From assembly GCA_002898255.1 (NCBI GenBank), contig BEIE01000002.1, positions 310,001 to 374,000 on the forward strand: a stretch of DNA of 64,000 bases. Direction: 5' to 3'. Made by a program: the position numbers and the translations under genes. This DNA comes from a bacterium HR28. GTDB lineage: Bacteria > Chloroflexota > Chloroflexia > Thermomicrobiales > Thermomicrobiaceae. The notes under the pieces were generated by a model. The model searched no databases, was not told the DNA's origin, and saw only the letters and a program-made list of their open reading frames with translations. Of the stretch, positions 1 to 64,000 are shown one piece after another (the stretch's first letter is position 1; every line of letters starts with the position of its first letter).

Positions 1-394
1 GGGCGAACTCGAAGCGCTTCAGCAGGCTGAACAATGGTCTCCGGGCATTCCCACGGACAGGCGGCCATCGCACGTGGTCTGCCACGACTGCCATCGTGCT
101 GTGTCCAGACGCTTGTGGTGTCCAACAAGCCCGCACTCTGGCCACCGTGGAATGCAGGCTCGGCAGCACAGCGTGCCGGACGACGGCCGAAGCAGCCTTC
201 TGCTTCTCGGCGTGTCGTGTCGCCATCACGGCGCGGGGCATGCGGACGGCGTTGTCATGGAGACAATAGGCGGAGACTCCAGGAAGCGACAGCACCAGTA
301 TCACCAGGGAGGTGGCGAGTGCCCGCTTCTCAGCCCAGGTCGGATGCCCGGTGGCAAAGAACTGTTGCGATTTTGTAATGTTCCCCTCTTGCAT
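1..394 (-). CDS. Unknown protein, N-terminal part only, runs off the window
   Basis: An open frame starts at an ATG complementary to 392-394 and stays open to base 1, giving 131 residues without a stop. The N-terminus begins MQEGNITKSQQFFATGHP and is followed by a hydrophobic stretch at about residues 29-42. The rest is basic and alanine/valine-rich. The family is not recognised. The wording around FATGHPTWAEKR has the feel of a transposase N-terminus, but that is only an impression. A strong hairpin (424-499) lies about 30 bases upstream of the start. It could equally be a decayed reading frame. Confidence 0.35.
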   Translation of the reverse strand, partial: MQEGNITKSQQFFATGHPTWAEKRALATSLVILVLSLPGVSAYCLHDNAVRMPRAVMATRHAEKQKAASAVVRHAVLPSLHSTVARVRACWTPQASGHSTMAVVADHVRWPPVRGNARRPLFSLLKRFEFA

Positions 395-423
395 TCACTC
401 ACTGGACGAGTATCCTGAAGCTA

Positions 424-499
424 GGCCCCGACGATTCGAGGCCGGGAATCTGAAACCCGAAAGGGGAGTAAGAGACCCGAACCAAGGATCGTCGGGGCC
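424..499. other. Large hairpin or structured RNA candidate
   Basis: A perfect 12-bp inverted repeat (GGCCCCGACGAT at 424-435, ATCGTCGGGGCC at 488-499) encloses 52 bases. The enclosed part can form two further small helices (a CGGG/CCCG pair and a GGG/CCC pair), so a multi-branch fold is possible. On the plus strand TCTTTT follows at 503-508, which would suit a terminator. On the minus strand it sits in the leader of the edge ORF. It matches no riboswitch or RNA class I can recall. Confidence 0.45.
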
Positions 500-837
500 C
501 TGTCTTTTGGCCGAATATCGGGAACTCTTGGCACATCGGCACCTGCGGCGGCCTCCCAACCGCTCTCTGCCCGAAGGCCATGACGATTGGAGCTCCGTGC
601 TGGCAGGGAACGTGGCATCGGCACCAGTACAGACCGGCAGGAGAAAGGCACACATCGAGGAACACAGACAAACCCGTCCTTTTTCCAGTTCACTCGTGGC
701 AGCTGGACACGCTGCGAGAAGCACGAGGCCTCGCCTGCACGGCGAAGGGAGAACGCAGGTCGATTGGCGCCGGCTTCCTCACCTTGCGCCAATCGACGGG
801 TACGTCCAGGCAGAGACCACAGGATGGCGATACGGCC
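500..837. other. Intergenic stretch, nothing recognised
   Basis: Open frames here overlap each other on both strands, are rich in Arg, Pro and Ser, and resemble no protein family. No promoter, tRNA or repeat was seen apart from the hairpin to the left. Confidence 0.5.
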
Positions 838-1713
838 TCAGCTCAGTCCTGCGTGGGCCTCCACGACGCGGAGGAGCGTCGCAAAATCGCGCTCGCCTTG
901 ACCATGCGCCATGGCCTCGAGCGCATGCTGCCGCACGAGATCAGCGATGGGGAGCGGCGTATGGGTCGACTCAGCGAGATCGAGCGCGAGACGGATGTCC
1001 TTGAGGCCAAGTGCGAGGCGGAAGCCCGGCGGATCGAAGCGCCGCTCGAGGAGTGTGCGGCCATATCGGTCGACAAGAGGTGAGGAGAAGACCGCGCCCG
1101 CTACCTCGAAGAACCGATCACGGGGAACACCGGCCTTCTCGGCGAGGACCATTGCCTCGCTCAGGAGCTCGACGAGCGAGAGGATAAGGAAGTTGCCAGC
1201 GAGCTTCACCGCGTGGGCACGCTCAGGGTGCTCGTCGATGACGAACTGCTGCGGGCCGAGCGCCGTGAGCAGCGGCCGGACCCGCTCGATCGCGCCCTGC
1301 GGCCCGGCGACAACTAAGCGCAATGCGCCCTGCGCGGCAGCGTCCGGTCGACCGAACACTGGCGCGGCGACATAGTGCTGGCCACGCGTGCGGTGCCGTT
1401 CAGCGAGCTCCGCCGAATAGCGCACGCTGAGCGTGCTCGAGGCCACGTGGATACCGTCGCGCGGGAGACCGGCAAGGATTCCGTGGGGACCGGCGATGAC
1501 CGCTTCGGTGGCCGCGTCATCGGCGAGCATGGTAAAGACGACGCCGACCTCGGCTGCTTCAAAGGGTGTGGCCGCGCGCACAGCGCCGAGCGCGACAACC
1601 TCGTCCACCCGTTCTGGCGTGCGGTTCCATACCACGACGCGATGACCAGCGCGGAGCAACGTCTGCACCATACCCCGCCCCATGTTGCCGAGTCCGACGA
1701 ATCCGACGTCCAT
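838..1713 (-). CDS. NAD(P)-binding beta-hydroxyacid dehydrogenase family protein (3-hydroxyisobutyrate dehydrogenase-like)
   Basis: 291 residues. The start at 1713 is chosen because the protein then begins MDVGFVGLGNMGRGM, the family's N-terminal Rossmann motif (GxGxMG), and GGAAGGTG lies just upstream. An Asn-Arg-Thr follows the second strand, as expected for NADP-preferring members. The segment HAVKLAGNFLILS carries the conserved catalytic Lys and the Asn of this superfamily. The family oxidises beta-hydroxyacids or reduces semialdehydes such as glyoxylate or succinate semialdehyde. Which substrate is used here cannot be read from the sequence. It is a single gene; the next gene upstream is 295 bases away. 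Confidence 0.92.
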   Translation of the reverse strand: MDVGFVGLGNMGRGMVQTLLRAGHRVVVWNRTPERVDEVVALGAVRAATPFEAAEVGVVFTMLADDAATEAVIAGPHGILAGLPRDGIHVASSTLSVRYSAELAERHRTRGQHYVAAPVFGRPDAAAQGALRLVVAGPQGAIERVRPLLTALGPQQFVIDEHPERAHAVKLAGNFLILSLVELLSEAMVLAEKAGVPRDRFFEVAGAVFSSPLVDRYGRTLLERRFDPPGFRLALGLKDIRLALDLAESTHTPLPIADLVRQHALEAMAHGQGERDFATLLRVVEAHAGLS

Positions 1714-1867
1714 GTCCCACCTTCCAACTTGCTCGACGCCTGACTGCACGGGAACGAGCGTAGCGAACCGGTGCGTTTCTGGCGAGTACGAAGACTCCGC
1801 CCACGGTGCACGATCACTGACGTGGCACGGTCGCGCCTCCCCTGGAGAACGCACCACCCGACCATCC

Positions 1868-1891
1868 TACCGTGTGAGAACCGACACGGTA
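1868..1891. repeat. Perfect inverted repeat, possible operator
   Basis: TACCGTGT (1868-1875) and ACACGGTA (1884-1891) form an 8-bp perfect palindrome with an 8-base centre, about 155 bases upstream of the dehydrogenase start. It may be an operator or a weak hairpin. No T-run accompanies it. Confidence 0.35.
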
Positions 1892-1930
1892 CGAATGCAA
1901 AAGGCGCAGTTCGTGCTGCTCTCACTCTGC

Positions 1931-1950
1931 GAGGATCAGGGGTGATCCTT
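1931..1950. other. Short stable hairpin between two minus-strand genes
   Basis: AGGATCA (1932-1938) and TGATCCT (1943-1949) pair around a GGGG loop. It lies about 60 bases after the nitroreductase stop codon. It may help end transcription, but no uridine run follows on the minus strand. Confidence 0.35.
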
Positions 1951-2008
1951 CGGCGCTCTCCCACCTTCCGGCAAGACCCGGCGCACCTCTTGTCCTACTC
2001 GACTATCC

Positions 2009-2569
2009 TTAGAGCCAAACTGTGCATTCTGCTGCTGGACGTCGCGGTGGTGGTGCCGGAATAGCAGCTGGGTATCCCAGATAGACAAAGCCCAGCAGCA
2101 GGGCACGTGCACTGAGGCCGAAGAAGCGCTTGACTGCCGGGTCCTCAACCGCCCGGCCAGTGCGCCAAATAGCGCCGAGGCCGAGCGCGTGCGCAGCCAG
2201 GAGCATGTTCTGGATCGCTGCTGCCCCAGCACAGAGTTCATCCAGGAGCGATCGCTCTGGAGCGGGTTCTACCGCAACCGCGATAACGACTGGTGCGCGA
2301 AGCGGCTTCTGCCGGGCTGCCTCGCGCTTGGCCGGGGACAACGTCGGGTCACTGGCCAGCACCTCGCCGAGCGCATGACGAGCATCGCCCGTAAGAACAA
2401 AGAAGCGCCAGGGTTGGGTCAGATGATGGTTGGGAGCCCAGACGGCTGCTTCCAGGACTTGCTCCACGAGTTCGCGGGGGACGGGATCAGGGAGTAGTGC
2501 TTTGACGCTCCGTCGCTCGCGGATCGTCGAGAGCACGACATTTGCTCGACCGTTGATCTTCTCCAGCAC
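2009..2569 (-). CDS. Nitroreductase family FMN protein
   Basis: 186 residues from a GTG at 2569, chosen because AGAGGA lies about nine bases upstream and the length matches small YdjA-type nitroreductases; an ATG at 2671 would only add an unalike N-terminus. Family hallmarks are the Arg-rich FMN-phosphate motif IRERRSVK near the N-terminus, the NHHLTQPWRF segment, and GLGAIWRT before the C-terminal strand. Members bind FMN and reduce nitro compounds, quinones or related acceptors with NAD(P)H in the cytoplasm, usually as dimers. The in vivo substrate is unknown. It appears to be transcribed alone. Confidence 0.9.
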   Translation of the reverse strand: MLEKINGRANVVLSTIRERRSVKALLPDPVPRELVEQVLEAAVWAPNHHLTQPWRFFVLTGDARHALGEVLASDPTLSPAKREAARQKPLRAPVVIAVAVEPAPERSLLDELCAGAAAIQNMLLAAHALGLGAIWRTGRAVEDPAVKRFFGLSARALLLGFVYLGYPAAIPAPPPRRPAAECTVWL

Positions 2570-2885
2570 GCTGAGCGTTCCTCTCGTGACTGCTCCATTG
2601 TGCCTGAGCGAGTATGACTGCAGGGTCGCTGGCGAGCAAGCGGGCCTCCGTCCAGCGAGATGCGAGAGCACTCTGTGTCATAGCAGGACACCTCTTGGGA
2701 CGAGATGCCAGAAGAGCAAAAGTGGTGTGCACCAGCAGTGAGAAGCCATAGGGACATCGTCACACGAGCGCTTCGTCGCGCGCAAGGTCGGCCAACGCGC
2801 ACTGTCCACGGGGATATTCCGCACCCTCTCACTCGACTTGGCCGCGCACTCGACCAACAACGCCACTCTGACAGGTGCGCAGGAC
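2570..2885. other. Intergenic stretch, nothing recognised
   Basis: About 316 bases between the nitroreductase and the YifB gene, both on the minus strand. It must hold the nitroreductase promoter, but I could not pick a convincing -35/-10 pair. Small frames here have no family resemblance. Confidence 0.4.
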
Positions 2886-4403
2886 TCAGGCGAACTCCTG
2901 TGGGCGATACTGGAGCGCCTCGGCCACATGTACCGCCGCAATGCGTTCTTCGCCAGCAAGATCGGCAATGGTGCGTGCGAGTTTCAGCACACGGTGGTAG
3001 GCACGCGCCGAAAGACCCAGCCGCTCAACAGCAGTCCGCAGGAGCCGTTCGCCAGCCTCGTCGAGGCGGCAGTAGCGGCGGATCTCGGGTGGTGTCATGT
3101 CGCTGTTTAACCGGCGGGGATCGCCGAAGCGACGGAGTTGCACGGCACGGGCCGCCTCGACCCGGGCTCGCACCGCCGCTGAAGGCTCGCCAGTGCGGTG
3201 ATCAGCGAGCTTGTCGTACTCGACGCGCGGGACATGGAGGTGGATATCGATACGATCGAGTAAGGGGCCAGAGATCCGCTTCTGATAGCGGGTGACCTCA
3301 TGTGCGCTGCAGGTGCAAGGACGGATAGGATCGCCGTGGTAGCCGCAAGGGCAAGGATTCATCGCAGCGACGAGCAGGAAGCTCGCTGGGAACGTCACGG
3401 CACCGCTCGCCCGTGAGATCGTGACAACGCGGTCTTCCAGCGGCTGGCGAAGGACTTCGAGCACCCGCGGACTGAACTCCGGCAGCTCATCGAGGAAGAG
3501 GACACCGCGGTGTGCCAGTGTGACCTCACCAGGCCGTGGCCACGCACCGCCGCCGATCATGCCGGCGTAGCTCACAGTATGGTGCGGCGCCCGAAAGGGA
3601 CGATGACGGACAAGCGGGGAACCATTGGGGAGGAGGCCGGCAACTGAATAGATGCGCGTCACCTCGAGTGCCTCTTCACGCGTTAGTGGTGGGAGGATGG
3701 TGGGAAGCGCGCGGGCAAGGAGCGTCTTCCCAGCTCCCGGGGGGCCAACTGCAATGACGTTGTGACCACCCGCAGCAGCGAGCTCGAGACCACGTTTGAC
3801 GTGCTCCTGTCCCTTGATCTCAGCAAAGTCGATGCCAGAAACGAGTTCATCCCCAAGCTCGATCGGCGTCGGAGCAACGGGCCGGATTGGCGAGTTCCCC
3901 TGTAGGTGCTCGATGAGCTCGCGGAGATTCCGGACCGGAAGCACTTCAATCCCCTCGACCAGCGCAGCCTCCGCGGCATCATCTGCCGGAACGATTGCGC
4001 GGCGCAGCCCATGCTCACGGGCAACCCCAACCATCGGCAGAACCCCAGCCGTATGACGGACCGACCCGTCGAGGGAGAGTTCACCGAGCACAACGGTGCC
4101 CTCGACATCAGCCACCACCTGGCCAGAGGCGAGCAGGATACCCAACGCAATCGGCAAATCGTACGCTGGGCCCTCCTTGCGGATGTCAGCGGGAGCTAGA
4201 TTGACGATAATGCGGCCGTTGAGGGGCATGCGGGCACCTGAGTTGCGAATGGCAGCACGCACCCGCTCGCGCGACTCCTGGACGGCAGTATCTGGCAGAC
4301 CGACGATCGTGAGCCCAGGCGATCCCAGCCCAATATCGACCTCGACCTGCACCAGGACACCGTCCAGCCCGACCACCGCACAGCTGACTACTCGCGCAAG
4401 CAC
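2886..4403 (-). CDS. comM: YifB/ComM family Mg-chelatase-like AAA+ ATPase
   Basis: 505 residues from a GTG at 4403; this start gives VLARVVSCAVVGLDGVLVQV, the usual beginning of the family, and a near-standard length. The N-terminal third is the ChlI-type lobe. The AAA core has Walker A GPPGAGKT at about residues 220-227 and Walker B LFLDELPEF near 290. A Cys-rich loop (CPCGYHGDPIRPCTC) follows, as is typical, then the C-terminal Mg-chelatase domain. ComM, the characterised homologue, is a hexameric helicase promoting branch migration during natural transformation. Whether that role holds here is inferred. It is flanked by unrelated genes. Confidence 0.93.
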   Translation of the reverse strand: MLARVVSCAVVGLDGVLVQVEVDIGLGSPGLTIVGLPDTAVQESRERVRAAIRNSGARMPLNGRIIVNLAPADIRKEGPAYDLPIALGILLASGQVVADVEGTVVLGELSLDGSVRHTAGVLPMVGVAREHGLRRAIVPADDAAEAALVEGIEVLPVRNLRELIEHLQGNSPIRPVAPTPIELGDELVSGIDFAEIKGQEHVKRGLELAAAGGHNVIAVGPPGAGKTLLARALPTILPPLTREEALEVTRIYSVAGLLPNGSPLVRHRPFRAPHHTVSYAGMIGGGAWPRPGEVTLAHRGVLFLDELPEFSPRVLEVLRQPLEDRVVTISRASGAVTFPASFLLVAAMNPCPCGYHGDPIRPCTCSAHEVTRYQKRISGPLLDRIDIHLHVPRVEYDKLADHRTGEPSAAVRARVEAARAVQLRRFGDPRRLNSDMTPPEIRRYCRLDEAGERLLRTAVERLGLSARAYHRVLKLARTIADLAGEERIAAVHVAEALQYRPQEFA

Positions 4404-4897
4404 GCCCCGCACCCTTTCCCTCGCACACGCGGCGACCGTCGCGCTCATTCTAACGGGGAATCGAGCGTAGGAGGAACCGGCCATCAGACAGGGAAAGGGG
4501 ATCGTGTGGGGAAGGATCGCCGCATGGATCGGCACACGCGGCGCAGTCCCTCCCGGTGGTCAGACGGCTTGTCGCCCACCACCCGAAAGGCCTGCTCGGC
4601 AAGGGCGAACGCGTCGGCACGCAGCGAACTTGTGCCCACGACCCTTGCGTGCGACCGACGGACTGCGCGGGACGAAAGCAAATCACCGCGCAGATGGTGG
4701 ACGCGAAACGATGACACGTTGGTGCAGTCGCTGCAGCGGTGGGGCAAAAGGTCGCAGTGAGCATGGCAGAAGTCCGCGGGCTCTTGACGGAATCTGGTGC
4801 GGAGCGTAGAGTGGGGACGAGATCCCAGGAGTGGCGTAGGACACGACAGGGTGAAGCGTCACACGTTACAAAAGCGCTACAAATCATATCCATCACC
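4404..4897. other. Intergenic stretch upstream of the Hsp20 gene
   Basis: Roughly 490 bases between divergent genes. Several overlapping frames exist on both strands but none looks like a protein. The right end leads into a clear sigma-70 type promoter. No CIRCE-type or HspR-type heat-shock operator was seen. Confidence 0.5.
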
Positions 4898-4927
4898 TTG
4901 ACACGATGCGTATCACTCTGCTATATA
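4898..4927 (+). promoter_or_regulatory. Sigma-70 type promoter for the Hsp20-BON operon
   Basis: TTGACA at 4898-4903 and TATATA at 4922-4927 are separated by 18 bases. The expected start site is near 4934, about 58 bases before the Hsp20 start codon. It is one of the best consensus matches in the window. Confidence 0.7.
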
Positions 4928-4991
4928 CGGGATAGACGAAAGGAGAGATCGATCGTCAGAGTTGGTCGGTACAGGTCGGAAGGAGGGAGCC

Positions 4992-5441
4992 ATGCTCGAG
5001 CGGTGGAATCCGGTGGCGGAAGCGGAGCGGATGCTGAGCGAGATGAACCGCTTGATGGCGGAGGTGTTTGAGCGGCCATTGGCGCGGGCACGCGCATTGG
5101 CTTGGAGGCCAGCGACGGACGTCTACGAGACAGGTGATGCGCTGGTCATCCGGCTGGCGGTGCCCGGGGCACGGCCCGAGGACCTCGAAGTGACGGTCGA
5201 GCAGAACGTCGTGACGATCCGCGGTCAGTATGGGTACCGGCTGAGCGAGGAAGAGGCGAAGCAGGCGACCTGGTACCGGCGAGAGATCGCCTGCGGGGAA
5301 TTCGCCGAGAGTGTGACGTTGCCGGTGCCGGTGAAGATCGAAGAAGCGAAGGCGACCGTGGAGCATGGGATCGTCACGCTGACCTTCCCGAAGGCCGAAG
5401 AGGCGCGGGTGAAGCGGATCCCGATCCAGGTGGCACGGTGA
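4992..5441 (+). CDS. Small heat shock protein, Hsp20/alpha-crystallin family
   Basis: 149 residues. The ATG at 4992 is preceded by GGAAGGAGGGAGC, so it is preferred over an in-frame GTG thirty bases earlier. The N-terminus (MLERWNPVAEAERMLSEMN) is the usual amphipathic arm. The alpha-crystallin domain spans about residues 43-140 with the conserved GIVTLTFPK strand, and a C-terminal RIPIQV supplies the I-x-I motif that docks between subunits. Such proteins form oligomers that hold unfolding proteins without ATP. It is co-transcribed with the BON gene 31 bases downstream. Confidence 0.95.
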   Translation: MLERWNPVAEAERMLSEMNRLMAEVFERPLARARALAWRPATDVYETGDALVIRLAVPGARPEDLEVTVEQNVVTIRGQYGYRLSEEEAKQATWYRREIACGEFAESVTLPVPVKIEEAKATVEHGIVTLTFPKAEEARVKRIPIQVAR

Positions 5442-5472
5442 GGCCCTGGGCAGTGGAAGGGAGGGAGTTGTG

Positions 5473-6147
5473 ATGGCTCCTCGGGTACGCACAGACGAAG
5501 AGATCCAGCAGGACGTGCTGGACGAGCTGGACTGGGACCCGGAGGTGGAAGTCACCGACGTCGGTGTCACGGTGCACGACGGCGTGGTGACGTTGACTGG
5601 GACGGTGGATAGCTTCTTGAAGAAGTGGGCGGCAGAACGGGCGGCGCTCCGCGTCGAGGGTGTGCGGGCGGTTGTGAACCACATCGAGGTTGTGCCACGT
5701 GGTCTCGGTGTGCGCACGGACGAGGACATCGCACGAGCAGTGGCGACCGCCTTCGAAGAGAACCCGGCTGTTCCTCAGGACCGGATCAAGATCCGGGTGG
5801 AGGAGGGCCGGGTGACACTAGAGGGTGAGGTTGACTGGCATTACCAGCGGCGCGAGGCCGAAGAGACCGCCCGGCGCATCGCTGGTGTGAAGTCGGTGAT
5901 TAACCTGATCACCGTGCGTCAGCCGACGGTCGCGCCGGAGGACATCAAGCGGCAGATCGAGCAGGCGTTCGTGCGCCACGCTGAGATCGACGCGGAGAAC
6001 ATTCAGGTGCGCGTTGAGGAAGGCGGGCACGTGATTCTCTCGGGCACTGTGCGCTCGTGGGCAGAGCGCAAGGAGGCTGAGGAAGCAGCCTGGCGCGCAC
6101 CGGGTGTCACCAAGGTGACGAATCTGATTCGCGTCCAGGTGCCATGA
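5473..6147 (+). CDS. Triple BON-domain protein
   Basis: 224 residues made almost wholly of three BON domains, at about residues 5-70, 75-145 and 150-222. Each has the alpha-beta pattern ending in a GVxxVxNxI-like turn: GVRAVVNHIEV, GVKSVINLITV, GVTKVTNLIRV. There is no signal peptide or membrane segment, so it is probably cytoplasmic. An ATG at 5473 and a GTG at 5470 share the ribosome site AAGGGAGGGAG; the ATG has the better spacing. BON domains bind membranes or ligands and occur in osmotic-stress proteins such as OsmY. The partnership with Hsp20 suggests a stress role. Confidence 0.9.
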   Translation: MAPRVRTDEEIQQDVLDELDWDPEVEVTDVGVTVHDGVVTLTGTVDSFLKKWAAERAALRVEGVRAVVNHIEVVPRGLGVRTDEDIARAVATAFEENPAVPQDRIKIRVEEGRVTLEGEVDWHYQRREAEETARRIAGVKSVINLITVRQPTVAPEDIKRQIEQAFVRHAEIDAENIQVRVEEGGHVILSGTVRSWAERKEAEEAAWRAPGVTKVTNLIRVQVP

Positions 6148-6166
6148 CGGCAACGCACTGCTCCTG

Positions 6167-6208
6167 GGCCCCGGATGGAGGGTTCCATCCGGGGCCTTTT
6201 CTGTTCTG
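6167..6208 (+). terminator. Rho-independent terminator of the Hsp20-BON operon
   Basis: A perfect 13-bp stem (6167-6179 with 6184-6196) and a GGGT loop are followed by TTTTCTGTTCT. It starts about 20 bases after the BON stop codon. Confidence 0.9.
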
Positions 6209-7174
6209 ACACACTGTTGCGCTGCGTGAACTTGGGGTACCCGCAACAATCTCGATTTCCGAATAGCGGGCGATGGCGGTCAAATGCTTCAGCAGTGTGG
6301 GTTCCATAATGAGTGAAGAAGCGAACTGACCAAGGGTGGTAACGCCGTCATTCAACGTCACCGGACGTTCTTTCTTGCAGGCTCCAACGAGCCAAGGGTC
6401 CTGAATGCGGTCCGCGAACATGGCGACGCTCCCGGCCGGACAGGAGCGCCCCCTGCAGAACTGCGCCCCGCTGCGCATCTTGGTGACCGTGAGGGTGCAT
6501 CGAGCGTGACGGTGGCGTGTAGGAGCCTCAACTACAGCACGCAGCGATTACTGACTGGGTAGGCGACCACACGGCACCGTTCGGCGGTCGAGGAAGCCGA
6601 TCCGGGGATAGAGGCAGAAGGTGAGATGCCTCAAGATCACAACAGATGGGGGTTGGGACCGTACTCCCACGACAGGATGTCCGGTCAAAGGGCTTGAGTA
6701 GGCATCGTGCACAAGGGAAACCCTGCAATCGGCACGAACGGCATCCTGCAAGGCGCTTGACGGCCGGAGACAACCTGCGTACGCTAGTACTGTGGCTTCC
6801 GGGCGGGACCGACGGCACTAGCGAGTAGGTTCGAGCGGGAAGCCGGAGGTCTTTGGAGCAAGCGGATAGCACGCACGCGCAACGTCGAGGAGGGCGTCGC
6901 GCTTGGTTATTTCTTTTTTCGAGCGCCCCTAACAGACGGCGTGAGGCGACCAACCGGCTCTGGCAAGGGACAGCGAGCGCATGTCGCATCGGAGCTAGAG
7001 GGCGAAGCCACCGAAGGGAAGGGAGGTGACGCCGCACGAGAGCGGAAGTGACGAGAGTGGATGCACCAGAGAGCTCGATCGCGTGCGCCACCGAGCGCGA
7101 GAGTTGGCCGATCGAGCGAGGAGTTTGTTTCCGTGCGGACCGGTTTCCGAGGGAGTATTCGAGGAGGAGAGGCA
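6209..7174. other. Long intergenic region, possible gene remnant on the minus strand
   Basis: About 970 bases with no convincing gene. On the minus strand at about 6240-6478 a frame beginning MRSGAQFCRGRSC has protein-like composition (segments such as FADRIQDPWLVGACKKERP and LTAIARYSEIEIVAG), but its frame then runs through the terminator, so it may be a decayed gene. The rest holds only Arg/Ser-rich frames. The importer promoter must lie at the right end; I could not place it with confidence. Confidence 0.4.
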
Positions 7175-8566
7175 ATGACCGAGCAGTCTCGGATGTTGCG
7201 ACAGAAACTTTCGCGGCGCGGGCTCTTGCAGGGTGTTGCGGCCGGACTCGCAGTTCCGGTTGCGAGTGCGCTATTGGCCGCCTGTGCGGGTGGACAAGCA
7301 ACACCGACCACCGCTCCGGCTGGACAGACGCCAGCGGCCCAGCCGACGACGCCTCCAGCGCAGACACCAGCGGCCCAGCCGACGACGGCTCCCGCCCAGA
7401 CTCCCGCCGCCGGAGCGACACCAGCTGCGAAGGAGGTTGTTCTGGCGATCTTGCACTTCAGCGTCATTGAGGGAACGACGTGGTCAGGTGCGCATGACCG
7501 GGCTGGAAAGCGACTGGCAGAGAAGTATCCGAATGTGAAGTACATCTACCGCGAGCAGGTTGGCCCCGACCAGACGGTCCCCTTCGCTGAAGAGATGATC
7601 GCGAAGGAAGGGGCGAACATCATCGTTGGGAATGCCGAGTTCATCGGCATGCCGCTCCTTGACATCGTGGACAAGTATCCGGACAAGATCTTCGTGGCGG
7701 TGACGACGAGCGATCTGACGCATAAGCCGAACTTCATCCGCATCTTCCCGCGGCAGTACCAGTCGCTGTATTTGGAGGGGTTGATTGCCGCGGCGTTGAC
7801 GAAGACTGGCAACGTGGGGATCGTCTCAGCCTACCCGAACCTGCAGGTGTTGCGCCGGCAAGCGGGCTTCGTCCTTGGCGTCCAAGAGGCGGCCAAGAAG
7901 CTCAACAAGGATGTCAAGGTCCACATTAAGTACGTTGGTGACTGGTACCTCCCGGCCGAGGAACGTGCAGTCGCCGAGACACTGGCGACGCAGTACAACT
8001 GTGACGTCTTGACACAGCAAACCGACTCCGGATCGACACTCGACGTCTGCAAGGCACGGGGTCTGTGGTTTGTCGGGAAGGACATGGATACGGTCTGCTT
8101 CTACAAGTGGGCCACGACCGACACAGTGGCAATCTCGTTCGACACGCGCTGGGAGGTGATCTACGACAAGATCATCCAGGCGTACATGAAGGGTGAGAAG
8201 CCGCCGGAGATCATCTTCCCAGGCATGGAATCGAAGATCACTTTGAAGGATGGCACAGAGGTCACGACGACTGACATCATGAACGACTGCAAGGTGGGCG
8301 TTGAGGCAATTAGCCCGAAGGCGAAGGCCGAACTGCCGCAGGAGATCATCGATCTCGTCGCGCAACGACGAGAGGCGATGCGGAAGGGCGAGTGGGATCC
8401 CTTTACTGAGCATGCACTGGTCAGCAATGGGACCGGACTCGAAGTGGAAGGACTACCGATCCCGCCGAAGGGCACGGTGGTTAAGCCGGCCGGCGAGAAG
8501 CCGACCGATGAGTTCCTATTGCAGAAGATCAACTTTGATCTCGATGGCGTGAACATTTTGCCATGA
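7175..8566 (+). CDS. BMP family ABC transporter substrate-binding lipoprotein
   Basis: 463 residues. ATG 7175 follows GAGGAGGAGAGG. A twin-arginine-like SRRGLLQG (Arg14-Arg15) and hydrophobic stretch lead to the lipobox ALLAAC with lipidation Cys37. Residues about 40-85 are a Pro/Thr/Ala/Gln linker built from repeats. The remainder matches the basic membrane protein (PnrA/Med) periplasmic-binding fold, with GNVGIVSAYPNL and the ADVLTQQTDS-like segment CDVLTQQTDSGST. Characterised relatives bind purine nucleosides. It is followed at once by the matching double ATPase and two permeases, so it is the receptor of that importer. The actual ligand is unproven. Confidence 0.93.
   Translation: MTEQSRMLRQKLSRRGLLQGVAAGLAVPVASALLAACAGGQATPTTAPAGQTPAAQPTTPPAQTPAAQPTTAPAQTPAAGATPAAKEVVLAILHFSVIEGTTWSGAHDRAGKRLAEKYPNVKYIYREQVGPDQTVPFAEEMIAKEGANIIVGNAEFIGMPLLDIVDKYPDKIFVAVTTSDLTHKPNFIRIFPRQYQSLYLEGLIAAALTKTGNVGIVSAYPNLQVLRRQAGFVLGVQEAAKKLNKDVKVHIKYVGDWYLPAEERAVAETLATQYNCDVLTQQTDSGSTLDVCKARGLWFVGKDMDTVCFYKWATTDTVAISFDTRWEVIYDKIIQAYMKGEKPPEIIFPGMESKITLKDGTEVTTTDIMNDCKVGVEAISPKAKAELPQEIIDLVAQRREAMRKGEWDPFTEHALVSNGTGLEVEGLPIPPKGTVVKPAGEKPTDEFLLQKINFDLDGVNILP
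7325..7387 (+). repeat. Tandem repeat encoding the lipoprotein linker
   Basis: Two 27-base copies beginning at 7325 and 7361 differ at one base and have a 36-base period, encoding repeated QTPAAQPTT. A degenerate third copy follows. It is an in-frame low-complexity spacer between the lipid anchor and the binding domain. Confidence 0.75.
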
Positions 8567-8593
8567 GCGGGACGCTGAGCTTTCGTCGATAGA

Positions 8594-10222
8594 GTGGACG
8601 CACGGCGGGCGGCGGCACGGGTAGAAGGCGGCGAGCAAGTGCCGCTGTCCGCCCAAGGAGAAAGCGACGAGCGATCCGTGGGAGCAGCACGAGAGAGATC
8701 CGCTGGACGAGTCGTCCTCGAAGCGCGCGGGATCACCAAGCGCTTTGGGACGGTTGTGGCGAACGATCACATCGATCTCACGGTACGGGCTGGTGAACTC
8801 CACGCTGTCCTCGGGGAGAATGGAGCCGGCAAAACGACATTGATGCGAATCTTGTTCGGGGAACTCCAACCGGATGAGGGCGAGATCTACCTTGATGGAC
8901 AGCGGGTGCGCTTCCGGAGCCCACGCGATGCCTTGCGCCACGGCATTGGGATGGTGCACCAGGAGCGAAAGCTGATCCCGGCCCACACCGCGCTTGAGAA
9001 CATTATTCTTGGACATCCGAAGACTGGGGCAATCCTGAATCTCCGGGAGGCGGAGCGGGAAGTCAGTGCACTCTGTGAACGTTATGGATTTCGCGTCCCA
9101 CTCCACGCCAAGGTCTGGCAGCTCTCGGAAGGTGAGAAGCAGATCGTTGAGATTCTGAAGGAGCTCTACCACGGGGCGCGGATCCTGATCCTCGACGAAC
9201 CGACGTCGGTCCTCTCACCGCCGGAGATCGTGAAGCTGCTCGAGTCGTTAACACGGATGGCCAAGGAAGATCTGGCGGTTATTCCCTTTATCACGCACAA
9301 GCTGCCCGTAGTATTGGAGCACTGCGACCGGGTAACGATCCTTCGACGAGGTCGCGTGGTGGCTGAGATGGAGACCCGACACGCGACGGAACAGACCCTC
9401 GCTGCGGCAATGGTTGGGCGCGAGGTGGTCCTGCAGCTGGAACGTGTCGAGGTTCCGCTCGGCGACCCGATTGTGCGGGTGCAGGATCTGTGGGTGCGTG
9501 ACGACCGAGGGCTCTTCGCGGTCCAAGGCCTTTCGTTCGAAATCCGAGCCGGGGAGATCCTCGGGATCGCGGGGGTAGCAGGAAACGGGCAAGAACCTCT
9601 TGCGGAAGCCCTGGCCGGACTACGGCCGGTGGAGCGGGGGACGATCACGCTGGATAGCATTGACATCACGCACGCCCCCGTGTTGGAACGCTGGCGCCGT
9701 GGGCTGGGATACATCCCAACCGAACGACGCGAGGTGGGATCGATCCCCACCTTTTCACTGGTCGACAACGTGCTTCTGAACTATCACTTTGAGCGGGAGT
9801 TCTCGCGGTGGGGAATTCTGGCGAGTGGCCAGGCTCGTGAACTGACCGAGCGGATCCTCCGCGAGTATAGCGTGGTGGCGGCTGGACCGAATGCGCCGGC
9901 ACGATCGCTTTCGGGCGGTAACCTCCAGAAGGTGATCTTAGGCCGGGTTCTCTCGCGGAAGCCACGATTCCTCATTGCGTGCTTACCGACGCACGGGCTC
10001 GACGTTGGCGCGGCAGAATTTGTGCAGCGGAAGATCCTCGAAGCAAAACAGAGTGGAACGGCTGTGCTGTTGATCTCCGAGGATCTCGACGAGATCTTGG
10101 CACTGAGCGACCGGATCGCGGCGATCTACGAAGGGCAATTTACAGGCATTGTTCCGGCGAGCGAGGCGAGCAAGGAGCTCGTCGGTGAGCTGATGGCTGG
10201 ACTGCGACGGGAGCGCGTATGA
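8594..10222 (+). CDS. BMP-type importer, double ATP-binding protein
   Basis: Up to 542 residues with two ABC domains. Domain one has Walker A GENGAGKTT, signature LSEGEKQ and Walker B ILILDEPTS. Domain two has a degenerate P-loop (GVAGNGQEPL), signature LSGGNLQK and a changed Walker B (FLIACLPTHGLDVGA). This asymmetry is normal for the sugar/nucleoside (YufO, RbsA-like) ATPases. The start is uncertain: GTG at 8594 is used, GTG at 8639 or 8678 is possible, and none has a strong ribosome site. It overlaps the next gene by four bases. Confidence 0.92.
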   Translation: MDARRAAARVEGGEQVPLSAQGESDERSVGAARERSAGRVVLEARGITKRFGTVVANDHIDLTVRAGELHAVLGENGAGKTTLMRILFGELQPDEGEIYLDGQRVRFRSPRDALRHGIGMVHQERKLIPAHTALENIILGHPKTGAILNLREAEREVSALCERYGFRVPLHAKVWQLSEGEKQIVEILKELYHGARILILDEPTSVLSPPEIVKLLESLTRMAKEDLAVIPFITHKLPVVLEHCDRVTILRRGRVVAEMETRHATEQTLAAAMVGREVVLQLERVEVPLGDPIVRVQDLWVRDDRGLFAVQGLSFEIRAGEILGIAGVAGNGQEPLAEALAGLRPVERGTITLDSIDITHAPVLERWRRGLGYIPTERREVGSIPTFSLVDNVLLNYHFEREFSRWGILASGQARELTERILREYSVVAAGPNAPARSLSGGNLQKVILGRVLSRKPRFLIACLPTHGLDVGAAEFVQRKILEAKQSGTAVLLISEDLDEILALSDRIAAIYEGQFTGIVPASEASKELVGELMAGLRRERV

Positions 10223-11391
10223 GGGCGGTCATCGGCGATTACACGATCCGGGTTGAGCGGCGCGCTGACCTGCGCTGGTGGCACACCACGCTGGCCTCAG
10301 TACTGGCGATTGTCGTCTCGTTGTTCTTGGTTGGCTTTGCCTTCCTCCGTGTGGGAGCCGACCCACTGGAGGTGTACAGCGAGATCGTGAAGTATGCCTT
10401 CCTGAGCGAGTTTGGGTTGCCGCAAACGATCAACCGAGCAACGTTTGTGCTCCTGGCGGCCTTTGCCCTGATCGTCCCGCTTCGCGCAGGGCTGTGGAAC
10501 ATCGGGATGCCGGGGCAGATCTACGCAGCGACACTCGCCGCATTTGGCGTCGCCTATGCGTTCGGAGCAAAGCGGTCGGTAAACGTCCAACTGCCGGGCG
10601 AGCTCATTATCCCGCTCATGTTCCTGGCAGCCTTAGCAGCAGGCGCAGTGTACGGAGCGATCGCTGGTTTTCTGCGGGGACGCTTCCAGGTTAACGAGAT
10701 CGTGACAACGATGATGCTGAACTGGGCGATGCTGTGGATCGTCGCCCACATGATCCGTGAGGGTGGCCCGTTCATGGGGCGGACGGCAGAAGGGGAAGGG
10801 TTCACGCTCCCGACGTCGCTCCGTCTCCCGCAGATCCTTGGAGTCCCGCTCACCGTCTATATTGCTCTCGCGCTGGCCGTGCTCCTCACGTGGTTCCTGG
10901 CCAAGACGACACTGGGCTACCGGATTCGGACGTACGGCGAGAGCCCACGGGCAGCGGAATACGCGGGGATCGATGCGACGCGCATTAGCACGCTCGTCTT
11001 CGCACTGGGCGGCCTCCTCGCCGGTCTGGCCGGTTATCACTACTTTGCGGCTGTGCCGGGGGTCTTCAAGATCCCGAAGAACTACGCGGACTTCGGTGAC
11101 TTCAGCTTCTATGGACTCATCACGGGGCTAATCGCGCGGAATAACCCGATTGCAGCAATACCAGTTGCAGTTCTCTTTGGTGGTGTCTCGGGTGGAGCGC
11201 GGTTCATGCAAGGGAAGCTCCGGCTGGCCTTTGGGATCGACTACGCGCTGCTCGGCGTGCTGATGATCATGATGGTCGCGTTCCAGGCATTGGCGCACTA
11301 CTCGGTACGGGTCGAGCGGCAAGCCGCGGTGCCGAGGCCACAGCTCGAACTGGAGAGGGGCGAAAGCCGTGTCGAGTCTCCTCGTCATTAG
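10219..11391 (+). CDS. BMP-type importer, permease subunit 1
   Basis: 390 residues with about eight to ten hydrophobic helices, and the EAA-like segment LRAGLWNIGMPGQIYAA typical of nucleoside/sugar ABC permeases (YufP family). The start ATG overlaps the ATPase stop as ATGA, showing translational coupling. The C-terminus is a charged cytoplasmic tail (VERQAAVPRPQLELERG). It forms the membrane channel with the next gene product. Confidence 0.92.
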   Translation: MRAVIGDYTIRVERRADLRWWHTTLASVLAIVVSLFLVGFAFLRVGADPLEVYSEIVKYAFLSEFGLPQTINRATFVLLAAFALIVPLRAGLWNIGMPGQIYAATLAAFGVAYAFGAKRSVNVQLPGELIIPLMFLAALAAGAVYGAIAGFLRGRFQVNEIVTTMMLNWAMLWIVAHMIREGGPFMGRTAEGEGFTLPTSLRLPQILGVPLTVYIALALAVLLTWFLAKTTLGYRIRTYGESPRAAEYAGIDATRISTLVFALGGLLAGLAGYHYFAAVPGVFKIPKNYADFGDFSFYGLITGLIARNNPIAAIPVAVLFGGVSGGARFMQGKLRLAFGIDYALLGVLMIMMVAFQALAHYSVRVERQAAVPRPQLELERGESRVESPRH

Positions 11392-12247
11392 TCTTGCTGC
11401 CGCCGCTGTCTTCGCCATCGCGGCGCTGGGGGAACTCCTGGAGCAGCGGGCAGGGATCCTGAACGTCGGGCTCGAGGGCGTGATGCTGCTGAGCGGCACC
11501 TTTGGGTTCATCGCGGCCAAGACGAGCGGAAGTTATCTCCAGGGGTTCACTGTCGCACTCCTAACCGGTGCTCTTGTCGGCCTTCTGCACGGCTTCTTTT
11601 CGATTACTCTTGGCAGCAATCAAGTCGTGAACGGGATGGCGATCTGGATCCTGGGCTTTGGGCTGACGACGTACATCGGCTACCCCTACACCGGGCCACT
11701 CGGACTGAAGCCGTTCCCCACTGTGGCAGGTCTCCCGACGTTCTTCCTGGTGGCGCTCGCCCTGGCGATTGCGATCTGGTTCCTCCTCTTCAAGACGCAC
11801 TTGGGACTCAAGCTTCGCTCTGTTGGTGAGAACCCCTCTGTCGCCGAGGCATCGGGCATCTCGGTGACCGGACTACGCTACCTCGCTGCGATCCTGGCGG
11901 GAATGCTAGTCGGTTTGGGCGGCGCCGTCTACTCTCTGGTCTATAACCCGGTCTGGAACTACAACTATCTCCAGGGGTGGGGATTTATCGCGTTAGCGCT
12001 CGTGTTCTTCTCCCTGTGGAATCCCTTCCTCGTCGTGGCAGGGGCAGTGTTCTTCGGGATTTTGTGGCAGCTCTCGCTTTACCCGGAACTCCTGTTCCCG
12101 AACGTCTTCTCGCGCTATATCTGGCGGGCGATGCCATTTGTCATCACGATTGTGGTCTTCATTGTGCTCTCGACACGCTGGTTCCGCCTCCGCTGGGGTG
12201 CGACAAAACCGGAAGCGCTTGGGCTGGCCTATCAGCGTGAGAACTGA
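11369..12247 (+). CDS. BMP-type importer, permease subunit 2
   Basis: 292 residues, very hydrophobic. The GTG start at 11369 lies inside the end of the preceding gene and follows GGAGAGGGGCGAAAG. The RAGILNVGLEGVMLLSG segment is the conserved loop of the second permease (YufQ family), and GLKLRSVGENPSVAEASGI is the coupling-helix region that contacts the ATPase. It is the last gene of the importer operon. Confidence 0.92.
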   Translation: MSSLLVISLAAAAVFAIAALGELLEQRAGILNVGLEGVMLLSGTFGFIAAKTSGSYLQGFTVALLTGALVGLLHGFFSITLGSNQVVNGMAIWILGFGLTTYIGYPYTGPLGLKPFPTVAGLPTFFLVALALAIAIWFLLFKTHLGLKLRSVGENPSVAEASGISVTGLRYLAAILAGMLVGLGGAVYSLVYNPVWNYNYLQGWGFIALALVFFSLWNPFLVVAGAVFFGILWQLSLYPELLFPNVFSRYIWRAMPFVITIVVFIVLSTRWFRLRWGATKPEALGLAYQREN

Positions 12248-12310
12248 GCGAGCCGCAGCTGCTCATGCAACCAATCGCACCCTCTGGTTGCGCGTTTTCT
12301 GTAGCAACAT

Positions 12311-12356
12311 GCCCAAGGAATGCGCCTGCCGAGAAGGGCAGACGCATTCCTTGGGC
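12311..12356. terminator. Long perfect hairpin between convergent operons
   Basis: GCCCAAGGAATGCG (12311-12324) pairs perfectly with CGCATTCCTTGGGC (12343-12356), and an inner CTGCC/GGCAG pair extends the structure. It sits where the plus-strand importer meets the minus-strand flagellar arm, so it can fold on either transcript. There is no uridine tract, so factor-independent termination is not assured. Confidence 0.6.
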
Positions 12357-12475
12357 CTAGTGCCGCACTGAGGCAGAGACGGCCGTCTCGACACCAGGCT
12401 GGGGAAACTGAGTTAGGGAAGACGTTCGCCGCATATCGGAGGACTTCGCAGCTCTCTGACTGGGACACGAGTCCT

Positions 12476-13156
12476 TCACGCCCCAGAAGAGACGTCCTGC
12501 TCCGCCGCTCCGTTGTTTGGTACCCCGGGCGTTGCTGCGGTCGCTGGGTGGGCCAGCTGGTCACTCGTCTCCAGTACACGCCAGGCCCGCGGCATGCGGG
12601 TGCGCAGTATTTGGCCAAAGGAGGGTACGACCGCGTGAATCAACGGACCTCCCCGCCGCTGCGACTCGAGCTGCGCGACCTCTTCCGGACGTAGCTCGCC
12701 GAGGAGGGAGAGCCCTGCGCTCCCAGCACCGACAAGGAGGTAGCGCTCGCCGACGCGCACGATGTGCACGACGCCACTTCCGGCGAGTGAAAGCGTATCG
12801 ACCAGTTCGAGCAGCTTGGTCTGCGAGACCGTGGCCGCCACACGCCGGTTAAGCGACCGGAGTACGCGGATTGTCAGGTACGCCGCGACAATGACGATGA
12901 GGGTCGGCACCAGCATGGCCGAGAGGAGTTCCCAAAGGGATGTCCCCTCTGCCATCGCTGGCGATGGCTGGCTAGCCAGCTCGGCATAACCGCGCGCCAG
13001 GAACTCCCCTGACTCGGGGGTCGGGGTGGGAAGCGGGGCAGGCGAGGTCCGGGTACTCGCCCAGAGAAGGCCCACGAGCGCTGCAAGGGCAAATGCCCCC
13101 ACTGGCAGGAGCCAGCGACGCGGCAACTGCGGAAACCGATCGCTCACTCTTATCAA
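12476..13156 (-). CDS. fliO: Flagellar biosynthesis protein FliO
   Basis: 226 residues. Start TTG at 13156 overlaps the FliN stop as TTGA; a GTG three codons in is an alternative with good spacing to GAGGG. It has a first hydrophobic helix at about residues 16-33, a Pro-rich loop, a second helix at about 73-95, then the FliO domain with TVSQTKLLELVDTLSLAG and the RYLLVGAGSAGLSLLGEL strand pair. FliO assists assembly of the FliP-FliQ-FliR export gate. Identification is by topology, domain pattern and position at the end of fliM-fliN. Confidence 0.85.
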   Translation of the reverse strand: MIRVSDRFPQLPRRWLLPVGAFALAALVGLLWASTRTSPAPLPTPTPESGEFLARGYAELASQPSPAMAEGTSLWELLSAMLVPTLIVIVAAYLTIRVLRSLNRRVAATVSQTKLLELVDTLSLAGSGVVHIVRVGERYLLVGAGSAGLSLLGELRPEEVAQLESQRRGGPLIHAVVPSFGQILRTRMPRAWRVLETSDQLAHPATAATPGVPNNGAAEQDVSSGA

Positions 13157-13530
13157 CCCTCACCTAGCCGCTTCTCTGGCGCCACGATCTCGGTAATACG
13201 GACGGCGAACTTCTCGTCGACGACAACTACTTCACCCCGCGCGATGAGCGTCTTATTGATCGTCAAATCCACCGGCTCACCAGCGAGCCGATCGAGCTCG
13301 ACGACCGAGCCAGGCCGGAGCCCAAGGATGTGCTTGATCCGCATTCGCGCTGAGCCGAGTTCAGCAGTCAGTTCCACTTCGACGTCGCGCAAGAAGTCGA
13401 TACTCTGGCGCCCAGACGCGACAGGCTGGTCCCGGAACTCGACGAAGCGCGCCTCTTGGACGGGTGTCTCTGGTGGGCGGACCGAGCCTGATTCACCGCC
13501 GGGATTCACGGGGTCTGGACGGTCGGCCAT
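13153..13530 (-). CDS. fliN: Flagellar motor switch protein FliN
   Basis: 125 residues. A variable Pro-rich N-terminus is followed by the SpoA/C-ring domain from about residue 45, with ILGLRPGSVVELDRLAGEP and DLTINKTLIARGEVVVVDE as clear landmarks. FliN forms the lower C-ring with FliM and controls rotation. ATG 13530 follows GGAAGGAGGG. The gene begins inside the 3' end of fliM and ends over the fliO start, so the three are tightly coupled. Confidence 0.95.
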   Translation of the reverse strand: MADRPDPVNPGGESGSVRPPETPVQEARFVEFRDQPVASGRQSIDFLRDVEVELTAELGSARMRIKHILGLRPGSVVELDRLAGEPVDLTINKTLIARGEVVVVDEKFAVRITEIVAPEKRLGEG

Positions 13531-14513
13531 AGCGTTGTCCCTCCTTCCTGGTCGAGTTCGTCAGTACGCGGCCATTCCTCGGTGACCGTACCACCGATCC
13601 GCACGGCGAGTGATCGGCCGCGTCGGCCGGGGAACGCATAGAAGCGAGGCTCATTTTCCACATAGACAGTGAGCGGAAACGAGACGTCCTGATCGAGAAC
13701 GAGAACGTCACCGACCTCGAGCGCGAGAAGATCCTGAACTGTAAGGCGCACACGCCCGAGTTCCACTCGAAGCTGGAGGGGGACCTCCTCGAGCTGCGCA
13801 CTCAGATGGGCAAGAACTTCAGGGCTGGTACCACGGCGCGGATTCGCAAAGAGAACACGCGCGTTGAGGCGCGGCAGTATCGGCTCAAGCGTCGAGGCAG
13901 GGAGAACAACGGTAAACTGGCCCTCGCTGTCGAAGAGGCGAACGTTGTGTTGGACGAGCAGCACAATCTCGCTCGGCATCAAGCCTTGGATCTGCTGGCC
14001 GGAGAGGACCACCTCGCAGGGTTGGGGGTGCAACCGGACTACCTGCTCCCAGGCGTTGGCGAGTTCGTGGAAGAGCCCGTTTCCGAGCTCGCGGAGCAGG
14101 AGCAACTCGATCTCAGTGATCGTGGTTGCGGTAAAGGGCGGGCGCTCCTCACCCGCGCCACCAAGCATACGGTCGACAAGGCGGGAGGCGGTCGTGAAGT
14201 CGAGCTCCAGCAGGACCCGGCCGACGAGCGGCTCGAGTTCGGCAAGGCAGAGGACAACCTGTGGAGGAAGACGATCAAGATAGTCGCCGAGTGTCGTCTG
14301 CTCGATGGGGCCAAGTTCGCTGTGGACGGCGGTGCGGACGTGTGCCGAGAGGTAGTTGGAAGCGAAGCGGTCGAACGCTTCGTGGATACTCTGGATGGAG
14401 CGGATATGATCCTTTGAGAACTTGTCGGGACGGCGGAAATCATAGGGAACGGGTTTCCCACGCTCGCGGCGCGCCGTGCGCGTCGTCGCGGATCGGACGC
14501 GGCTGAGCGACAT
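13506..14513 (-). CDS. fliM: Flagellar motor switch protein FliM
   Basis: 335 residues from the ATG at 14513, which follows GAGGAGGCGGAG. The middle domain begins about residue 25 with PYDFRRPDKFSKDHIRSI, the conserved FliM opening, and includes LGGAGEERP in the GGxG region. The C-terminal SpoA domain ends near residue 310. The usual N-terminal LSQxEIDxLL peptide, the CheY-P docking site, is absent: the protein begins MSLSRVRSATTRTARRERG. FliM links the MS ring to FliN. The 25-base overlap with fliN supports coupled translation. Confidence 0.95.
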   Translation of the reverse strand: MSLSRVRSATTRTARRERGKPVPYDFRRPDKFSKDHIRSIQSIHEAFDRFASNYLSAHVRTAVHSELGPIEQTTLGDYLDRLPPQVVLCLAELEPLVGRVLLELDFTTASRLVDRMLGGAGEERPPFTATTITEIELLLLRELGNGLFHELANAWEQVVRLHPQPCEVVLSGQQIQGLMPSEIVLLVQHNVRLFDSEGQFTVVLPASTLEPILPRLNARVLFANPRRGTSPEVLAHLSAQLEEVPLQLRVELGRVRLTVQDLLALEVGDVLVLDQDVSFPLTVYVENEPRFYAFPGRRGRSLAVRIGGTVTEEWPRTDELDQEGGTTLWPTVQTP

Positions 14514-14523
14514 CTCCGCCTCC

Positions 14524-15066
14524 TCACTGAATGACGAACTGGGTGAGATAGACCTCGGTGATCTGATACTCGCCAAAGGCCGGTTGCAGCTTTTCGGCAA
14601 GTTCAGCCTTCAGGCGTTCCTTCCCCTCCGGCGTGGAAAGCTCGTCTACCGTCTTCGAGGTTAGGACCATCGTCAGGGTATCCTGGATTTTCGGCCAGGA
14701 GTGGTCCAGCTCAGCGCGGAGGGGATCGGTGCCACTGCCCCCACTGCCATGCCCTCCTCCGCCGCCTGCGGTGAGACGCTCATAGGTTTTCTGGTCAACC
14801 GTGACTTCAACGACCACCTCGGCCTTCAAATAGCGATATCCACCAGGATCAGCGAGGTTGACAACGCGCTCACCGAGCGAGACAGTGAGATGCTGTTCTT
14901 TGGGTTGACTTGCACTTGCATCGTTTGCCGGCTGGTTGATGACGATGTTGAGAACAAAGGGCGCCGCGCCAGCACCACCAAGCAGGAAGAAGCCTCCGCC
15001 GGCAAGGACAAGAACGACAGGAATGGCGAGGAGCAATACACGCTTGCGCAACAATCGCTTCACCAT
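14524..15066 (-). CDS. fliL: Flagellar basal body-associated protein FliL
   Basis: 180 residues. One N-terminal membrane helix (about 10-30) is followed by a periplasmic stomatin-like domain with YRYLKAEVVVEV and a C-terminus GEYQITEVYLTQFVIQ that is characteristic of FliL. A glycine-rich loop (TAGGGGGHGSGG) at about residues 97-110 is an unusual insertion. FliL supports stator function near MotA/MotB. It lies between motB and fliM. Confidence 0.9.
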   Translation of the reverse strand: MVKRLLRKRVLLLAIPVVLVLAGGGFFLLGGAGAAPFVLNIVINQPANDASASQPKEQHLTVSLGERVVNLADPGGYRYLKAEVVVEVTVDQKTYERLTAGGGGGHGSGGSGTDPLRAELDHSWPKIQDTLTMVLTSKTVDELSTPEGKERLKAELAEKLQPAFGEYQITEVYLTQFVIQ

Positions 15067-15077
15067 CAGTTACCCTT

Positions 15078-15794
15078 TCACGGCGCGTTGCCGACCGCTG
15101 GATGAAGAAGGACGATGTCGACTCGTCGGTTTTTTCGCCGCCCTTCGAGCGTGTCGTTCGAGGCACGAGGGCGGAACTCGCCATAGCCAGCAGCGCTCAG
15201 ACGCTGGGGCGAGAGGCCGGCTACATCGGTGAGATACCGCACGGTGTTGACTGCCCGCATAGCCGAAAGCTCCCAATTGTCTGGGTACGTGCCGGATGGT
15301 GGTGGCGTATTGTCAGTGTGCCCTTCGACTCGGATCGGATTTGGGAGTGGCTCGACGATTGCGGCGATGCCATCGAGGACGCGCTGCGCCTCCGGACGGA
15401 GCTCCGCCTGCCCGGGTGGGAAGAGGACCGCGTCCGAGAGATGAATGACAATGCCTTCGCTAGTCAACTCCACCTCCACATTCTGGCGATCCAACCCGAG
15501 CCGCGTGAAGAGGGAGGCAACCTGCGCACGGACACTGAGGTACGTATTGAAGCGCGGGTCCTGCTCAAGCGGTGTCATAGCTGACTGGCCAGGGGGAGGC
15601 GCCTGAAGCACGTCGAGGTTGAAGGCGGCGCGAAGGGAGCTTGCCACCTGACGGAACTTGGCAAGATCGGCCTGAGAGATCGAGTACATGACGACGAAAA
15701 AGATCAGGAGCAACGTAATGAGATCAGCGTAGGTGATGAGCCAGCGCTCCAGATTCTCATGCTCGCCTTCGTGATGGCGAGAGCGGCGCCGCAC
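15078..15794 (-). CDS. motB: Flagellar stator protein MotB
   Basis: 238 residues. A short cytoplasmic N-terminus leads into a single helix with ITYADLITLLLIFFVVMYS; Asp24 is the proton-carrying aspartate. A plug/linker follows, then an OmpA-like peptidoglycan-binding domain from about residue 115 with VEGHTDNTPPPSGTYPDNWE and a RRKNRRVDIVLL end. MotB anchors the stator to the cell wall and forms the ion channel with MotA, seven bases upstream. The aspartate alone does not settle proton versus sodium use. Confidence 0.95.
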   Translation of the reverse strand: MRRRSRHHEGEHENLERWLITYADLITLLLIFFVVMYSISQADLAKFRQVASSLRAAFNLDVLQAPPPGQSAMTPLEQDPRFNTYLSVRAQVASLFTRLGLDRQNVEVELTSEGIVIHLSDAVLFPPGQAELRPEAQRVLDGIAAIVEPLPNPIRVEGHTDNTPPPSGTYPDNWELSAMRAVNTVRYLTDVAGLSPQRLSAAGYGEFRPRASNDTLEGRRKNRRVDIVLLHPAVGNAP

Positions 15795-15800
15795 GGTCGC

Positions 15801-16604
15801 TTACTCCCCTCCCGGAGCCATGGCTCGAGCACCAACGGCAGCGGCTTTCTGCTCGCTCGCACGCGCCTGTGGTGGCAGATGCACCAAGAGCTTCTCGCGC
15901 AGCATGCGCGGGTTCTCACCAGCTTGAATACCGAGCACCCCCTCGATGATCAGTTGCTTTTCGGCGACTTCCTCTTTGCTGCGGAGCTTGAGCTTGTTGT
16001 GAAGCGGTAGCCAAAGGAGGTTGGCCGTCGCCACTCCGTAGAGTGTGGCCAGGAACGCAACAGCGATCGCTGGACCGAGTGACTCGGGATCTTTGAGCGA
16101 ACTCAAGACGTGGACAAGTCCCATGACCGTGCCAATGATGCCCATGGTCGGGGCGAACCCGCCCATGGTCTGGAAGATGCCATAGCCACGAGCATGCCGC
16201 TGTTCCATCGCTTCAACATCGGCATGGAGGATCTGCTCGGTGAGCTCAGCATCGGTTCCGTCGACGACGAGCATGACACCCTTCTTGAGGAAGGGGTCTT
16301 CGATCGGGTGATTCTCGAGGGCGAGTAGCCCATCGCGTCGTGCGATCTCAGCGAGCTTGACGATTTCCTCGACGAGGACGGCACGACGATCTGGAGGTGT
16401 CTTAATCGCCTTCATGATCAATTTCGGCAGTCCAAGCATGTCTTTTAGGCTGTAGCTCGTCATCGTTGCGCCGAATGTGCCACCGAAGATGATCATATAG
16501 GCGGTGATACCGATCAACGACGAGAGGTGGCCTCCCTCTAGGACGAAGGCGACAATCAACGCACCAAACCCAAGAACGATCCCGAGGACGGTAGCAAGAT
16601 CCAT
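15801..16604 (-). CDS. motA: Flagellar stator protein MotA
   Basis: 267 residues with four membrane helices (two near the N-terminus, two near residues 145-205) and a large cytoplasmic loop. ARGYGIFQTMGGFAPTMGIIGTVMGLVHVL is the conserved third helix region, and YGVATANLLWLPLHNKLKLR the fourth. MotA couples ion flow to torque on FliG. It is transcribed before motB, with the ribosome site GGGAGCC upstream of ATG 16604. Confidence 0.95.
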   Translation of the reverse strand: MDLATVLGIVLGFGALIVAFVLEGGHLSSLIGITAYMIIFGGTFGATMTSYSLKDMLGLPKLIMKAIKTPPDRRAVLVEEIVKLAEIARRDGLLALENHPIEDPFLKKGVMLVVDGTDAELTEQILHADVEAMEQRHARGYGIFQTMGGFAPTMGIIGTVMGLVHVLSSLKDPESLGPAIAVAFLATLYGVATANLLWLPLHNKLKLRSKEEVAEKQLIIEGVLGIQAGENPRMLREKLLVHLPPQARASEQKAAAVGARAMAPGGE

Positions 16605-16624
16605 CGCAGGCTCCCTCCCGACGC

Positions 16625-16855
16625 TTACTCCTGCGTGTCACGGGCCGGTAACGCACCACGGACCGCATCGACTGGCATGACGAGGCCGCGGCGGTACGCC
16701 AGGACGCGCTCCACTACTTCATCGACTGGCTCACGGACCATGATGCGCCGGCGAGTGACAAGGACGATAACTGTCTCTGGCACCGCTTCGATCGTCTCGA
16801 TCAGTTCCGCATTGACAACAACACGCGTCCCATCGAGTCGTGTCACTGCGATCAT
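16625..16855 (-). CDS. flbD: FlbD family small flagellar protein
   Basis: 76 residues. MIAVTRLDGTRVVVNAELIETIE is matched closely to the small FlbD/swrD family, which in Bacillus raises stator power and is found next to motA. It is the first gene of the minus-strand flagellar arm, 20 bases before motA. It is small, with no membrane segment. Confidence 0.9.
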   Translation of the reverse strand: MIAVTRLDGTRVVVNAELIETIEAVPETVIVLVTRRRIMVREPVDEVVERVLAYRRGLVMPVDAVRGALPARDTQE

Positions 16856-17110
16856 CGGTTACTCCTGCGCAGCGGTGCAGCATTCGACCGCCACATGGTG
16901 AATTTCGGCCGGCATCTCGCTCGGGGGACCCTGCCAAAAGGTCCTGGTGGACCGGGTCGTCGGGGCCGTTCGGACAGAGGCTCCTTCGCCCTAGGCGGGA
17001 GAGACGAGCGTCCCGCCGGAAATCCTGACAGGCTCCCGATGCGCTTCGTGGTGCCATGCCGGTACGGTGCGGATGTGAAGCGGACGAACGTGCGACGGGC
17101 GGAGCGAGCC
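16856..17110. promoter_or_regulatory. Divergent flagellar control region
   Basis: 255 bases separate flbD (minus) from fliP (plus), so promoters for both flagellar arms are expected here. A perfect 7-bp inverted repeat, GGCGGGA (16994-17000) with TCCCGCC (17011-17017), lies near the centre. No convincing sigma-70 or sigma-28 pair was identified, so regulation by a dedicated activator is possible but unproven. Confidence 0.4.
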
Positions 17111-17911
17111 ATGGCGGAGGAACGGACGGCCGACAGCAGAAAGCGCGGGCACCACCGCTGGTTACTCCCGCTCGGCGCGGCACTCGGCGGACTGGTGAGT
17201 AGCGCTTGCGCGATGAGCGCGAGCATGGGTTCCACCCAGATCCAGGTGCAGAGCGGTGGGACAAGCGGGACCAGCAGTCCGATTGCAGCTGGGCTGGAGC
17301 TCGTCTTCTTGTTGACGTTGGTCAGCCTGCTTCCGACGATCCTTGTGGTCATGACGTCGTTCACTCGGATTGTGATCGTCCTGTCCTTCGTGCGGACAGC
17401 GATCGGCGTGCCCCAGTTGCCACCGAACCAGGTGCTCATCGGTCTCTCGCTTTTCCTGACCGTGTTCGTCATGGCCCCAACCTGGCAGGCCATCAACCGC
17501 GATGCACTCCAGCCCTACCTGCGGGGCGAGATCGACCAGCGGACGGCCCTGGAGCGTGGCCTGAAGCCATTGCGCGACTTCATGTTCCGCCAGACACGTG
17601 AGCGTGACATCGCCCTGTTCATGAATCTCGGCAACTTGCCGCGCCCGCGTAACCCCGACGAAGTTCCGACCTGGGTGCTGGTGCCGGCATTCATTCTCAG
17701 CGAGCTGAAGACCGCTTTCACGATGGGGTTCGTTCTGTTCATCCCCTTCTTGGTTATCGATCTCATCGTTTCCAGCACGCTCATGGCGATGGGGATGATC
17801 ATGGTTCCGCCGGTCGTCATCTCGCTCCCGTTTAAGCTCTTGCTCTTTGTCATGGTCGACGGGTGGGATCTTCTGGTGCGATCGCTCGTGACGAGTTTCG
17901 GTGCTGGATAG
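17111..17911 (+). CDS. fliP: Flagellar export gate protein FliP
   Basis: 266 residues from the ATG at 17111, chosen because the next residues lead directly into a signal-like helix (about 18-34); an in-frame start far upstream would add an unalike basic tail. TSFTRIVIVLSFVRTAIG and LPPNQVLIGLSLFLTVFVM are the family signature, and four membrane helices are visible. FliP forms the core of the export gate with FliQ and FliR. It opens the long plus-strand flagellar operon. Confidence 0.95.
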   Translation: MAEERTADSRKRGHHRWLLPLGAALGGLVSSACAMSASMGSTQIQVQSGGTSGTSSPIAAGLELVFLLTLVSLLPTILVVMTSFTRIVIVLSFVRTAIGVPQLPPNQVLIGLSLFLTVFVMAPTWQAINRDALQPYLRGEIDQRTALERGLKPLRDFMFRQTRERDIALFMNLGNLPRPRNPDEVPTWVLVPAFILSELKTAFTMGFVLFIPFLVIDLIVSSTLMAMGMIMVPPVVISLPFKLLLFVMVDGWDLLVRSLVTSFGAG

Positions 17912-17920
17912 GAGATCGGA

Positions 17921-18190
17921 ATGAACGAGGCGTTACTCCTTGAACTGGCCCGCGCCGCGATCACAACGACGCTCCTGGTCTCGGCACCGATCCTGTTGAC
18001 AATTCTCGTGGTAGGCCTTCTGGTCAGCGTTCTCCAAGCCGTCACCCAGGTGAACGAACAGACGCTCGTTTTCATCCCGAAGATCGTGATTACGTTCCTC
18101 ATTCTCCTCTTTGCGGGATCCTGGATGGGACGGCAGCTGGCAACGCTCGCGACGGAACTCTTCCTGTTGCTCCCGGTCTTACGTCGGTGA
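17921..18190 (+). CDS. fliQ: Flagellar export gate protein FliQ
   Basis: 89 residues with two membrane helices joined by the conserved QAVTQVNEQTLVFIPK loop. ATG 17921 follows AGGAGATCGGA. It is a component of the FliPQR gate, nine bases after fliP. Confidence 0.96.
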   Translation: MNEALLLELARAAITTTLLVSAPILLTILVVGLLVSVLQAVTQVNEQTLVFIPKIVITFLILLFAGSWMGRQLATLATELFLLLPVLRR

Positions 18191-18199
18191 GAGGTCGCT

Positions 18200-18982
18200 A
18201 TGGAGGTCTCCACGCCGCTCATCCCAAGCTCGGTTGCGTTGTTTGTTCTCGTCGTGACGAGGATTGGCCTCGTTCTCTCCCTGTTGCCCGGATTTAGCGG
18301 GAGCGCGGTGCCGCTGCCGGCACGAGTGGCACTCGCCGTAGTACTCGCACTTGCACTCACGCCGTTCGTGCGCGTCGAGGCAACCGCGCTCAGCCAGCCG
18401 ACCGTGTTTGCAGTGGCGCTGGCTCGTGAACTCGTGGCGGGACTCGCGCTTGGGCTCGCCGTCGCGGCCGTCTTCGCTGCGATCGAGATGGCCGCCTCGT
18501 TGATCGGCTATCAGCTTGGTTTCGGTCTCGCTGCCACCTTCAATCCGGCACTCGGCACGCACGGTACGGCGTTAAACACGCTCTATCTCGTGCTGGCCGC
18601 GCTGGTGTTCTTCGGTGCGAACGGTCATCACCTGCTTATTGGTGCCCTTGCACGAAGCTTCGTGCTGCTTCCGCCCGGGAGTGCACTCCCAGACAGTGAG
18701 ACACCGGCCGCGGTCATCGGCCTCACCGGAGCGATGTTCAGCGATGCGCTGCGCATCGGCCTACCAGTTGCTGGATCGCTTCTCGTTGCGGACATCGGGC
18801 TCGGCCTCCTCAACCGGATGGTGCCGCAGATGAGCGTCTTCTTTGTCGGGCTCCCGGCCAAAATCCTACTCGGCTTTCTTGTCCTGCTTCTCTCGATTCC
18901 TTTCTTGCTACAGCTCCTGGCACAGGCGACAACGGACGGACTCCTCGGCGTCGTCACGCGGGTCCTTCTGGCGGCGAGGTGA
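18200..18982 (+). CDS. fliR: Flagellar export gate protein FliR
   Basis: 260 residues with about six membrane helices. The N-terminal RIGLVLSLLPGFSGSAVPLPARVAL and the middle IGYQLGFGLAATFNPALG are family landmarks. One copy joins five FliP and four FliQ in the gate of the flagellar type III export apparatus. It is closely spaced between fliQ and flhB. Confidence 0.95.
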   Translation: MEVSTPLIPSSVALFVLVVTRIGLVLSLLPGFSGSAVPLPARVALAVVLALALTPFVRVEATALSQPTVFAVALARELVAGLALGLAVAAVFAAIEMAASLIGYQLGFGLAATFNPALGTHGTALNTLYLVLAALVFFGANGHHLLIGALARSFVLLPPGSALPDSETPAAVIGLTGAMFSDALRIGLPVAGSLLVADIGLGLLNRMVPQMSVFFVGLPAKILLGFLVLLLSIPFLLQLLAQATTDGLLGVVTRVLLAAR

Positions 18983-18985
18983 GGG

Positions 18986-20080
18986 ATGGCGAGTGAACGG
19001 ACGGAACGAGCGACACCGCGACGACGTGAGGAAGCACGTAAGCGCGGCCAAGTGCCCCGGAGTGCCGACCTCACCTCGGCGCTCGCACTCCTGGCGGGGG
19101 CGTTTTTCTTGCCCTGGTACGCGAACTCGGCTGCAACGAAGCTCTGGGGCTATCTGGAACGCACGTTCCGCGAACCACTCCCACACGATCTGACAGCTCC
19201 GCAAGTCCTGGAGCTCGCCTGGGTAAGCGGCACGACGTTCCTCCAGCTCACGCTGCCGATCCTCGGTCTATTCCTCTTGGTCGGCGTGGCGAGCACCCTG
19301 CTTCAGGCTGGGGTGGTGTTTGCACCAGCAGTCCTCAAACCAGATCTCCGGCGGATCGACCCAATTGCTGGCTTCCAGCGGCTCTTCTCGCGCCGCGGTC
19401 TCTTTGAAACAGCCAAGGCGCTCGTGAAGATTGCCATTGTCTTAGCCGTGACCTATCCGCTTATCCGGGGTGATCTCCCGCGATACGCGGATCTGACAGG
19501 TGCCGAACCACTCGTCATCGCTCAGGCGCTGGGACAGAGCATCCGCGACTTGGCGGTTCGCATTGGAGCCGCGTATCTCGCTCTCGCGGTACTGGACTAC
19601 GGCTACCAGCGCTGGGATCTGGAGCAGCGGCTGCGCATGACGCGTCACGAACTGAAAGAGGAGCTCCGGCAGACGGAAGGCGACCCTGAGATCAAAGCGC
19701 GCATCCGACGCTTGCAACGCCAGTACGCCATGCGGCGCATGATGGCGCAAGTGCCGACCGCCACGGTGGTCGTGACCAACCCCACGCACCTGGCGGTGGC
19801 CCTCCGGTACGAGCCAACGACAATGCGTGCCCCAGTCGTCGTCGCGAAGGGTGCGGGGGCGGTCGCAGAGCGCATCACGGGGATCGCGCGGCAGCATGCA
19901 ATTCCTGTCCTGCGGAATCAGCCGCTGGCACAGGCACTCTACCGGACTGTGGAGGTTGGACAAGAGATCCCGGTGACGCTCTACGAAGCTGTCGCGGACA
20001 TCATCGCCTACGTCTACCAACTGCGACGGGCAACTGTCCCAGTCAGTACCGGCGGACCGACCACCGAGTCCTGGCTGTGA
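18986..20080 (+). CDS. flhB: Flagellar export switch protein FlhB
   Basis: 364 residues. The N-terminus has the charged ERTERATPRRREEARKRGQ typical of FlhB, then four membrane helices, then the cytoplasmic domain with the self-cleavage motif NPTH at residues 265-268. Cleavage between Asn and Pro switches export from rod/hook to filament substrates. The gene starts three bases after fliR. Confidence 0.97.
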   Translation: MASERTERATPRRREEARKRGQVPRSADLTSALALLAGAFFLPWYANSAATKLWGYLERTFREPLPHDLTAPQVLELAWVSGTTFLQLTLPILGLFLLVGVASTLLQAGVVFAPAVLKPDLRRIDPIAGFQRLFSRRGLFETAKALVKIAIVLAVTYPLIRGDLPRYADLTGAEPLVIAQALGQSIRDLAVRIGAAYLALAVLDYGYQRWDLEQRLRMTRHELKEELRQTEGDPEIKARIRRLQRQYAMRRMMAQVPTATVVVTNPTHLAVALRYEPTTMRAPVVVAKGAGAVAERITGIARQHAIPVLRNQPLAQALYRTVEVGQEIPVTLYEAVADIIAYVYQLRRATVPVSTGGPTTESWL

Positions 20081-20098
20081 GGATGAGAGGGGCGACCG

Positions 20099-22174
20099 AT
20101 GGCGAGCGCACCAGCATCGCGCACGAATACCGTTGAGCCGGTGAGTGGGCTGCGACGACTCGTCCGCTACAGCGACGTCGCGTTGGCCGCGGGCGTCGTC
20201 GCAATTGTCGCGCTGATGATCTTGCCGGTCCCGGCACACGTGCTGGATATCCTAATCACGACGAACATCGCGCTCGCACTGACCATCTTGCTGGTCTCGC
20301 TCTATATCCAGGAGCCGCTCCAGTTCTCGGCCTTCCCCACCGTGCTCTTGCTGGCGACACTTTTCCGCTTAGCGCTCAACATTACTTCGACGCGCTTGAT
20401 TCTGTTACAGGGGAACGCCGGCGAAGTGATTAACGCCTTTGGCCGCTTTGTCGTCGGTGGCAACTACGTTGTCGGTATCGTTGTGTTCGTCATTCTCGTG
20501 GTTATCCAGTTCGTGGTGATCACCAATGGAGCGGGCCGCGTCGCGGAAGTGGCGGCCCGCTTCACACTCGACGCGATGCCAGGGAAGCAGATGGCGATTG
20601 ACGCCGACTTGAACGCCGGTTTGATCGGTGAAGAAGAAGCGCGACGCCGGCGACAGGAAATCGCGCGTGAGGCCGACTTCTATGGCGCGATGGATGGGGC
20701 AAGTAAGTTCGTCAAGGGAGACGCGATTGCCGGGATTGTAATCATCCTCATCAACATTCTCGGCGGTATCGCGATCGGGGCGTTGCAGCGCGGCATGCCG
20801 CTCGGCGAGGCGTTGCGGACCTATGCACTTCTCACGGTTGGTGACGGACTGGTCACGCAGATTCCCGCATTGTTGATCTCAACGGCAACCGGGATCATCG
20901 TTACACGGAGTGCCTCGGACGCCAATCTGGGCCTGGATGTGGCGCGGCAGATCTTCAGCGCGCCGCGTGCACTGGCGATCGCCGGTGTCCTGCTCGCAGT
21001 CCTCGGACTCGCGCCAGGGCTGCCGGCACCACCATTCTTTCTGGGTGCGGTGGGCATGCTGGGGGCAGCCCTCGCACTGCGCCGCCCGCAGCAGCAGCCA
21101 TCCGCCGAAGCTGCACGGCCAGCTCCTGACACCGAGGAGACACTGCCGGAAGTCACACCGGTCGACCCGCTCGAGTTGGAGATCGGGTACGGCCTCATTC
21201 CGCTGGTTGACCAGACAGCGGGTGGGCAGCTCTTACGGCGGATCACCCTGCTGCGCAAGCAAATCGCCCAAGAACTTGGATTTGTGATGCCGACCGTGCG
21301 GATCCGCGACAACCTGGCACTGCGCCCCAACGAGTACCGGATCCTGGTGCGGGGCATCAAGGCTGGTGAAGGTGAGGTCTATCCCGACCGGCTTATGGCG
21401 ATGACGACAACCGGCGAGGCTCCCCAGCTGGAGGGTCTCGTCGCACGGGAGCCCGCATTTGGGCTGCCGGCGGTATGGATTCCGGAGGGACAACGGGCGG
21501 CGGCCGAAGCACAGGGCTACGCGGTGGTCGATGCGGCCTCCGTCATCACGACGCACCTGAGCGAAGTCGTGCGGCAGCACGCGGCAGCGCTGCTCCGGCG
21601 CCAGGACGTCCAACGGCTGCTGGATACGGTGCGGCGCGAGCACCCAGCAGTGGTCGACGAGCTCGTTCCGCATCTCTTGTCACTCAGCGAGGTGCACCAA
21701 GTGCTGCAACTCTTGCTAGCAGAGCAAGTACCAATCCGAGACTTGGTAACAATCCTGGAAGTCCTCGGTAACCACGCACGCACGGTCCGGAACGTGTACG
21801 TACTAGCGGAACATGTGCGGCATGCACTGGCCGCCGCGCTGACCCAACAGTACATCGCACCCGATGGGACGCTAGGGGCGATCGTCCTTCATCCGGAACT
21901 GGCAGGGCAGCTGAGCGAGACGATCCATCAGAGCGACGAGGGTCCGCAGCTCGCGCTGGCACCGGAGCGCTTGCAAGCACTCCTGGCCGCGGTGGCACAG
22001 GAGATGGAACGTGTCGCAGCGCTTGGCTACCAGCCGGTGCTTCTGGTACCGGCGAGTCTGCGAGCGGCACTGAGCCGCACACTGCGGCGCTCACTGCCGA
22101 ATTTGGCGGTTCTGGCCTACCAGGAAGTCGTCCCAACTGTCCGCGTTCAGGTGCTCGGAACTGTGAGGGGGTAA
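20099..22174 (+). CDS. flhA: Flagellar export protein FlhA
   Basis: 691 residues, the usual length. About eight membrane helices occupy residues 25-320; the FHIPEP-type loop includes DAMPGKQMAIDADLNAGLI, with conserved charged residues. The cytoplasmic half, from about 350, begins DPLELEIGYGLIPLVD and contains VRIRDNLALRPNEYRI. FlhA forms a nine-membered ring that docks export chaperones such as FlgN. It is four bases from flhF. Confidence 0.97.
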   Translation: MASAPASRTNTVEPVSGLRRLVRYSDVALAAGVVAIVALMILPVPAHVLDILITTNIALALTILLVSLYIQEPLQFSAFPTVLLLATLFRLALNITSTRLILLQGNAGEVINAFGRFVVGGNYVVGIVVFVILVVIQFVVITNGAGRVAEVAARFTLDAMPGKQMAIDADLNAGLIGEEEARRRRQEIAREADFYGAMDGASKFVKGDAIAGIVIILINILGGIAIGALQRGMPLGEALRTYALLTVGDGLVTQIPALLISTATGIIVTRSASDANLGLDVARQIFSAPRALAIAGVLLAVLGLAPGLPAPPFFLGAVGMLGAALALRRPQQQPSAEAARPAPDTEETLPEVTPVDPLELEIGYGLIPLVDQTAGGQLLRRITLLRKQIAQELGFVMPTVRIRDNLALRPNEYRILVRGIKAGEGEVYPDRLMAMTTTGEAPQLEGLVAREPAFGLPAVWIPEGQRAAAEAQGYAVVDAASVITTHLSEVVRQHAAALLRRQDVQRLLDTVRREHPAVVDELVPHLLSLSEVHQVLQLLLAEQVPIRDLVTILEVLGNHARTVRNVYVLAEHVRHALAAALTQQYIAPDGTLGAIVLHPELAGQLSETIHQSDEGPQLALAPERLQALLAAVAQEMERVAALGYQPVLLVPASLRAALSRTLRRSLPNLAVLAYQEVVPTVRVQVLGTVRG

Positions 22175-22177
22175 GTC

Positions 22178-23182
22178 ATGCTGGAGGTACGCACCTACCG
22201 GGCCGAATCGATCCAAGCCGCGATGCTCCTGGCAAAGACGGAACTTGGCCCTGATGCGGTGATCTTGGACGTCCGCCACCTGGGTTCACGGCAGCTCCTC
22301 GGCCATGACAGCGTCGTTGAGCTAGTCGCTGCTCCGGCGAGCCCGAATGCCCCAGTCAGGGCTCCAGGAGAAGCACGATCATCTGCCGTGCCTGCTGCCG
22401 GTGACCCGTTGCTGCTCGGTCTGAATGCCCTTGGGCTCAGCACGCGCTTTGCCGCGGAGCTCGTGCGTGTCTACCGCGCACAGCGCGGTCGCGGGCAGGA
22501 GCTCCGCCGCGCGCTCGCGGCCCGGATCGCCGACTATATTCCTGTTGCACCGTGGCTCCCGCTCGGCGGGCGACTTCTGCTGGCACTGGTTGGGCCAACG
22601 GGTGTGGGCAAGACAACGACAGCCTTCAAGCTCGCCGGGGCAGCGCAAGCCGATGGCTTTCCTACGCAGGTGATTAGTCTCGGTGGCGATGAGGCACATG
22701 ACTTGCGGAGCGAGACACTTGCCCGCGGGCTGGCTTTGCCGTTCACCCGCGTTGCCAACAGTGTCGAACTCCAGCGAGCACTCCGCATGACGCACGCTAC
22801 GCTGGTGGTGATCGACACCGCAGGTGCAAATCCCTACGATCCGCGCGCAATCGCAGCACTCGAAAGTGCGCTTGCCCATAGTCAGGTTGTGGTCAGCCTT
22901 GCTCTCCCGGTCGGTGGCGATCTCGAAGAGACACTCGAGGCTGCTCGCCGCTATGCACCACTCCGACCGCGTGCGCTCGTTTTGACCAAGCTGGACGAAA
23001 CGCGACGGCCGGGCATGGCGTTAGGGCTGGCCGAACGGCTGGGACGTCCAGTCATTGCACTGACCACCGGCCCTCGCATTCCGGATGACTTTGTGAACGC
23101 ATCGGCACCAGCACTTGCGGAACTTGCGGCATGGACGCTGGAACGGCTCGAACGGCGGCTTGGGCGCCCTGTCCCGGCCTAG
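22178..23182 (+). CDS. flhF: Flagellar SRP-type GTPase FlhF
   Basis: 334 residues. The N-terminus (YRAESIQAAMLLAKTELGPDA) is the FlhF B-domain start. The G domain has P-loop GPTGVGKTT (about 139-147), the insert GGDEAHDLRSE, DTAGANPYD and TKLDETRRPG. FlhF sets flagellar position and number at the membrane. Its usual partner, the MinD-like FlhG, does not follow; a small membrane gene comes next instead. Confidence 0.94.
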   Translation: MLEVRTYRAESIQAAMLLAKTELGPDAVILDVRHLGSRQLLGHDSVVELVAAPASPNAPVRAPGEARSSAVPAAGDPLLLGLNALGLSTRFAAELVRVYRAQRGRGQELRRALAARIADYIPVAPWLPLGGRLLLALVGPTGVGKTTTAFKLAGAAQADGFPTQVISLGGDEAHDLRSETLARGLALPFTRVANSVELQRALRMTHATLVVIDTAGANPYDPRAIAALESALAHSQVVVSLALPVGGDLEETLEAARRYAPLRPRALVLTKLDETRRPGMALGLAERLGRPVIALTTGPRIPDDFVNASAPALAELAAWTLERLERRLGRPVPA

Positions 23183-23317
23183 GACTGCAGCACCTGCCTT
23201 CCTAGGAGGCCGGCACTCCGATCTTTGGGTCGCGCGGCACTAGGAGCGGAAGCGTGAAGCGGGGTACTGTCAGGTCTGCGGGGTAGGTGAGTACTCCTGT
23301 CGTGAAGGACTCCTGCG

Positions 23318-23587
23318 ATGCAGGACGCAAAGCAGTCCAAAAATGTCACGATCCGACCGCTGATACTCCTCATCAGTCTGGCCGGATTTCTGACGGTCTA
23401 TCTCACCGGGCTCGCCCGAAGCCAGTCTTTGACATGGGTTTCGGTAAGTAGCACCGCGGCACTTGTGCTCTTGCTCACTGCGGGGCTGGTGATCGAGCAG
23501 CTGCTTAACCGGCAGGTTCAGGACGATGAGCCAGCAGCGATCTATGAGCCGATGGACGACCGTTCCAGCGAGCAACGCCCGGGCTGA
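23318..23587 (+). CDS. Small unknown membrane protein between flhF and fliA
   Basis: 89 residues with two predicted membrane helices (about 14-33 and 41-63) and an acidic, polar C-terminal tail. ATG 23318 follows GAAGGACTCCTGCG. No family is recognised. Codon use resembles its neighbours, and it lies within the operon, 135 bases after flhF and 30 before fliA, so a flagellar or envelope role is possible. This position normally carries flhG. Confidence 0.75.
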   Translation: MQDAKQSKNVTIRPLILLISLAGFLTVYLTGLARSQSLTWVSVSSTAALVLLLTAGLVIEQLLNRQVQDDEPAAIYEPMDDRSSEQRPG

Positions 23588-23617
23588 GTCGTGACCACAA
23601 CGTGAAGGACGCTATCG

Positions 23618-24391
23618 ATGGCTGTTCCAGCGCACCAGGAAAGGAAACTGCGAGAGCGACTCCGCCGGGTCGATCGGACACCGGACGAGCGGGCACAACT
23701 GGTGGAACGATATGCCCCACTGGTCAAATACGTGGTCGATCGGATGCGGCTCTCGCTACCGCCGAGCATCGAGCGAGACGACTTGATCGGTTACGGCACC
23801 ATCGGCCTGCTGGAGGCACTGGAGCGGTTCGACGATTCCCGTGGGGTGAAGTTCGAGAGCTACGCGGTGATGCGAATCCGAGGCGCGATCTTGGACGCGC
23901 TCCGCACGCTCGACATCGTACCGCGCAGCGCCCGGAGCCGAGCTCGGCAGATCGAGCAAGCGACGCGGGAACTCTTTGCCGAGCACGGGCGGATGCCAAG
24001 TGAGCAAGAACTCGCCGACCATCTAGGGATGACTGTCGGTGAACTCCAGCAGGCGGTGAGCGATGCAGCCTGTATTTTCTTGCCACTGCAGACGACCGAT
24101 GACCCGGACGAGCTCTCGTTAGAAGAACAGTTGGCCGACCCGAGCGCGCCGGAACCGGCGGAGGTCGCGGCGGAAGAGGATATCAAGGGCCGAATCGCGA
24201 CGGCGCTGGCGACACTGAGCCCACGCGACCGGTTGATCGTCTCGCTGTACTACTACGAGGAACTGACAATGCGAGAGATCAGTCAAGTGCTGCGCATTTC
24301 GGAATCACGCGTGAGCCAGATCCTGAACCGTGTGCGGCTCCAGCTGCGAGCGCTGCTGCGCGAGCGTGGCGTTCAGGAGTATGACCTCTGA
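23618..24391 (+). CDS. fliA: Flagellar RNA polymerase sigma factor FliA (sigma-28)
   Basis: 257 residues. Region 2 includes LVKYVVDRMRLSLPPSIERDDLIGYG and RFDDSRGVKFESYAVMRIRGAILD, the clear FliA/WhiG pattern. Region 3 has GRMPSEQELADHLGMT. Region 4 has LSPRDRLIVSLYYYEELTMREIS and the helix-turn-helix ISESRVSQILNRV. It directs late flagellar genes and is held by FlgM, encoded about 2.7 kb downstream. A sigma-28-like -10 is found before flgM. Confidence 0.95.
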   Translation: MAVPAHQERKLRERLRRVDRTPDERAQLVERYAPLVKYVVDRMRLSLPPSIERDDLIGYGTIGLLEALERFDDSRGVKFESYAVMRIRGAILDALRTLDIVPRSARSRARQIEQATRELFAEHGRMPSEQELADHLGMTVGELQQAVSDAACIFLPLQTTDDPDELSLEEQLADPSAPEPAEVAAEEDIKGRIATALATLSPRDRLIVSLYYYEELTMREISQVLRISESRVSQILNRVRLQLRALLRERGVQEYDL

Positions 24392-24406
24392 ACGAGGGGG
24401 AGCGGG

Positions 24407-24793
24407 ATGGAGTTTGGGCTGGCCGAGATGCAGATAGTTGCGCTGCTCGGTCTCTTGGCGATCGCCTCGCTTGCAGCCTGGAGTTCCGCCACGCTGTGGC
24501 ATCGCCAGCGCGTGCTGGAACGGGCAGTCGCCGAGCTTGCCACCCGGTTGGAGAGCGGAGACGGCCAGGATCGCGGGGAGGCACGTGACGAGCATTTGCA
24601 GGATGCCAGCACGGCAGTGGCCGAACTGGTGGCGCTCCTTAAAGCGGCCGACCGAACTGCCCTCGAAGAGACGCTCCGGCCGCCGCTCGATCTCCCGCGT
24701 GCTCGCGTCATTGACGCTGATGGAGGAAGTGAGGAGCCACGCCGTCGCTTTGGCCTCACGGGGGATGGGAACTGGAGCGGCTGGGAGGCGTGA
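24407..24793 (+). CDS. Unknown single-helix membrane protein after fliA
   Basis: 128 residues. An N-terminal membrane helix (about 8-28) is followed by a probable coiled-coil or helical segment (RQRVLERAVAELATRLES) and a polar tail ending GDGNWSGWEA. The start follows AGGGGGAGCGGG. No family recognised. It lies 15 bases after fliA and three before the next gene, so it is part of the flagellar operon. Confidence 0.75.
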   Translation: MEFGLAEMQIVALLGLLAIASLAAWSSATLWHRQRVLERAVAELATRLESGDGQDRGEARDEHLQDASTAVAELVALLKAADRTALEETLRPPLDLPRARVIDADGGSEEPRRRFGLTGDGNWSGWEA

Positions 24794-24796
24794 ACC

Positions 24797-25492
24797 GTGC
24801 GCTGGGTAGACGGGGAAAGCATCGCCAGCGAGACGGGCGAGCGCTCCAAAGGTCGAGCAGTACCGGTGATCGAGCCGACCTTTACCGTGTGGCACCTGCT
24901 CGCCATCGGCATTACGTTAGCGACGGTGATCTGGCTTTGGGTAGCGGAGCGAATCCAAGCCGAAGCATTCCCGGTTCGGGTAATTCTCTCGCATGTGCCG
25001 ACGGTGAGTACATGGGGGCCGCCACAGGCAACTGGAGTTGCACTGATCACCTTTAGTGAGGGAGACGTGCGTGCCGACTTCGTCGACCTTCCTATTCTTG
25101 ACGGGAAGGACCGCTACGCTCTGTGGCTGATGCGATCGAAGACCGGAGAGGCATACCTGCTTGGGAAGTTCGACGCAAAGCAACTGCCGGTGACACACGT
25201 GGATCTTCTACTGCCCGAGCCGATCCCAGATTCTGGTTGGGATACGGTACTGGTGACTGTCGAACCAGAACCGGATCCCGATTCGGCTCCAGATGCGCGC
25301 CGTGTCCTCATCGGTGCACTACCAGGGACACCAGTCGAGCTAGACCTCTTGCCGCCGGCACTTCCCCAAACCGGCAAAGGGCGAACGGCGGAGAACCTGT
25401 GGGGGCTCATCCTGGTGAATGCCGGTTGGCTCGCAGCGCTTGGGCTTGGTCGTCCGTGGCGACGCCGACCAGCGGTGGGGAGTGAGACATGA
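24797..25492 (+). CDS. Membrane protein with RskA-like outer domain and LPQTG tail
   Basis: 231 residues from GTG 24797. A membrane helix at about 29-50 is followed by an extracytoplasmic domain with KDRYALWLMRSKTGEAYLLG and DTVLVTVEPEPDPDSAPDA, a pattern resembling the C-terminal domain of anti-sigma-K/RskA proteins. At 189-193 LPQTG is followed by a hydrophobic helix (about 202-218) and an Arg-rich end (RPWRRRP), the layout of a sortase sorting signal. No cytoplasmic sigma-binding domain is evident in the short N-terminus. It overlaps the next gene by four bases. Its role is unknown; location argues for flagellar or envelope work. Confidence 0.75.
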   Translation: MRWVDGESIASETGERSKGRAVPVIEPTFTVWHLLAIGITLATVIWLWVAERIQAEAFPVRVILSHVPTVSTWGPPQATGVALITFSEGDVRADFVDLPILDGKDRYALWLMRSKTGEAYLLGKFDAKQLPVTHVDLLLPEPIPDSGWDTVLVTVEPEPDPDSAPDARRVLIGALPGTPVELDLLPPALPQTGKGRTAENLWGLILVNAGWLAALGLGRPWRRRPAVGSET

Positions 25493-26235
25493 TCCGCACC
25501 ATTTACCAAGCAGCTGCTGGGATGATGGCGCAGTTCGCTCGGCAGCTTACGCTGAGCACGAATCTGGCCAACATCGATACGCCAGGCTACAAGCAGGACG
25601 AGAGCACCATTCGAGACTTCCAGCAGCTCTTCCTTCTCCGACTGGGACACGGGCAGGCAAGCCCGGTCGGGACACTCTCAACGGCGGTTCGCTGGGATCA
25701 GCCGCGGATCGACACTGCGCAAGGCGCACTGGTCGAGACAGGACGGCCGCTGGATTTGGCGATCGCTGGCACTGCTTTCTTCGCGATTCAGACGCCTGAC
25801 GGCGTTGAGTACACGCGGGACGGGCGCTTCCAGCTCGATGCCCAACGGCGTCTGGTCACGGCCGATGGATATCCGGTGCTCGGCGAGCAAGGACCACTGG
25901 TGCTGCCCCCGGGAGACGTCTGGGTAGAACCCGACGGTACGGTCCTGGTGGGGGACCAGGTGATCGGTCGCTTGCTCCTGGTGGAATTTCCACCCGATAC
26001 GCAGTTCGAGCGAAGCCCAGGAAACCGGTTGCGTACCGAGGCCGCTGGAACCCCATCGCAGACCGCAGGTGTGAGCCAAGGGTTTATCGAGGCATCGAAC
26101 GTTGACCTGACGAAGACGCTGACGGACATGCTGGCGGCGACACGGAGCTATCAGCTGGCTGCCCGCACGCTCCAACTCGCTGATGAGACGTTACGGCTGG
26201 CAGTGAACTCGGTTGGCCGAGTGACGCAAGGGTGA
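25489..26235 (+). CDS. Flagellar basal-body rod protein, FlgF/FlgG type
   Basis: 248 residues. The N-terminal LTLSTNLANIDTPGYKQDES is the rod/hook signature (Axx-N-AN-x-T-GYK). The FlgF/FlgG middle has GTAFFAIQTPDGVEYTRDGRF, and the C-terminus ends with the heptad-like SNVDLTKTLTDMLAATRSYQLAARTL. Such proteins build the rod. It is the first of two tandem paralogues; which is FlgF and which FlgG cannot be settled by eye. Confidence 0.9.
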   Translation: MIRTIYQAAAGMMAQFARQLTLSTNLANIDTPGYKQDESTIRDFQQLFLLRLGHGQASPVGTLSTAVRWDQPRIDTAQGALVETGRPLDLAIAGTAFFAIQTPDGVEYTRDGRFQLDAQRRLVTADGYPVLGEQGPLVLPPGDVWVEPDGTVLVGDQVIGRLLLVEFPPDTQFERSPGNRLRTEAAGTPSQTAGVSQGFIEASNVDLTKTLTDMLAATRSYQLAARTLQLADETLRLAVNSVGRVTQG

Positions 26236-26246
26236 GGAAGGAAGCG

Positions 26247-27026
26247 ATGGAAGCGCTCTATTTCCCGGCGGTCAGCGGTGCACGCGCCCAGCAGGTCCGG
26301 CTAGACACCATTGCGCACAATCTGGCCAACTTGGAGACGGACGGCTTCAAGGCTGTGCGAGCCGAATTCGCTGCGATCCCACCGCAAGAATACGTTGTGG
26401 CACGGGCAGGAGCAGCTGTTCTCGGACCGGTCGGCGTGGGGACCGGTGTGGAGCTGGTCGGAACTACTCGTCAGTTCACCCTTGGGCCAATTGAAGTGAC
26501 AGGTGACCCGTACGACCTCGTGCTTGCCAGGCCAGACACGTTTCTCCCGGTGCAGCTGCCTGATGGAACGATTGCCTACCGGCGAAGTGGGCGCTTGGGT
26601 CTGGACGGCGAGGGCCGGTTGGTCTTTGAGGACGGGAGCATGCCACTACCACCGCTCGTTGTTCCAGCCGGGACACAGCTGGATCAGATCGCTCCCGATG
26701 GAACGGTACTCGTGCGGGCACCTGGATCGGGCGACACACAGCCAGTGGGGCGCCTCGAGTTCGTCCGCTTCCCGAACCCACAGGGCTTACTCGCGGCCGG
26801 TCAGGGGCGGTGGCTAGCAACCGATGCGGCTGGGCAACCAGAGCCTGCTGGGGCGGGTGAAGCGAACTCACCACTGGTGATGAACGGTGTGCGCGAGCAC
26901 TCCAACGTTGATCTGGTCGATCAGATGACACAGTTGATCATGGCACAACGCGCGTATACCGCGAACTTGCGTGCGCTCCAAACGCTGGACGAGTTGGTCG
27001 AGATCGCGACGCGGCTCCGGCAGTGA
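26247..27026 (+). CDS. flgG: Flagellar basal-body rod protein, second FlgF/FlgG type
   Basis: 259 residues from the ATG at 26247, which follows GAGGAAGGAAGC; an earlier GTG overlapping the preceding stop is less likely. It has IAHNLANLETDGFKAVR near the N-terminus, AYRRSGRLGLDGEGRLV in the middle, and C-terminal SNVDLVDQMTQLIMAQRAYTANLRAL, the family's closing helix. It probably encodes the distal rod protein, but FlgF is possible. It ends the first plus-strand flagellar segment. Confidence 0.9.
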   Translation: MEALYFPAVSGARAQQVRLDTIAHNLANLETDGFKAVRAEFAAIPPQEYVVARAGAAVLGPVGVGTGVELVGTTRQFTLGPIEVTGDPYDLVLARPDTFLPVQLPDGTIAYRRSGRLGLDGEGRLVFEDGSMPLPPLVVPAGTQLDQIAPDGTVLVRAPGSGDTQPVGRLEFVRFPNPQGLLAAGQGRWLATDAAGQPEPAGAGEANSPLVMNGVREHSNVDLVDQMTQLIMAQRAYTANLRALQTLDELVEIATRLRQ

Positions 27027-27050
27027 CGGCGGGCACCCGCAGGAGATACC

Positions 27051-27079
27051 CTTCAGAAGATGCTGCAGCCTGCCGATAG
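27051..27079 (+). promoter_or_regulatory. Candidate sigma-28 (FliA) promoter
   Basis: GCCGATAG at 27072-27079 matches the sigma-28 -10 element GCCGATAA in seven of eight bases. The -35 region (about 27051-27060, containing CAGAAG) is only a weak match to TAAAGTTT. It lies about 54 bases before flgM, where a late flagellar promoter is expected. Confidence 0.45.
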
Positions 27080-27132
27080 ACTGAGGAGAGCGGTACGCGA
27101 GTACCGCAGGCTGGCAGGATAGGGAAGGGGTC

Positions 27133-27444
27133 ATGGTCAACCAGGTCGGGCACGTCTGGCACGATCCCTCGATCCAGCGGGTTGAACCGCCTGAGCAGCA
27201 ACAGGCCCGCCAGCCGGTCACGCCGGTCAGCCGGCCGGATCGGCCATCACAGGCCGCCGAGCTGACACCGGAGCTGCAGGAAGTCCAGCGGGTGATTGAG
27301 ATCGTGCGACAGGCTCCGGATGTGCGGGAAGGGCGGGTGGCAGCGATCCGCAAGCTCCTTGAGACCGGTCGCTACCAGGCGCCGTTGGAGGCGGTTGCAG
27401 ACCGCATCGCTGCCGAACTCCGGCCGACGCTGGAGAGCGAATAG
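27133..27444 (+). CDS. flgM: Anti-sigma-28 factor FlgM
   Basis: 103 residues. A disordered Pro/Gln-rich N-terminus is followed by VREGRVAAIRKLLETGRYQ and a helix EAVADRIAAELR, the FlgM sigma-binding C-terminal half. FlgM holds FliA until it is secreted through the completed hook. It is the first gene after the candidate sigma-28 promoter, so it may be under FliA feedback. Confidence 0.9.
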   Translation: MVNQVGHVWHDPSIQRVEPPEQQQARQPVTPVSRPDRPSQAAELTPELQEVQRVIEIVRQAPDVREGRVAAIRKLLETGRYQAPLEAVADRIAAELRPTLESE

Positions 27445-27459
27445 CTGCTGGGGGACAGC

Positions 27460-27867
27460 ATGGGCAAAGCAGCGCACGGGCGCGGCGCAAGTGACGAGCT
27501 CGCCGCGGTGGGGGAGCTTTTGGCCGCGCTGGTCGAGGCGTTAACGGGTGGCACCCCAGAGGAGATAACGGCCATCGCGCGATTGCTCGAAGAGCGCGCG
27601 ACGGCGCTCGCGCCGACGACCGCCGATGCGGCGCGGTTGGCGGCGATTGTAACGCTCCGTGAGCGCGCTGCACTGCTCATACAGACCCTCTTCGCCACCA
27701 CCGATCAGTTCCTGGTTGACGCCAGGAACGTGCAGGCACGCGGCCAGGGATACCGGCCTGGTCGGGGTGGTGCGTCCCACTTCGAGGCCAGTAGTTGGCC
27801 AAACGGAGAAGGAACATTGGCGACGCTCGCTCAATACCGGCAGGGACTCTCGGATCTCCGGATCTAG
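27460..27867 (+). CDS. FlgN-like flagellar export chaperone
   Basis: 135 residues, all helical and alanine/leucine-rich, with a C-terminal LATLAQYRQGLSDLRI. Sequence likeness to FlgN is weak, but size, helical content and position between flgM and flgK are as expected for the chaperone of FlgK and FlgL. It begins 15 bases after flgM. Confidence 0.65.
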   Translation: MGKAAHGRGASDELAAVGELLAALVEALTGGTPEEITAIARLLEERATALAPTTADAARLAAIVTLRERAALLIQTLFATTDQFLVDARNVQARGQGYRPGRGGASHFEASSWPNGEGTLATLAQYRQGLSDLRI

Positions 27868-27932
27868 GACTATTGCACGGAGTCAAAGTTGCCGAAGATG
27901 TTCCTCAGAGTGAGCGGGAAGGCGGACCGGGT

Positions 27933-29339
27933 ATGGTGTTCCGAGCTCTGGAGACAGCGTTTCGCGGCTTGATGGCCCAACAACGCGCTGTCGATACCGC
28001 TAATCACAACATCGCGAACGCGAACACTCCGGGGTTCGCCCGGCAGCGCGTGCAGCTGGTGCCGAGCATGCCGTACACCGTTCCCGCCTTCAATCGCTCA
28101 GGACTCGCTGGACAGGTAGGCACCGGGGTGCTGGTGGCGAGCATCACCCGGGTGCGGGAATCGGTCTTCGATCTGCAGTACCGGGTACAGTCGCAGGCAC
28201 TCGGTGAAGCCTCGGCACAAGTGGATGCCTACGCACAGATTGAAGCGGTCTTCAACGAACCGACGGAGGCTGGGCTCGGAGCGCTGCTTGACCGCTTCTG
28301 GCGCGCCTGGCAGGCAGTGGGAAACCAGCCAGAAGACCTGGCAGCGCGCGCAGCACTGGTGCAGGATGCCACGACGCTCGCTACGAACCTAAACCGGATG
28401 CGACGACAACTCGGCGAGCTACAAGCCGACGCCGCGACGAAGCTCTCACTCCAAGTAAGCGAGGTGAACAGCATCGCGCAGCGGCTGGCAGCACTCAACC
28501 AGCAGATCGTCGCGGCTCTTGCGACGGGACAGACCCCTAACGATCTCATGGACCAGCGGGACCTCCTCTTGGACAAGCTGGCGAGCTTTACCGGCGTGAC
28601 GATCCGGACACTCCCCAACGGCGCAGTCAACCTCTACCTGGGTGGTTATCCCTTAGTGGATCAGGATCAGTGGTTCCCGCTCGCCGTCCAGGTTTCTGGC
28701 GGGACCGCCAGTATCCGATGGCAGGGAACGAATAGCCCGGTGGCCCTGGAACGCGGTTCGCTACAGGCATTGCTCGACACGCACAACGTCATTCTACCCG
28801 GCCTCGTGCAGAAGTTGGAGGCAATTCGCGACGCACTGGCGAACGAGGTGAATGCGTTACACACCACTGGCTACGGTCTGACCGATCCCCCTGGGCCACC
28901 GCCTGGACGCCCGTTCTTCGTGGTGACGCCGAGCGGCGACCTCGAGGTCGAAGCGACGATCGTAGCGAACCCGCAGCTCATCGCAGCGGCAGACGCTGCG
29001 GACCAGCCAGGGAACAACGCTATCGCGCGTGCGATCGCCGAACTCCGCTCGAAACTCGTGTTGAACGGTAATACGGCAACGATCAACGACTTTTACAACA
29101 CGCTGGTCGCCGAGGTCGGCGGCGCCTCCCAGACGGCCCAGGTGACGCGCGATAACCAGCGGTCCCTCGTCCAGGCGATCGACCGACAGCGGCAGGAGAT
29201 CATGTCGGTCTCGCTGGACGAGGAGATGGCGAACTTGATTAAGTTCCAGCAGGCATACAGTGCGGCGGCGCGCGCTATTACCGCCGTGGATGAGATGCTC
29301 GACCGCATCGTCAACGGAATGGGGCTGGTCGGTCGGTGA
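27933..29339 (+). CDS. flgK: Hook-filament junction protein 1, FlgK
   Basis: 468 residues from the ATG at 27933. It begins MVFRALETAFRGLMAQQRAVDT and has HNIANANTPGFARQRVQL, the FlgK N-terminal motif. A variable middle follows. The C-terminus has SLDEEMANLIKFQQAYSAAARAITAVDEML, the classical coiled-coil closing element. It lies between the hook and FlgL in the flagellum. A frame upstream of this start overlaps the FlgN-like gene and is not used. Confidence 0.96.
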   Translation: MVFRALETAFRGLMAQQRAVDTANHNIANANTPGFARQRVQLVPSMPYTVPAFNRSGLAGQVGTGVLVASITRVRESVFDLQYRVQSQALGEASAQVDAYAQIEAVFNEPTEAGLGALLDRFWRAWQAVGNQPEDLAARAALVQDATTLATNLNRMRRQLGELQADAATKLSLQVSEVNSIAQRLAALNQQIVAALATGQTPNDLMDQRDLLLDKLASFTGVTIRTLPNGAVNLYLGGYPLVDQDQWFPLAVQVSGGTASIRWQGTNSPVALERGSLQALLDTHNVILPGLVQKLEAIRDALANEVNALHTTGYGLTDPPGPPPGRPFFVVTPSGDLEVEATIVANPQLIAAADAADQPGNNAIARAIAELRSKLVLNGNTATINDFYNTLVAEVGGASQTAQVTRDNQRSLVQAIDRQRQEIMSVSLDEEMANLIKFQQAYSAAARAITAVDEMLDRIVNGMGLVGR

Positions 29340-29379
29340 GCGCAGTGCTGCTGAGCCGGCAGGAGAAAGGGGAACGACA

Positions 29380-30255
29380 ATGCGGGTGACGCATGGGATG
29401 CTGGTGGACACGCTGCTCAGGAACCTCGCAGGGAACCTGGCGCGAATGGAGCGGGTGTACCAGCAGATCACCTCGGCACGCCGCATTGCCCGGCCGTCCG
29501 ATGACCCGGTAGGGACGGCGACGGTGCTTCGACTGGGCTCGGCTGTCCAGGAGATCGAGCAGTATCTGGCGAACGTCGAGCAGGCGAAGACGTGGCTCGA
29601 CTTGACCGATCAAGCACTGACGACAGTGGGGCAATCGCTGCAGCGGGCACGGGAGCTCGTGGTGCAGGCTGCGAACGACTCGCTTTCGGCCGACGACCGT
29701 CAAGCAATCTGGCAAGAGTTGACCGCGCTGCAGGAGCAGATCGCCACAACGGGCAACTATGCACACGCTGGCCAATACCTCTTTGCTGGCACCCTGACGC
29801 AGACCGAGCCGTTTGACCTCTCGACCGATCCACCAACGTATCAAGGCAACAGCAATCCACTCTCCCGACTGATCGACCGCGGGGTCAGCATTGAGATCAA
29901 CGTGACAGGTGATACGGCGATTTTGCCAGTGCTCCAGGCAATCAAGCAGGCGCGGGACGCCGTTGCAGCAAACGACCCGGCAGCAATCCGTGCGACACTC
30001 TCCACGATCGACGCGGCGCACACGCAGCTATTGGCAGCGCAGGCCTCGGTCGGCGCCCGGGTCAATCGCCTTGAGGCGCAGCGAGACCGCTTGCTCGATG
30101 CACACACGAGCACGTTGCGGCTCCTGAGCGAGGCCGGCGACACCGACATGGCTGAGGCCGTCACACGCTTCTCGAAGGAAGAACTGACGTACCGGGCGGC
30201 ATTACAAGCAGGAGCTCGCGCAATCCAACCGACACTGCTCGATTACCTCCGGTGA
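29380..30255 (+). CDS. flgL: Hook-filament junction protein 3, FlgL
   Basis: 291 residues from the ATG at 29380, after AGGAGAAAGGGG. MRVTHGMLVDTLLRNLAGN and ITSARRIARPSDDPVGTATVL are the flagellin-like N-terminal D0/D1 helices, and the C-terminal helix repeats the flagellin pattern (DMAEAVTRFSKEELTYRAALQ). It joins FlgK to the filament. No flagellin gene is in the window. Confidence 0.95.
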   Translation: MRVTHGMLVDTLLRNLAGNLARMERVYQQITSARRIARPSDDPVGTATVLRLGSAVQEIEQYLANVEQAKTWLDLTDQALTTVGQSLQRARELVVQAANDSLSADDRQAIWQELTALQEQIATTGNYAHAGQYLFAGTLTQTEPFDLSTDPPTYQGNSNPLSRLIDRGVSIEINVTGDTAILPVLQAIKQARDAVAANDPAAIRATLSTIDAAHTQLLAAQASVGARVNRLEAQRDRLLDAHTSTLRLLSEAGDTDMAEAVTRFSKEELTYRAALQAGARAIQPTLLDYLR

Positions 30256-30277
30256 CGGCCAAGTAAAGGAGCAGAGG

Positions 30278-30715
30278 ATGACACAACCGATCAGCGAGCC
30301 CCAGACAGTAAGCAATCTCACGGCGGTCCAAACCGAGGTCATCTTTCCCAACGGGCTTGTGGGCTGCCCGGAATGGCGACGCTTCATGGTGGAAGTCCCG
30401 GAAGATCTACCAGGGCTGCTCCTGCTCCGCTCCCTCGACGAACCGGGGATCGAGTTTGTGCTCGCACCGGTTCTGGAGCTGGTTCCGGACTTCCTGGAGC
30501 AGCTGGCCGCATCTGACCGCGCGGCGCTTGTGGCTCTTGGAATCGGGCGCAGCGAGCGGGTAGAGCTGTGGGCGACGCTCAGTGTGCACGAGGACGGATC
30601 GGTGACGGCGAACCTGCTTGGCCCGCTGGTCCTTGATTTCGAACGGGGTTGCGGCACGCAAGTCGTCCTGACAGAGTCAGGCTGGGGAACGCGTCATCCG
30701 ATCCTGACGCGGTGA
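30278..30715 (+). CDS. fliW: Flagellar assembly factor FliW
   Basis: 145 residues. TEVIFPNGLVGCPEWRRFMVE and a following beta-barrel pattern with NLLGPLVLDFERGCGTQVVL identify FliW. In Bacillus, FliW binds flagellin or CsrA and so controls translation of flagellin. It lies next to csrA, which fits that partnership. Confidence 0.93.
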   Translation: MTQPISEPQTVSNLTAVQTEVIFPNGLVGCPEWRRFMVEVPEDLPGLLLLRSLDEPGIEFVLAPVLELVPDFLEQLAASDRAALVALGIGRSERVELWATLSVHEDGSVTANLLGPLVLDFERGCGTQVVLTESGWGTRHPILTR

Positions 30716-30728
30716 AAGGGGCGCGCCG

Positions 30729-30974
30729 GTGCTTGTCTTAACCCGTCGCCCGGGCGAAGCGGTGGTTATCGGGGAGGGAATCCGGGTTATCATCCTCGCA
30801 GTCGAGGGAGAACGAGTGAAACTGGGGATCGAGGCCTCACGCGAGATCCCAATCGTGCGGGCAGAGCTCCTCGCGGCAGTGGAGGCGGCAAACCGGCAGG
30901 CGGCTTACTCACCGCAGCGTGTCTTAGAGCGTCTCAAGCGCGCCCTGGCAGGTGCAGGTGAAGAGCGACGCTGA
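30729..30974 (+). CDS. csrA: Carbon storage regulator CsrA
   Basis: 81 residues from a GTG at 30729. VLVLTRRPGEAVVIGEGI is the CsrA beginning, and VKLGIEASREIPIVRAEL contains the RNA-binding region with the conserved EIxVxRxE-like segment. The tail is longer than the usual 61-65 residues, with RQAAYSPQRVLERLKRAL as an extra helix. CsrA represses translation of mRNAs by binding GGA sites and is countered by FliW. It ends the operon. Confidence 0.95.
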   Translation: MLVLTRRPGEAVVIGEGIRVIILAVEGERVKLGIEASREIPIVRAELLAAVEAANRQAAYSPQRVLERLKRALAGAGEERR

Positions 30975-31538
30975 TCACCCCCAAGGAACGTACTCCTCGG
31001 CTCTCTTAAGCATACCTGTCCAAAGACAGGCATGAGCATGCTGAACACGGGTAACTTACTCCGCCCCCAGCCGTACTACCTACCGTACCGCCAGCATCGA
31101 GCCGAACTGCATCCGACTATCGCTCGCAGCAGGAACACGGGCACATGACCGTCACTGCTGAGGAGGGCGTTGCCGAGTGAGCTCAACGCCAACCGACTAG
31201 ACAGTTCAGCGAGGAGGAAGAACGATCTACCTCAGGCTGACCCTGGGGAACTCACCAGTCTACCCGTCACACCGCAACGTTCGCTTCCTCCGCACAGTTG
31301 GTAAGAACGCAGTGTGAAAACAATTTTCCGCTCGTCACCGCTTTCCATCACCGCGTGACAGATTCACGGACCGAACGTTGTATGTATCACGGAGGCGCAA
31401 GGTGCCGCTGTCTCTCCGCCAGCGCATTGTCTGAGGGGGTAGCGGAGTATCCAGAGAGTAGGGGTGGGAGCAAGAGCGGGGACCCAACCAATACTGTGGA
31501 CACCAGGTCATCGAATACTGAGGAAGGCGGATATCGCA
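30975..31538. other. Intergenic region after csrA with a small hairpin
   Basis: About 560 bases. CCTGTC (31016-31021) and GACAGG (31026-31031) form a 6-bp hairpin with a CAAA loop, about 45 bases after csrA; no T-run follows. The rest holds no gene-like frame, tRNA or clear promoter. Confidence 0.45.
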
Positions 31539-32237
31539 GTGATCGTCACACGCTGGAGGCTGGTCGCTGAGCGGTGGGAATCGACCTGGCTCGGTTTCAT
31601 CATCGAACTTCCAGGATGCCAGGTCACCGGTTGCTCACTTGAGGAACTCGTCACAGAGGCACCGAAGGCGATTGCGGCACATCGAACGTGGCTTTGCGAG
31701 AAGGGGCTCACTGCCCCTGAGTGTCTCACGGACACGGTCACACTGGTCGAAGTTGCCGAGGCATCTTCCGGTGGCCGAGGACCATTGTTTGAGATCGACC
31801 AGCGCGTCATCACCTCCCAGGAGCTCGCCCACGCATTAGAGGTCGGCGACGCGGCGCTCGCCGACCTGGTCGCGCTAACAGACCGAGCACGAGAGTGGGA
31901 AACCCTACCGCTTGACCAACGACCGGCTGGTTGGACACCACCGGAAATCGTCCGGCACGTCGCGGAGTTCGACCGCTGGTACGCTGCGCGGCTAGCGCCC
32001 GACGCCGGTGCGCTGGCACTACCGGAAGACCCACTCCTGGCGCTCCGGCAGGCAGCGCAGGCGTTCGTTTCGGTCGTCCGGGCATGGTGGGCTGTGTGGG
32101 GAAACCGCAGAGTGGAGCGCGAGGGCGAGCAGTGGACGGTGGGGAAAGTCCTGCGCCGCCGGACGGGTCACTTGCGCGAGCACACGGAACAGCTTCGGGC
32201 CTGGGTGACCTGCACCGAGCGCTGGCGATCGGTTTAA
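31539..32237 (+). CDS. HicB-like domain fused to a DinB-like domain
   Basis: 232 residues from a GTG at 31539 after AGGAAGG. Residues about 1-70 (STWLGFIIELPGCQVTGCSLEELVTE) are a HicB-like antitoxin fold, with the PGCQVTG turn. Residues about 85-225 look like a DinB-type four-helix bundle: VRHVAEFDRWYAARL near the first His and GHLREHTEQL near the last. The DinB superfamily includes metal-dependent transferases. No HicA toxin is adjacent. The function of the fusion is unknown. Confidence 0.7.
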   Translation: MIVTRWRLVAERWESTWLGFIIELPGCQVTGCSLEELVTEAPKAIAAHRTWLCEKGLTAPECLTDTVTLVEVAEASSGGRGPLFEIDQRVITSQELAHALEVGDAALADLVALTDRAREWETLPLDQRPAGWTPPEIVRHVAEFDRWYAARLAPDAGALALPEDPLLALRQAAQAFVSVVRAWWAVWGNRRVEREGEQWTVGKVLRRRTGHLREHTEQLRAWVTCTERWRSV

Positions 32238-32418
32238 AGAGGCAAGGTCTCACCGTCCCCAATTTGGGGCGGGATCCCTGGTCTACCCTGAGAGAGCGAG
32301 CGTCACACCTCTGTGCAGGTGACGGTCAGGTGGCTTGTGTGGATGAGCGCGTGCGCGCATGTCATGGGTGCGAGCGCCAAAAGCAGTGAGCGACCCGGGG
32401 GCACAGCTTCATCGCGGC

Positions 32419-32907
32419 TTAGCAGAACAATCGCCAGGTCGTTGGATCACGCCCTGCGGCAGCGTAGTCAAAGTCGCTGGCGAAGGGCTGGAGTGCGTAG
32501 CGCCCCTCCAGCACACGCAATGCAACGTAGCGCGAGAGCGCAGTGACCGGTACGGCAGGATCACGGAGCTCCTGGAGAGAGAAGAAGCGCGCGTCGTCGA
32601 TCTCCTGACCGTCAGCGTGAGGCTCACCAGCGATCCAGTCCAGGAGAAACATCACATACGTGTCAGTCCGCGCGCCATCGCAACGGGTGCGCAGGCCCAC
32701 GACGCCGCGGACGGCGGTCTGGATGCCCGTCTCTTCCGTAACTTCTCGCACGACTGCCTGATCGAGCGTCTCACCAGGCTCCAAGAGGCCACCCGGGAAG
32801 AGGTAGAGCCCGCGAGAGGGGCCGTAGCACTGGCGTACCAAGAGAATGGCATCGCCGCGGCGAACAACACCACCGACGGCAACAACATGATGGTCGTGTT
32901 CGGGCAT
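32419..32907 (-). CDS. Nudix hydrolase
   Basis: 162 residues from the ATG at 32907, after GAGAGAGGAGC. The Nudix box GGLLEPGETLDQAVVREVTEETGI, here starting near residue 38, has all conserved Gly, Glu and Arg positions. The preceding strand (HHVVAVGGVVRRGDAILLVRQ) and the following TDTYVMFLLDW suit the ADP-ribose/NTP type pyrophosphatases. Substrate not determined. It faces the HicB-DinB gene tail to tail. Confidence 0.92.
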   Translation of the reverse strand: MPEHDHHVVAVGGVVRRGDAILLVRQCYGPSRGLYLFPGGLLEPGETLDQAVVREVTEETGIQTAVRGVVGLRTRCDGARTDTYVMFLLDWIAGEPHADGQEIDDARFFSLQELRDPAVPVTALSRYVALRVLEGRYALQPFASDFDYAAAGRDPTTWRLFC

Positions 32908-33872
32908 GGCATGCTCCTCTCTCTGACACCCTCTCCAGTATGGCCGCTTCGCGGCCATCCAGCGAAGAGGAGGCCGGCCAGACGAGGCAGGCGCAGTGGG
33001 ATCTCTGTTATTCTCCTGCCGCACAGACAGCGGGTCGTAACATTGCTCCTCATTGGAGCTGGGGCCTCTCTTGGAAACGTCGCATCGCCATGCGGTTCTT
33101 TAACTTTCCTCTCCTCGATGAGGGAACGAGTGGGACACGAGCAACACCGTCGGTTCTTCTCGCTGGTGACAGGGGCGCAAGGCTGCTCCGATACAAGGCC
33201 ATGCCTCGTCGATCGGTTGCCTGAGCGCGACGGGTTACGGACACACGGTGACACCTAGGTTTTCCGGTCTAGGTACAAGTGCAGGCTCTTCGTATCGAGC
33301 AGTAGAGGGCTGTGTGCGGAGCAGGAGCGATCTCACACGATCGGATCTTGGATGGCTCGGTCCAGAGTATCCAACACGCCCTCTTGGGGATGCACGCGCA
33401 CCGTGGGCACAACAGTGTCCGGACCGTGGCGCAATTCCGGCCCCACAGTGCCTGGAGTCTCCGTGGCAGCGGGCAGAGGCAGGCCGCCTTTCTCTTGCGG
33501 CTGACCGCGGTCACAACCGTGTTGAGCAGACGAGGCACAACTCGTTACGCTCCCAAGGGAACGCGAGTTCGGGGACGCGATCTTTCGCGCCAATCCGGGG
33601 AATAGCGGCTCATGCCTGCGCGGCGCAGATGACGCTCGGCTTTATGGAGTTGATCCCTGTCGGATAGACAAGGGGGGCAGCAAACAGGAGCTCAGACGCT
33701 CCTTGCAGTCGCGGCAATCGCCGAATTCCATCAGGTCCTCCTGGGACATGAGCTAAAGCACGGACTATGGCGTGGGCACGTGAGAGGTTAGGAAAGCCTG
33801 ATCGGCGACACAGCGCGGCGATTACTGGGTGATAGCCGACCAGTCATAAGTTGCAAGGCGACATGCCGCGCC
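32908..33872. other. Intergenic region, nothing recognised
   Basis: Almost 1 kb between two minus-strand genes with only overlapping, low-complexity frames on both strands. No repeat, tRNA or promoter was seen with confidence. Decayed coding sequence is possible. Confidence 0.4.
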
Positions 33873-34295
33873 TCAGGGTTGCGGGACAAGGTCACGGGGG
33901 TTGTGAATCTTCCAGTGGCCGTCTTCGTAGACGAGACGGAACATGTAGGTCGAGACACGTGGGCCAAGGCGTTGGACCACGATGACGGACGCCTGATCGC
34001 CGCGAATTTCGGGCTCGTCGATTTGGAGAATCTCGATGCGGCTACCAACTTCCTTAGCAACCTGGACCACAGCGGCGAACTCGTCAAACGACTCCCCCTC
34101 GTTCGTCGCGCGGGAGTGCATGAGCCAGGCTTCGCCGGCACGGCCGTGGTAGATGGCATCGAGGTACCGGGTGACGACGAAGCGAATTTCATCGGCTGGG
34201 TTGGCGAAGGGCGTGGGGGTTGGTGCGGGAGCGGGACGAGAACACGCCAGGAGCGCGAGTGCAAAGAACAGAAGGGGCATAGACCAACGGTGCAT
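33873..34295 (-). CDS. Lipoprotein with NTF2-like domain
   Basis: 140 residues. The signal peptide ends in the lipobox LALLAC with Cys18, followed by a short Pro/Thr linker. FVVTRYLDAIYHGRAGEAWLMH and ASVIVVQRLGPRVSTYMFRLVYEDGHWKIHNP suggest the alpha-beta cone fold of NTF2-like/DUF4878 lipoproteins. It is probably at the outer face of the membrane. It lies divergent to the formate dehydrogenase operon, separated by about 150 bases. No enzyme activity is claimed. Confidence 0.8.
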   Translation of the reverse strand: MHRWSMPLLFFALALLACSRPAPAPTPTPFANPADEIRFVVTRYLDAIYHGRAGEAWLMHSRATNEGESFDEFAAVVQVAKEVGSRIEILQIDEPEIRGDQASVIVVQRLGPRVSTYMFRLVYEDGHWKIHNPRDLVPQP

Positions 34296-34349
34296 GGCAG
34301 ATCTCCCGTGCCTTCGACGAAGCGCTGAGGCAAGGATAGCGAGCAGCTC

Positions 34350-34378
34350 TTGACATGGTCAACCACCGTGTATAAGAT
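34350..34378 (+). promoter_or_regulatory. Candidate promoter of the formate dehydrogenase operon
   Basis: TTGACA at 34350-34355 is a perfect -35 box. TATAAG at 34371-34376 (15-base spacer) or TAAGAT at 34373-34378 (17-base spacer) could be the -10. The start codon is about 60 bases downstream, after GGAGGAGGG. Confidence 0.55.
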
Positions 34379-34444
34379 ATGAACAACTTCGAGCCATTCC
34401 CGCGTCTCAGCGTGTCCTTACGGAGTGTGGAGGAGGGTACCGTA

Positions 34445-37400
34445 ATGGCCGTGGCTGTGTCGCGTCGGCAGTTCCTCAAGGTCGGCGGCGCGGCAGCCGG
34501 GACGGCAGCGGGGGCATTGCTCGGGCTGGGGGTGGACCTGCGGCCGAAGCAGGTACGTGCCCAACAGCTGCGCATTAAAGATGCGCAGGTTTATCCGAGT
34601 GTCTGCCCGTACTGCGCGGTCGGCTGCGGCACGTTGGTGCACGTTGTGAACGGGCAAATTGTCAACATTGAGGGGAACCCGAAGAGCCCGATCAACAAGG
34701 GGAACCTCTGCCCCAAGGGAGCGGCGACATACCAGCTGCACGTCAATCCGAACCGGCTGACGAAGGTGTTGTACCGCAAGCCATACGGGACACAGTGGGA
34801 AGTTGTCGATCTCGACTGGGCGATGGACCGCGTCGCGGAGCTGGTCAAGAAGACGCGGGATGAGACGTTTGTGGAGACGCTGCCCAACGGGAAGCGGGTC
34901 ATGCATACAACAGCAATCTACTCGTTGGGTGGGGCAACGATCGACAACGAGTGGAACCACATCCACCAGAAGCTGATGCGCGGCCTGGGGATTGTGCGGA
35001 TAGAAAACCAGGCGCGGATATGACACAGCTCGACCGTCCCCGGTCTGGGGACTCGGCTTGGGCGTGGTGGTTCGACCACCTTCCCCGGAGATCTCGTCAA
35101 TGCTGATCTGATCGTCATCATGGGTTCGAACATGGCTGAAAACCACCCGGTGGCGTTCCGGTGGGTGGCTGAGGCCAAGCGGCGTGGTGCCAAGTTGATC
35201 CATGTCGATCCACGATTCACTCGTACCTCGGCAATGGCTGATCTCTATGTTCCACTTCGCTCAGGGACGGACATTGCGTTCCTCGGCGGACTCATTCGCT
35301 ACATGATCGAAAACGAGAAGTACTTTAAGGACTATGTCGTCAATTACACCAACGCGGCGACCATTATTCGGGATGACTTCCAGGACACGGAGGACCTCGA
35401 AGGGGTATTCTCGGGACTCAAGGAAGCGCCGCAAGGAACTTTCCAAAAGTACGTCTACGACAACGCCACATGGCAATACAAGCGGACGGCCGCATGGGAT
35501 GCAGCGAAGGCGCGTGAGGAAGCGCTCAAGGCAGCGACCTTCGCGGAGATGATTCAGAAGATGGTGCCGCCACCGGCAGAGAAAGACCCAACGCTGCAGC
35601 ATCCGCGGACGGTGTTCCAGATCGTGCGGCGCCACTTCTCGCGCTACACGCCGGAGATGGTGGAACAGATCTGCGGTACGCCGAAGGAACTGTTCCTCCG
35701 TGTCGCCGAGATGTTGGCCGAAAACTCCGGGCCAGACAAGACGACGACGTTCGTCTACGCAATGGGTTGGACGCAGCACACCTACGGTGTACAGAACATC
35801 GGCTGCGCCGCACTGTTGCAGCTGCTCTTGGGCAACATGGGGCGGCCGGGTGGCGGCATCCTGGCCCTGCGCGGCCACGCGACGATCCAGGGATCGACCG
35901 ATGTGCCGACGCTCTACCACTCTATCCAGGGCTACATGGCGCACCCGGATGCTCGGCGAGCGCACGACACCCTGCGCGACTACATCCTGACTGAGACGCG
36001 GCCAACTGGCTACTGGGCCAACCTGCCGAAGTTCATGGTGAGCTATCTGAAGTCGATGTATGGGGATGCGGCCAAACCGGAGAACGACTTCGGGTATGAC
36101 TGGCATCCAAAGATCAACGGCGACTACTCCTTTATGGCCAGCTTCCATGCGATGGCCCGCGGGGAGATCAAGGGCGCGTTCTTCTTTGGTCAGAACCCGG
36201 CAACCTCGATTAATGCCAGCCTGATTCGCCGCGCGTTGGCGAACCTGGACTGGATGGTGGTGAAGGATAACTTTGAGATCGAGACTGCCGCATTCTGGTA
36301 CAAGTCGCCAGAGGTGCAGAGCGGCGAACTCAAGCCAGAGCAGATCAAGACGGAGGTCTTCCTCTTCCCCTCGGCCCAGGTCGGCGAGATTGAGGGCACC
36401 TTCACCAATACGCAGCGGCTGATTCAGTTCCATGAGAAAGCAGCTGATCCGCCAGGTGACTGCCGTTCGGATACCTGGTTTACGCACCAGTTGGCCTTGC
36501 GGTTGAAGAAGCTGTACGCCGACTCGACCCTGCCGCGTGACGAAGGGTTCAAGAACCTCACATGGGATTACGACTATGAACCCGGCAAGTACCCGACGAA
36601 TACGCGGATTCAGGGTGAGCCGGATGTGATGAAGATCTGGCGTGAGATCAATGGGTTCAAGACCGACACCGGCGAGCTCCTCAAGGGGTTCGGCGACCTC
36701 AAGGATGACGGCTCAACGACCTGTGCCTCCTGGATCTATTGCGGAGCCTATCCAGAGGAAGGGAAGTTCCTGCCGGCTAACCGTAATCCAGATCCGGATG
36801 ACAAGCCAGGGACGCACCTTGGTTGGGGCTACGCCTGGCCAGCCAACCGACGCATTCTCTACAACCGGGCTTCTGCTGATCCGAATGGGAACCCGTGGTC
36901 GGAGCGCAAGAAGCTGATCTGGTGGGATGCGGGGCAGAAGAAGTGGGTCGGCTACGATGTGCCTGACTTCCCCGCCACGAAGGCACCCGACACGCCGGCC
37001 AAGCCAGGTGCGACTGGCCTAGATGCTCACGACGGGAAGAGCCCGTTCATCATGATGGCCGATGGAAAAGGCTGGCTCTTTGTGCCGGTCGGGTTGCAGG
37101 ATGGGCCATTGCCCACCCACTACGAGCCGATGGAGTCGCCGGTGCCCAACTTGCTCTATCCGAAGTGGCAGAACAATCCGATCGCGAAGTACTACGAGCA
37201 TGAGCGGAACCAGTTGGCAACGGTCGGCGACCCGCAGTTCCCGGTGGTGCTCACGACCTACCGGCTGACCGAGCATCACCTCGCTGGCGGCATGAGCCGC
37301 TGGCTACCGTGGCTGGCCGAGCTGCAGCCGGAGCTCTTCGTCGAGATCAGCCCAGAGTTGGCGGCTGAGAAGGGGATCAAGAACCTCGATTTGGTGCGCA

Positions 37401-37630
37401 TCAGCTCCAAGCGGGGCACGATTGTCGCCAAGGCACTGGTGACGCCGCGACTGCGCCCGTTGACGATCAACGGGAAGACGGTGCATCAGATCGGGATGCC
37501 CTGGCACTGGGGCTTCATGGGGATCGCGGTCGGGGATGTAGTGAACGACCTGGGTGCCTGGGTGGCAGACCCCAACGTGCAGATCCACGAGATGAAGGCA
37601 CTCCTGGTCAACGTCGAGAAGGCGCAGTAG
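34445..37630 (+). CDS. fdhA: Selenocysteine-containing formate dehydrogenase, catalytic subunit (UGA at 35021 read as Sec)
   Basis: 1061 residues with one in-frame TGA (35021-35023) at residue 193; reading it as selenocysteine joins two frames that are otherwise separate open frames. The surrounding ENQARI-U-HSSTVPGLG matches the Sec position of FdnG/FdoG-type enzymes (V-U-H), and homology continues unbroken afterwards (NADLIVIMGSNMAENHPV). A Tat signal SRRQFLK (residues 6-12) directs it across the membrane. Cys54, Cys57, Cys61 and Cys89 bind the 4Fe-4S cluster before the bis-MGD Mo/W domain. It oxidises formate to CO2 with electrons passed to the FeS subunit. Start 34445 follows GGAGGAGGG. 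Confidence 0.95.
35021..35057 (+). promoter_or_regulatory. Bacterial SECIS element following the UGA codon
   Basis: Right after the TGA, GTCCCC (35036-35041) pairs with GGGGAC (35047-35052) around the loop GGTCT (35042-35046). The loop is the same GGUCU that SelB binds in E. coli fdhF, and the loop starts 18 bases after the UGA, as in that gene. Outer CC/GG pairs extend the stem with a small bulge. Confidence 0.9.
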
Positions 37631-37697
37631 TGGGGACTGGAGGAGACCCAGGGCGGCCAAGTCTGGTCGCCCTGGGAGTCTCTGGGGGAGATGAGCC

Positions 37698-38522
37698 ATG
37701 GCGGAACCGATGGGCTTCTTCACCGATACCTCAGTCTGTATTGGGTGTAAGGCCTGTGAGGTGGCGTGCAAAGCCTGGAACCAGCTCCCAGCCCGCAATG
37801 GCGGCAAGGTGCAGCTGAGTGGGATCTCGTACGACAACACGGTATCGCTGAGCGGCATCCAGTGGCGGCACGTCAAGTTCATCGAGGACTTTGCGCCAGA
37901 CCGCTCAACTGGGCGCTGGTTAATGATGAGCGATGTGTGTAAGCACTGTGTGCAGGCAGCCTGCCTGGAGGTCTGCCCAACGGGTGCGATTATTCGTACC
38001 GAGTTCGATACGGTGGTGATCCAGCAGGATGTCTGCAACGGTTGCCGGGCCTGCATCGCAGCGTGTCCCTTTGGGGTGATCGAGATCAATCCTGAGACGA
38101 ACACAGCGATGAAGTGCACGCTCTGCTATGACCGGCTGCAGGCAGGGATGGTTCCGGCTTGTGCCCAGGCCTGTCCGACACACTCGATTCAATTCGGCCC
38201 CATTTCGGAACTCCGGCAGCGGGCGCAGGAGCGGCTGGAGCAGTTGCACGCAGCTGGTGTTACACAAGCACGCCTGTATGGGCACGATGAGTCGATCCTG
38301 GGTGGGCTGAACGCCTTCTACCTGCTGCTCGATGAGCCGGAGAAGTATGGGTTGCCGTCCAATCCGCAACTGCCGTCGCGGAATCTGGCACCATCAGCAG
38401 CCTTGTCTGCAGCAGGCGCGGTAGCGCTAGGACTCTTGGGCCTGGTGGGTTTGCGCAAGCAGCGGATGGATCGGCTAGCCGCGGAGGAGCGTGGCCAGGG
38501 GGAGGGCAGCCATGCCGGATAG
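37698..38522 (+). CDS. fdhB: Formate dehydrogenase iron-sulfur subunit
   Basis: 274 residues. Four Cys groups are visible: CIGCKACEVACKAW, CKHCVQAACLEVCP, CNGCRACIAACPFG and CTLCYDRL with ACAQACP, making four 4Fe-4S clusters as in FdnH. A C-terminal membrane helix (about 234-253) anchors it. It carries electrons from FdhA to the membrane subunit. There is no Tat signal, so it would be carried across with FdhA. Its end overlaps the next gene by 11 bases. Confidence 0.95.
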   Translation: MAEPMGFFTDTSVCIGCKACEVACKAWNQLPARNGGKVQLSGISYDNTVSLSGIQWRHVKFIEDFAPDRSTGRWLMMSDVCKHCVQAACLEVCPTGAIIRTEFDTVVIQQDVCNGCRACIAACPFGVIEINPETNTAMKCTLCYDRLQAGMVPACAQACPTHSIQFGPISELRQRAQERLEQLHAAGVTQARLYGHDESILGGLNAFYLLLDEPEKYGLPSNPQLPSRNLAPSAALSAAGAVALGLLGLVGLRKQRMDRLAAEERGQGEGSHAG

Positions 38523-39396
38523 CTTCTTTACTCACTCGCCAGAGTGGCGCTGGTGGATCGTGTTCTACTTCTTCATTGGTGGGATTGCCGGTGGGGCGTT
38601 CGCGCTGTCGGCGCTCCTCCGGTTGTTTGGTCAACCGGGAGACCGCCCGATCTCGCGGCTTGGCTATTTCATTGCCTTCCCGGGCAGTATCATTAGCGGC
38701 CTTTTGCTCATCCTCGACCTGAAGCGACCGGAGCGCTTTTGGCATATGCTGATCCAGTCGGAGACGTTCCGGCCTGCGTTCAAATGGTGGTCACCGATCT
38801 CGGTGGGCTCGTGGGGGTTGCTTGCCTTTGGCTTCTTTTCCTTTCTGGCATTCGTCGGTGCACTTGCGGAGATTGGTTGGCTTCCGCGTGGGCTGAGCGG
38901 GCTCATTCAAGGCTCACTCGGAGCAGTCGTGAATGTCCTCGGAGGGGTTTCTGGCTTCTTCTTAGCGGGGTATACAGGGGTGTTGCTTTCCACGACAAAT
39001 CGCCCGCTGTGGAGCGATACGGTCTGGCTTGGGTTGCTCTTCCTTGTCTCAGGCTTTTCCACGGGTGCAGCACTCTTGCTCCTCTTGAGTTGGGGGAGAA
39101 ATACACCAACGATTCGGTGGTTGAAGGAACTCGACACTTGGACGCTGGTGCTGGAGCTGGTCGTCCTCGTCATTCTCCTGGCCTCAGTCGGGACGGCCGT
39201 TCTGCGCCCGGTGCTATTCAATGCCTGGGGCGTACTGTTGCTGGTCGGAGTGGTATTGGTCGGTATTCTGGTTCCGATCCTTCTCCACTTCCGGCCAGTC
39301 CTGGGTCGACTCACCGTGCCAAGTGCAGCGGTCTTGGTGCTCGTTGGGGGCTTTATCCTGCGGGTAGTGATGCTGCTCTCATCGGAGGCAGTGTGA
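38512..39396 (+). CDS. NrfD/PsrC-like membrane subunit
   Basis: 294 residues with about eight membrane helices. The start WWIVFYFFIGGIAGGAFALSALLRL is typical of NrfD-family quinone-interacting subunits. ATG 38512 follows GGGGGAGGGC within the end of fdhB. NrfD subunits lack heme and pass electrons from FeS subunits to quinone, so this enzyme uses NrfD in place of the cytochrome b subunit FdnI. Confidence 0.9.
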   Translation: MPDSFFTHSPEWRWWIVFYFFIGGIAGGAFALSALLRLFGQPGDRPISRLGYFIAFPGSIISGLLLILDLKRPERFWHMLIQSETFRPAFKWWSPISVGSWGLLAFGFFSFLAFVGALAEIGWLPRGLSGLIQGSLGAVVNVLGGVSGFFLAGYTGVLLSTTNRPLWSDTVWLGLLFLVSGFSTGAALLLLLSWGRNTPTIRWLKELDTWTLVLELVVLVILLASVGTAVLRPVLFNAWGVLLLVGVVLVGILVPILLHFRPVLGRLTVPSAAVLVLVGGFILRVVMLLSSEAV

Positions 39397-39418
39397 GGTG
39401 GGACAGGGTAGCAGGTTG

Positions 39419-39637
39419 ATGCGGAAGCTGCAAAAGGTTGCTCTCCCCGTGGCACTGGTGCTTCTTCTTGTGGCATGTAGTCCCGAGGCCACGCGAACCA
39501 GGGGAAGTGGTCGAGGGGCTGATATTGGCAACCGTGCGACGGAGGTACAGCTCCATCCGGGCGGACCGAAGATTATCTATTTCAACACGCCCAAGGAAGG
39601 TGAGGCAAGCGAGCTCGCTGGGATGCCGGTTGAATGA
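39419..39637 (+). CDS. Small lipoprotein in the formate dehydrogenase operon
   Basis: 72 residues. A signal helix ends in the lipobox LLVAC with Cys20. The mature part is short and polar (GRGADIGNRATEVQLHPG). No family is recognised. It starts 22 bases after the NrfD gene and its stop overlaps the fdhE start by four bases, so it is translated as part of the operon. A role in anchoring or assembling the exported enzyme is possible but unproven. Confidence 0.75.
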   Translation: MRKLQKVALPVALVLLLVACSPEATRTRGSGRGADIGNRATEVQLHPGGPKIIYFNTPKEGEASELAGMPVE

Positions 39638-40506
39638 GTGCGGTTGTAGATCGCCTCGAGGCGCTGGCGGAGCGGGATGAAGTCCTGGCACCGCTGGCAC
39701 GCCTCTATGCCTGTGTCTTACGGCTGGCTTCTGCGCCAGAGAGTCAGCTGTTCGTCCAACTCCTTCGGGCGCAGGCACCGCAGCCGAGCGCCAGCGTCCC
39801 GTTGCTCCATGAGCAAACGCTTGCGGTCGATGTGGGACAGCTAGCACGGCTGCTGCAGGAGATGAGTCGTGTATTGGTTCACCATGGCCTGCCAGCAAGT
39901 GGGGAGCTGGCCGAAGCTATTACGAGTGGCCGACTAGTGGCTCTCGAACTGATTCGGGCAGGTGTCCAGGCTCATACGGAGTCGCTGGAGCAGCTCGCCC
40001 TGAACACGAGCCTCCCGGATCCGCTCGTGCGGGTGATGGCCCATATGACGGCAATGGCTGTGCTCTCGGTTCTGGGCCGATCTATTGAGACGACCGCACT
40101 CGAGGGCTGGTGGGCTGGCTATTGCCCGGTCTGTGCAGCCTGGCCGACAGTAGCCGAGTTTCGTGGCCTCGAGCGTGACCGGTGGCTCCGGTGTGGGCGA
40201 TGTGGGACAGGCTGGCGCTATCCACACCAACAATGCCCGTTCTGCGGGAATAGCGATCACCGGACGCTTCGCTACTTCGCGGAAGAAGGAAAGCAGGACT
40301 CACAGCGGGTCGAAGTGTGCGAGCAGTGTCGCGGCTATGTAAAGACCTTTGCGACACTCGGGCCGTGGAGCCACGGCGAGGTGTTGCTGCAAGATCTGGT
40401 AACGGTTGAGTTCGATCTCGCAGCGCAGGAACGCGAGTACCGGCGACCGGAAGGGCTGGGATTTCCACTCGCCGTTCAGATCGTGGCCCGCGAGCTCGCG
40501 GCGTAA
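39634..40506 (+). CDS. fdhE: Formate dehydrogenase accessory protein FdhE
   Basis: 290 residues. Four Cys pairs, CPVC, CGRC, CPFC and CEQC, form the rubredoxin-like metal sites of FdhE. GWWAGYCPVCAAWPTVAEF is the diagnostic segment. FdhE is a cytoplasmic factor needed to mature Tat-exported formate dehydrogenases. It is coupled to the lipoprotein gene by an ATGA overlap. Confidence 0.94.
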   Translation: MSAVVDRLEALAERDEVLAPLARLYACVLRLASAPESQLFVQLLRAQAPQPSASVPLLHEQTLAVDVGQLARLLQEMSRVLVHHGLPASGELAEAITSGRLVALELIRAGVQAHTESLEQLALNTSLPDPLVRVMAHMTAMAVLSVLGRSIETTALEGWWAGYCPVCAAWPTVAEFRGLERDRWLRCGRCGTGWRYPHQQCPFCGNSDHRTLRYFAEEGKQDSQRVEVCEQCRGYVKTFATLGPWSHGEVLLQDLVTVEFDLAAQEREYRRPEGLGFPLAVQIVARELAA

Positions 40507-40720
40507 GAGCGGGTGTCGGGATGAACCATGGTGTGCGACACGCAGAACGCAGTTCTCGACATAAGCCATCGCATTGACGCAGGAAGCTGACGGTTACTCT
40601 CCTGGCGGTGCGCGTGCGCACGCGAGATTGAGCGGACGGGCGACAAGTCGGCACTATGTTCGCGTGTACAGCACCGTTGTGGTGAATATCCCTGGAGAGT
40701 GCCGGGAAAGGAAGGCCACG

Positions 40721-41077
40721 ATGCAGCAAGCGTTTGACCCGGCGCAGTTGGTGCGACCAGCAGTCTTTTGCCGGGCCTTGCTCGCCGCTATGGAGGCGAG
40801 CGAGGGTCGGCGTCAGCGACGCAAGCGAGACCAAACACCGGACGCGCTCGGGCAGGAGCTCAAGCGCTGGGTGCTGGAGCAGGCAATTGCTGCAGACCCG
40901 GAGCCGGAGGCGTTTGAGGGGTGGCTGCTGCAGCTCGTGCTGGAGACTCCGGGGAGCGGGGGATTGCGGGCAATGTGCCAAGAGGTGCTGATGGAATATC
41001 GCCTGGCACAGTACGATCCTGACTTTCGTGCCTGGTTGGCCGTTGGAGCTCCGAGCGCTGACAAACCGCGGCGGTAA
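40721..41077 (+). CDS. Unknown 118-residue protein after fdhE
   Basis: The ATG at 40721 follows GGAAAGGAAGG. The protein is helical, cytoplasmic and charged, with TPDALGQELKRWVLEQAIAA and MCQEVLMEYRLAQYDPDF as possible landmarks. No family recognised. It is 214 bases after fdhE on the same strand, so it may belong to the operon or stand alone. Confidence 0.65.
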   Translation: MQQAFDPAQLVRPAVFCRALLAAMEASEGRRQRRKRDQTPDALGQELKRWVLEQAIAADPEPEAFEGWLLQLVLETPGSGGLRAMCQEVLMEYRLAQYDPDFRAWLAVGAPSADKPRR

Positions 41078-41390
41078 TCTCCGAACCGTGCTGCCCACGA
41101 CCAAGGAGTGGCTGTCCCTTCGTTGCCTCCACAAATGTGAGACCGGCACTGATACTGTGACGCACAAGTACGGTATCTGCTGGCTACGGTGGGAACTCAT
41201 GGGCGTTTCCCGTACCTGCACTCAAAAGACGGAAAGAGGAAACCTTGCACTCGTTCACTTGTTACGAGTCCGAAGGGCGTGAGCCAAAGATTCCCCTGCC
41301 GTGCACTTGTGTCTTTCACCGGAGCAGTCAGGATACCCCGCTCTCTAACAGGGGGCGGGGCGCCAAGACAATTGCTAAGTTGGGCGTTTG
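41078..41390. other. Convergent intergenic region with a GC hairpin
   Basis: CCCCGC (41336-41341) can pair with GCGGGG (41355-41360) about 50 bases past the permease stop on the minus strand. No T-run follows on that strand. No gene-like frame was seen. Confidence 0.45.
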
Positions 41391-42740
41391 TCACAACAAC
41401 AGGAGGCCAGCCACGACGCTCACTGCTGCCACGACGACTGCCATCAAGGCAGGCACCCGCCAGTCGCGCAGCGCAGCACCATAGATCAGGAGGCTGGGCA
41501 AACTCACCGCGGGGAGCGCGAGCAGGAGCGCGGCAGCTAGACCCGTTAGTCCCTGCTGGATCAGGGACGCTGCGATGCCAAGCTCTGTCCAGGTCGGGAC
41601 CATCAAGAGAACACCCACAAGCACTGCAAAGAGGACCGTCGCGGGGGTATTACCACCTCCAAGGGCAGTCAGGATTGGTACAGCCCACCCAACGACTGTC
41701 GCGGCGATGAGCAGCATGGGTACTGCAATCCGCCCGATGATCCACGCCATCGCAAGCCAGGCGGAAACCAACTCAGACGGCGTTTCGATCCGGCGCTGCT
41801 GCACATATCGTTCGAACGAAAATAAGTGCATCAAACTTTCGAGCCAACGCAGTCCGCGGTAGCCCGTCTCCCCAACAACAACTGGTGGACGACGCCCCAC
41901 GGCAACGGTGACAAGCCAGGTACCAAAAACGGCCAGAAGGACCCCGCCGCCGATCCGTAGGAGTGCAAAGTCTGTTGGTAGCAACGTTGCAGCCAAGAAC
42001 AGTGTGGTCACGTTGAGCAGCGGTGCTGCGACGACAAAGGCGAGTGAGGCATTGAGCGACGCACCACCCCGGTAGAGGCTCGCTCCGATTGGCCCAGCAC
42101 AGCAGGAGCAGAAGGGGAAGGCGAGCGCGCTGACGCTCCCAGCGAAATGGGCTCGAAGTCCGGTAAGACTGAGCAACCGCTTGAGTTTCTGGCTTGTGCA
42201 AAGCAACACAACAAACAGTGCACCAAGCAGGATACCCAATATGGTTGCATGCCAGACGACAAGGAGAAAATTGATCGCTTCGCCGAATGGGCGAAGCCAA
42301 CTCGGTAACGCGTCGACAGCAAAGGTCTTGGCGATACCAGCCTGGCCAGCGGCAGCAACGCGCTCGGCCTGGACAATACGGTAGACGAAAAGATCGATAA
42401 TGAGTGCGCTCATCAAAAGTACTGCCAACACAGTGCGGGCACGGCGGAGCTCGGTCACTGTGAGACCTGTCTCCGCAGCGCGCAGCAGACGGAAGGTAAG
42501 CCAACTAACGAGGAGTGCGAGCACTAGGACCCCAAAGTGCCATGGCGTATAGTAGAGGAACGCCGATGGTGAACCGAGTTTCTGATACGATGTCGGGTCG
42601 AGGAGGAATGCCCGGCGCATATCAACAACGGTTGCGAGAATCAGCAGGACGCTTCCAAAGAAGGCTGCCAGCGCGAGGCCGAATTCCATCAGCGAACGTT
42701 GGACGACGGCAGATGGCTGCCGCGGAAACGCTCCACTCAT
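41391..42740 (-). CDS. ArsP/DUF318-type permease
   Basis: 449 residues from the ATG at 42740, after GGAGGAAG. It is strongly hydrophobic, with eight or more helices. FPFCSCCAGPIGASLYRGG and ASLAFVVAAPLLNVT are the ArsP_1 permease signature; the usual CSCG is CSCC here. Characterised ArsP exports trivalent organoarsenicals, but related members act on other solutes. No arsR or arsenic gene is nearby, so the substrate is open. Confidence 0.88.
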   Translation of the reverse strand: MSGAFPRQPSAVVQRSLMEFGLALAAFFGSVLLILATVVDMRRAFLLDPTSYQKLGSPSAFLYYTPWHFGVLVLALLVSWLTFRLLRAAETGLTVTELRRARTVLAVLLMSALIIDLFVYRIVQAERVAAAGQAGIAKTFAVDALPSWLRPFGEAINFLLVVWHATILGILLGALFVVLLCTSQKLKRLLSLTGLRAHFAGSVSALAFPFCSCCAGPIGASLYRGGASLNASLAFVVAAPLLNVTTLFLAATLLPTDFALLRIGGGVLLAVFGTWLVTVAVGRRPPVVVGETGYRGLRWLESLMHLFSFERYVQQRRIETPSELVSAWLAMAWIIGRIAVPMLLIAATVVGWAVPILTALGGGNTPATVLFAVLVGVLLMVPTWTELGIAASLIQQGLTGLAAALLLALPAVSLPSLLIYGAALRDWRVPALMAVVVAAVSVVAGLLLL

Positions 42741-43373
42741 CGAGATCTTCCTCCGATACTTGAGCAACAAAGGCTCTTGACGCCTGCTGAAACAGGCCAG
42801 CCAGCACTCGGACGTGGCAGCGGCTGACGCTTCGTCACGCCCTGGATGCAGAGTCGAGTTCTTTCAGCAGCGACCGCACCGGCCGCCAGCGGAGGATCAG
42901 GGGCCACGGGGGACACTTGGCCCGGCGTCCTGAACGAGGAGCCGAGAGACGTCCAGAGGGTGGCTCATCAGCCGTCGGGCACACACGACCATGACTGCAC
43001 GCCTTTTGGACAAACTCCTTTGCGAACTGTACTCGGGTTGAGCCAGAGTGCCAATCTGGTCGTCTGGATGGCCACTCATCACCCGGTGACCCTCTCTGGA
43101 GGGAATGCCTTCTCTACGCTTGTTGTGGATTGGGCCCTGGTGGATGGGCACTACAGCGGTGGTCTCCAAGGTGAGTCAGGGAGTAGAGACAAGACAGCGC
43201 TTGCGCCTTGCCTGGCGAACACACCACAAGGCTGGGGCTGGAAAGCGAGCTTGGACAGAGCGTGCTGCGAACTGTGCGGCCTTGTCGCTGGCCGTTGCGC
43301 GACGGTGGTTGTCCTGGAATCGGGTGGGTAAATGCACGAGAAGCAAACGCGTCGCGACAACGTATCACTTCAA
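42741..43373. other. Intergenic region, nothing recognised
   Basis: About 630 bases between minus-strand genes. Overlapping frames have no family features. No promoter of the permease could be placed with confidence. Confidence 0.4.
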
Positions 43374-43907
43374 TCACGAGCGGCCGGGGTACTGGACAAC
43401 TCCCTGACGAACCTGTGCGAAGACGGTGAGCTGGTGCGGCTGCAGGCGCGTGGGTGAGAGGATATGCCAGACTGAGATACCACGCGCAGCGAGCGCATCG
43501 GCGATAAGGCTCCGGTGACAGCGCCACGGCACCGCTTCGGCACAGAGCAGAGCGAGTGGCCCCTCGCGTATCGCCACCTGGAGAAGTTCCTCGAGCGCAG
43601 CAGTAAAGACAGGAGTCTGCATGTAATCGGCGAAGCCACGGAAGCCGGCGTTGACCCAGCCTGTATTGGGCGAATCAGGCCGCGGTCGGCGCCGACCGCC
43701 GAGAGCGGGGCAGTGCCGATAACTCATGCCGTGCTCTGGCAACTGCTGGGCAAGGAGTTCACGGTTGAACTGCGGATTCCGGCGTGAGTGCGGGAACCGC
43801 CGCACGTCCACCAAACAGCGAATCCCATACGCGCGGAGCAGAGCCAGAAATTCCTCCAAGGAGCGATTGGAGTGGCCAATGGTGAAGATCTGGACGTTCG
43901 ACATCAT
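43374..43907 (-). CDS. DUF488 family protein
   Basis: 177 residues from the first of two ATGs at 43907. FTIGHSNRSLEEFLALL, DVRRFPHSRRNPQFN and LLCAEAVPWRCHRSLIADAL are the three conserved blocks of DUF488. The function of the family is not established. The ribosome site is weak; the second ATG, at 43904, is equally possible. It appears to be a single gene. Confidence 0.92.
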   Translation of the reverse strand: MMSNVQIFTIGHSNRSLEEFLALLRAYGIRCLVDVRRFPHSRRNPQFNRELLAQQLPEHGMSYRHCPALGGRRRPRPDSPNTGWVNAGFRGFADYMQTPVFTAALEELLQVAIREGPLALLCAEAVPWRCHRSLIADALAARGISVWHILSPTRLQPHQLTVFAQVRQGVVQYPGRS

Positions 43908-44128
43908 GCTCAGTCTTGCATCGAGGATGAATCGGCTGCCTGCACTCGACGGATGGCGAAGAACCCTCGGCCGCGTGAGAATCCCGAGAGTCATCACCGG
44001 CCCTACTGTACCACCTGTGGATCAGCTCCAGCCCGGCGAGGTCTCGTGGTGCATACAGACGTAGCACAGGATCCGAAGGGTGAGCAGATCTCGCCTGCAC
44101 CACGGGAGTCGTTTCCGGCGCTTTGCCC

Positions 44129-44620
44129 TCACCGTGACGGTTTGCCGGTCTGCTGCAACCGCCGAGCAGCATCCTCCACTGCCGCAAGGATACGGAGGTA
44201 CGAGCCGCAGCGGCAGAGATTACCGGCGAGGTAAGCCGCGGCCTCCTCAGGGGTAGGGGTGGGATTTTCCGTGAGCAATGCTACGACACTCAAGATCATC
44301 CCTGGCGTACAGTAGCTGCACTGAAAAGCCTGCTGCGCGAGGAACGCTTCCTGAACGGGATGGAGCGCGCCGTTCGGGCCAACCAGTCCTTCCAGCGTCG
44401 TCACCTGGGCGTCATCTGCGAGACTCGTAAGCAGCAGGCAGCTAGAAACAGGACGTCCGTCAACAAGCACAGTGCACGCACCGCAGATGCCGATACCGCA
44501 GGTTTCCCGCACGCTGGTTAGCCCAAGGCGGTCACGCAAGGTTTCGAGAAGGGTCTCGTCGCAGAGGACCGAAAGTTCGTGGTACTCACCATTGACGGCT
44601 AGGCGAACGACCTGTCCCAT
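44129..44620 (-). CDS. Molybdenum hydroxylase, 2Fe-2S subunit
   Basis: 163 residues. CGIGICGACTVLVDG with a later Cys binds the plant-type 2Fe-2S cluster, and CSYCTPG with NLCRCGSY binds the second. This is the small subunit of the xanthine dehydrogenase/CODH superfamily. Its ATG overlaps the stop of the large-subunit gene by one base. It carries electrons from the Mo site to the FAD subunit encoded at 50436-51335. It is the last gene of the island. Confidence 0.95.
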   Translation of the reverse strand: MGQVVRLAVNGEYHELSVLCDETLLETLRDRLGLTSVRETCGIGICGACTVLVDGRPVSSCLLLTSLADDAQVTTLEGLVGPNGALHPVQEAFLAQQAFQCSYCTPGMILSVVALLTENPTPTPEEAAAYLAGNLCRCGSYLRILAAVEDAARRLQQTGKPSR

Positions 44621-46917
44621 CAGGATGCCTCCCGCCGAGTGGCGCGCAGGGCACGTAACACACGTTCGGGAGTCAGCGGTAATTCAGTGAGGCAAGCGCC
44701 GATGGCCCGCGCGACGGCGTTGCCGATGGCCGCGGGGACGGGCGGCAGAGCGGTTTCACCAAGCCCATGCACCTCGGCTCCGGGACACTCCAAGAGGTCG
44801 TGTGAGAGTGTTGCCGGAAGATCGAGAAACGAGGGGATGAGATAGTCCGAGAGATTCGTCGTGAGCGGCTGTCCCTCGTCGTAGACGAGCTCCTCGAAGA
44901 GCGCGCTACCGAGTCCCATGATCATACTGCCTTCGTTTTGCAATGCTGCCGTGAGTTGATTGACCACGCGGCCAGCATAGACTGCAGCATGAAGTCGCAG
45001 AATGCGTACTTGCCCTGTCTCTGGATCAACCTCGACTTCGGCACCTGCCGCTCCTTGATGCCAGTGTGAGGAAGCAATGCCGTGTCCCGTTTCGGGATCG
45101 AGTCCACCTTCGTTCTTAAAGACGGCGTGTTCTTGCAGTTCGTCGCTTCCCGTCGCAGTGACGAGTTCACCCCAGCTCACACAGCGCTCCGGCACACCGC
45201 GGACACAAACCGCTCCAGGGAGAAGCTCGAGGTCCTCCGGCGCGACCTCAAGACGCTCTGCTGCGAGCTCGCGAAGGCGCCGAGCGAGCTGCTCTGCGGC
45301 TTGGCAGACTGCGTTGCCCATCATGTAAGTTGAGCGACTTGAGGTGGTGCGGTTATCGAATGGAGTGCGATCAGTATCCGGATCGACGACACGGACAGTC
45401 GTGTAGGGTATTTTGAGTGGCTCCGCCGCGAGCTGTGCCAGCACGGTACGGGCACCTTGGCCGAGTTCGACAGTCGAGGAATAGACCGTGACACGTCCGG
45501 CGCGGTCAACACCGACACGAGCCTCCGAGCGGCTCGGTGTTGTCATCCCTTTCATCACGACAGCAAGCCCTTTGGCCCGGAGGCAACCCTCGGGCGATCG
45601 CTCGCGGGAACCTTGTTCCCAGTGGAGTGCGCGAGCGACCGCCTCTAGGCATTCGCGGAAGTGAACATCGTGTAGCGTCTCGCCGGTCGCGAACTGCTCA
45701 CCATCATGAAGGAGATTGCGTAGGCGAAACTCGAGTGGATCGAGCCCGAGCGCGTCAGCAGCGATGTCCATCATGCGCTCTGAGGCCCAGACAACCTCAG
45801 TCACGGCGTAGCCGCGGAAGGCACCGGCAGGCGGGAGATTGGTATAGACGCAGTAGGAGTCCACCGCCACATGTGGGATGCGATACGGGCCCACACTGCC
45901 GAAGCCGCCTTTGCGTGCGACGTCCGGGCCGCAATCAGCATAGGCTCCGGTACTCCAGTACGCCTGCACCCGCTTGGCCGTGATGCGACCGTCACGTGTA
46001 AGGCCAAGGCGGATCGTGACGACCGTCGCGTGGCGAGTGAGCGTTACGAACTCCTCGTAGCGATCGAGCACAAGCTTGACAGGACGACCAGTTAGGTAGG
46101 CAAGGACTGCCACCTGGGGCTCAATGCGCGGGAAGACCTTGCAGCCGAAGGAGCCTCCCATTGGGGGTACAATCACGCGTACCTGTTCTGGGGCAAGCCC
46201 GAAGAGTTGGGCAAGGATCTGACGGGTGTTAAAGGGCGTCTGGGTGCCGCTGATGACCACCAGACGTCCATCTTCCCAGTAGGCGAGTGCAGCATGCGGC
46301 TCCATTGCCACGTGCTGCGCAGCCGGCACGCGGAACGTCTCTTCGAGCACGAGGTCGGCCTCGGCGAAACCACGCTCAACGTCACCAGTGTAGAGCCGGA
46401 AATGGTTACAGCAGTTGGTCCCGAAGATCGGTCGCAGACCGAAGTAAACGGCATGGCCGCGATGCGGCTCTTCGGGGCGGAGCTCGTGGATCAGCGGCGC
46501 GTCTGGTCGCAGCGCCTCAATCGGGTCGAAGACTGCAGGCAGCGGATCGTACTCGACGACGACCCGGGCAGCGGCCTCGCGAGCCGCACGCGCGTTCTCC
46601 GCAGCGACGAGTGCAACCATGTCGCCGACGTAACGGACGCGCTCGTGCGCGAGCACGGGTTGGTCTTCGATCTGGGGACCGTAGACAGGGCGCAAGTTCG
46701 GGATGCGAGCGAGGTCAGCAGCAGTCACAACGGCGACGACGCCCGGCACCGTCCAGGCTCCACTCGTATCGACGCGGCGGAGACGGCCGTGCGGTATGGT
46801 ACTCCGCACGACCGCAGCGTGCAGCATCCCAGGAACGCTCACGTCCTGGCTCAAGCAGATGCGAGCGGTCACGCGCTCCCGTGCATCGATCATGCCGAAC
46901 GTTGTGCGACCGCTCAC
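44620..46917 (-). CDS. Molybdenum hydroxylase, molybdopterin subunit
   Basis: 765 residues from a GTG at 46917, after GGGAGGAGATAGG. The active-site loop reads GAFRGYAVTE (Gly365-Ala366-Phe367-Arg368-Gly369), as in xanthine or aldehyde oxidising enzymes. The form I CO dehydrogenase loop AYRCSFR is absent. The catalytic Glu is in GLGETALPP (Glu721). MGGSFGCK is the first Mo-cofactor motif. It should hydroxylate an aromatic, heterocyclic or aldehyde carbon using water. Automatic naming as CO dehydrogenase would be misleading. The substrate is unknown. Confidence 0.93.
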   Translation of the reverse strand: MSGRTTFGMIDARERVTARICLSQDVSVPGMLHAAVVRSTIPHGRLRRVDTSGAWTVPGVVAVVTAADLARIPNLRPVYGPQIEDQPVLAHERVRYVGDMVALVAAENARAAREAAARVVVEYDPLPAVFDPIEALRPDAPLIHELRPEEPHRGHAVYFGLRPIFGTNCCNHFRLYTGDVERGFAEADLVLEETFRVPAAQHVAMEPHAALAYWEDGRLVVISGTQTPFNTRQILAQLFGLAPEQVRVIVPPMGGSFGCKVFPRIEPQVAVLAYLTGRPVKLVLDRYEEFVTLTRHATVVTIRLGLTRDGRITAKRVQAYWSTGAYADCGPDVARKGGFGSVGPYRIPHVAVDSYCVYTNLPPAGAFRGYAVTEVVWASERMMDIAADALGLDPLEFRLRNLLHDGEQFATGETLHDVHFRECLEAVARALHWEQGSRERSPEGCLRAKGLAVVMKGMTTPSRSEARVGVDRAGRVTVYSSTVELGQGARTVLAQLAAEPLKIPYTTVRVVDPDTDRTPFDNRTTSSRSTYMMGNAVCQAAEQLARRLRELAAERLEVAPEDLELLPGAVCVRGVPERCVSWGELVTATGSDELQEHAVFKNEGGLDPETGHGIASSHWHQGAAGAEVEVDPETGQVRILRLHAAVYAGRVVNQLTAALQNEGSMIMGLGSALFEELVYDEGQPLTTNLSDYLIPSFLDLPATLSHDLLECPGAEVHGLGETALPPVPAAIGNAVARAIGACLTELPLTPERVLRALRATRREAS

Positions 46918-47379
46918 CCTATCTCCTCCCGTCAGCGCGAGCCGCAAGCATCGAGATCAGGTTGCATTGGTTCGGTACGCGAAGAGCAGCACAACCCAGC
47001 AGGAGCAGGGAAGGAGGAAGTCTCGACCCATGAGTGGCAATGCACCATAGAGAGCGTAACGCTTGCGCCGGCAACGCAGCAGAGCTGTCGCGCGAAACAG
47101 TCCCACTTCGCTACCGCGTCAGGTGAGACAGACCGTGCCGCGGCGTACGGGGCAGCGACACTGCCAACGAAATCCCACCGGGCCACGTGCCACCACGTCA
47201 TCCCTTGTCCTTGCTGAGCGCACCGGACACGAGAATCGGCGGTTCCGCGATCGGTGGGTGAGGACGCGAGGACCACGAGCGGCCGGCCGCGGTCAGATGT
47301 GCTGCAACGACCCACGCCGTCAGGCCGATCCGCTGCGACCGGTTGCGGCCGACCGCTCGTCATCTTGGCACCCTCCGCT
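46918..47379. other. Gap inside the catabolic island
   Basis: 462 bases separate the His-domain phosphotransferase gene from the molybdopterin subunit gene, much wider than other gaps downstream of the GntR gene. It may carry a separate promoter for the last two genes. I saw no TTGACA-like box, no hairpin followed by T-run, and no gene-like frame. Confidence 0.4.
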
Positions 47380-49074
47380 TCAGCTCAGGATCTCTACGAC
47401 GCCAGCTGAGCCGTTGACGCGGATCCGCTGGCCCGTACGGATCACCTGCGTCGCAACGCTCGTGCCGACGACTGCAGGGATGCCGAACTCGCGCGACACG
47501 ACCGCGGGGTGCGAGAGTTGTCCACCGGAATCGGTCACCAAGCCAGCGATCTTGGTGAAGGCGACCACCCAAGCTGGGTTGGTCATGCGGCAGACCAGAA
47601 TCTCGCCACCTTTGAGCGCGTCGACATCCTCCAGCGTGTGGGCGACGAAGGCGGTGCCTTCGATTACCCCTGCCGAGGCTGGAATTCCCTCGATCCGTTG
47701 AGTGACCTCACGCGGCTTGAGCGAGTCGAAGAACTTCTGAGGATATCCCCAGAGTGTCTTATAAGGCTCCTGGAAGAGTGCCCACTCGCTGGCCGTGCCA
47801 ATCCACTCACGCGGGCGAATAGAGAATGCGCGCTCACGTGCCTCACGACGCTGGCGAACCAGTTCCTTGGCGTTCGGCAGGTTGGAGGGTTCGGCAGCGA
47901 GGACGCGGAGTTCATGGTAGCGGAGGAAGAGCACGTCGTCCGGCTGGTCGAGGAGGCCCGCCTCCACCAGGCGTCGTCCGATCGCCAGGAGAACATAGCG
48001 CATGCGGGCAAATGTACCCTGGTCGATATAGAAGTGATGGTCAGGAGTGAGTGGCATCATCTGGAGGACGCGGTGAAGGGCCGCCTCAACGCGTTCGCGT
48101 CCACGGGCGTCACCCGGCGGGATCTTGCTGAGGAGCTCCTGGATAGCAGCATCGCGATCCTGACGGAGGCGCTGAATGGCCTCTGGATAGGAATAGTCCG
48201 TCTGGAGATACCCTTGGATCGCGGCGATGATCGGGGCGGGATTCTCGTACCAGGTCGGGTAAATATACTCGTGGCTGAAAAGCGCCTTATGACCGAACTC
48301 GCGCTTATACTCGTCGAGCCAGCGCAGGAACTCACGGCCCTCGGCCGTCTTCTCGAGTTCGGCGAGGATTTCGGCCGGCGTCTCTTTGCTGAAGGCTTCG
48401 GTAAGCACGACGTTGCGCTTGACTCGCTCCTTCGCTTCCCAGAGCGCGTGGACAGCGTCCCAGTTGCGGTCACTATCCGAGACCATGATCCGCTCGAGCA
48501 GGGTGGAATCGACGTCGCCGATGACCTCACGCACGGCGGTCTGGAAGTCGAGAGAAGCTTGGAACTGCGAGAGGTTGAGGATCCAGTGGATCCGCCAGTG
48601 ACGCTCTTGGATGTCGATTGCATCCTCCAAGAGGACCATGAGTTCGGGGAGCGAAGCCGTCTCATAGGGGAAGGAATCGAGATAGGCAAAGTTCCGCTCA
48701 ATCTCTGGGCGGAGCCGCTCCTGCCACCATTCCAGGCCTTTCTCGGCATAGACGCGCATGACCATGCTGTAGTAGGGCGCGATCTCTTGCGCCTCTTTGG
48801 GATCGCGCGGGACAACAGCGGTATAGAGATAGCCGTTGACAAGCTTCGCCTTCCAGTCGACGCCAAACGGTGCACCAAACCGACGATAGAGATAAGCACA
48901 GGTTGCCCACCAACCGCCGAGTTCGAAGAACATCGGGGAGAGTGGGTTCGGGCAGTGGAGGTCATCCCACCACCAGAAAAGCTGCTTCTCCTCCTCACTG
49001 GCCCATTCGACGGGGAAGGACTCATCACCAAAGAAGGTCACGGGGAGCTGGACTTCCGGTCGTTCCTGGGCCAT
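47380..49074 (-). CDS. PEP-synthase-type phosphotransferase, substrate and phosphohistidine part
   Basis: 564 residues from ATG 49074, after GAGGAGGGAAACC. Residues about 1-460 are mostly helical, with many Trp and Tyr. Residues about 480-564 are the swivelling PEP-utilising His domain: TDSGGQLSHPAVVSREFGIP, with phospho-His near residue 522. No ATP-grasp or C-terminal PEP/pyruvate barrel is present. The ATP-grasp half is encoded separately at 51962-52933. Split halves of this kind occur in phenylphosphate synthase, and a helical substrate domain next to the His domain resembles rifampin phosphotransferase. I infer phosphorylation of a small hydroxylated compound; the substrate is unknown. 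Confidence 0.85.
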   Translation of the reverse strand: MAQERPEVQLPVTFFGDESFPVEWASEEEKQLFWWWDDLHCPNPLSPMFFELGGWWATCAYLYRRFGAPFGVDWKAKLVNGYLYTAVVPRDPKEAQEIAPYYSMVMRVYAEKGLEWWQERLRPEIERNFAYLDSFPYETASLPELMVLLEDAIDIQERHWRIHWILNLSQFQASLDFQTAVREVIGDVDSTLLERIMVSDSDRNWDAVHALWEAKERVKRNVVLTEAFSKETPAEILAELEKTAEGREFLRWLDEYKREFGHKALFSHEYIYPTWYENPAPIIAAIQGYLQTDYSYPEAIQRLRQDRDAAIQELLSKIPPGDARGRERVEAALHRVLQMMPLTPDHHFYIDQGTFARMRYVLLAIGRRLVEAGLLDQPDDVLFLRYHELRVLAAEPSNLPNAKELVRQRREARERAFSIRPREWIGTASEWALFQEPYKTLWGYPQKFFDSLKPREVTQRIEGIPASAGVIEGTAFVAHTLEDVDALKGGEILVCRMTNPAWVVAFTKIAGLVTDSGGQLSHPAVVSREFGIPAVVGTSVATQVIRTGQRIRVNGSAGVVEILS

Positions 49075-49115
49075 GGTTTCCCTCCTCTCCGCGCAGCAAG
49101 ACAGCGGATCAACCC

Positions 49116-49412
49116 TCACTCTGGCTCAACGAGCTCGTAGAACTCTGGCACACGACTCTCGAGCATCGGGACGACCGTCCCAAGAATCTTCTCCTGAAAG
49201 TACGGGGTCGCCTTGTGTGCCTCGTAGTCCTCACGACTCCGGTATTGCTCGTAGAGCAAGAACTTGCGCGGATCATCTTGTGACTGATTGACGTAATAGA
49301 CCAAGCAGCCGGGCTCCGACCGTGAGAGCGTGACCATCTCTTTCAAGATGGCTGCGATCTCGTCGGCCTTTCCTTCCTTGGCGTAGTAGTGGGCGACGAC
49401 AACGAACGGCAT
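49116..49412 (-). CDS. ABM-fold small monooxygenase-like protein
   Basis: 98 residues from ATG 49412, after GGAAGGAAGGAGGAG. FVVVAHYYAKEGKADEIAAIL and SEPGCLVYYVNQSQDDPRKFLLYEQYRS are the antibiotic-biosynthesis-monooxygenase (YgiN-like) pattern. Members are cofactor-free oxygenases or quinone-related enzymes and form dimers. It lies 41 bases before the His-domain gene, within the island. Confidence 0.9.
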   Translation of the reverse strand: MPFVVVAHYYAKEGKADEIAAILKEMVTLSRSEPGCLVYYVNQSQDDPRKFLLYEQYRSREDYEAHKATPYFQEKILGTVVPMLESRVPEFYELVEPE

Positions 49413-49449
49413 CGGATACTCCTCCTTCCTTCCCTTCCGCACACGCTGC

Positions 49450-50439
49450 TCATGACGCAGGCTGACGCACCACGCGGTTGCGCAGCACGCCGATCCCTTC
49501 CACCTCCAATTCGACGACATCGCCAGGCTTTAGGTAGCGGCCGAGTTCAAGCCCACAGCCGTTGGTCACCGTACCCGAACCCCAGAGCTCGCCTGGGTAG
49601 ATGGTCTCGCTCTGCGAGACGTGCGCAATGAGTTGGGCAAACGAGAAGTGCATCCCCGCGCTCGATCCTTCTGACCACACCTCGCCGTTGACGCGCGCCA
49701 CCATGCGCAGGTTTGTCACGTCGAGTTCGTCGGGAGTGACCAGGAAGGGGCCAATGGCGTTGCCGGTATCGAAATCCTTCCCCTTGCTCGGCCCCATCCC
49801 GATCGGAGCCTCACGCATTTGCTGGTCGCGCGCACTGAAGTCGTTGAAGATGGTGAAACCAGCGATGTACCGGTGTGCCTCCGCAACCGGAATATCCTTG
49901 CCGCGCCGGCCGATCACCATTCCGAGTTCGAGCTCGAAGTCAAATTGCTGTGTGTAATGCGGCATCACCACGTCCGCGTCGGGGCCGACGACCGTCTCGG
50001 GATCCCCTTTGTAGTAGGCTGGCACCTCGTACCAGGCTGGCGGAATTTCGCCGCCACGGCCAAGGGCACGGCTCGCATTGCGCATGTGCCCTTCAAAGGT
50101 GAGGAAATCCCGGATCACCCGCGGGCGCGGCAGCGGCGCGAGAAGACGAACTTCCTCGAGTCGATACCGCGTGCGTCTCCCGAACGCTTCTTCGACGCGG
50201 AGTCCCTCCTCGATCGCCCGAGCTGCTGCTTCCCATCCGAGTGTCCCATGACCCAGAAAGGCAACCATATCGTCTGGCAAGAGCAGCGCAGCCAGCCGCT
50301 CGGCCTCACAGCCAGGATCGGTTCGTGCGAGGTAGGCGGAATAGGCGACCTGGAGATCGACAAGCCAACCATCAGCCAAAGCCCCAATCCGGCGAATGGC
50401 ACCGGCTGGGCTCGGTACCGCAAACGTGGCGAGCTTCAT
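49450..50439 (-). CDS. Fumarylacetoacetate hydrolase family protein
   Basis: 329 residues. FDFELELGMVIGRRG contains the metal-binding acidic residues, and IAGFTIFNDFSARDQQMRE and GSGTVTNGCGLELGRYLKPGD are typical of the FAH C-terminal domain. Members cleave C-C bonds or hydrate/decarboxylate ring-opened products of aromatic breakdown. Its ATG overlaps the stop of the FAD-subunit gene as ATGA. The exact reaction cannot be named. Confidence 0.92.
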   Translation of the reverse strand: MKLATFAVPSPAGAIRRIGALADGWLVDLQVAYSAYLARTDPGCEAERLAALLLPDDMVAFLGHGTLGWEAAARAIEEGLRVEEAFGRRTRYRLEEVRLLAPLPRPRVIRDFLTFEGHMRNASRALGRGGEIPPAWYEVPAYYKGDPETVVGPDADVVMPHYTQQFDFELELGMVIGRRGKDIPVAEAHRYIAGFTIFNDFSARDQQMREAPIGMGPSKGKDFDTGNAIGPFLVTPDELDVTNLRMVARVNGEVWSEGSSAGMHFSFAQLIAHVSQSETIYPGELWGSGTVTNGCGLELGRYLKPGDVVELEVEGIGVLRNRVVRQPAS

Positions 50440-51335
50440 GCGTCCATACTCCCTCCCTGCTGGCGGTAAAGTCCGGCGCGCTGTGCAGCCAGACGCAGCG
50501 CACGAGCAACGAACACTCTGACCATCTCACGGCGGTACCAGGCACTGGCCCGGAGATCGGAGACTGTCTCGACAGCTCCAGCATATGCGCTGGCGAGCAT
50601 GGTGACGAGTTCCTCATCAAGTGGGAGTCCACGAGCGTGTTCGAGCACCGACGGTACGCGCTGCGGACGATCGCCGGCTGCACCGACGACAAGGTCGATT
50701 GCCGCGATGCGTCCTGCGTCATCGGGCAAGACGACAGCCGCCACTCCCAGAGCGGGACGATCCTCGTGCGAACGGGTGCGGAACTTGAGATACGCGACGC
50801 CAGCTCGTGGTGGCAGCGGCGGTACTCGGACCGCCGTGACGAGCTCGTCCGGCGCACGCGCGGTCTGGTAAGCCCCGAGGACAAAATCGGCCACCGGTAC
50901 CAGGCGACGCCGGCGTCGGCTCAGGAGTTCAACCGAGGCGCCGAGGGCGGCCAAGACCGTCGGTGGATCGGAAGCCGGGTCAGCTTCACAGAGATTGCCG
51001 ACCAGCGTCGCTTGTTCGCGCACGCGTACGTTCGCCACTTCGGCAAGCGTCTCCGCAAGGACAGGCGAATGCGAACGGACAAGCGGCGAGCGCTCGACCG
51101 CGCGGTGTGTGACCGACGCTCCGATGACGAGATCACCAGTCGGTTCGACGGCCATGCGGCCGAGTTCCGGAACTCTTCGCAGGTGAACGAGCAGGCGCGG
51201 ACGGATGAGTCCATGGCGGAGTGTCAGCGTGACCCAAATTCCTCCAGCGACAGGTACGGCATCCTCCCCTGTACTAGCGAGCAGCGCCAGCACCTCATCG
51301 AGCACCGTAGGAGCGACGACCGTGCAGTCCGTCAT
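50436..51335 (-). CDS. Molybdenum hydroxylase, FAD-binding subunit
   Basis: 299 residues. PVAGGIWVTLTLRHG and ATLVGNLCEADPASDPP are the two FAD-pyrophosphate motifs of CoxM/XdhB-type subunits, with the C-terminal CO_deh_flav_C domain after about residue 175. It would take electrons from the 2Fe-2S subunit. It is coupled on both sides (ATGA overlaps with the HD gene upstream and the FAH gene downstream) and lies some 3.5 kb from its two partner genes. Confidence 0.93.
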   Translation of the reverse strand: MTDCTVVAPTVLDEVLALLASTGEDAVPVAGGIWVTLTLRHGLIRPRLLVHLRRVPELGRMAVEPTGDLVIGASVTHRAVERSPLVRSHSPVLAETLAEVANVRVREQATLVGNLCEADPASDPPTVLAALGASVELLSRRRRRLVPVADFVLGAYQTARAPDELVTAVRVPPLPPRAGVAYLKFRTRSHEDRPALGVAAVVLPDDAGRIAAIDLVVGAAGDRPQRVPSVLEHARGLPLDEELVTMLASAYAGAVETVSDLRASAWYRREMVRVFVARALRLAAQRAGLYRQQGGSMDA

Positions 51336-51946
51336 CGGCTGCCTCCGGATCGACCGTCCACTGGAGCAGAGGCAGCGGCCACCGTTTGCTCTTGCAGCCG
51401 GGCCAGTGCAGCGCGGAGGAGCGGCTCCGCAAGCTCGCGGGCTCGGGGGATCCTGATCCGCTCCGCCATATAGCGGAAATGGACGGCAACGAGCTCGGGC
51501 GTGAAGCCCTGCTCACCGGTAAGCCCACGGCCGATGAAGCGATCAACGTTGACCTCGAGGAAGCTGAGTGAGTCGGCCGCCTGCAGCAGGTCAGCTTCCG
51601 GCCAGCCTCCCCACTCATGCACTGCCACAAGATCCCGTACGGCCTCGACAAGGGCAGGGTTGGCCTCCTGTTCGGTCAGCCACGCAGCGACGATGCGTGC
51701 CGAACGCTTCTGGTGCTGCTCCTCATAGAGGCGATCAGGGATACCGCGCTGCACATTGAGCCGCGGAGAATCAGGCCCTGGGAAGTGGCGTTCCATATCA
51801 TGGGTCAGCGCCGCCAACCGAAGCGCCAGGCTTGCCTGCGGCTCCAGGATAAAGAGCCAGTCGAGTGTCCGGCGCAAGTGCTCGGCGTTCCAGTACGGAG
51901 CGATCCACTGGTGTGCTCGATCGAGCAGCTCGCGATCGGTCGGCAT
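51332..51946 (-). CDS. HD-domain-like protein of unknown function
   Basis: 204 residues. ALRLAALTHDMERHFPG has the HD pair (His49-Asp50), with His78, His110 (LVAVHEWGGW) and Asp125 (AADSLSFLE) as likely further metal ligands. This resembles HD or DUF4202-type metal phosphohydrolases. ATG 51946 follows CAGGAGC. It is set between the two PEP-synthase-like genes and the FAD subunit. A phosphatase acting on the phosphorylated product is one idea. Confidence 0.7.
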   Translation of the reverse strand: MPTDRELLDRAHQWIAPYWNAEHLRRTLDWLFILEPQASLALRLAALTHDMERHFPGPDSPRLNVQRGIPDRLYEEQHQKRSARIVAAWLTEQEANPALVEAVRDLVAVHEWGGWPEADLLQAADSLSFLEVNVDRFIGRGLTGEQGFTPELVAVHFRYMAERIRIPRARELAEPLLRAALARLQEQTVAAASAPVDGRSGGSR

Positions 51947-51961
51947 TGGCCGCTCCTGTCC

Positions 51962-52933
51962 TCAGACGAGCGTTGTGATCGGACGACTCTGCAAGAGAAA
52001 CAGCTGCCCTTCGGCGATTGCCCACTCGACGTCTTGTGGCGCAGCAAAGAACGCTTCGACCTGCTCCGCCAGCGCGCAGAGTGCGGCGAGTTCCTGCTCG
52101 TCGAGCACGCGGGCACGTTGCCGATGCTCAGGCACAGATACCGTGATCAGTCCACCCTGCTCAGCTCGCACGAGCATCTGCGACTTGAGCGGGATCAAGG
52201 AACGGAGTAGCTGGCGGCTCCGTCGGTCGAGTTCATAATGGTCGGGCGTAACCTCACCGGAGACGAGCGACTCGCCGAAGCCCCAGACCGCCTCGACCAC
52301 AAGCACATCGCGTCGCCGCTGGACGGGATCAGCCGTGAAGAGCACGCCTGCCTTCTCTGGCACGACGAGCTGTTGAACGACAACAGCGAAGGCGAGGTCG
52401 TCGAGCGACCCCTTGCGAGCACGATAGAAAAGGGCGCGCGGGCCAAAGAGGGATGCCCAGCAATCGCGGATGCGCTCCAGCACAGCATCGATCCCGCGCA
52501 CATCGAGGAACGTTTCCTGCTGACCGGCAAAGGACGCTTGATGGGAATCCTCCGCCACCGCACTGGAGCGGACCGCCACAGGGATCGGTTCACCGTGGCC
52601 GAGTTCAGCATAGGCGCCCGCGACCGCTGCATCGAGCTCCAGTGGGATCGGTTGGCTCGTGATAAGCTGCTGGAGCTCCGCCGCGATAGCCTCCAGCTGG
52701 TGCCGCTGGCCCGGATCAAGTTGCCGAAGCAGTGCGCGGATGGTCGCGTCAAGTCCTGTCGCTTCCAGGAACGCCGCGAAAGCGGCACTGGTGACGACGA
52801 AGCCTGGCGGGACGGGAAGACCCGCAGTTGCCAGACGAGCCAGACTCGCCCCTTTGCCACCGGCCTGCGTGACGTCGGCACAGGCGGGATCGTCAAACCA
52901 GCGGACAAGCGCAGCCGTGGCAGCCCTCCTCAT
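51962..52933 (-). CDS. PEP-synthase-type ATP-grasp protein (N-terminal half)
   Basis: 323 residues from ATG 52933, after GAGGAGTAG. GGKGASLARLATAGLPVPPG is the PPDK_N opening; AVRSSAVAEDSHQASFAGQQ, GVLFTADPVQRR and VEWAIAEGQLFLLQSRPIT are the other ATP-grasp blocks. It ends after the ATP-binding domain, with neither His domain nor PEP barrel. Together with 47380-49074 it makes a complete ATP-to-His phosphoryl relay in two chains. ATP would be cut to AMP, phosphate and phospho-His in related enzymes. Confidence 0.9.
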   Translation of the reverse strand: MRRAATAALVRWFDDPACADVTQAGGKGASLARLATAGLPVPPGFVVTSAAFAAFLEATGLDATIRALLRQLDPGQRHQLEAIAAELQQLITSQPIPLELDAAVAGAYAELGHGEPIPVAVRSSAVAEDSHQASFAGQQETFLDVRGIDAVLERIRDCWASLFGPRALFYRARKGSLDDLAFAVVVQQLVVPEKAGVLFTADPVQRRRDVLVVEAVWGFGESLVSGEVTPDHYELDRRSRQLLRSLIPLKSQMLVRAEQGGLITVSVPEHRQRARVLDEQELAALCALAEQVEAFFAAPQDVEWAIAEGQLFLLQSRPITTLV

Positions 52934-52938
52934 GGGAA

Positions 52939-53661
52939 CTACTCCTCGACAATGGCGACTGCACGCACCGGGGCTGCGGTCGTCCCAACCCATTTGATGG
53001 GGAAGGCCGCAACCTTAAACCCATAGGGACGCGGGATCTGATCAAAGTTCGTCATATTCTCGATGTGGTAGTACTCGCGCTCCCGCATAACGAGATGGGC
53101 TTCCCAGAACTGCTTGCGCTCGAACATGGCCCAGACGGGCGGATCGAAGGTGATGGCATCGATTCCCATCACCTTGATTCCCTGGTCGATGAGCCAGAGC
53201 GTTGCCTCACGGGTCATGCCGCAGTGATCGGTGAGGTAGCGCTGCTCGTTCTGATACGCACCGGCACCCGTCCAGATGAGGACAATGTCGAGTGGCTTGA
53301 GGCGGTAACCGATCTTGTCAAGCGCTTCTTGGAGTTCAGCAGCAGTGATCCCAGAGCCTTTCTCCTTGTGGCGGAAGTCGAGGAGGACACCGTCCGAATA
53401 GCAGTACTCGAGAGGGATACCCTCCGGCCCGGGGGCCTCGGCGACGAGATGTTTCCGGGCATCAATATGCGTGCCGACGTGATCGTTGAGTTGCAGGCGG
53501 TAGCTGGCTGTGAGCCACGTCGCGCCATACTGAGCAGCACCGATCCGCTCGGCAAACTCCTCCCACGACTCGTGCATCTCGATCTTGGGAGGTGGGACAC
53601 GCGGAAAGGTGATCATGTCGTTGTGCACCGGCATGGAGAGATCGATCAGACGAACACCCAC
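52939..53661 (-). CDS. Cyclase family metal-dependent hydrolase
   Basis: 240 residues from a GTG at 53661, after AAGGGAGC. The metal motif is HVGTHIDARKH (His61, His65, Asp67, His71), as in kynurenine formamidase and isatin hydrolase; the usual Pro at position 69 is Arg. The family opens lactam or formamide bonds with Zn or Mn. It lies five bases before the ATP-grasp gene. A ring-opening amide hydrolysis is plausible but not shown. Confidence 0.9.
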   Translation of the reverse strand: MGVRLIDLSMPVHNDMITFPRVPPPKIEMHESWEEFAERIGAAQYGATWLTASYRLQLNDHVGTHIDARKHLVAEAPGPEGIPLEYCYSDGVLLDFRHKEKGSGITAAELQEALDKIGYRLKPLDIVLIWTGAGAYQNEQRYLTDHCGMTREATLWLIDQGIKVMGIDAITFDPPVWAMFERKQFWEAHLVMREREYYHIENMTNFDQIPRPYGFKVAAFPIKWVGTTAAPVRAVAIVEE

Positions 53662-53707
53662 TGAACTGCTCCCTTCTGACTACTCGCTTTGGCAAAACAT
53701 TGACGGC

Positions 53708-54418
53708 TCAACGCTCCTGGTCAGCGCTCTGCTCTCGAGACAGTGCTTCGTAGACCCAGCGTCCCGGCTCCTCAATATGACGGCGCATCACCGCTTCTGC
53801 GAGGTCAGGATTGCGCGTACGCAACGCTTCCAAGATGGGTTCGTGACGTGCGGCAAGCCCCTCGATTGCCCGACGGTGAATAGAGAAGGTGAGAAAGGTG
53901 GTGGTTGCCAGACTCAGACTTGTCCAGAACTGTTGGAGGAGGCGGTTCCCGGACGCCTCGACGATGATACGGTGGAAGGCGATGTCAGCCTCGATCGCCG
54001 TCGCCTCGTCGCCGAACTCGGTCGCCTCGCGCATGCGGTCGAGTTGTTCCTCGAGGGCGAGGAGCTGCTCGGTAGTGATGCGCGTCGCAGCGGCACGGGC
54101 CGCAACACCCTCGATCGCGGCGCGAATGGGATAGATCTGGACAAGTTCTTCGTGGGTGAAGGCGCGGACACGTGTACCACGGAAGGGTTCGCTGGTGACG
54201 AAACCGAGCAGCTCGAGATCCCGCAGCGCCTCGCGGACCGGCGTTTGGCTAACACCGAGCTCCTGGGCGATGCGCGTCTCGACAATGCGGTCACCAGGGG
54301 CGAGGCGGCGACGGAGGATCGCGTCGATCAGGTACTCCTTGATCTCTTCGCGGAGAACGCGGCGGACGATTGGCTTCGGAAGCAGTTGATCGCGGTTGCG
54401 TGACCTGGGATCCGACAT
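53708..54418 (-). CDS. GntR family regulator with FCD domain
   Basis: 236 residues from ATG 54418; a GTG four codons upstream (54430) is also possible. The winged helix has RIVETRIAQELGVSQTPVREAL, the FadR-type recognition helix region. The FCD ligand domain follows from about residue 85, with DIAFHRIIVEASGN and late His residues for metal or carboxylate binding. Such regulators answer to small acids and often repress the adjoining genes. It heads the downstream unit of the island and lies next to a palindrome at its own promoter. Confidence 0.93.
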   Translation of the reverse strand: MSDPRSRNRDQLLPKPIVRRVLREEIKEYLIDAILRRRLAPGDRIVETRIAQELGVSQTPVREALRDLELLGFVTSEPFRGTRVRAFTHEELVQIYPIRAAIEGVAARAAATRITTEQLLALEEQLDRMREATEFGDEATAIEADIAFHRIIVEASGNRLLQQFWTSLSLATTTFLTFSIHRRAIEGLAARHEPILEALRTRNPDLAEAVMRRHIEEPGRWVYEALSREQSADQER

Positions 54419-54440
54419 CGACGGCCTCACATTTCCTTCG

Positions 54441-54452
54441 AGAATCGATTCT
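54441..54452. promoter_or_regulatory. Palindromic operator candidate upstream of the GntR gene
   Basis: AGAATCGATTCT is a perfect 12-bp palindrome. It begins nine bases downstream of the -10 box of the regulator's promoter, where bound protein would block transcription. The same AATCGAT core occurs next to the promoter of the transporter unit. Confidence 0.5.
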
Positions 54453-54460
54453 ATAGGATG

Positions 54461-54489
54461 ATACTACTTCCACTCCCGCAGGCTGTCAA
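54461..54489 (-). promoter_or_regulatory. Candidate promoter of the GntR-led operon
   Basis: On the minus strand TTGACA (complement of 54484-54489) and TAGTAT (complement of 54461-54466) have a 17-base spacer. The first four bases after the -35 box (GCCT) resemble those after the transporter promoter (GCCA). Confidence 0.6.
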
Positions 54490-54857
54490 GCACCACACTG
54501 CTGAGCCTTGCTTCCCTTTCCCCCAGTTTCACGCAGTAAGCGACTGCTCGGTGCCCCGGCCCCTCGACAGCTGGTCACCGGATCGGAGGGCGGTGAGGAT
54601 GCGCAGCGCCGCGTACAGATGCGACCATCGTTCCAACCGTTGGCCCCGGCTTGCTCCGCAGACATGCCGGGAATCGGCGCGGAACCTGCTTTGGGTTCTA
54701 GATCTTGCGCCCCGATCTCTCCCTTCCTCCTCGATTTGCTTGATTTCGTCGCGACCGGTGCACTCGTCCATACCCAGGGATGGGTTAAGCAGTTCAGGCT
54801 CACGGCTTGGGGAGCATCACTTGTCCCTTGCTCGTAAAACATTGCACCACTCCTCCC
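54490..54857. other. Gap between the two units of the island
   Basis: About 370 bases without a convincing gene. It must contain the end of the transporter unit's transcript, but no hairpin with a T-run on the minus strand was found. Confidence 0.4.
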
Positions 54858-55697
54858 TCACGCTGGGCGGAGTGCCTTGAATCGTTGCATCGTCTCGACC
54901 ATCGCCCGCTCAGTCGGCAGTCGTTCGACACTCGAGGCACCAAAGAAGCCGACCACGCCGCGCGTCCGGGCGAGCACGTATGCGACATCTTCAGGCTCGG
55001 CGATCGGCCCACCATGGCAGAGCACGATCACGTCCGGATTGACCGCTTTGGCGGCATCGCACATCGCCTGGACGCGTTCGACGGCCTCATCGAGCGTGAG
55101 CGCGGTCTTGGCCCCAATCATGCCCTTTGTCGTCAGCCCGACATGCGGAACAATGATGTCCGCTCCCACCTCGGCCATCGCCCGAGCCTGATCTGGATCA
55201 AATACGTATGGGGCAGTCAGCATGTCGAGTTCGTGGGCGATCCGGATCATCTCGATCTCCAGATCGAACCCCATTCCAGTCTCTTCGAGGTTCTGGCGGA
55301 AAATCCCGTCGATCAACCCCACGGTCGGGAAGTTCTGGACGCCAACAAAGCCCATCTCCTTGAGCTGACGGAGAAAGACCGGCATAAGGCGAAACGGGTC
55401 GGTACCGCAAACGCCAGCCAGGACTGGTGTATGGCGGACAACGGGAAGGACTTCGGCAGCCATCTCAACGACGATGGCGTTGGCATCGCCGTAGGGCATG
55501 AGCCCGGCCAGGGAACCTCGCCCAGCCATCCGGTAGCGACCCGAGTTGTAAATGATGATCAGGTCTGCTCCACCCGCCTCGGCGCATTTGGCCGAGAGTC
55601 CTGTTCCTGCGCCAGCGCCGATGATCGGCTTTCCCTCGGCCAGGGTGGCACGCAGCTTGGCAAGTGCTTCGGCACGCGTCATCGGTCGCCAACTCAT
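54858..55697 (-). CDS. PEP hydrolase family TIM-barrel protein
   Basis: 279 residues. [22 protein letters not shown] and the following [21 protein letters not shown] are typical of the phosphoenolpyruvate hydrolase/TIM-barrel signal transduction family. [15 protein letters not shown] lies near the C-terminus. The biochemical role in bacteria is uncertain. It is usually found beside, or fused to, a Tm-1-like protein, as here (21 bases). Confidence 0.92.
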
Positions 55698-55718
55698 TGG
55701 TTGCCTTCCTTCCCCAGC

Positions 55719-56981
55719 TCAGCTGGTCTCTCCTTCAGGCGCAGGCGAGAGCGTCCTCTCCGTAGCCTGTGCCCGAATCAGTTCATCGAGGCGTGCGGCC
55801 ATCGCCCGAGCGAACGCCGGATCGTTGATATCGGTATCCCACTCGTGTACCTCGACATGAGGGGCGAGGTTGGCTTTGAGCGCTTCAATCAGTGCGCGAT
55901 CTGCCTCCGGATCATAGAACGGCTTGCCTTCCACGTCGATCGCAGAAAAGCCGCGCAGTGGGATAAAGACGGCGACTGGACCGCGCGCTGCGTTCAGCTT
56001 TTGGGCGATGATCTTGCCGAGTTCGGCACACTCCTCCGGGGTGGTGCGCATCAGCGTCACGGTGGGGTTGTGCTGGTAGAGGCGGCGCTGCCGGAAGCGC
56101 TCGGGGACAGTGTCAAGCGGGCCAAAGTTGACCATGTCCAGTGCCCCCAGGGAGACAACTTGCGGGATGCCAGCTGCACCCGCTGCTTCCAGTCGCTCTG
56201 GCCCCGCAGAAAGCACACCCCCGACGAGTTCGTCGGCGAGCTCTGTCGTGGTGATATCGAGCACACCGGCCAAGAAGCCGCCCTTGACAAGTCCCTCCAT
56301 CGCCTGGCCACCGGTACCAGTAGCATGGAACACCAAAACTTCGTAGCCGCGCGCCTCAAGTTCCTGGCGAGCTTCAGTGACGCAGGGTGTTGTGACGCCG
56401 AACATGGTGGCGGCGACGAGCGGTTTGCTTGGCACCGTCGGCTGGTAGGTTTCGTAGGCCTGCGCCATACCAGCGATCGCTGCTGCAGCATTGGTCAGGA
56501 TGCGCTCACTGATCCGGTTAATTCCGGCGATGTCGACGACCGGGTAGAGCATGGCGATATCGCTGGCTCCGACATACGGCCGCGTGTCACCGGAGGCGAG
56601 GGTCGAGACCATCAACTTGGGGACGCCGATCGGGAGCGCGCGCATGGCTGCAGTGGCAATTGCTGATCCCCCAGATCCGCCGAGCGCAAGGATCGCGTGC
56701 AAGCGTCCTGCCTGGAAGAGTTCCTGCACGACTGCGGTTGCTCCCCGTGCCATGGTGGCGATGGCATACCCGCGGTCAGCGCGGGCGACGAGTTCTGCGA
56801 GCTCGACACCGGCAGCCCGCGCGACGGCTTCACGGGTGACGTCTGGGACGGTCTGGGGTTCACCAAGCACACCGGCGTCTACAAGAACAACCTCACAACC
56901 GTGCTCGCGGAGGCGCTGTCGCAGAAATGCATACTCCGTACCCTTGGTATCGAGCGTGCCGATCAGCACGACAGTCGGCAT
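55719..56981 (-). CDS. Tm-1-like ATP-binding protein (UPF0261)
   Basis: 420 residues. The start MPTVVLIGTLDTKGTEYAFL and VLALGGSGGSA-like ILALGGSGGSAIATAAMRAL are the nucleotide-binding family hallmarks. Plant Tm-1, of the same domain family, binds ATP and blocks tobamovirus replication; the bacterial function is unknown. The gene sits between livF and the TIM-barrel gene. Its end carries PLRGFSAIDVEGKPFYDP, a conserved C-terminal block. Confidence 0.92.
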   Translation of the reverse strand: MPTVVLIGTLDTKGTEYAFLRQRLREHGCEVVLVDAGVLGEPQTVPDVTREAVARAAGVELAELVARADRGYAIATMARGATAVVQELFQAGRLHAILALGGSGGSAIATAAMRALPIGVPKLMVSTLASGDTRPYVGASDIAMLYPVVDIAGINRISERILTNAAAAIAGMAQAYETYQPTVPSKPLVAATMFGVTTPCVTEARQELEARGYEVLVFHATGTGGQAMEGLVKGGFLAGVLDITTTELADELVGGVLSAGPERLEAAGAAGIPQVVSLGALDMVNFGPLDTVPERFRQRRLYQHNPTVTLMRTTPEECAELGKIIAQKLNAARGPVAVFIPLRGFSAIDVEGKPFYDPEADRALIEALKANLAPHVEVHEWDTDINDPAFARAMAARLDELIRAQATERTLSPAPEGETS

Positions 56982-56996
56982 CCTCGCCCCCTTCCC

Positions 56997-57728
56997 CTAT
57001 GCCGCGCGCCGGGCACTCACCCCAAGGTACCGCTGTTGCAGCGCCGGATCAGCGAGGAGTCTGTCAGAGCTCGTCTCGAGCGCGATCCGTCCGCCGACCA
57101 TGATGGCGATGCGCTGAGCGACAGCGGTCGCGACAGCCAGTCGTTGCTCGACGAGGAGAATGGCAAGCCCGCCCTCCGCGAGATGTCGGAGTGTGGCAAT
57201 GAGTTGCTCGACGATGACCGGAGCGAGCCCCTCCGATGGTTCGTCCATGATCAACAGTTGCGGGTTGGTGAGGAGCGCGCGAGCGATGGCCAGCATCTGC
57301 TGCTCACCACCGGAAAGCGTGCCGGCCGGCTGGCGTCTTCGTTCGGCCAAACGCGGAAAGAGCGCATAGATGCGTTCTGGTGTCCATACGTCACCCGTGC
57401 CAGTGGCACGGCGCGGAACGAGCCGGAGATGCTCCTCAACTGTCAGGGAGGGGAAGATACGTCGCCCTTGCGGGACGTACCCCACCCCAAGTGCAGCGAT
57501 CCGATGCGGTGCCTGGCCGACGAGCTCGTGCCCAGCAAAGCGAATAGACCCGCGGACGCTCGGTAAAAGACCGGTGAGTGCGAGGCAGAGCGTTGTTTTT
57601 CCCATACCGTTCCGCCCGAGGACAGCAAGCGGCTCGTGCCCGAGCACCAGATCGATCCCCTGGAGGACATGGCTCTGGCCATAATAGGCATGGAGCCCAC
57701 GGACTTCAAGAAGCGGCGCGTTCGTCAT
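56997..57728 (-). CDS. livF: Branched-chain/aromatic-type ABC importer ATPase (LivF-like)
   Basis: 243 residues. Walker A is GRNGMGKTT, signature LSGGEQQMLAIARAL, Walker B LLIMDEPSEGLAP, all complete and LivF-like. Its ATG overlaps the livG stop as ATGA. It works with LivG on the two permeases. Confidence 0.93.
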   Translation of the reverse strand: MTNAPLLEVRGLHAYYGQSHVLQGIDLVLGHEPLAVLGRNGMGKTTLCLALTGLLPSVRGSIRFAGHELVGQAPHRIAALGVGYVPQGRRIFPSLTVEEHLRLVPRRATGTGDVWTPERIYALFPRLAERRRQPAGTLSGGEQQMLAIARALLTNPQLLIMDEPSEGLAPVIVEQLIATLRHLAEGGLAILLVEQRLAVATAVAQRIAIMVGGRIALETSSDRLLADPALQQRYLGVSARRAA

Positions 57729-58501
57729 TGTGTCCCCCCGAGGTAGACCTGTTGCACGGTCGAGTTCATAGCAATCTCATCGGGTGTTCCCTCAGCGATG
57801 ACGCGTCCCTCATGGAGTACCGTCACCCGCTGTGCCACTTGGAACGCGACATCCATGTCGTGCTCGATGAGCAAGACCGTCATCTCGGGCTCCAGTGCCA
57901 GGAGAAGCGTGGTGAGCTGCTCTCGCTCGCCGGGGGAGAGACCGGCAGCGGGCTCGTCGAGGAGCAGCAACTTCGGCCGACTTGCGAGCGCCATCCCGAG
58001 CTCGAGTTGCCGTTGCTCCCCGTGCGAGAGCGCACCAGCCAGCGCGTGCAAGGCATGCCGGAGACCGACCCGTTCTGCGAGGCGCTCGACTTCCACACGC
58101 TCGGGATCCTCGGCCCTCGGTCGGCGCAGGCTGAGTCGCCACGGTTGAACGCCTCGGATGGCGAGGTAGAGATTATCGGCGACGCTGAGACGCGGAAAAA
58201 CGAGAGGGGTCTGGTAGGTACGCGCTAGCCCAAGCCGGATACGTTGGTGGGGTGGCAGACGTGTGACGTCATGACCGAAGAAGCGGATCGTGCCGGTCGT
58301 GGGACGGAGTTCACCAGTGATGACATTGAAAAGCGTCGTCTTCCCCGCGCCGTTGGGGCCGATGATGGCACGTCGTTCGCCCGGCTCGAGGGCGAGCCAG
58401 ACATCGCGGACCGCGACAAGTCCACCGAAGCGGCGGCTCACGCCCTGGAGCTCCAGGGCGTGAGCCGCAGTTTGCGGGCGGTGCGCCTCGACAGCGACCA
58501 T
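57725..58501 (-). CDS. livG: Branched-chain/aromatic-type ABC importer ATPase (LivG-like)
   Basis: 258 residues. Walker A GPNGAGKTT, signature LSHGEQRQLELGMAL and Walker B LLLLDEPAAGLSP; the C-terminal tail EGTPDEIAMNSTVQQVYLG is characteristic of LivG. It starts two bases after the binding-protein gene. This signature reads LSHGE, as is common in this subfamily. Confidence 0.93.
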   Translation of the reverse strand: MVAVEAHRPQTAAHALELQGVSRRFGGLVAVRDVWLALEPGERRAIIGPNGAGKTTLFNVITGELRPTTGTIRFFGHDVTRLPPHQRIRLGLARTYQTPLVFPRLSVADNLYLAIRGVQPWRLSLRRPRAEDPERVEVERLAERVGLRHALHALAGALSHGEQRQLELGMALASRPKLLLLDEPAAGLSPGEREQLTTLLLALEPEMTVLLIEHDMDVAFQVAQRVTVLHEGRVIAEGTPDEIAMNSTVQQVYLGGTQ

Positions 58502-58503
58502 GT

Positions 58504-59931
58504 TCAGGACCCGAAGGTCTGCTTGATCTTCTCACAGGTCGGGTTGTCGCGTGTGAATGAGCCGAGCGAGAGGTACTTGTCCTCGGGTAGTCCAAGTGTC
58601 TGGTTGACCCCTTCGACCACCTTGACAAGCTTATTGTATAGGGTCCCGTTCGGTCCCTCGGCAACCTCAGTCACAAAGTTATTGGCAATAGCCTGGCGAT
58701 TCTTGTCCAGCTTGATGTGGCCGGTCGGACCGTCAAACTCGACCTTGGCGAGCGCAGCTTGGAGCTTTTTCTGTCCATCGCTCAGGTCACCGTTGACAGC
58801 TTGGAGGCCAAGGAGCAAGCCCTTTGCATTGACGTAGTAACCCCAGCAGAAGAGCGACGGCGTGCTGAGCCCCTGTGGGAACTGCTTCCGGTAGGCCTCC
58901 ACCCAGGACTTCCAGGCGGGATCAGGATTGTCGGCCGCGACCGGTCCAGCCCCTGGAATGCCAATAACCCGCTCGCGCAGCGGTCCTTTGGTCTCCAAGA
59001 CATTCTGGTCGATGGTCGAGCTTCCGCCGATGAGTGCCGCCTTGCCGCCGAACTCGGCGTATGCTTTCAGGAAATTGACCGCATCCGAACCTCCGAGGAT
59101 GACATAGATCGCATCGATATCGCTGGGCATCGAGGTAATGACCGAGCTGTAGTCCTTCGTCCCGATCGGGACCCAGAACTGAGCAACACACTCGCCTCCG
59201 AGACGGCAAAACTCTAGGAGGAAGCCCGCCACTTGACTGTAGGGGTAAGAGTAGTCCTCACCGAGCGTGGCTACGCGGCGGTAGCCCTTGACTTGATAGC
59301 AGTAGGTACCCAAACCAGCCATCCACTGGACACCATCGGTCGAGAAGCGGAAGAAGTTTGGAGCCGGATCGCGCAGCGTTGTGTCCTGGGCAGCCGACGT
59401 GCCGTTGACGATCGTCTTATCGGGGATTGTCTTCGCGTAGTCGCGGAGCGCCAGCCCTTCGTCCCCGGAGAGCGGTCCGACGATGCAGTCGACCTTGTCC
59501 TGCTCGATGAGCTTCCGAGCCTTCTCGCGAGCGACTTGTGGTGTGGCATCGGTGCTCTCTTTGACAAGACGGATCTTCTTGCCAGCGATGGCTCCGCCAA
59601 ACTCGGCCACGGCGAGCTCGACACCACGAACAGCCTCCTCACCGTACAGTGCGAAGGCCCCTTCCAACGTTGCGAGGATGCCGATGACGATCTCACCGGC
59701 AGCCGGCCCAACCGTGACCGTCGGGCTAGCCGCTGCGGCTGGTGTCGCTGGTGGGGCAGTCGGTGAGGCCGCCGCAGCAGGCGTGGGGCTCGCAGCCGGT
59801 GGCGCGGGAGTTGGCGTCGCCTGCTGGCCGGCACAAGCCCCCAGGAGAGCCGACGCAGAGGCTGCCAGACCGAAGAGTCCCGCGCGCCGCAGGAGTGCCC
59901 GACGGCTCAACCGAAGTTCCTGCCTGTTCAT
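58504..59931 (-). CDS. Branched-chain/aromatic-type substrate-binding lipoprotein (LivK-like)
   Basis: 475 residues from ATG 59931, after AGGAGAGGAGGAG. A twin-arginine-like LSRRALLRR leads to the lipobox ALLGAC (Cys33), then a long Ala/Pro/Thr linker (to about residue 80). EIVIGILATLEGAFALYGEE starts the Peripla_BP_6 domain. Family members bind amino acids, amides or aromatic acids; the ligand is inferred to be the island's substrate. Its length and linker resemble the BMP lipoprotein at 7175. Confidence 0.92.
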   Translation of the reverse strand: MNRQELRLSRRALLRRAGLFGLAASASALLGACAGQQATPTPAPPAASPTPAAAASPTAPPATPAAAASPTVTVGPAAGEIVIGILATLEGAFALYGEEAVRGVELAVAEFGGAIAGKKIRLVKESTDATPQVAREKARKLIEQDKVDCIVGPLSGDEGLALRDYAKTIPDKTIVNGTSAAQDTTLRDPAPNFFRFSTDGVQWMAGLGTYCYQVKGYRRVATLGEDYSYPYSQVAGFLLEFCRLGGECVAQFWVPIGTKDYSSVITSMPSDIDAIYVILGGSDAVNFLKAYAEFGGKAALIGGSSTIDQNVLETKGPLRERVIGIPGAGPVAADNPDPAWKSWVEAYRKQFPQGLSTPSLFCWGYYVNAKGLLLGLQAVNGDLSDGQKKLQAALAKVEFDGPTGHIKLDKNRQAIANNFVTEVAEGPNGTLYNKLVKVVEGVNQTLGLPEDKYLSLGSFTRDNPTCEKIKQTFGS

Positions 59932-60006
59932 CGTTCTCCTCCTCTCCTTGTCTTCGGATCGCCGGAACAGTCCTTCAAACGCGACACGAGGAGACACCTC
60001 CCTTCG

Positions 60007-60984
60007 CTAGAGACCGGTATGGCGCGATGGCGCAAGACGCGCCAGGAGCGTGCGGCGCAGCAGCGACCAAAGGCGCAGCGCGATGCCGCTCAGCCCTTCG
60101 GGAGAGAACAGGACGATCGCGAGAAAGGTCAGACCGATCACAGTGTTGAAGCGCTGTGTAAAGGAACTCGCAAAATTCGTGACGAGAACGAAGACCAGCG
60201 CACCGAGAAATGCTCCCTCGGCGTAGGCCAGGCCACCGATCACAGCAATGACAAGAATGTTGATGAGTCGAGTGAGATCGATTGTTGTTGGTGAGATAGC
60301 TCCGTTGTACCAGACGAGAAGTAAGCCACCGATTCCGGCCAGGAAGCCGGAAAGGGTAAATGCGGCCACGCGATGGAGCGCGACGTTATAGCCCAGCGTA
60401 CTCAAGCGCCGCGGATCGTCGCGCAGCGCTTGCAGGGCCAACCCGAAGGGCGTGCCAGCGAGATAGCGCACAAAACCATAGGTCGTAAGACCGATGGCGA
60501 GACAGAGGTAGTAGAAGATCGTGCGCTCTACCAGGGAATGGCCGAAAAGTTCTGGAGCACGGATACCAAGGATCCCCGTGTGACCGCCGAAGATCGAACG
60601 ATTCTGGTTGGCAAGGGCGTAGACGACCATGCCGAGTGCGACAGTGATCATCAGGAAGTAGATGCCAGTTGAGCGCACCGCAATCAGTCCGAAGACCAAC
60701 GCGGCAAGCGTCGCAACTGCGAGTCCGGCAAGGATGCCAATCCACCACGGCTGTCCGAGAGTGATCGTCAGGTAGCCGTAACCATACCCGGCCAGGCCTG
60801 CCAGCGTCATCTGCGCCAAGGAGACCATTCCACCGTAGCCAGCGAGCAAGGAGAGACTAAGGGCGATAATGCCGAAAAACAGTGCGGGAGTGAAGATGCG
60901 CCCGACAAAGTAGGCACTGCCCCAGAGGGGAAACGTCAACAAGAGGAAGAGAAGCAGTGCTGCGAGGAGACGTGTCTTCCTCAC
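60007..60984 (-). CDS. livM: Branched-chain/aromatic-type ABC permease (LivM-like)
   Basis: 325 residues, about nine helices, from a GTG at 60984 that overlaps the livH stop as GTGA. SLLAGYGGMVSLAQMTLAGLAGYGYGY and ALRDDPRRLSTLGYNVALHR are the LivM signature, the latter being the coupling region. The C-terminal end is Arg-rich. Confidence 0.93.
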   Translation of the reverse strand: MRKTRLLAALLLFLLLTFPLWGSAYFVGRIFTPALFFGIIALSLSLLAGYGGMVSLAQMTLAGLAGYGYGYLTITLGQPWWIGILAGLAVATLAALVFGLIAVRSTGIYFLMITVALGMVVYALANQNRSIFGGHTGILGIRAPELFGHSLVERTIFYYLCLAIGLTTYGFVRYLAGTPFGLALQALRDDPRRLSTLGYNVALHRVAAFTLSGFLAGIGGLLLVWYNGAISPTTIDLTRLINILVIAVIGGLAYAEGAFLGALVFVLVTNFASSFTQRFNTVIGLTFLAIVLFSPEGLSGIALRLWSLLRRTLLARLAPSRHTGL

Positions 60985-61850
60985 GCCGGCCTCCCGAACA
61001 GACCTTGCGGACGAAGTGCGAGCACCACGACCATCAGCAGAAAGCTCACGATCGCTGCGTAGGTGGGAAAGAGAGCGAGGCTGTACTGCTCGACCAGAGC
61101 GACGAGCACTGCTGCGACCGCCGTGCCCGGCAGACTACCCATCCCGCCGACAATGACCACAATGAGTGACGCCAAGAGATACCGAGCGTCTTCCCCTGAG
61201 GAGATCGAGAGCACTGAACCGCCGATCACCCCGGCGAGCCCCGCGAGTCCGGCACCAACGGCGAACATGAGCGCGAAGAGACGCTGCACGTCGATGCCGA
61301 CTGCCGCGACCATGTCGCGGTCATCGATGGCAGCGCGCACAGTGATCCCAAGACGAGTGCGCGCGAGGACAAACCAGAGTATGAGTCCGAGCGCAATGGC
61401 GAAGGCAAGCACGAAGAGGCGATAGCGGGGATAGCCGATGTCGAGCAGCGGGATACGGAGGCCACCAGTAATGACTTCCGGTGGCGAAAAGTCATAGGTG
61501 AAGCCGCCCCAACGCGCCAGCATGAGATCGGCAGCAACGATCGAGACGCCGATGGTCACGAGCGCCTCGCGGAGTTCCTGACCATGGATGCGCCGAAGCA
61601 AACCCAGTTGCAACAACAGTCCAGCAAGAGCAGTGACGAATAGGGCAGCAACGGCGCCCAGCACCCAGCTCCCTGTCCGATCGGCAACGCTCCAGCCGAG
61701 GTAGCCACCGAACAGGTACAGCGATCCATGGGCAAGGTTGACCACGCGGAGCACTCCGAAGATCAGGGTAAAGCCGATGGCAACGATGAAGTACAGCGCC
61801 GCGAGCGTCAAACCGTTCAGCGTGACGGTCACGAACTGGGGCCAACTCAT
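60981..61850 (-). CDS. livH: Branched-chain/aromatic-type ABC permease (LivH-like)
   Basis: 289 residues with about eight helices. FTLIFGVLRVVNLAHGSLYLFGGYL is the LivH hallmark, and AAIDDRDMVAAVGIDVQRLF the ATPase-contact region. ATG 61850 follows GGCAGGAGAGGC. It is the first gene of the transporter unit. Confidence 0.93.
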   Translation of the reverse strand: MSWPQFVTVTLNGLTLAALYFIVAIGFTLIFGVLRVVNLAHGSLYLFGGYLGWSVADRTGSWVLGAVAALFVTALAGLLLQLGLLRRIHGQELREALVTIGVSIVAADLMLARWGGFTYDFSPPEVITGGLRIPLLDIGYPRYRLFVLAFAIALGLILWFVLARTRLGITVRAAIDDRDMVAAVGIDVQRLFALMFAVGAGLAGLAGVIGGSVLSISSGEDARYLLASLIVVIVGGMGSLPGTAVAAVLVALVEQYSLALFPTYAAIVSFLLMVVVLALRPQGLFGRPA

Positions 61851-61904
61851 CGCCTCTCCTGCCGTTTCGGCTCGCTTTGTATCGGTACCACGAACCTGGG
61901 CATT

Positions 61905-61928
61905 GCAGATCTGCGATTATCGATTATC
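61905..61928. promoter_or_regulatory. Palindromes near the transporter promoter
   Basis: GCAGATCTGC (61905-61914) is a 10-bp palindrome. Directly after it are two tandem GATTATC copies (61915-61928) whose junction gives an ATCGAT centre. The region overlaps the -10 box and early transcript on the minus strand, the place for an operator. Confidence 0.45.
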
Positions 61929-61954
61929 GTAAGAGCGGGTGGTGTGGCTGTCAA
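61926..61954 (-). promoter_or_regulatory. Candidate promoter of the transporter unit
   Basis: On the minus strand TTGACA (complement of 61949-61954) and TACGAT (complement of 61926-61931) have a 17-base spacer. The livH start is about 75 bases downstream. Confidence 0.6.
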
Positions 61955-62626
61955 GAGGGAACAGACCGGAGGTCGAGCACCATCGCCTTCCAGGAACTCT
62001 GGCTGCGCTCGGTATGCAGAGCACGCGAGGCAGGGAGAAGCAGACTACACGATGGAAGACCGACTGCCAAACGCGCCGGTTTCCGAGGGAACGCCGGCTG
62101 GTCGCACATCCGAGGGGAACTCCAAGCCTCATTCTGGACTCCCGACCGTAACTCCGCCTCGCACTCCCTCTTTCCGATGGGGTACAAGGCTGGTGGCCAG
62201 CACCGATCACCGAGATCCGGCCATCCGTTTGCCCCTCACCTCCGTCTATGGTCAGGGGAACCAGCCAGGGGCAGTGACTTCAGGAACTGTTCAGCCTCCC
62301 GTCGGGAAGGTGCGCCACGGGTTTCCCCTCGAAGGTCGGTCGACACCGATCTGGAACTGCGGCGTGGTGCTGGCAGCGGCAACGAGGGAGCGCTCGTTGA
62401 TCGGTTTACGCGCAGTTCCGGAGGAAAATCGGCGGGAGAAGCCAATATGGCGAGATGAGGCCAGGGAGCAGACTATTGTCACGCACAGTGGCTGACGCAG
62501 CACAGCTTTGTAGAGGCCCAGGGGGCAGCGTATTTGCCACGCCTGGTGGATGCCGGCAATCGAGCCGCAGCGGAAGAATGACGGTCACGGGTAGGATCGG
62601 ACGTTCGCCACGCAGGAGGTGATGGT
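61955..62626. other. Intergenic region before the VOC gene
   Basis: About 670 bases between divergent genes. Apart from the transporter promoter at its left edge nothing recognised was found; frames present overlap on both strands and lack family features. Confidence 0.4.
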
Positions 62627-63001
62627 ATGACCACGCTGAAGCGGATTCAACACGTCTCGATCACAGCGCCGCTCGACGGGACGGAGACAGCACGCGCCTT
62701 CTACGGTGGCGTGCTCGGGCTCCGGGAGAAACCGGTTCCGGAGAGTTTGGCTGGACTCAATATCCTGCTCTGGTTCGACGTTGGGCCAAGCGAGCTCCAC
62801 ATCGTCGCCGAGGACGACGAGACGCGCGGTCGCTCACGGCGCCACATCTGTTTCGAAGTCGACGACCTCGCAGCGATCCGCGCTCGGCTTGTCGAGGCCG
62901 GATATCACCCCTACGACGCGACACCAATCCCGGGACGGCCTCGCTTCTTTTGTCGCGACCCATTTGGGAACTTACTCGAGTTTATGGTCTTTGCTGAGTA
63001 G
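62627..63001 (+). CDS. VOC (glyoxalase/bleomycin resistance/dioxygenase) superfamily protein
   Basis: 124 residues. ATG 62627 follows AGGAGGTGAT, fully complementary to the 16S rRNA 3' end. IQHVSITAPLDGTETARAFY supplies His9; ELHIVAED, RRHICFEVDD and NLLEFMVF supply the other expected metal positions. Its function is not determined; members include lyases, epimerases and dioxygenases. Confidence 0.9.
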   Translation: MTTLKRIQHVSITAPLDGTETARAFYGGVLGLREKPVPESLAGLNILLWFDVGPSELHIVAEDDETRGRSRRHICFEVDDLAAIRARLVEAGYHPYDATPIPGRPRFFCRDPFGNLLEFMVFAE

Positions 63002-63420
63002 TGGCCAGGGCAGGTTCTCAGCCCTGTGGTCGTCAGGAGATCATTGCGGCACAAAGGCTCCCGATGCTCGCACACGCCTGCGAGGATGCCGACCCCCGGC
63101 GACCGCACTCCATCCTGTGCGGCATCCTCGGTCATTCCTGCTCGGGCATACGAGGCCTCTCCTCGAAGCCCCGGCTCCACACAGACGCATTGCAGGGGAG
63201 AGACAAGGGGGCAAAGGGGGAAGAATCTCGGCTCCAGCGAATGTCAGCTCGGTGTCGGGCATTCCGCACCGGGCAGAGCGACGAGCTCAGCACTGCTCTG
63301 GTCCTGACACACGCCTCAGCCCGGCTTGTCAACGCGCGCCGCTCGGCCCATACTGGCAGCGGGTGCGAGGAGGCGCCGGCCAGGGTCGTCCGGCGCCATG
63401 CGTTCGTCGGGAGGTGCGCG
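63002..63420. other. Intergenic region with a weak hairpin
   Basis: CAGGGC (63006-63011) pairs with GCCCTG (63021-63026) just after the VOC stop codon; no T-run follows. The remaining 390 bases hold no gene-like frame. Confidence 0.4.
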
Positions 63421-64000
63421 ATGGATCTTGGGCTCCGCGGGAAGGTCGCGATGGTGGCAGCAGCCAGCCAAGGGCTCGGCAAGGCCGTGGCGCTCGGCTT
63501 CGCGCGAGAGGGGGCGAACCTCGCGATCTGTAGTCGGAACGAGACAGCGCTCGAAGCGGTGGCCAAAGCCGCGCGTGAATACGGAGTGGACGCATTGGCG
63601 GTTCCGGCAGACGTGACACGCGCTGAGGACATCGCGCACTTCGTCGAGCGAACGATCTCCCACTTCGGTGGTGTCGACATCCTGGTGACGAACGCCGGAG
63701 GCCCGCCGGCTGGCACTTTCCAGGACTTTCCGGACGATACTCCCTGGCAGGCAGCGTTCGAGCTCACGCTGATGAGTGCGGTACGCTTGATCCGGGGCGT
63801 ACTACCGTCGATGCGAGCACGCGGAGGCGGCGCCATCATCGTGATGACGTCGTCCTCAATCAAGGTGCCGATTCCCAACCTCATCTTGTCCAACGTCTTC
63901 CGCGCAGGAGTGGCGGCGCTAGCGAAGACACTCGCCGAGGAACTCGCTCCATATAACATCCGCGTCAACAACGTGCTCCCCGGACGGATCGCCACCGAGC
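63421..64000 (+). CDS. Short-chain dehydrogenase/reductase family protein, atypical, cut by the window end
   Basis: The first 193 residues are present. AAASQGLGKAVALGFAREGA is the Rossmann TGxxxGxG region, and NAGGPPAGTF the NNAG-like motif. After the active-site serine region (MTSSSIKVPIPN) the usual YxxxK is replaced by LSNVFRAG, so both the catalytic Tyr and Lys are missing. Such variants exist in the family. PGRIATE at the edge matches the conserved PG motif. It could be a reductase with an altered mechanism or a non-catalytic member. Confidence 0.88.
   Translation, partial: MDLGLRGKVAMVAAASQGLGKAVALGFAREGANLAICSRNETALEAVAKAAREYGVDALAVPADVTRAEDIAHFVERTISHFGGVDILVTNAGGPPAGTFQDFPDDTPWQAAFELTLMSAVRLIRGVLPSMRARGGGAIIVMTSSSIKVPIPNLILSNVFRAGVAALAKTLAEELAPYNIRVNNVLPGRIATE

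Follow-up and report, generated by a model that had tools for sequence, protein, structure and literature searches.

What would a protein apparently built for attachment to the cell wall do in a flagellar operon? The window (the whole 64,000-nucleotide stretch of bacterium HR28 that was analysed) contains, between the flagellar sigma factor gene fliA and the rod genes flgF and flgG, an open reading frame whose product ends in a sortase-type LPQTG tail. A first-pass annotation, made without database searches, took it for an RskA-like protein, possibly held to the wall by sortase, that matched no known flagellar component. That observation is correct and larger than first thought: the linkage to flagella and the sorting signal are both well supported by sequence comparison. 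The role that we favour, with slightly better than even confidence, is that of a structural accessory of the Chloroflexota flagellum, coupled by sortase to the wall and anchoring or bushing the rod.

The open reading frame and its product

Translation bore out the reading frame, the LPQTG, the hydrophobic helix and the Arg cluster of the first-pass annotation. The frame opens with a GTG at 24797 and closes with a TGA at 25492, encoding 231 aa (Table 1); the start is supported because 'VRWVD' is retained in all Thermomicrobium copies. As had been claimed, it begins three bases after a gene near fliA (end at 24793) and overlaps a rod gene, flgF, whose ATG at 25489 makes the overlap 4 bases. In named collections the genome has its nearest matches in Thermomicrobium, to which it most likely belongs as a species. 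The same locus occurs on the flagellum-bearing megaplasmid of Thermomicrobium roseum DSM 5159, where TRD_RS09470 is annotated as hypothetical. Promoter and terminator scans of the fliA-flgF operon gave no informative result.

Table 1. Features of the fliA-flgM region, in window coordinates
Feature	Coordinates	Strand	Basis or remark
fliA, flagellar sigma factor	23618..24391	+	TIGR02479 E 4e-73
128-aa protein, N-terminal membrane helix, charged remainder; no family match	24407..24793	+	
Predicted sortase-substrate flagellar protein, ORF of 231 aa	24797..25492	+	orthologue of T. roseum TRD_RS09470, WP_012642757.1
Predicted N-terminal signal sequence, residues 1-55, helix 31-53, probable cleavage after A55	24797..24961	+	model, orthologue starts
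Extracytoplasmic part: beta-sandwich strands 69-174, distant RskA_C match 72-160, then linker	24962..25357	+	
LPQTG sortase motif, residues 189-193; LPxTG invariant in family	25361..25375	+	
Hydrophobic membrane helix of sorting signal, model helix 196-217	25382..25447	+	
Arg-rich stop-transfer tail RPWRRR, residues 219-224	25451..25468	+	translation
flgF, rod protein	25489..26235	+	TIGR02490 E 7.7e-53
flgG, rod protein	26232..27026	+	TIGR02488 E 9.6e-55, below equivalog cut-off
flgM, true anti-sigma-28 factor of operon	27133..27444	+	PF04316 E 2.5e-11

The membrane helix noted earlier exists as a hydrophobic helix, although a signal sequence is the best reading of it, as the orthologues begin right there. 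This first segment ends in a signal-peptidase-like QA|EAFP, and by inspection the orthologues carry a predicted export signal of the same kind, a hydrophobic segment with an AxA-like end. At the C-terminus the LPQTG is followed by a hydrophobic helix and then by Arg 219 and 222-224.

Structure prediction, which the first-pass annotation had suggested as a check on the RskA likeness, gave a model of modest confidence (pLDDT 59 on average and 73-82 within the core of the domain) with a beta-sandwich of about 110 residues between the two hydrophobic segments. In fold it is similar to the beta-barrel of Cu,Zn-SOD (Z 10.5, with rmsd 2.6 across 104 residues), a likeness to be read with the modest model confidence and a Foldseek E of just 4e-3; Foldseek returned nothing at E 0.001 or better, and a PDB sequence search with the family profile gave no real match. 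No solved structure of an RskA outer domain turned up for comparison. We reject the protein as a Cu,Zn superoxide dismutase: the metal-binding histidines are not conserved, no histidine stands among the invariant or nearly invariant columns of the 28-sequence family alignment, and a shared fold shows no function.

Two neighbouring proteins may be recorded here. The membrane-helix protein encoded directly after fliA (24407-24793) occupies a slot that in other Chloroflexota holds proteins with a helix-turn-helix-like C-terminus, and that presumably recalls the position of SwrB/YlxL in Bacillus. Between flhF and fliA, window positions 23318-23587 encode a small two-helix membrane protein that is conserved in flagellated Thermomicrobiales and has no family match over cut-off.

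Conservation of the sorting signal

The 28 aligned orthologues are 21-89% identical to the window protein, with a mean column identity of 30%. Just ten columns are invariant, and four of these are L189, P190, T192 and G193, so that the LPxTG is present in 28/28. Four further orthologues also carry the motif (LPDTG in G180, LPRTG in G199, LPNTG in G255 and G311; G numbers denote genomes and L numbers the loci read in them); all four adjoin flgF and three also adjoin fliA, on short contigs. Because the motif is invariant across orthologues down to 21% identity, the alignment indicates that it has been kept by selection while most of the protein changed.

General searches for such signals were less informative. 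Pfam Gram_pos_anchor found nothing above cut-off in the genome and did not list the frame at 24797-25492, and a degenerate DNA pattern for LPxTG genes gave 12 matches against 11 for the reversed control, which is no signal.

Distribution across Chloroflexota

Orthologues lie in the fliA-flgF gap of 32 flagellated Chloroflexota genomes, and this slot (fliA-[x]-flgF) is common to every flagellated genome that has the gene on a contig spanning it. This place beside the rod genes is held across about ten families. The orthologues outside Thermomicrobiales came to light when the stretch between fliA and flgF was read in other classes; when the whole class was searched with just the Thermomicrobiales profile, strong matches were confined to that order and the wider distribution stayed hidden.

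Among 61 Thermomicrobiales genomes FlhA was found in 14, and the gene is present in 13 of those and never without FlhA; the sole exception is G018, whose FlhA is truncated by the end of a contig. Profile search of 400 Chloroflexota genomes separated 28 at E 1e-48 or better from the next match at 5e-12, a clear gap; the weaker matches, from E 5e-12 upwards, were assigned to other RskA-type proteins, only a few having been inspected one by one. An FlhA match occurs in 26 of the 28 strong-match genomes. In G255 there is only part of FlhA, on one contig with the gene, and in G180 fliA and flgF share a short contig with it; with both included, flagellar genes are present in 41 genomes and the gene in 27 of these, against 1 of the 359 without flagellar genes (Fisher p 1.4e-30, which serves as a guide only, the genomes being related and not independent). 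The flagellar association that the first-pass annotation drew from one operon thus holds across the phylum. The one gene-bearing genome without flagellar genes, G220, lacks FlhA; its homologue has no flagellar gene nearby, carries LPSTA in the position of LPxTG, stands beside non-flagellar genes (L235:9986-11104, minus strand) and may be a leftover, or may have been put to a new use once flagella were lost.

The gene is absent from 14 of the 41 genomes with flagellar genes in this sample and is therefore not required for the Chloroflexota flagellum in general. In the gene-less lineages read at L180, L185, L191, L192, L195, L197 and L198 (genomes G240, G165, G273, G301, G369, G453 and G465), the product encoded in the fliA-flgF gap ends in a helix-turn-helix-like region and in some cases also has a membrane helix; none of these gap proteins has a sorting signal.

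Sortases in flagellar operons

The first-pass annotation had raised the possibility of a genome with no sortase. There are in fact three, all over the PF04203 cut-off and two of them inside flagellar operons, and other LPxTG proteins exist as well. The first sortase (C2:660234) ends an operon of the order flaG-fliD-fliS-fliT-sortase. The second (C2:182896) closes an operon with an M23/lytic-transglycosylase gene, a flgB-like gene, fliK, flgD, flgE and a gene for a 906-aa LPNTG beta-helix protein. The third lies in a housekeeping region. T. roseum has both the fliT-linked and the flgE-linked arrangement.

A sortase gene stands directly after fliS/fliT in 21 genomes, 11 of them Thermomicrobiales and 10 outside the order (G162, G188, G192, G199, G216, G276, G277, G304, G342 and G438). 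Such a dedicated enzyme is not universal, there being no sortase after fliS in G227 and G262; the PF04203 search found some sortase in every searched genome that has the RskA-like protein. In a tree of sortases, the fliT-linked and flgE-linked enzymes of Thermomicrobiaceae each form a supported clade of their own, distinct from the other and from the housekeeping sortases, and the distant G025 sortase joins the fliT-linked clade weakly. All 23 fliS/fliT-linked sortases compared keep the catalytic His, Cys and Arg, a set in which those of L049 and L050 were placed by tree position and not by gene order. The fliT-linked sortase matches several classes about equally (F, D), below the NCBI class cut-offs.

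In G162, G188 and G216 the fliS/fliT-linked sortase is the only sortase and the RskA-like protein is present, and G025 likewise has both the protein and a fliT-linked sortase. These four genomes favour the fliS/fliT-linked sortase as the likely partner of the RskA-like protein.

Resemblance to RskA

The anti-sigma-K-like outer domain of the first-pass annotation survives as a distant domain relationship and no further: RskA_C (PF10099) matches the 231-aa protein over about 90 residues at E 1.3e-5 and 25.9 bits, below the Pfam cut-off of 29.4. PF10099 is matched by all 14 Thermomicrobiales orthologues (best E 2.5e-10), and hhalign against the genome's RskA pair gave a probability of 91%; three orthologues from other classes had no Pfam match at E 0.1. 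On these comparisons the resemblance is distant, and it is probably real.

The annotation was right that a sigma-binding part is lacking. No cytoplasmic sigma-binding domain was matched ahead of the membrane helix, and the window protein lacks the zf-HC2 that the two genuine RskA-type proteins of the genome carry, from which it further differs in its wall-sorting signal. With neither zf-HC2 nor another such domain, and with FlgM in the operon, we reject it as an anti-sigma factor.

A proposed wall anchor for the rod

The P-ring gene flgI (PF02119) was absent from 37/37 flagellated genomes tested. Nearly all Dehalococcoidia, the class of Tepidiforma, are likewise reported to lack both flgH and flgI (PMC10284905). 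Peptidoglycan is proven in Tepidiforma, a motile member of the phylum (PMC10284905), and is present in small amount in T. roseum, which is not known to be motile (PMC2615216). The 231-aa protein is not itself FlgI, to which it has no match.

A wall-fixed anchor or bushing of the rod is suggested because the gene lies beside flgF and flgG, is absent without flagella and occurs in a phylum whose flagellated genomes lacked FlgI in all 37 cases. Sec would export the protein through its signal sequence and the C-terminal helix would hold it in the membrane, until a sortase, most likely the fliT/fliS-linked one, cut it at the LPxTG and joined it covalently to peptidoglycan. Sec export, cleavage at LPxTG and linkage to peptidoglycan are established behaviour of such signals. 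The beta-sandwich, made along with FlgF and FlgG, would then serve, at the point of the rod's passage through the wall, as a collar, anchor or bushing fixed to that wall, the motor having no P-ring. In Thermomicrobiaceae a second wall-anchored protein, the beta-helix of about 900 aa encoded after flgE with its own sortase, would probably do a similar job further out.

What can be read directly from the sequences is the sorting signal and its conservation, the order of the genes, their co-occurrence with flagella, sortases inside flagellar operons whose catalytic residues are intact, and the absence of FlgI; the covalent attachment, the pairing of sortase with substrate, rod contact and the bushing role are inferred. 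Gene order is the one line of evidence that places the protein at the rod, and the position between fliA and flgF could reflect expression timing only. More tentatively, and with somewhat less than even confidence, we suggest that in monoderm Chloroflexota a sortase-bonded, wall-anchored collar round the rod stands in for the P-ring, its sortase being encoded by a gene dedicated to the flagellum.

Alternative explanations

The main rival to a rod anchor is a sortase-anchored surface protein that is made together with flagella and forms no part of the motor, such as an adhesin, or a protein of the envelope whose task would be to ready the thick protein layer or S-layer for flagellation. Surface proteins make up most LPxTG proteins, the second substrate of the flagellar operons is an adhesin-like beta-helix, and the wall of T. 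roseum is protein-dominated (PMC2615216); all of this suits such a role, to which we assign a minor, though appreciable, likelihood. A small single domain, kept in one slot beside the rod genes across about ten families and absent without flagella, would be unusual for an adhesin.

It is improbable that the LPxTG tail serves a sortase-made polymer or the joining of the protein to another one, in a pilus- or sheath-like structure for which the flagellar sortase would be the polymerising enzyme. No pilin-like gene cluster stands beside the gene and the protein is small, with one domain, even though two distinct sortases are found in flagellar operons and the fliT-linked one fits classes F and D about equally.

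We are very doubtful of a sensor or regulator whose RskA-like outer domain would signal the assembly of wall or rod and thereby control FliA, either itself or by way of the membrane protein at 24407-24793. The distant RskA_C similarity and the place next to fliA would fit, but there is only a signal sequence and no cytoplasmic sigma-binding domain, unlike in the genome's two zf-HC2 RskA proteins, the operon already has FlgM, and the conserved sortase signal would cut the protein from the membrane. Lastly, an anti-sigma fragment with a fortuitous LPQTG, a chance product or relic to which a Pfam score under the curated cut-off might point, is hardly credible and is refuted by four motif residues invariant in a divergent family, the constant operon slot and the sortases in flagellar operons.

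Relation to known systems

The rod anchor that we favour has known parts: sortase, LPxTG signal and distant RskA_C domain. The literature searched contains no case of a sortase that, together with its substrates, belongs regularly to flagellar operons. With the sortase substrates of Bacillota and Actinomycetota the 231-aa protein shares a signal sequence, LPxTG, helix and Arg tail, and sortases in the genome; it differs in being encoded inside a flagellar operon, often with the sortase in another flagellar operon, whereas the known substrates in the literature searched are adhesins, pilins and morphogenesis proteins. In Actinoplanes, which has swimming zoospores, the reported links of sortases are with sporangia and with the mode of growth, and not with flagella (PMC13251363, PMC13293333). 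The flagellar sortases share with class F and related enzymes (NF033748, PF04203) a domain over the Pfam cut-off and the catalytic His, Cys and Arg; they differ in ending flagellar operons and in scoring below the NCBI class cut-offs.

The proposed place and job, at the peptidoglycan round the rod, are those of FlgI, the wall bushing of Gram-negative flagella, whereas the sequences are unrelated and attachment here would be covalent, via sortase. As an analogy of working, with no claim of homology, ArlF/FlaF may be compared, likewise a small beta-sandwich by which a rotary machine with a filament is secured to the envelope: it ties the archaellum stator to the S-layer, as cited within PMC13319060, and serves an archaellum, not a flagellum, with no sortase.

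A literature search, with subscription journals mostly outside its coverage, found no link between sortase and flagellum and no sortase-anchored flagellar part, and the main texts of the T. roseum (PMC2615216) and Tepidiforma (PMC10284905) papers make no mention of 'sortase'. The distribution of gene and sortase suggests a mechanism, so far undescribed, by which a flagellum is held in the cell wall, and names a specific protein and a candidate enzyme in a phylum with motile isolates (Tepidiforma, PMC10284905). If the proposal is true, sortases have a role in motility that is absent from the literature searched, and the collar is a widespread, previously unrecognised flagellar part.

Other genes of the sortase-bearing operons

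The pair of beta-helix protein and sortase was read in 12 Thermomicrobiaceae. In the window's genome the beta-helix, of the right-handed kind with an LPNTG tail, is encoded between flgE and the sortase of the C2:182896 region (L031:8560-11280, minus strand). In two genomes of another genus (L078:10432-12984 and L081:7252-10623) the beta-helix frame ends in LPNTGG(R/Q) with no membrane helix, possibly through a frameshift or a changed mode of anchoring. The flagellated genome G213, which is without the window protein, has an LPNTG frame on the strand opposite to flgE, together with a sortase beside flgE (L176:5260-6405 and 7153-7974); it may have a hook-side LPNTG/sortase pair without the rod-side protein.

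The flgE-linked operon also encodes an M23 peptidase fused to a lytic transglycosylase (L031:15070-15939, minus strand), likely a wall-opening enzyme; this fusion was noted in the T. roseum genome paper too (PMC2615216). A weak FlgM-like frame follows the fliS-linked sortase in three genomes of one family (L168:6970-7266, L170:5149-5448 and L239:8573-9004). Another LPQTG protein of the window's genome, an open frame of 445 aa, is encoded on contig C1 (L037:286-1623; G000:C1:144535).
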